Source: Flammeovirgaceae bacterium UBA4659
Lineage (GTDB): Bacteria; Bacteroidota; Bacteroidia; Cytophagales; Cyclobacteriaceae
Assembly: GCA_002405445.1 (NCBI GenBank)
Contig: DHLV01000229.1
Span: 12,998-30,717 of the forward strand
Direction of reading: 5' to 3'
Length of the DNA: 17,720 bases
The position numbers and the translations under genes are program-made. The notes under the pieces were generated by a model. It was given only the letters and a program-made list of their open reading frames with translations. It was not told the DNA's origin and did not search any database. This document shows positions 1 through 17,720 of this stretch, piece by piece (position 1 is the first letter of the stretch; the number at the start of each line of letters is the position of its first letter).

Positions 1-199
1 GCAAAAAACCCTTGCAGCCAAATGAGGCAGAAAAAATTCCCAGTGTGATCAAGAATGCATCTTTCAAGTGGTTCTTGAGCGATATCTTCAACTCGCGGTA
101 GCCTTTTGCGAAAGCATAACTTGAATAAGACCCTTTTACGCTTTCGGGCTTATAGCGCAAAACTGCATTTTTTATAAGTTTTTTTAGAAAAGGAGTCAT
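1..199 (-). CDS. YitT family membrane protein, N-terminal fragment (runs off the window)
   Basis: Partial gene read leftwards from an ATG at 199-197; only the first 66 codons are inside the window and no stop is reached. The fragment starts MTPFLKKLIKNAVLRYKP and continues through a charged stretch into a hydrophobic helix around residues 48-66 (DAFLITLGIFSASFG, then CKGFL). That pattern, a basic amphipathic lead-in followed by a helix with 'G-x-x-x-A-x-F-G-x-K-G-F-L', is what I recognise from the start of YitT (UPF0750) integral membrane proteins, which are roughly 290 residues long and of unknown transport role. GGAG-like bases are absent before the start, as usual in Bacteroidota. The family assignment rests on one helix, so it is moderate; that this is a real coding start is more secure. 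Confidence 0.6.
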   Translation of the reverse strand, partial: MTPFLKKLIKNAVLRYKPESVKGSYSSYAFAKGYRELKISLKNHLKDAFLITLGIFSASFGCKGFL

Positions 200-211
200 T
201 GCGCAGCGTAG

Positions 212-225
212 TGTCTCATTTTTAC
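212..225. repeat. 14-bp direct repeat, copy 1
   Basis: TGTCTCATTTTTAC on the plus strand, identical to 563-576 and in the same orientation, 351 bp apart. It lies 13 bp upstream of the minus-strand YitT-like start. On the minus strand it reads GTAAAAATGAGACA. The flanking bases are also partly alike (TACGC versus TACCGC). Function unknown. Confidence 0.6.
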
Positions 226-294
226 TGTCAACAATTCAACCGAACTGGCTTCAGATGTAATGTGGATTTGCTCAGGACCTCACCATTGAAGCGG

Positions 295-516
295 CTAGGC
301 TTTTTTAGGGGGTAGGTCAAATGCCTTGGCCTCGTGCACAAACTTTTCTTTGTGAGATCCATCGCAAAACGGCTTGTTGCCCGAGAGCCCGCAACGGCAC
401 AAACCGATCACGGTGCGTCCTTGCAATCCATACGCACTCCCCTGCGCGTCCACAATTTCAAAGTCTCCTTCCACTTTGAGCGAACCGTTGTTGTTGATAG
501 TGATTTTTGTTGTCAT
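295..516 (-). CDS. CDGSH iron-sulfur domain protein
   Basis: 73-residue protein carrying a single CDGSH-type zinc-finger-like domain that binds a 2Fe-2S cluster through three Cys and one His. Ligands are visible as C40, C42, C51 and H55 in the motif C-R-C-G...K-P-F-C-D-G-S-H. The first 20 residues form beta strands (TTKITINNNGSLKV), as in short bacterial CDGSH proteins; the tail is short and basic (PPKKA). The family is linked to redox sensing and Fe-S transfer, but no specific partner is indicated here. It reads away from the light-related genes on the other strand, so it is probably a separate transcription unit. The start ATG at 516 gives a full-length domain. The 14-bp repeat at 563-576 lies 47 bp upstream. 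Confidence 0.93.
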   Translation of the reverse strand: MTTKITINNNGSLKVEGDFEIVDAQGSAYGLQGRTVIGLCRCGLSGNKPFCDGSHKEKFVHEAKAFDLPPKKA

Positions 517-562
517 AAAATACTGATTAGTTATTTGCTGTTCATTCTTTGATCACGCGGTA

Positions 563-576
563 TGTCTCATTTTTAC
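563..576. repeat. 14-bp direct repeat, copy 2
   Basis: Second identical copy of TGTCTCATTTTTAC, 47 bp upstream of the CDGSH gene's start. Together with copy 1 at 212-225 it brackets that gene. It could be a shared operator for the two minus-strand genes or a remnant of a mobile-element end; no transposase or terminal inverted repeat is visible. Confidence 0.6.
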
Positions 577-748
577 ACCGAATGACTTGCGTACCTGCAC
601 CCACGTGCGGGCTGGTAGATTGCCGACCTGCTCACACGTGACCTGACTGTCTTTCGCCTCTTCGGTACAGCGTTACAAAATTACAAATCATTATCGGAAA
701 ACCGGCTTATGCCAGAAACAAAACACCGTTTCATCGGTTTAAGACAGC

Positions 749-1447
749 ATGCAAAACATTGTTATCATTGGCGCTTCGTCTGGCATTGGTCGGGCGTTGG
801 CAATACAACTGAGCCGAGGCAGCCACCAAGTATTCGGCACATTCAACAAAAACATGGCGAATCCTCCGGAAGGGTTAACATCCTACACACAACTGAATAC
901 ACTTGATGAGAACCCGGATTATTCTTTTCTGCCTGACACCATCGATGGGCTGGTGTACTGCCCGGGAGCTGTGAATCTAAAACCGTTTGCGCGCATCAAA
1001 CCCGAGGATTTTTTAGCAGACTACCAGTTGCAAGTGCTGGGTGCAGTGAAAGCTATTCAAACGTGCCTGCCGAAAATGAAAAATGCGGCAGCCGGGTCAA
1101 TCGTTCTGTTTTCAACCGTAGCGGTGCAAACCGGTTTCAACTTTCATTCACTTGTGTCAAGTTCGAAGGGTGCCGTGGAAGGGTTGACCCGTGCCCTGGC
1201 TGCAGAATTAGCACCCAAAGTGCGGGTAAACTGCATCGCACCCTCCATCACCGACACACCGCTCGCGGGTACGTTGCTCAACAGCCCCGAAAAAAAGGAG
1301 GCCAATGCGCAGCGTCATCCGCTTAAGAAAATCGGCAGGCCGGAAGACCTCGCCTACGTGGCTGCATTTCTGCTCAGCGAACAATCAGCGTGGATGACCG
1401 GGCAAATTATTCATGCCGATGGTGGCATCTCAGCATTGCGTGTATAA
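749..1447 (+). CDS. SDR-family oxidoreductase lacking the catalytic Tyr
   Basis: 232-residue classical-length short-chain dehydrogenase/reductase. The Rossmann cofactor motif is GASSGIG at residues 8-14, and S122 stands where the catalytic Ser belongs (VLFSTVAV). The K of YxxxK is K140, but position -4 is V136, not Tyr; the segment reads FHSLVSSSKGAVEG, with H133 the nearest possible acid/base. The C-terminal IAPSITDTPLA and MTGQIIHADGG stretches are typical of the fold. It opens the co-oriented island, with only 5 bp before the flavin reductase. From memory, SDRs with this H-x-x-x-x-x-x-K arrangement recur beside photolyase genes in marine bacteria. The substrate is unknown; loss of the Tyr suggests either a different proton donor or a non-enzymatic NAD(P)-binding role. 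The start ATG at 749 places the glycine motif at the normal distance. Confidence 0.9.
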   Translation: MQNIVIIGASSGIGRALAIQLSRGSHQVFGTFNKNMANPPEGLTSYTQLNTLDENPDYSFLPDTIDGLVYCPGAVNLKPFARIKPEDFLADYQLQVLGAVKAIQTCLPKMKNAAAGSIVLFSTVAVQTGFNFHSLVSSSKGAVEGLTRALAAELAPKVRVNCIAPSITDTPLAGTLLNSPEKKEANAQRHPLKKIGRPEDLAYVAAFLLSEQSAWMTGQIIHADGGISALRV

Positions 1448-1452
1448 GTGAT

Positions 1453-1926
1453 ATGCAACGCCCTTGGAATGTCATCAATGTGCCGGTGTACAGTTTGGCG
1501 ACCGAAGTAAACGGAGTGGTGAACATGAACGTATGCACGTACGTTACCGCGGTAAGCATGAAGCCGAAGCGCTACCTTGTGGCAGTATATGAAAATACCC
1601 AGACACTGGCGAATCTGCAAACGAACGAGTTCGCAGTGTTGCAGTTGTTGAGTCCCATTCACCTGCGGCTGATCAATGCGCTCGGGAAAAAGTCCGGAAA
1701 GACTTACAACAAGCAACAGTACCTGCAAAAGCAATCAATGGTAGAAACATGGCAGGGCCGCACGGTGTTAAAAAATGCTGCCGCTTACCTGTTGTTGAAA
1801 AAAGTTTGGCACCGCCCGGCCGGTGACCATTTGGTATATGTTTTTGATGTCGAAAAATTCCTGTCGCTACCCAACCCGGTTTTGACGTTGAACGATCTTC
1901 GGGCACACAAACTCATCTCCATCTGA
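1453..1926 (+). CDS. Flavin reductase family protein (FMN-binding split barrel)
   Basis: 157 residues when started at ATG 1453. An in-frame ATG at 1390 would overlap the SDR gene by 58 bp and add 21 unrelated residues, so it is disfavoured. The opening NVPVYSLAT, then [17 protein letters not shown], matches the FMN-binding split barrel of flavin reductase-like proteins, which either reduce free flavin with NAD(P)H or simply bind FMN. It lies between an SDR (5-bp gap) and a DUF2256 gene (1-bp gap), so the three are almost certainly one transcript. A role in keeping flavin cofactors reduced for the photolyase-like flavoproteins nearby is an attractive inference, not shown by the sequence. Confidence 0.85.
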
Positions 1927-1927
1927 C

Positions 1928-2080
1928 ATGCACAAAAAACAGCACCTGCCCCAAAAAAACTGCGTGACCTGCGGCAGGCCGTTCACATGGCGTAAAAAAT
2001 GGGAAAAAGTGTGGGAAGACGTGAAGTATTGCAGTGACCGCTGCCGAGGCAACAGGGGCAAAACGGGGAGAAAAGTTTGA
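1928..2080 (+). CDS. DUF2256 zinc-ribbon-like small protein
   Basis: 50-residue basic protein. Four cysteines, C12-x2-C15 and C35-x3-C39, bracket a Trp-rich segment ([17 protein letters not shown]), giving a probable zinc-binding knuckle. The arrangement [15 protein letters not shown]...YCSDRCRG is the DUF2256 signature. The family has no known biochemical function but is repeatedly found beside photolyase/cryptochrome genes, and I recall it among light-induced genes of LitR-type regulons in pseudomonads. The start codon lies one base after the flavin reductase stop, which implies translational coupling. Its size, charge and zinc knuckle would fit nucleic-acid binding, but that is inference. 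Confidence 0.85.
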
Positions 2081-2193
2081 ATTACGAAAATGTTACTACT
2101 GCACCATGCAACCACTCTTGCCGTTGCAGCCCTGCCAAACGAACTATACTGACGTGGATTTTTATTGAAATTTGAGGGTTTTTATGATTTGGG

Positions 2194-2223
2194 TTGATAT
2201 TATTTAGAATCATTCTAAATTTG
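2194..2223 (+). promoter_or_regulatory. Bacteroidota-type promoter before the heme oxygenase
   Basis: TAAATTTG at 2216-2223 is a perfect match to the TAnnTTTG -7 element. TTG at 2194-2196 is a plausible -33 element with a 19-bp spacer. Transcription would begin near 2230, leaving a leader of about 8 nt before ATG 2238. The palindromic operator at 2202-2220 covers the spacer and half of the -7 box. Confidence 0.6.
2202..2220. promoter_or_regulatory. 19-bp perfect palindrome, candidate Fur-family operator
   Basis: ATTTAGAAT-C-ATTCTAAAT is a 9-1-9 perfect inverted repeat starting 36 bp before the heme oxygenase ATG. The geometry is that of a Fur-superfamily box, and the core matches the TTTAGAAnnnTTCTAAA consensus known for the iron/heme regulator Irr in alphaproteobacteria. 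Because it overlaps the promoter, binding would block transcription. A heme-degrading gene directly downstream fits iron or heme control. Which protein binds it cannot be told from this window. Confidence 0.7.
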
Positions 2224-2237
2224 TGCCGAAGAAATAA

Positions 2238-2774
2238 ATGACACTTATGGCACCACTAAAAGAGGCGATCAGCGCCAAGCACAAACTTGCAGAGCAAATG
2301 CCCTTCAATGCTCGGATGTTTCGAGGGCAGTTAACACAAGAACAATACCTGTTGTACCTCCGTCAACAGTTACAAATCTTTGAAGCAATCGAGCGTATCG
2401 GCCTACCCCATAATCGTCTAAAAAGAACCGAGGCGGTTCAGGCAGACATTGAAGAACTCCACGCACAGGGCCACACAGCAGACTTCATTCTGGCAAGCAC
2501 GAAGGCGTACGCAGATTACCTATCTGCGCGTTCATACGAGGAAATATTGCCCCACGTCTACCTCAACTACATGGCACTTATTTTTGGCGGGCAAATGATT
2601 AAAAAGCATGTTCCATCTGCCGGGCGCATGTACGCCTTTGACAATATCCAGGAAGCCGTGCAATCCATCAGAGCTGTACAAAAAGATGAATGGGCAGATG
2701 AAGTAAACAAAGGATTTGACTTTAACATTTCCATTTTTAATGAATTAGAAGCCGAATGTGCCGTAATGAAATAA
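2238..2774 (+). CDS. Biliverdin-producing heme oxygenase family protein
   Basis: 178-residue all-helical protein with both heme-oxygenase landmarks. The N-terminal helix has the proximal ligand motif H15-x2-A-E...F (KHKLAEQMPFNARMFRG). The distal helix has the kinked glycine segment YMALIFGGQMIKKHVP at residues 111-126, with G117-G118-Q119 as in the family's SGGQ. Enzymes of this type open heme to biliverdin, CO and ferrous iron in the cytoplasm. No phytochrome or bilin reductase lies nearby, so iron release from heme, or supply of biliverdin to a distant photoreceptor, are both possible. The upstream palindrome argues for iron or heme control. ATG 2238 is chosen because it sits just after the promoter; an in-frame ATG at 2247 is an alternative. 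A 54-residue membrane protein follows after 12 bp. Confidence 0.82.
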   Translation: MTLMAPLKEAISAKHKLAEQMPFNARMFRGQLTQEQYLLYLRQQLQIFEAIERIGLPHNRLKRTEAVQADIEELHAQGHTADFILASTKAYADYLSARSYEEILPHVYLNYMALIFGGQMIKKHVPSAGRMYAFDNIQEAVQSIRAVQKDEWADEVNKGFDFNISIFNELEAECAVMK

Positions 2775-2786
2775 ACTGTTGCTGTG

Positions 2787-2951
2787 ATGGATATCATACA
2801 AGATATTGGGATAATTGGGTTCCTTTTCTTCTTTTTCAAAGGTCTGATTTGGCTGATTGTTTTTGCGTTGATGTATTTCGGGTTGGTTGACAGGCAAAAG
2901 GTGCAAGCGCTGAAATCGAAGTTTAACTTTTGGAAAAGAAAAACCGGGTAG
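2787..2951 (+). CDS. Small single-pass membrane protein, unknown function
   Basis: 54-residue open frame beginning MDIIQDIGIIGFLFFFFKG. Residues about 7-34 are strongly hydrophobic (one transmembrane segment), followed by a basic cytoplasmic-type tail (RQKVQALKSKFNFWKRKTG). I do not recognise a family. It starts 12 bp after the heme oxygenase stop on the same strand, so it is probably co-transcribed and under the same palindromic operator. The membrane segment with a positive tail is the reason to believe it is real despite its length. Confidence 0.6.
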   Translation: MDIIQDIGIIGFLFFFFKGLIWLIVFALMYFGLVDRQKVQALKSKFNFWKRKTG

Positions 2952-3040
2952 CGAGGGTTTTTCGAAATCGGTGTTGCCCGATGCCGGCAGCCCCTATCCG
3001 TACCGAGTGTAACTAAATCACGAATGAGGTGTTTTAGCTA

Positions 3041-4525
3041 TTGATTGCCGTGACACACGCCACCCTCATTTTTCCGCACCAGCTATTTGAAAAGCACCCT
3101 GCACTATACCAAGGAAGGCCAGTGTTTTTGGTAGAAGAATATCTGTATTTCAGGCAGTATCTTTTTCACAAGCAAAAGCTCACCTTCCACCGCGCCAGCA
3201 TGAAGGCGTATGAGGCGCATTTGTTGAAAAATGGATATCAGGTAACGTACATAGACGCCCATCATCAACTAGCTGATGTGCGGCAGTTGGTGGCCGCACT
3301 GGCGGCACAGGGGTTTATCGCGATTCATTACGCAGATGTAGTTGACTGCTGGCTGGGGCAGCGCATCCGCAGCACTGCCGGCAGGCACTCTGTGGCTTGC
3401 ACTGAGTATGAGTCTTTTTCATTTCTGTCGGATCAAAAAACAGTAGATCAATATTTTGGGGAAAAGAAAAAATTTTTCCAAACCGACTTCTACATGCAGC
3501 AGCGGAGGCGCCTCGACCTATTACTGACTGCTAAAGGTGAGCCCTTAGGAGGGCAATGGACCTATGACGCTGACAACCGGCTCAAATATCCCAAAAACAA
3601 GAAACCCCCCGAAGCGATATTTCCAACGCCAAACCCGTTTTGGAAAGAAGCGGCTGTCTATGTGCAGCAGCATTTTCCGAACAACTATGGCAATGTTAAT
3701 TCCGATTTCGCCTACCCTACCACATTTGCAGAAAGTAAAGCATGGTTGCAAGCATTTCTGGCAACACGGTTACAGGAATTTGGCGCGTACGAAGATGCGC
3801 TCGTTACCGATGAGCACATCTTGCATCACAGTGTGCTCACACCCATGCTGAATGCGGGGTTACTGACGCCACACCAGATCATTGATGAAACGGTGGCTTT
3901 CGCCAATCAAAACGATGTTCCGCTCAATTCGTTGGAGGGATTTATCCGACAAGTAATCGGCTGGCGCGAATTCATCAGGGGTGTGTACGTGCACAAGGGC
4001 ACAGCAGAACGCACCAAAAATTACTGGAGGTTTACTCGTAAAATTCCTGCGTCATTCTGGACCGCCACCACCGGCATACCACCCATCGACAGCACCATCA
4101 ACAAGATTTTGAAGACCGGCTATTGCCACCACATTGAGCGGCTGATGGTGTTGGGCAACTTCATGCTGTTATGTGAGTTTGATCCCGATGAAGTGTACCG
4201 GTGGTTCATGGAAATGTTCATTGATGCCTATGATTGGGTGATGGTGCCCAACGTTTATGGCATGAGCCAGTTTGCCGATGGCGGACTGATGGCCACTAAA
4301 CCCTACATCAGCGGCAGCAACTATTTGATGAAGATGAGCGACTATGAAAAAGGTGACTGGCAAAAAACCTGGGATGCACTCTTCTGGCACTTCATGCACA
4401 CCCACCGAGACTTCTTTCTGAAAAATCCGCGATTGGGCATGTTGGTAAAAACTTTTGATAAGATGCCCGATGAAAAACGCAATGGCCATCTGAAATTGGC
4501 CGTTACCTTTTTAAAACATCTCTGA
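3041..4525 (+). CDS. FeS-BCP-type cryptochrome/photolyase family protein lacking the 4Fe-4S cysteines
   Basis: 494-residue member of the prokaryotic photolyase group typified by Agrobacterium PhrB ((6-4) repair; FAD, 6,7-dimethyl-8-ribityllumazine, 4Fe-4S). The N-terminal alpha/beta antenna domain starts ATLIFPHQLFEKHPAL. The helical FAD domain contains GFIRQVIGWREFIRG (300-314), the active-site helix YCHHIERLMVLGNF (361-374) with the conserved His pair, and NVYGMSQFADGG (404-415). Oddity: where PhrB has SDYCxxC and a later ACPFN, this protein reads SDYEKGDWQKTWDALFW (433-449), so the cluster ligands are replaced (E436, D439) and the loop is shortened; the first ligand position is also not Cys. 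Start is uncertain: TTG 3041 follows GAGG by 11 nt, while GTG 3050 would begin exactly at THATLIFPHQ. Repair activity is likely but not provable from sequence. Confidence 0.88.
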   Translation: MIAVTHATLIFPHQLFEKHPALYQGRPVFLVEEYLYFRQYLFHKQKLTFHRASMKAYEAHLLKNGYQVTYIDAHHQLADVRQLVAALAAQGFIAIHYADVVDCWLGQRIRSTAGRHSVACTEYESFSFLSDQKTVDQYFGEKKKFFQTDFYMQQRRRLDLLLTAKGEPLGGQWTYDADNRLKYPKNKKPPEAIFPTPNPFWKEAAVYVQQHFPNNYGNVNSDFAYPTTFAESKAWLQAFLATRLQEFGAYEDALVTDEHILHHSVLTPMLNAGLLTPHQIIDETVAFANQNDVPLNSLEGFIRQVIGWREFIRGVYVHKGTAERTKNYWRFTRKIPASFWTATTGIPPIDSTINKILKTGYCHHIERLMVLGNFMLLCEFDPDEVYRWFMEMFIDAYDWVMVPNVYGMSQFADGGLMATKPYISGSNYLMKMSDYEKGDWQKTWDALFWHFMHTHRDFFLKNPRLGMLVKTFDKMPDEKRNGHLKLAVTFLKHL

Positions 4526-4945
4526 TGAGGATCCCCGCACTCCAAGCGCACCTCTTTGTGCCGGAAAGGCGATCAGCGCAGTTCACCGGTTTTCGTTTTG
4601 ATCGGTATCGCACGTCAGCATTACAGCATCCGAAGCCATGGTCAGGCGGCCGGCACCCCGTTTATCACGGAATTGTCACTTGAAGTTATTTGTTGCGACA
4701 ACTCTGCGCGAGGCGTGACGAAGCCTGACGGCACCGACAACATTGTATGGAAAACCCCAAACACTGAAAATGACAGAAAATTTGTCGACAACAATAACAT
4801 CCAATCCTTTCATGTTCAATCGTCAGCACGAAGTGTAAAAAGTATCACGACTTTTTTGTGTATTATTGAATTGCCCCAAACGGCTCAGTTTGCCTCGCAC
4901 GCCCACGGATTCAAACAAAAATCCATTTCAGATGTTTGTGCCTAT
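4526..4945. other. 420-bp non-coding gap
   Basis: No convincing gene. The frame of the downstream SDR stays open for 130 codons upstream of its ATG, but the translation resembles no domain and its residue use is unlike the neighbours. No strong promoter is visible; TCAGTTTG at 4885-4892 is a one-mismatch -7 box with no well-spaced -33 element. The stretch could hold the promoter of the 4946-8075 operon. Confidence 0.5.
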
Positions 4946-6427
4946 ATGAAAATCCTCCTCACAGGCTCCACGGGCTACATCGGCAGGCGGCTTTTGCCAG
5001 AATTGGTACGTGCCGGCCACCAAGTTGTTTGCCTCGTGCGCGACAAACGCAGGTTTGACTGGGACGACTTCGATCAGGCTTTTCTGGCAAACGTAGAAGT
5101 AGTGGAAGGTGACCTCACCGACCCAGCCTCCGTAAAGGATATTTCCATCCGCTGCGAAGTGGCATTTTACCTTGTGCACTCAATGAGTTCCTCTTACGAG
5201 AACTTTGCCGACAATGAGGCGCGCTCAGCGAATACCTTTGTGCAACTGGCCAACCAATGCGCGGTGAAGCAAATCATTTATCTCAGCGGTATTGTCAACG
5301 ATCAGGATCTTTCTGACCACCTACTCTCGCGCAGAAATGTGGAACACATTCTACAGCAGTCGAACATACCCGTTACCGTGCTTCGGGCTGCCATCATCAT
5401 CGGCTCGGGCAGCGCATCGTTTGAAATCATCCGCGACCTGGTGGAAAAACTTCCGGTGATGGTGGCTCCCAAATGGTTGAAAACAAAATGCCAGCCCATA
5501 GGCATCCGCAATGTCATCCAATACCTGCAGGGAGTGATGCTTAAACCCGAAACCTTTGGCCAAACCTTTGACATTGGTGGCACTGACATACTTACCTACA
5601 AAGAAATGCTGTTGGGTTATGCCAAGGTGCGAGGCCTCAAACGCTGGATCATCACCGTGCCGGTGCTTACGCCTAAACTTTCATCGTTGTGGCTGCTGTT
5701 TGTTACCTCCACTACGTTCTCGCTTGCGCGCAGCCTCGTTAACAGCATGAAAAATGAAGTGGTGTGCAAAGACAACCGCATTCTGGATATTGTGCCGCTG
5801 CAACGCCTGAGCTACGAAGCAGCACTTCGTTTGGCTTTTAACAAGATTGAAAAGAATGAGATCGTGTCCAGTTGGAAAGACTCCATTTCGCTGGCAACGA
5901 TGGAGAAACATTTTCTGGATCAAACGGAGGTACCACAACATGGCGTGTTCACCGATGTGCGGAAGATTTCCTTTTCGCGCAGCAAAGAAGAAGTGCTTGA
6001 CAATATCTGGCAGATTGGCGGCAACCAAGGCTGGTACTTTGGCGATTTCCTTTGGGGCATTCGCGGGCTACTTGACACAATGATTGGCGGAGTGGGGTTG
6101 CGAAGAGGCAGGCGCAGTCCAACCGATTTAAAAGCCGGTGATGCCCTTGATTTTTGGCGCGTGCTGGTAGCAGACCGAAACAATGCGCGGCTGTTGCTAC
6201 TTGCTGAAATGAAATTGCCTGGCGAGGCATGGCTCGAATTCAAAATCCGCGAAAGCGGCAACGAAAAAACGCTGATACAAACTGCAACCTTCCGGCCTCT
6301 GGGGCTGTGGGGCAGATTGTATTGGTATTCTGTACTTCCCTTCCATGGATTGATCTTCCCGCAGATGGCAAAGAACATTGTGGAGCGGACAAAATCAGCA
6401 ACAGAAAATGACCGTGCCCGGACATGA
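4946..6427 (+). CDS. SDR family oxidoreductase with C-terminal DUF2867
   Basis: 493 residues from ATG 4946. The N-terminal extended/atypical SDR Rossmann domain opens MKILLTGSTGYIGRRLLPEL with G7-x2-G10-x2-G13, then LVRD (charged residue after the second strand) and GDLTDPASV. The middle segment FYLVHSMSSSYENF and VLRAAIIIGSGSASFE is characteristic of the NmrA-like subgroup fused to DUF2867. The C-terminal about 150 residues (DFWRVLVADRN, LLLAEMKLPGEAWLEF, then GRLYWYSVLPFHGLIFPQM) form the DUF2867 START-like module, expected to bind a hydrophobic ligand. The activity is unknown; fused proteins of this kind are commonly annotated only as NAD-dependent epimerase/dehydratase. The next gene's ATG overlaps its end by 20 bp, so expression is coupled. 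Confidence 0.88.
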   Translation: MKILLTGSTGYIGRRLLPELVRAGHQVVCLVRDKRRFDWDDFDQAFLANVEVVEGDLTDPASVKDISIRCEVAFYLVHSMSSSYENFADNEARSANTFVQLANQCAVKQIIYLSGIVNDQDLSDHLLSRRNVEHILQQSNIPVTVLRAAIIIGSGSASFEIIRDLVEKLPVMVAPKWLKTKCQPIGIRNVIQYLQGVMLKPETFGQTFDIGGTDILTYKEMLLGYAKVRGLKRWIITVPVLTPKLSSLWLLFVTSTTFSLARSLVNSMKNEVVCKDNRILDIVPLQRLSYEAALRLAFNKIEKNEIVSSWKDSISLATMEKHFLDQTEVPQHGVFTDVRKISFSRSKEEVLDNIWQIGGNQGWYFGDFLWGIRGLLDTMIGGVGLRRGRRSPTDLKAGDALDFWRVLVADRNNARLLLLAEMKLPGEAWLEFKIRESGNEKTLIQTATFRPLGLWGRLYWYSVLPFHGLIFPQMAKNIVERTKSATENDRART

Positions 6428-7448
6428 CTTCCTTGACCGGCAGCGGTTTGTTGGCGACCCGGTGGCAGACACGCTGGTGGCTGACCTTATGCACACAAAT
6501 CGGGCACATGTGCTCTATGCCCCGTTACGTCTTTCGCCCGAAGAATTGATCAAAACAAAAGCAGCCGATCCGGTATTCGATTTTTTGGTGGGCAAACAAA
6601 CTTATCCGAAATGGTTTGACGAAAAGAGGATAATTAAGGGACAGGAATTATTTGAGCAATATGCCGTATCCATCATGAGTTTACTCGGTATGATGGCACT
6701 GCCCTATTGTTATGCTGCCTGCCCGGGCAACAAGGCACTCTACCTGACGGAAAAAATGCGCAATTCACCGGGTAAACGCCTGGCAGAGACCGGGGAGTTT
6801 ACGCTCGGTGTGATGCGAAAAGGAAGCCATGCCAAAGGTAAAACAGGCTTTGTGCACATCAACAAAACGAGGATGATCCACGCGATCGCGCGGTTTCACC
6901 TGCAAAAAGAGAATTGGGACAGCCACTGGGGGGTGCCCATCAATCAAGAAGATATGGCAGGCACCAATCTTGCATTCTCGTATGTGATTCTTGCGGGCCT
7001 GCAACAATCGGGCATCCTGCTTTCGCCCCGGGAAAAAGATGACTATATCTTTCTTTGGAAATACGTGGGTCGTCAACTGGGCATTGATGAGCGACTGCTT
7101 CCTGACTCTTTTCAGGATGCACACGTGTTGGCAGAAACCATCAAGCTTCGCAACCTGCGGAAAACCGAAGAGGGTATGGTATTGACCCGCGAACTGGTGC
7201 GTTATTACCAACTCGCTTTTCCCAAGCGCGAGGCCGGTTTTATAGAGTCGCAGATGCGGTATTACCTGGGGCCCGAGGTATCTGGCTACCTTGGCCTGTC
7301 AGAAGATCCGATCAAAGATCAACTGATCACGTGGGCCAACGCGTGGCAGGAAATGCAAAACATATTCTCGCTGCCACGGCACCAGCTCCCGCAACTGATG
7401 AGCAACCTCGGCTCATTGAAAAAGAAAACAACCGACCAACCCATATAA
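6408..7448 (+). CDS. Oxygenase MpaB family protein (DUF2236)
   Basis: 346 residues from ATG 6408, which overlaps the preceding SDR gene by 20 bp; a TTG at 6378 is a weaker alternative. The central region has the family hallmarks: INKTRMIHAIARFHL (151-165) and WGVPINQEDMAGTNLAFSYV (174-193), as in the MpaB / rubber-oxygenase Lcp superfamily of b-type heme oxygenases. R155 and H158 are the likely heme-site residues by analogy. The family oxidatively cleaves isoprenoid double bonds in characterised members, so an isoprenoid or carotenoid-derived substrate would be consistent with the carotenoid genes nearby, but the substrate is unknown. No signal peptide is seen, so a cytoplasmic location is likely. 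The next flavin reductase starts 15 bp after the stop. Confidence 0.85.
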   Translation: MTVPGHDFLDRQRFVGDPVADTLVADLMHTNRAHVLYAPLRLSPEELIKTKAADPVFDFLVGKQTYPKWFDEKRIIKGQELFEQYAVSIMSLLGMMALPYCYAACPGNKALYLTEKMRNSPGKRLAETGEFTLGVMRKGSHAKGKTGFVHINKTRMIHAIARFHLQKENWDSHWGVPINQEDMAGTNLAFSYVILAGLQQSGILLSPREKDDYIFLWKYVGRQLGIDERLLPDSFQDAHVLAETIKLRNLRKTEEGMVLTRELVRYYQLAFPKREAGFIESQMRYYLGPEVSGYLGLSEDPIKDQLITWANAWQEMQNIFSLPRHQLPQLMSNLGSLKKKTTDQPI

Positions 7449-7463
7449 ACCACCGGAGAGAAC

Positions 7464-8075
7464 ATGAAGGCTTTTGCTTTTCGGGAAATCAACACTTGGG
7501 AGCGGTTTTACCGCGCTAACTTCATCAACAGCCTCACCGGCTTCAAATCGGTGAGTTTGATTGGCACCGCAGATTTGAGTGGCAACACCAACCTGGCGGT
7601 GTTCAGCAGCGTTGTTCACATCGGGTCAGATCCGCCCCTGATAGGGTTCATCAATCGCCCCAAAAAAGCCGCGCCTCACACCATCGCCAATATTGAGGCC
7701 ACCGGCCAATACACCATCAACCACATCAAGCCGCAGTTTGCGCGGCAAGCACACCAAACCAGTGCAAAGTATCCGGTGGGTGTCAGCGAATTTGAGCAAG
7801 TAGGTCTGGCCATGGAGTTTGTAGAGAATGTCACAGCACCTTTCGTGAAAGAAAGTTCCGTCAAGTATGCTTTGTCGCTTCAGCAGATCATACCGATTAC
7901 ACTGAATGAAACTTTTTTGGTGATCGGCAAAGTGGAAGTGGTGATGATTGAAGACCACATCCTAAACGCAGACGGCTTCCTTGAACTAGACAAGTGCGAA
8001 ACGATATGCAGCAACGGAATCGATAGCTATTATGCCACCCAACACTTGTTACGGCTGCCCTATGCAAAGCCCTAG
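7464..8075 (+). CDS. Flavin reductase family protein, second copy
   Basis: 203-residue FMN-binding split-barrel protein. The segment GFKSVSLIGTADLSGNTNLAVFSSVVHIGSDPPLIGFI, seen in pieces here (SLIGTADLSGNTNLAVF at 30-46, then HIGSDPPLIGFI), is the standard FMN-phosphate and isoalloxazine region of the flavin reductase-like domain; YTINHI at about 89-94 is the usual following strand. It is not a close copy of the 157-residue flavin reductase at 1453-1926, being longer and with different motifs, so the two are separate subfamilies. It follows MpaB by 15 bp and precedes the cryptochrome by 39 bp, hence is likely part of the 4946-9584 transcript. Possible role: electron supply to the oxygenase or to the FAD of the photolyase-like proteins. 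Confidence 0.88.
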   Translation: MKAFAFREINTWERFYRANFINSLTGFKSVSLIGTADLSGNTNLAVFSSVVHIGSDPPLIGFINRPKKAAPHTIANIEATGQYTINHIKPQFARQAHQTSAKYPVGVSEFEQVGLAMEFVENVTAPFVKESSVKYALSLQQIIPITLNETFLVIGKVEVVMIEDHILNADGFLELDKCETICSNGIDSYYATQHLLRLPYAKP

Positions 8076-8114
8076 CCCGCCCATTGACTTTGTGTTGGAC
8101 CCCGCAAATGCCTG

Positions 8115-9584
8115 ATGCTGCCGCCCGTTCACATTGTGTGGTTGAAGCGCGACTTGCGCTTCAACGATCATCAGCCGTTGAAGCGGGCTGTTGAAGACGG
8201 CCTGCCCGTGTTGATACTCTATTTTTTTGAACCCACAGTGATGGGCGCCCCAGACAGTGACGAGCGTCATTGGCGATTTGTGCAAGAATCCATTTCAGAC
8301 CTCAATCAACTGTTGCCATCGAAGGGTAAAATCCATGCAATCCACGGAGAAGTGGTTGCGAGCCTGGAAACGCTGCGGCAGCACTTCCAAATCAGGAAAA
8401 TATTTTCTCACGAGGAGACCGGAAATGCCATCACCTACCAACGCGACATAGCAGTGGCTGCATTTTGCAGCCGGCACCAAATTGTTTGGCAAGAGTACCC
8501 AACAAACGGAGTGGTCAGAAGGCTGTACCACCGAAAAGACTTCAGCCAGCGCTGGCTTGGCACGATGACGGAACCTGAGTTTCAGGTTGACTTGCAAGCG
8601 CTTGTGCCGGTGTCATTGCCGAACGGGTTGTTGCCTGAGTACAGCGTGCAACACCTGCCAAACCGAAACTTCCAGCCGGGTGGCATAGGGGCGGCTAACA
8701 GGTATCTGCACAGTTTTTTGTACGAGCGAAAGTCAAACTATGCTCGGCATTTCTCCAAACCACTGGAAAGTCGCACCGGCTGCAGCCGATTGTCGCCCTA
8801 CCTGGCCTGGGGTAATTTGAGCATGAAGCAAGTGTATCAAGCCACATTGAAAGCGATCGGGCAAACGGGCGATAAGCGAAACCTCAACTTCTTTATTGCA
8901 CGGTTGCACTGGCACTGCCACTTCATACAGAAGTTTGAATCAGAATGCCGCATGGAGTTTGAAAATCTCAATCGCGGTTTTGACGAGATCAGAACTGAAA
9001 TAAACCCCGATTATCTGCGGGCATGGCAGGAAGGAAATACCGGCTTTCCGCTGGTAGACGCCTGCATGCGGTGCGTACGCGCCACAGGATACCTGAATTT
9101 CAGAATGCGGAGCATGGTTGTTTCATTTCTGGCCCACCACATGTGGCAACCCTGGCAAGCAGGCGCAGCTTTTCTGGCCAAGCAATTTTTGGATTATGAG
9201 CCGGGTATCCACTATCCGCAATTTCAAATGCAGGCCGGCACCATGGGTGTCAACACCATCCGCATTTACAATCCCGTCAAACAAAGCGTGGAGCACGACC
9301 CTGACGGTATGTTTATCAAAAAGTGGGTGCCGGAACTGGAGCAAGTGCCCGCACCGCAAATTCATGAGCCTTGGAAGATGTCAGCTGAAGAAAAGTCGAA
9401 GTGGGGTATTGGCACCCGGTATCCACTGCCTGTGGTAGACCTGCTGGTGACTGCGCGTTTCGCCCGTGAGTACCTTTGGAGAACAAAAAGATCAAAAAAA
9501 GCACAGGCCGAAAATACCGGTATCCTCAAGAAACACACCCGAAACAAGCGGAGTAATGCAACCAAAAAAGCCGAAGGTGGGTGA
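8115..9584 (+). CDS. Divergent two-domain cryptochrome/photolyase
   Basis: 489 residues. The N-terminal alpha/beta domain ([16 protein letters not shown] at 7-22; [10 protein letters not shown] at 71-80) is followed by the helical FAD domain ([13 protein letters not shown] at 224-236) and a basic tail of about 35 residues. An ungapped alignment to E. coli PhrB over residues 297-370 shows key changes. Asn378, which touches FAD N5, is H366. Trp382 is F370 and Trp306 is T294; only Trp359 (W347) of the electron-transfer triad remains. CPD-contact Glu274 is R263 and Asn341 is F328, though Trp277 is kept (W266). The segment [15 protein letters not shown] (366-380) marks the subfamily. The protein very likely binds FAD, but classical CPD repair and Trp-triad photoreduction look doubtful. 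It ends the operon; a 283-bp AT-rich gap follows. Confidence 0.87.
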
Positions 9585-9687
9585 TTGGAGATCTGGTTTT
9601 GTGTTTAAAGCCATCTGCATGTCGTTAAACACCGAAAATTACCTTTCATCAAAATCATAACGGGTAAGTTCGCAAATACTTAAAAAT

Positions 9688-9773
9688 AATGTTCAATGAA
9701 TTGATGACATAAGTTGATATTTAATCAACATGTATAGAAAATAATCTAAATTTATAGTCAATAATTGAACATT
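9688..9773. promoter_or_regulatory. Nested inverted repeats upstream of the rhodopsin
   Basis: AATGTTCAAT at 9688-9697 and ATTGAACATT at 9764-9773 are perfect 10-bp inverted arms 66 bp apart. Beyond one mismatch the outer bases pair for 3 more. Between them lies GTTGAT-ATTTA-ATCAAC at 9713-9729, a second perfect inverted repeat. The stretch is very AT-rich and sits 95-180 bp upstream of the rhodopsin ATG. Two operator types, or one looped complex, are possible. A weak promoter candidate downstream is TTTTTTG (9772-9778) with ATCGTTTG (9802-9809). Confidence 0.45.
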
Positions 9774-9867
9774 TTTTGATCTCTGCTGAAATTACTTATC
9801 AATCGTTTGAAACAAGGCGGGGCAATAGGTGTTTAACAAGTATTAATTAACCCTTAACCACAATTTT

Positions 9868-10608
9868 ATGAGTACACTTCTCTCAGACATCGTATCAATC
9901 CCTGTGGATGATCCGATTGCATTCACTTTCTTTACTGGCTACATGGCCATGCTTGCATCTGCAGTTTTCTTCTTCATGGAAAGAAGCAGCGTAGATGGCA
10001 AGTGGAAATTGTCGTTGCTTGTATCGGGCTTAATCACCGGTATCGCGGCAGTTCACTACTATTACATGCGCGACTACTACCTGGCAACAGGCCAAACGCC
10101 TACCGCCCTGCGCTACATTGACTGGACGTTGACTGTGCCATTGATGTGTGTAGAGTTTTATTTGTTGACCAAGGCTGCCGGTGCTACAGTGGGGTTAATG
10201 TGGAAATTGATATTGGCAGCGGTGTTGATGTTGGTTGCAGGTTACATTGGTGAAGCATTTACAGACGGGTCAACATCACACAGTGTCATCTGGGGTGTAA
10301 TATCCACTGTTGGATATGTGTACATTTTGTACACCGCCTGGTTTGGTGAAGTTGCTCAACTTGCAAAGAATTCCGGAGACGCAGTGGTGGTGAGAGGCGT
10401 GAAGATTTTGGCTTGGTTTGTTTTAGTAGGATGGGCGGTGTATCCTATCGGCTACATGTGTATGCCCGGTGGATGGCTCAATACCGGCCTGGGCTGGAGC
10501 TCTTCAAACGTAGATTTATTCTACAACATTGCTGACGCCATCAACAAAATAGGATTTGGTTTGGTAGTATATAGTGTTGCAGTTTCTGCTAAATCATCAA
10601 AAGCGTAG
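9868..10608 (+). CDS. Proteorhodopsin, light-driven proton pump
   Basis: 246-residue seven-helix microbial rhodopsin without a cleaved signal peptide. Helix C reads RYIDWTLTVPLMCVEFYLL: proton acceptor D85, T89 and donor E96 form the DTE motif of outward proton pumps. H63 lies 22 residues before D85, as His75 does before Asp97 in green proteorhodopsin. The retinal Schiff-base lysine is K227 in ADAINKIGFG. The spectral-tuning site (Leu105/Gln105 in marine variants) is M93, the residue typical of green-absorbing Bacteroidota proteins. It is followed by a hairpin and then crtY and blh, so opsin, carotene and retinal genes are together. Whether a carotenoid antenna binds (xanthorhodopsin type) cannot be judged without aligning helix E. 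The inverted repeats upstream are candidate regulation. Confidence 0.97.
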   Translation: MSTLLSDIVSIPVDDPIAFTFFTGYMAMLASAVFFFMERSSVDGKWKLSLLVSGLITGIAAVHYYYMRDYYLATGQTPTALRYIDWTLTVPLMCVEFYLLTKAAGATVGLMWKLILAAVLMLVAGYIGEAFTDGSTSHSVIWGVISTVGYVYILYTAWFGEVAQLAKNSGDAVVVRGVKILAWFVLVGWAVYPIGYMCMPGGWLNTGLGWSSSNVDLFYNIADAINKIGFGLVVYSVAVSAKSSKA

Positions 10609-10643
10609 CAGTTCACCAGTACACTTTCGTATGAATAATAAGT

Positions 10644-10680
10644 CAAGGAGTCACTTCGGTGACTCCTTGCATTTTAATTT
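10644..10680 (+). terminator. UUCG-capped hairpin terminator/attenuator between rhodopsin and crtY
   Basis: CAAGGAGTCAC (10644-10654), loop TTCG (10655-10658), GTGACTCCTTG (10659-10669): a perfect 11-bp stem closed by C-G around a UUCG tetraloop, 35 bp after the rhodopsin stop. The following CATTTTAATTT is a T-rich but interrupted tract, so termination may be partial. crtY starts directly after it. Confidence 0.8.
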
Positions 10681-11868
10681 GTGGGTACAGCCAATCAACC
10701 ATTATTGTATCGCTTCACGATTATAGGCGCGGGCGCATCCGGGTTGTGGTTGGCGCACGCGCTGCTGGAGCACGGTCTTCTTGAAAACCAAACCCTTTGT
10801 ATTGTAGAGGCTGACAGAAAAAAAGAAAACGACCGCACATGGTGCTATTGGGCTCAGAAGCCGATTGAACCTGCGGAGGCGATCAGCAAGCAATGGGCAA
10901 GGGTGCATCAGCATCATGCATCGCCTGAACCCAAATCACTGGCTCCCTATCACTACTACCACATTCGCAGTGCAGACTTTTACTCGATCGTAAAGGATCG
11001 GCTCAAGGCCTGCAAAAATGTTAGTTGGATTGAAGAAGAACTGCTCGAATACCACGAGCAGGAAAGCCACGTCTGCCTGGCAACCTATACACATCAATGG
11101 ACGAGCCAACAGGTGTTTCTTTCGGCATTGCCAGCGCTATCCGCCAACATTGCACCGGCACGCAACAACAACGGCCACGGCCTGTTTCTTTGGCAATCAT
11201 TTGTAGGGTGGCGCGTAAAAACGGCCACAAACGCATTTGAAGAAGATAACATGTCGATGATGGATTTCAGCATCGCACAAAATAACCAAACCCAATTTAT
11301 GTACGAGCTGCCATTTTCAAAAACAGAGGCGCTGGTAGAGATGACCAGGTTTGGAAAAGAGAAATTGACAGTGGCAGAAGCAGAAGTGGAACTAAAAAAA
11401 TATTTTTTGGACAAAGGCAAAGGCGCCTACACCATCGAAGAAGTTGAAACAGGCGCCATACCCATGACGCCCCAATTCGACAGTCGGCAAAGGTATTTAC
11501 ACCCACATACACGCACCGTTCTGATCGGTACGCTGGCAGGCGCCATCAAACCCTCTACCGGCTTTGGTTTTAAACGAATGAACGAGTACGCCACCGCACT
11601 GGCATCAGCCATCAAAAACAACACAGCACTGCCTACCATGTACCGCCCGTTCAGGTTCCGTTTATATGACGAATTACTTTTGTCGATACTCACTGAGACA
11701 CCGCAGCGGGGAAAAGAAATATTTGAACAGCTCTTCCGCAGGCAACCGATACAACGTATCTTGAAATTTCTGGACGAGAAAACTTCGTTTTATGAGGAAT
11801 TGCTGATTTTTATAAGGTTGCCCATCCGCTTGTTTCTGAAGTCACTTCTTTCCCGAATATTTACCTGA
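10681..11868 (+). CDS. crtY: Lycopene beta-cyclase
   Basis: 395-residue CrtY-type flavoprotein that converts lycopene to beta-carotene. FAD-binding Rossmann motif TIIGAGASGLWLAHALL (residues 13-29) has G16-x-G18-x2-G21; E43 ends the second strand (CIVEAD). Other family signatures: NDRTWCYW (50-57), ETGAIPM (256-262) and KPSTGFGFKRM (290-300). Start is GTG 10681, only 11 nt after the hairpin stem; TTG 10705 is an alternative that would begin just before RFTIIGAG. There is no room for a promoter of its own between hairpin and start, so expression probably comes from read-through of the rhodopsin transcript or from a promoter inside the rhodopsin gene. The stop overlaps the blh start (TGATG). 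The genes making lycopene are not in this window. Confidence 0.95.
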   Translation: MGTANQPLLYRFTIIGAGASGLWLAHALLEHGLLENQTLCIVEADRKKENDRTWCYWAQKPIEPAEAISKQWARVHQHHASPEPKSLAPYHYYHIRSADFYSIVKDRLKACKNVSWIEEELLEYHEQESHVCLATYTHQWTSQQVFLSALPALSANIAPARNNNGHGLFLWQSFVGWRVKTATNAFEEDNMSMMDFSIAQNNQTQFMYELPFSKTEALVEMTRFGKEKLTVAEAEVELKKYFLDKGKGAYTIEEVETGAIPMTPQFDSRQRYLHPHTRTVLIGTLAGAIKPSTGFGFKRMNEYATALASAIKNNTALPTMYRPFRFRLYDELLLSILTETPQRGKEIFEQLFRRQPIQRILKFLDEKTSFYEELLIFIRLPIRLFLKSLLSRIFT

Positions 11869-12788
11869 TGTACGCGCAGTCACGTTTATTCAGCATACAA
11901 TTGGTGGCACAGGTTGCACTGACTTTAGTGTTTTTTATTCTCCGTGTAAATTCAACGGCACAAGCGATATTTTGCGGGATGCTATTGTATGTAGTGGGCA
12001 TCCCGCACGGCTCCAACGATTACTTGTACCGGCCCGATCAAACCGTGGCGGGCATGTTCAAATTTCTGGGGGCATACCTTGGCACCATGGCCGTGTACGC
12101 CACACTTTGGTGGTTTGTTCCAGCGTTAGCATTTGTGCTGTTCTTTTTCATTTCGTTTCACCATTTCGGCCAGTCTAACTTTGAAAATGATACGTTGTGG
12201 TACCCGCCATCGTGGCTGTGGGGGTTATGGATTCTGGCATTCCCGGTGCTGCTGCACTTTGACGAAGCCGTTTCAATCTTTCGGCAGATGATTGATGTGA
12301 CCCCGTCAGATCCTGCCATCACACCACTCCTGCCAACAACCGTGCCGCTGAAAACGTGGCAGTGGATCGGCTCCATTAGCATTGGTATCGCATACCTCGC
12401 TGCACTGTTTTTTTATCAGCCGAAGAACAAACTGCGGTATGTGATGCAGTTTGTTGCGGTAACAACCTGGTACATTCTAATGCCGCTGTTGTCAGGCTTT
12501 GTGGTGGTGTTTTGTCTGTGGCATTCGCTGCAGTCGTTCCGGCACCAAAGCCAATATTACCAAACACGCTACGGCAAAGGACTATGGCCATTTGTAAAGG
12601 CGATGTTGCCCTTCACCCTGATCGCACTGATGGCTTTTGGGGTGTATGTTTACCTGAGGGAGTTCAAAATATCTGAAGCGTTTATCATGCTTTCGCTTAT
12701 CACGTTGCCTCACGTACTGGTCATGCACCATCTGTATCACCATACCAACGAGTCGCCACAAACAGGTATCACGCCATCCACCTCATAG
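11868..12788 (+). CDS. blh: Brp/Blh family beta-carotene 15,15'-dioxygenase
   Basis: 306-residue polytopic membrane enzyme that splits beta-carotene into two retinals. Conserved His positions for the non-heme iron are visible: H47 in GIPHGSNDY, H98/H99 in FHHFGQSNF, H219 and H226 in WHSLQSFRHQ, and H282 plus H287/H288 in LPHVLVMHHLYHH. Hydrophobic helices alternate through the whole length. Its ATG overlaps the crtY stop by one base, so the two are translationally coupled. Together with crtY it supplies the rhodopsin's chromophore. The TIGR03643 gene begins 11 bp later, so that gene and the following photolyase-like gene may share the transcript. Confidence 0.95.
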   Translation: MYAQSRLFSIQLVAQVALTLVFFILRVNSTAQAIFCGMLLYVVGIPHGSNDYLYRPDQTVAGMFKFLGAYLGTMAVYATLWWFVPALAFVLFFFISFHHFGQSNFENDTLWYPPSWLWGLWILAFPVLLHFDEAVSIFRQMIDVTPSDPAITPLLPTTVPLKTWQWIGSISIGIAYLAALFFYQPKNKLRYVMQFVAVTTWYILMPLLSGFVVVFCLWHSLQSFRHQSQYYQTRYGKGLWPFVKAMLPFTLIALMAFGVYVYLREFKISEAFIMLSLITLPHVLVMHHLYHHTNESPQTGITPSTS

Positions 12789-12799
12789 CAGAACAGAGC

Positions 12800-13078
12800 A
12801 TGGAAAAGGAATTTACCGCATCGGAATTGGATCGCATCATACAGATGGCATGGGAAGATCGCACCCCGTTTGAAGCCATTCAGATGCAATTTGGGTTGAA
12901 AGAGAAAGAAGTCATCACATTGATGCGCGCGCACATGAAGGCCAGCAGTTTTAGGATGTGGCGCAAGCGCACCAACGGCCGAGCCACAAAGCATCAACTG
13001 ATCGGCAACCTCGAAAATGGGCGCTTCAAGTGCAGTCGTCAGCGCACAATTTCCAACAACAAGGTCTCCAAGCGCTGA
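12800..13078 (+). CDS. TIGR03643 family protein
   Basis: 92-residue protein. The first about 65 residues (FTASELDRIIQMAWEDRTPF, then EAIQMQFGLKEKEVITLMR and SSFRMWRKRTNGR) match TIGR03643, a family of about 70 residues with a helix-turn-helix-like pattern and a basic end. The C-terminal 25 residues (LIGNLENGRFKCSRQRTISN) are an extension. The function is unknown, but the family co-occurs with photolyase/cryptochrome and DUF2256 genes. Its TGA overlaps the ATG of the next photolyase-like gene (TGATG), which suggests the two are made in fixed proportion. DNA binding would fit the helix-turn-helix appearance but is inference. Confidence 0.87.
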   Translation: MEKEFTASELDRIIQMAWEDRTPFEAIQMQFGLKEKEVITLMRAHMKASSFRMWRKRTNGRATKHQLIGNLENGRFKCSRQRTISNNKVSKR

Positions 13079-14166
13079 TGGGTCCGACATTCCCCGCAGA
13101 CTATGAATCCATCAAGAGGCGTGTGGAAGCGGCCGACCCCCTAGCCTATGCCCGCACCCGGAACTACATTGATGGTGCCGTCACCTATCTGTCACCGTAC
13201 ATCTCACGTGGCGTGATCAGCACCAGGCAGGTACTCGACACAGTGTTGGCAAAAGGCTACGCCCTACAAAGTATTGAAAAATTTTTTCAGGAGTTAGCCT
13301 GGCGTGAGTACTTTCAGCGCGTGTGGCAGGCAAAAGGCGATGAGTTATTCAATGATTTGAGACAGCCACAGCCTGAGGTGATGCATCGCAAAATGATTAC
13401 TGCCTTGCAAAACACTGCCACCGGAATTGATGCCATCGATCAACAAATCAAGCAGCTATACCAACGAGGATACCTGCACAACCACGCACGCATGTATGTG
13501 GCTGCCATTGCATGCAATGTGGGAAAAGCCCATTGGCTTGCTCCCGCGCGTTGGATGTATTTTCACCTGCTCGATGGCGACTGGGCCAGTAACAGTTGCA
13601 GCTGGCAGTGGACAGCAGGTGCATTCAGTTCAAAAAAATATTTTGCCAACCAGGGAAACATCAATCACTTTTTAAACAGCAGCCAACGCAACACATTTCT
13701 TGATGTAGGCTATGACTGGCTGCCGCGAATACCAATACCGGATGTTTTGCTGGACACGACCGACCAGCAGTTGCACACCCCCCTGCCCCACACGCCTGCG
13801 CCATCGCTTGATGCCACCTTGCCAACGCTAGTGTACAATTCCTATCAACTTGATCCTCTGTGGAGAGAACATGAACGTGCGAACAGAGTTTTACTACTGG
13901 AACCATCTCACTTCCAAAAATATCCAGTCAGCGCAAGGGTTTTGCAGTTCATCATAGACCTTTCAAAAAACATTCCCGGCATTCAGATTTTCAATGGAGA
14001 AATAACCGATCTGACCAAATTGATTTCGCCCGAGTCAATAATCTCCAAAGAGCATCACGCGTTTCGGTATCCAGGCAAAAAAGATGTGCGCGACTGGCTG
14101 TTCCCGCACGTCACTGGTTACTTCCCGTCATTCTCCGCATTTTGGAAAAAAGCCTACATTGTGTAA
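13078..14166 (+). CDS. Photolyase-like FAD-domain protein with C-terminal alpha/beta domain (apparent circular permutation)
   Basis: 362 residues from ATG 13078, which overlaps the TIGR03643 stop; longer in-frame starts (GTG 12958) add residues antisense-like in composition and are disfavoured. It starts directly in the photolyase FAD domain: YLSPYISRGVIST (37-49), ELAWREYF (72-79), RGYLHNHARMYVA (130-142), DWASNSCSWQWTAG (168-181), then SSKKYFANQGNIN. E. coli PhrB equivalents retained are Glu274 (E72), Trp277 (W75), Asn341 (N135), Trp359 (W153), Asn378 (N172) and Trp382 (W176); Trp306 is not kept. No antenna domain precedes it. Residues about 248-362 instead look like an alpha/beta domain: 250-291 align without gaps to residues 8-49 of the photolyase homologue at 3041-4525, sharing T-L, L, E, F, Y, L and F at matching positions. 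FAD binding is likely; DNA repair is plausible. Confidence 0.82.
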   Translation: MGPTFPADYESIKRRVEAADPLAYARTRNYIDGAVTYLSPYISRGVISTRQVLDTVLAKGYALQSIEKFFQELAWREYFQRVWQAKGDELFNDLRQPQPEVMHRKMITALQNTATGIDAIDQQIKQLYQRGYLHNHARMYVAAIACNVGKAHWLAPARWMYFHLLDGDWASNSCSWQWTAGAFSSKKYFANQGNINHFLNSSQRNTFLDVGYDWLPRIPIPDVLLDTTDQQLHTPLPHTPAPSLDATLPTLVYNSYQLDPLWREHERANRVLLLEPSHFQKYPVSARVLQFIIDLSKNIPGIQIFNGEITDLTKLISPESIISKEHHAFRYPGKKDVRDWLFPHVTGYFPSFSAFWKKAYIV

Positions 14167-14176
14167 AAGAAAGATT

Positions 14177-14479
14177 ATGAAGGTTACCTTTATGGTGTGC
14201 GCAATCACTTGGTGCCTTGTGTTGTCAACCAATGCGCTGCACGGCCAGAATACTTACATGCGCATGGCCAAAATCTCTGTAGACTCAACCGGCTTGCCCG
14301 CCTTCAACAGCGCTCTCAAAGAAGGCATTGAATCGGCCCTGAAGTCAGAGCCCGGTGTGCTCACGCTCTTTGCCGTGGCAGATAAAAAACGGCCCACACG
14401 CATCACGGTGTTTGAGGTGTATGCCAGTGAGGCAGCCTATCAACAGCACATTCAAACACCACTCTTCCAAAAAGTATAA
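14177..14479 (+). CDS. Putative quinol monooxygenase (ABM domain), exported, C-terminus frameshifted
   Basis: 100 residues as read. A Sec signal peptide (MKVTFMVCAITWCLVLSTNA) is followed by an antibiotic-biosynthesis-monooxygenase-like ferredoxin fold: TYMRMAKISVDS, SEPGVLTLFAVADKK, RITVFEVYASEAAYQQHIQT. The family domain normally ends with 'H-x-x-T-x-x-F-x-x-Y' and a further helix and strand. Here the frame stops right after PLFQKV, but the +1 frame continues KYKASVEKIVKSLELTDVVP to a stop at 14546, which is exactly the missing end. One surplus A in the A5 run near 14469-14473 explains this. It is either a real frameshift mutation or an assembly error. It follows the photolyase-like gene by 10 bp. 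Confidence 0.75.
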   Translation: MKVTFMVCAITWCLVLSTNALHGQNTYMRMAKISVDSTGLPAFNSALKEGIESALKSEPGVLTLFAVADKKRPTRITVFEVYASEAAYQQHIQTPLFQKV

Positions 14480-14593
14480 AGCAAGTGTTGAGAAAATAGT
14501 AAAGTCACTGGAATTGACTGACGTTGTACCCATCACCACAAAATAATGACGGCACTGCTTGTCAAATGCTCATCTGAATTGATGGTTTGTGGC

Positions 14594-14601
14594 TATATTT
14601 G
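14594..14601 (+). promoter_or_regulatory. TAnnTTTG -7 box
   Basis: TATATTTG is a perfect -7 element 26 bp before ATG 14628. Transcription would begin around 14608, which supports 14628 as the start rather than GTG 14589. No clear -33 TTG at the usual spacing was found. Confidence 0.45.
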
Positions 14602-14627
14602 TGCCGGTTTCAAACCTGATTTGTACC

Positions 14628-15128
14628 ATGAACTCTTCTAAGATGCGCGTGTACCACCGCTACCTCGGCTTTTTTCTGGCGGGCATTATGGCCATTTATG
14701 CCGTTAGCGGTATTGTGATGATTTTTCGTAACACAGATTTTTTGAAAAAAGAAAAAATCAAAACCAGTATGCTGCCCGTAGAGACTCCGCTGGAAAAGGT
14801 GGGTAATGCGCTGCGCGTGCGCGATTTCAAGATTACGAAGACCGAGGGCGACCTGGTGTATTTCCAAAATGGCACGTACAATACCAGAACAGGCGAAGCT
14901 ACACTCAAAGTAAAAGAGTTGCCTACCGTGTTGGAAAAACTCACCAACATGCACAAAGCCACTACCAAAAGTCCGCTGTTTGTTCTCAACATATTTTTCG
15001 GGCTCTCATTGCTCTTTTTTGTTGTCTCCGCCTTTTGGATGTTCATGCCCTCATCTGATATCTTCAAAAAGGGGCTGTATTTTACCTTGGCGGGAATAGT
15101 GTTGGCATTGATAATGGTATTGGTTTAG
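14628..15128 (+). CDS. PepSY-associated TM-like membrane protein
   Basis: 166 residues. An N-terminal helix (VYHRYLGFFLAGIMAIYAVS at 8-27, with H10 at its start) resembles the first helix of PepSY_TM proteins. A periplasmic-type segment of about 80 residues follows, with a PepSY-like strand pattern (DLVYFQNGTYNTRTGEA), then H108 in TNMHKATTK and two further membrane helices (about 115-135 and 145-165). It is far shorter than the four-helix PepSY_TM iron-reductase-like proteins, so it is a reduced relative. Function is unknown. It has its own -7 box and is probably separate from the gene upstream; the next gene is 121 bp away. Confidence 0.7.
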   Translation: MNSSKMRVYHRYLGFFLAGIMAIYAVSGIVMIFRNTDFLKKEKIKTSMLPVETPLEKVGNALRVRDFKITKTEGDLVYFQNGTYNTRTGEATLKVKELPTVLEKLTNMHKATTKSPLFVLNIFFGLSLLFFVVSAFWMFMPSSDIFKKGLYFTLAGIVLALIMVLV

Positions 15129-15147
15129 GTTACCCTGAACTGCACCT

Positions 15148-15160
15148 GGTCAAGTTGACC
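15148..15160. promoter_or_regulatory. 13-bp palindrome upstream of msrB
   Basis: GGTCAA-G-TTGACC, a perfect 6-1-6 inverted repeat about 90 bp before the msrB start. A second short repeat, GTTAC-TGT-GTAAC at 15229-15241, lies 8 bp before the ATG. Either could be an operator; no promoter box is clear. Confidence 0.35.
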
Positions 15161-15249
15161 TACTGTACAAAACGCGCGGGTCTGCCGCTCATTCTGCTGA
15201 TGACCAAAACCAAATGCAGCCAATGGCTGTTACTGTGTAACGTGATAAT

Positions 15250-15741
15250 ATGATGCATCGACTACTGATCATTCCCGTATTGCTGGCAACGGTAGCCTGC
15301 CAGGGACAAAACAAAAAGGGCTCGCCCGTGGCCGCCACGCCTGACACCGTAAAGAAGATTGTGCGCAGCGAAGCAGAATGGAAAAAGATGCTCACCCCCG
15401 AGCAGTACCACATCTTGCGCGAAAAAGGAACAGATCGCCCGTTTGCCGGTAAATACTACCTCACCCATGACAGTGGTATTTACAAATGTGCAGCCTGTGG
15501 CAACGCACTGTTCACGTCAGATATGAAGTTCGACTCAGACTGCGGCTGGCCCAGTTTCGACAAAGAAATTGAAGGTGGGAAAATCATTAAGCAAGAAGAC
15601 CGCTCTTATGGCATGGTGCGTATCGAAATCTTATGTGCTAAGTGTGGGTCACACCTCGGCCACTTGTTTGATGATGGCCCCACTCTCACCGGCAAGCGCT
15701 ATTGCGTTAACTCTACTTCCATTCAACTGGTGAAGAAATAG
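15250..15741 (+). CDS. msrB: Peptide-methionine (R)-S-oxide reductase, lipoprotein form
   Basis: 163 residues. A lipoprotein signal ends in LLATVAC with the lipidated C17, so the enzyme is anchored in the envelope. The MsrB domain then follows: zinc ligands C80-A-A-C83 and C129-A-K-C132, the substrate-site CGWPSF (98-103), HLGHLFDDGPTPT-like GHLFDDGPTLTG (137-148), and catalytic C152 in RYCVNSTS. It reduces methionine-R-sulfoxide in oxidised proteins, which fits repair of photo-oxidative damage in a light-exposed cell. A second possible resolving residue is C98. ATG 15250 or the next codon ATG 15253 both leave a good signal peptide. It is the last gene of the plus-strand island. Confidence 0.97.
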   Translation: MMHRLLIIPVLLATVACQGQNKKGSPVAATPDTVKKIVRSEAEWKKMLTPEQYHILREKGTDRPFAGKYYLTHDSGIYKCAACGNALFTSDMKFDSDCGWPSFDKEIEGGKIIKQEDRSYGMVRIEILCAKCGSHLGHLFDDGPTLTGKRYCVNSTSIQLVKK

Positions 15742-15848
15742 AACAAACTAAAAGAATTGATTAGGTAGCATTGAGTAGCCAACCGCAGTGCCTAAAATGC
15801 TCTGTACCAACCATGAACGGCCTTCCGAAAATCCAATGGTTGCAGTTA

Positions 15849-15868
15849 GGCCAGCACCCGTGCTGGCC
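15849..15868. terminator. GC-rich hairpin between convergent genes
   Basis: GGCCAGCAC (15849-15857) and GTGCTGGCC (15860-15868) pair perfectly with a CC loop (a 4-nt loop if the last pair opens). It lies between the msrB stop and the convergent minus-strand lipoprotein stop. There is no T-tract on either side, so a bidirectional intrinsic terminator is likely by position only. A weaker hairpin (CAACCAT 15808-15814 with ATGGTTG 15836-15842) is adjacent. Confidence 0.45.
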
Positions 15869-15887
15869 GCTGATAACGGTGACGAAA

Positions 15888-16664
15888 TCATTCACCCAAA
15901 GAATAGCTGATCGCACTGAAATCTTTGTCTTTGATTTCGTATCGCCATTCGCTTTCCAATTCCCAAAGTTTTTTTTTCGTCATCACTTCAATGTTTCCCA
16001 TTCCATTTTTATAGGCATGGCTTACTGCTTCCAGCCCATATTTCTCATACAAAAATTTAATGAAACTGCCACTCAACGGATAAGAAACCAACTCATTACT
16101 ACGGAAATTGCTGATGATGTCAGCTATTGAAATCTGATTTTTATGTGTGATATAGTTCGCCATAGCGTGGAGATCATAACCCCACCACCGGTTATCGGAA
16201 AAAACAGCTAACCCCTCACTCGTAAAAGCATCTTTTGGCAACGAACCTAATTGGTGATAAAGAATCACATGAAAAAGCTCGTGCGCTCCATACCCATTAG
16301 AATGACTGTTGGCTTGTTCGATCACTACTTTGGAATCCACAAACGCAATACCTTGTCCGTCAAATCCAAACGCCATTTTTTTCATTGCATTGGCGGAGTT
16401 TACGAAAACATATTCAAACTGCACCTTCAGTGTATCAATTCTCAATATTTGTTTACAGCGCTTGATGGCAACGGCAAGCTTACCGTGAAACACACTATCA
16501 GAGAATCGCTGTGGCTGCTCTGCATATATGACATAGTTGGCATGGTGTTTCTTTTCAAACTGCAGCTTGGACTTTCTGATGTTGCCCGCAAGATTGATCC
16601 GGGTGAAGTTGCTTGTACACCCTGTTAATAAAATAACACAAAAAACAACACACACTCGGCTCAT
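15888..16664 (-). CDS. Lipoprotein with HExxH metallopeptidase-like motif
   Basis: 258 residues. The signal peptide ends ILLTGC, giving lipidated C16. The core carries HELFH (H128, E129, H132) and, 18 residues later, SEGLAVF with E150: the H-E-x-x-H...E pattern of gluzincin zinc peptidases. The downstream YPLSGSFIKFLYEKYGLE (about 197-214) resembles the helix after the active site in peptidase-MA-like envelope proteins. No specific family could be named. It is likely periplasmic or outer-membrane anchored. It is transcribed against msrB and about 120 bp from the membrane-protein gene behind it. The frame is closed at both ends and the motifs are well placed, so it is probably intact. Confidence 0.8.
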   Translation of the reverse strand: MSRVCVVFCVILLTGCTSNFTRINLAGNIRKSKLQFEKKHHANYVIYAEQPQRFSDSVFHGKLAVAIKRCKQILRIDTLKVQFEYVFVNSANAMKKMAFGFDGQGIAFVDSKVVIEQANSHSNGYGAHELFHVILYHQLGSLPKDAFTSEGLAVFSDNRWWGYDLHAMANYITHKNQISIADIISNFRSNELVSYPLSGSFIKFLYEKYGLEAVSHAYKNGMGNIEVMTKKKLWELESEWRYEIKDKDFSAISYSLGE

Positions 16665-16782
16665 ACCCTATCCATCTCATTCATTTTCACCACCCCTTGA
16701 TTGATTATCTTGTAAAAAACAAGTTGTAAAAATACAAAAAAACAGATCTAAATGCGCGACCGCAGCTCGTAGGTAACTGCCG

Positions 16783-17319
16783 CTAGCGGTTGCTTACAAT
16801 ACCCCAGTGAACGGGGAATGAAACGATCAACTTTACCATGAAAAAAATCAGGCATATTGTCAGCACCGAGGGTTCTGTTTTCAGCAATAAGAGCAGTAAA
16901 GAAATACCGGGCAAAAAAAGTGACATCGCCACTGTTCGCTGCCTGTTGCTATCTCTGACTGCCGAGACCAGTAAACTTGCTGCCAGTGTATATGTGGTGA
17001 TAACCGCAATGCCCCACACTTCACATTCAAATATCCAAGCCAACAAAAGCGGTTGGATCACATGGCACCCAATAAAAAGTATACGAAGTTTTGGTCTGCT
17101 TGCATAAAAAATACTGGTACTGGTTGTCATGTTGGCTACCATGCCACCGGAAAAATCAAGCACGATCACTGACAAAATCGCGTGTTTTAACCAACCCACA
17201 TCTAACGGATACGCCCAGGCAGTAACAAGCACAAGCGATAACCCAGCACTCAGGTACGTGAATTGCAGGTCCGTTGCTGTGAAATGGTCACCATGTAAAA
17301 GCCTCAACACCTTTCTCAT
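16783..17319 (-). CDS. Multi-pass membrane protein, unknown
   Basis: 178 residues, with about six hydrophobic segments (near 18-39, 44-62, 78-98, 100-120, 128-146, 150-172) separated by short charged loops such as SAVRDSNRQR. I do not recognise a family. It starts within the stop of the DUF2147 gene (ATGA overlap, 4 bp), so it is translationally coupled to it and probably functions with it. H53-like conserved residues are not evident; a small-molecule or lipid role cannot be inferred. The short palindrome CCGCTAGCGG covers its stop codon. Confidence 0.7.
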   Translation of the reverse strand: MRKVLRLLHGDHFTATDLQFTYLSAGLSLVLVTAWAYPLDVGWLKHAILSVIVLDFSGGMVANMTTSTSIFYASRPKLRILFIGCHVIQPLLLAWIFECEVWGIAVITTYTLAASLLVSAVRDSNRQRTVAMSLFLPGISLLLLLLKTEPSVLTICLIFFMVKLIVSFPVHWGIVSNR

Positions 17320-17669
17320 AAACGTTTCCAGAGATATGTTTCACTGAAAAGTCCAAAACAACAGGTGGCCCTCACCTGCAGGGTATTTGGGTCGAGTAAC
17401 TTCAACTTGGCATCAAAGTACTTTCCCACCTTTGGGTCAAAGATCTCGCATTTGTATTGATTGGTTTGATGCGCCACCACAGATTTGATGACCTGCAAAC
17501 CGATATTTTTCTGATCATCAGACGCGATAATCTTTGCCGAAATCCCCCTTTTGTCCTTTGCGAATTCCACAATGGTGTTATCTAACCCGGTTGCCCACCT
17601 GCCATCTAACTCATCAGACGCACCTGGGGGGACAAAAAATATGCACGCTATCCATAGTCTGCACCACAT
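17316..17669 (-). CDS. DUF2147 domain-containing exported protein
   Basis: 117 residues. A short signal-like leader (LWIACIFFVPPGAS) precedes a DUF2147 lipocalin-like beta barrel: LDGRWATGLDNTIVEFAKD, ISAKIIASDD, then the diagnostic KCEIFDPKVGKYFDAKLKL and LQVRATCCFGLFSETYLWKR, matching the family's 'I-x-D-P-x-x-G-K-x-Y' and terminal 'W-x-R'. Members are periplasmic proteins of unknown function, possibly ligand binding. A TACCTTTG -7 box on the minus strand (17703-17696) lies 27 bp upstream; the matching -33 element would be outside the window. It leads a two-gene unit with the membrane protein. Confidence 0.85.
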   Translation of the reverse strand: MWCRLWIACIFFVPPGASDELDGRWATGLDNTIVEFAKDKRGISAKIIASDDQKNIGLQVIKSVVAHQTNQYKCEIFDPKVGKYFDAKLKLLDPNTLQVRATCCFGLFSETYLWKRL

Positions 17670-17695
17670 ACTGATTGAGATCGTTGATACAATCG

Positions 17696-17703
17696 CAAAG
17701 GTA
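17696..17703 (-). promoter_or_regulatory. TAnnTTTG -7 box, minus strand
   Basis: TACCTTTG read on the minus strand, 27 bp before the DUF2147 ATG at 17669. It is a perfect match to the Bacteroidota -7 element; the -33 element is beyond the window edge. Confidence 0.45.
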
Positions 17704-17720
17704 TCTGCTGATTTTTAGCG

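Follow-up and report, generated by a model that had tools for sequence, protein, structure and literature searches.

A reverse-order photolyase of probable NewPHL/SPL type in Bacteroidota, with a C-terminal domain of plausible antenna ancestry

Introduction

The NewPHLs that Emmerich described in 2020 reportedly place the catalytic domain at the N terminus and seal the FAD site with a C-terminal domain. The class of "NewPHLs or SPLs", short photolyase-like proteins with an inverted domain topology (PMC13274461), is credited to Emmerich et al. 2020 and Xu et al. 2021 in the passages drawn on here from PMC9426592, PMC13274461, PMC9649867, and PMC8948257. In those passages, the D. shibae NewPHL is reported to be active on cyclobutane pyrimidine dimers (CPDs; PMC9426592) and to have a Trp dyad (PMC8948257), Phr7 of Prochlorococcus is placed in the class and said to be without the Fe-S cysteines (PMC9426592), and an SPL is described with an Fe-S cluster (PMC9649867). 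Among the NewPHLs that PMC13274461 lists are those of D. shibae, M. mesophilicum, E. litoralis, and R. centenum (UniProt A8LJA9, M7YZC8, Q2N8F4, and B6IPR5). Phr4/Phr5 and Phr6 of marine Synechococcus/Cyanobium likewise have the FAD domain preceding the photolyase domain (PMC9426592). Here we analyze a gene (hereafter SPL) in the window, by which we mean the whole 17,720-nucleotide stretch of the contig studied, from Flammeovirgaceae bacterium UBA4659.

Results

The SPL reading frame is uninterrupted, and Pfam, the predicted structure, and structural superposition agree that its domain order is inverted relative to ordinary photolyases, as had been proposed from the sequence (Table 1). Pfam places FAD_binding_7 (PF03441) at residues 69–189 (E 5.6e-21), with no other family at E 1 or better; the N-terminal part superposes on photolyase FAD domains, and PDB sequence matches (44 distinct at E 0.001 or better, best 4.2e-17) cover the FAD part alone. 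In the predicted model (pLDDT 96.9), the final ~115 residues form a confidently modeled alpha/beta domain, the Z-domain, with strands at 250–254, 269–274, 303–306, and 321–324 and a short one at 334–336. The further claim that no antenna domain precedes the FAD domain also holds: the upstream space is occupied by a DUF2805/TIGR03643 gene whose stop overlaps the SPL start codon by one base (TGATG, at 13078), which leaves no place for a lost antenna domain immediately upstream. An ordinary photolyase cut short or shifted in frame was considered and is rejected, as the relatives are of similar length and a different gene occupies the frame upstream. Nor is the gene broken, since 119 listed relatives are 59–71% identical over 98–99% of SPL, with lengths of 363–405 residues; the search matched 5,892 proteins at E 0.001 or better, of which 120 were listed, the window's own included, and the remaining 5,772 may include ordinary photolyases.

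Table 1. Coordinates of SPL, its domains, and neighboring genes in the window
Feature	Position	Strand	Basis or remark
SPL gene, short photolyase-like (very probably NewPHL/SPL), 362 aa, ATG start	13078..14166	+	
N-terminal catalytic FAD domain, residues 1-227	13078..13758	+	Pfam, alignment, superposition
C-terminal alpha/beta domain ("Z-domain"), residues 241-362	13798..14163	+	predicted structure, profiles
DUF2805/TIGR03643 small protein	12800..13078	+	stop overlaps SPL start by one base
Photolyase, ordinary order (PF00875 then PF03441)	8115..9584	+	Pfam
DPRP-type photolyase homologue (PF04244 then PF03441)	3041..4525	+	Pfam
Flavin reductase-like protein (PF01613)	7464..8075	+	

Relatives of SPL occur mainly in Bacteroidota. 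In representative genomes, 27 SPL loci were detected; judged by record title, 23 are from Bacteroidota, three from Acidobacteria, and one from a gammaproteobacterial MAG. Within the window's phylum, 198 genomes were searched: 109 yield at least one hit with an E value of 0.001 or less (among the hits listed, the weaker cover the FAD part), and 16, the window's own counted, have a match at E below 1e-70. Ten phage records match SPL, each across 41–45% of the protein and inside the FAD domain, and 160 plasmid records have a match, two of them (Persicobacter) spanning 80% or more; these record counts carry no information on chromosomes. One relative of 414 residues (locus L046, 1480–2721) has an apparent insertion separating the FAD domain from the C-terminal domain. 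Another, on a Deinococcus plasmid (locus L053, 1824–3221), carries a Cys cluster (CAGC...C) that is not in the window's SPL and is possibly of the Fe-S type.

We compared 28 SPL loci (the 27 of the scan and one Persicobacter plasmid), with flanks of at most 6–8 kb and several short contigs. A homologue of the window's ordinary-order photolyase lies directly after SPL in 12/28 loci, a DPRP homologue is present in 15/28, and one or the other in 20/28; a flavin reductase like that of the window is found in 13/28, and a DUF2805 gene immediately upstream of SPL in 11/28. This recurrent photolyase/flavin reductase/DUF2805 neighborhood argues for a role of SPL in repair. The TGATG overlap suggests translational coupling of SPL and the DUF2805 gene, whose product is a possible partner of SPL.

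The four PF03441 genes found in the window's genome (89.7% complete) are all on the window's contig and fall within about 17 kb, flavin reductase genes and a rhodopsin/retinal cluster being interspersed among them; a heme oxygenase-like gene (PF01126, 2238–2774) stands directly before the DPRP gene. Positions 9868–12788 hold a series of genes for rhodopsin, lycopene cyclase, and a Blh-type beta-carotene dioxygenase, and locus L002 has an 89% identical rhodopsin with Blh, then DUF2805 and SPL. Retinal genes are probably outside the SPL/photolyase gene unit, since L002 is the one locus of the 28 with rhodopsin and Blh homologues and a lycopene cyclase-like match (24%) occurs in one further locus (L006).

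SPL very probably belongs to the known NewPHL/SPL class, as judged from its architecture, its residues, and its relationship to presumed NewPHLs. A tree of the FAD domain, with 39 rows chosen by hand and none of them a characterized NewPHL, unites the 11 rows of the SPL group with 11 further FAD-first proteins at a support of 91/78, on a branch that is not starred; long branches are flagged elsewhere in the tree. These other rows are from Deinococcus, Novosphingobium, Asticcacaulis, and Peteryoungia plasmids, together with seven relatives of a Ruegeria protein; from their architecture and taxonomy we infer that they are NewPHLs. The FAD-first clade is separate from the 17 other photolyase rows. 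Compared as whole profiles, the two FAD-first groups match with prob 100 and E 4e-47, the alignment extending to residue 294 of the window's protein and hence into its C-terminal domain.

A circularly permuted photolyase of a truly new kind, without kinship to the reverse-order class already described, would be consistent with the behavior of the C-terminal domains, which give no significant match when the two groups are compared on these alone (hhalign prob 0.5; 5/100 shuffles as good). The shared clade, the whole-protein match, and the appearance of reverse order in published work (PMC9426592 and PMC13274461, in the passages cited) make this explanation very improbable. The architecture, which had been thought new, is not, because a reverse-order class was described in bacteria in 2020, and the cited passages have such photolyases in print as NewPHL/SPL and Phr7, and also as Phr4–6. 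SPL adds one more little-studied protein to a known class, and its architecture is ordinary.

To describe the active site, we mapped SPL by alignment on the A. nidulans photolyase, using the residue numbers and roles of the literature for its CPD and FAD contacts. Ten of its residues are kept (E283, W286, N349, M353, W367, D380, D382, N386, W390, and W392), at positions that are invariant or retained in 60 of 62 aligned sequences. In SPL, the retained residues include E72, W75, N135, M139, D166, D168, N172, W176, and W178, with a Trp dyad of W176 and W153; the Glu, Trp, and Asn contacts reported earlier are thus borne out by E72, W75, N135, and N172. R350 is replaced by His, as in all 62 aligned sequences, and W314 by Glu, with Trp at that position in none of the 62. 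The FAD domain therefore has a dyad instead of a triad, and the Asn near FAD is present. By alignment, almost every CPD- or FAD-contact residue that was mapped is kept, and the third Trp of the triad is lost. The sequence has two cysteines, Cys146 and Cys174, and hence not the four of an Fe-S cluster.

On the best reading, SPL would be a CPD photolyase for single-stranded DNA, from a divergent, Bacteroidota-rich lineage of the NewPHL/SPL class. FAD would be held within the helical domain, and blue light and the two-Trp chain (W176, W153) would maintain its FADH- state. The pocket of E72, W75, M139, and W178 would receive a flipped pyrimidine dimer, by preference from single-stranded DNA; there excited FADH- would give an electron, the dimer would split, and the electron would come back; the Z-domain would probably close the FAD site without need of an antenna pigment. 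Repair activity, single-strand preference, electron path, and the role of the C-terminal domain would here be as in the known family, and the domain order, predicted fold, retained residues, and family conservation are observed for SPL itself. The loss of the third Trp and of Arg350 could alternatively mark a light sensor of the cryptochrome kind or the remains of a dead photolyase. We consider this unlikely, given that the mapped contact residues are retained across the 62 sequences, that other photolyase genes lie near SPL in 20 of the 28 loci, and that the D. shibae NewPHL, reported to act on CPDs (PMC9426592), has a Trp dyad too (PMC8948257).

The possibility that the Z-domain is an antenna domain in a new position was addressed by sequence, profile, and structure. 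The earlier note had suggested this from a 42-residue ungapped match to the DPRP gene, which has eight identities and a BLOSUM62 score of 15 and is equaled by the best 42-mer in 354 of 1000 shuffled C-termini. An alternative 42-residue pairing of the SPL C-terminus with the DPRP region scores 22 (108/1000 shuffles equal it), gapped local alignments are matched by 68/1000 shuffles for the DPRP N-terminus and by 308/1000 for the photolyase at 8115, and hhalign against DPRP falls one residue away from the register of that note, which is suggestive only. Pfam matches to the Z-domain of 28 members scatter over 11 families (best E 0.017). A PDB sequence search with the Z-domain alone returned nothing for SPL, and a second such search returned four matches (best E 0.35), none of them photolyases.

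Profile comparisons, though weak, tend toward class I-type antenna domains. The Z-domain profile scores 19.7 against these, with 1/100 column shuffles as good; the best of eight decoy families reaches 17.9 and the best column shuffle 20.7. Against the DPRP antenna, 17/100 column shuffles are as good, a poorer result than that for class I-type antenna domains. The C-terminal domain of the other FAD-first group (25 rows) aligns end-to-end with the class I-type antenna (18–136 with 5–131; 2/100 shuffles as good), and with the DPRP antenna at 11/100 shuffles as good. These counts, for the two FAD-first groups, do not favor a specific origin of the Z-domain from DPRP. The accepted pair of class I and DPRP antenna domains itself reaches a prob of only 14.3 in the same comparison. 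Across 68 photolyases, the best match of the Z-domain profile begins within the first 200 residues for 63, exceeding all 30 shuffled profiles, and photolyases make up nine of its top 26 non-SPL matches (0–7 for shuffled profiles); none of these matches is individually significant, the top one is not a photolyase, and a common alpha/beta pattern free of kinship could also give them.

Foldseek with the Z-domain against PDB and BFVD gave no match under E 0.001, and photolyases are not among the 50 PDB matches listed for the domain alone. In a second structural look, photolyases appear, tied with universal stress proteins; its top row (6k8k_D, rmsd 5.6, chain range 5–294) extends past the antenna domain, and pantothenate synthetases align across nearly the whole Z-domain. 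An alternative is an unrelated Rossmann/USP-like domain fused to the FAD domain, not a relocated antenna, an explanation that we regard as possible if somewhat doubtful. The antenna claim retains moderate support from structure and profiles and loses the 42-residue match on which it was built, with universal stress proteins scoring equally. With this moderate support, it is plausible and rather likely that the Z-domain is related to the antenna domain, in shorter form and in a new place. A stronger proposal is that the Z-domain is a true relocated, shrunken antenna, so that a single circular permutation would connect NewPHL/SPL with ordinary photolyases, and that the Bacteroidota enzyme forms a translationally coupled pair with DUF2805 in a photolyase cluster. 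We think this combination rather unlikely; the alignment of pantothenate synthetases lowered it and raised the unrelated-domain explanation.

Discussion

SPL is a short, well-modeled example for examining a possible antenna origin of the Z-domain, a question that bears on whether the NewPHL/SPL class is ancestral or derived. It also shows the recurrence of reverse-order photolyases in Bacteroidota, often next to ordinary photolyases.

Class I CPD photolyases (A. nidulans 1OWL/1QNF, E. coli 1DNP) have the antenna domain first, whereas the alpha/beta domain of SPL is placed last, the third Trp and Arg350 are substituted, and Pfam does not find the class I N-terminal PF00875 before PF03441. DPRP-type photolyases, such as the one encoded nearby, are of the same superfamily, and Pfam finds no PF04244 match in SPL. 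Reverse order is common to SPL and Phr4/Phr5/Phr6 (PMC9426592), but the window's Z-domain matches no Pfam photolyase model, and Fe-S cysteines are implied for Phr4 and Phr6 in the passage cited, where SPL has only Cys146 and Cys174. The SPL of PMC9649867 is likewise described with an Fe-S cluster, whereas the window's two-Cys protein resembles Phr7, said to be without those cysteines. From the NewPHL/SPL class as a whole, the window's protein differs in its divergent, Bacteroidota-rich lineage, in a C-terminal domain hardly recognizable by sequence, and in its 362 residues, against mostly about 390–410 in the alphaproteobacterial relatives compared. As far as the cited passages describe that class, it shares with SPL the FAD domain in first position, a small C-terminal domain without an N-terminal antenna, a two-Trp chain, and an Asn near FAD.
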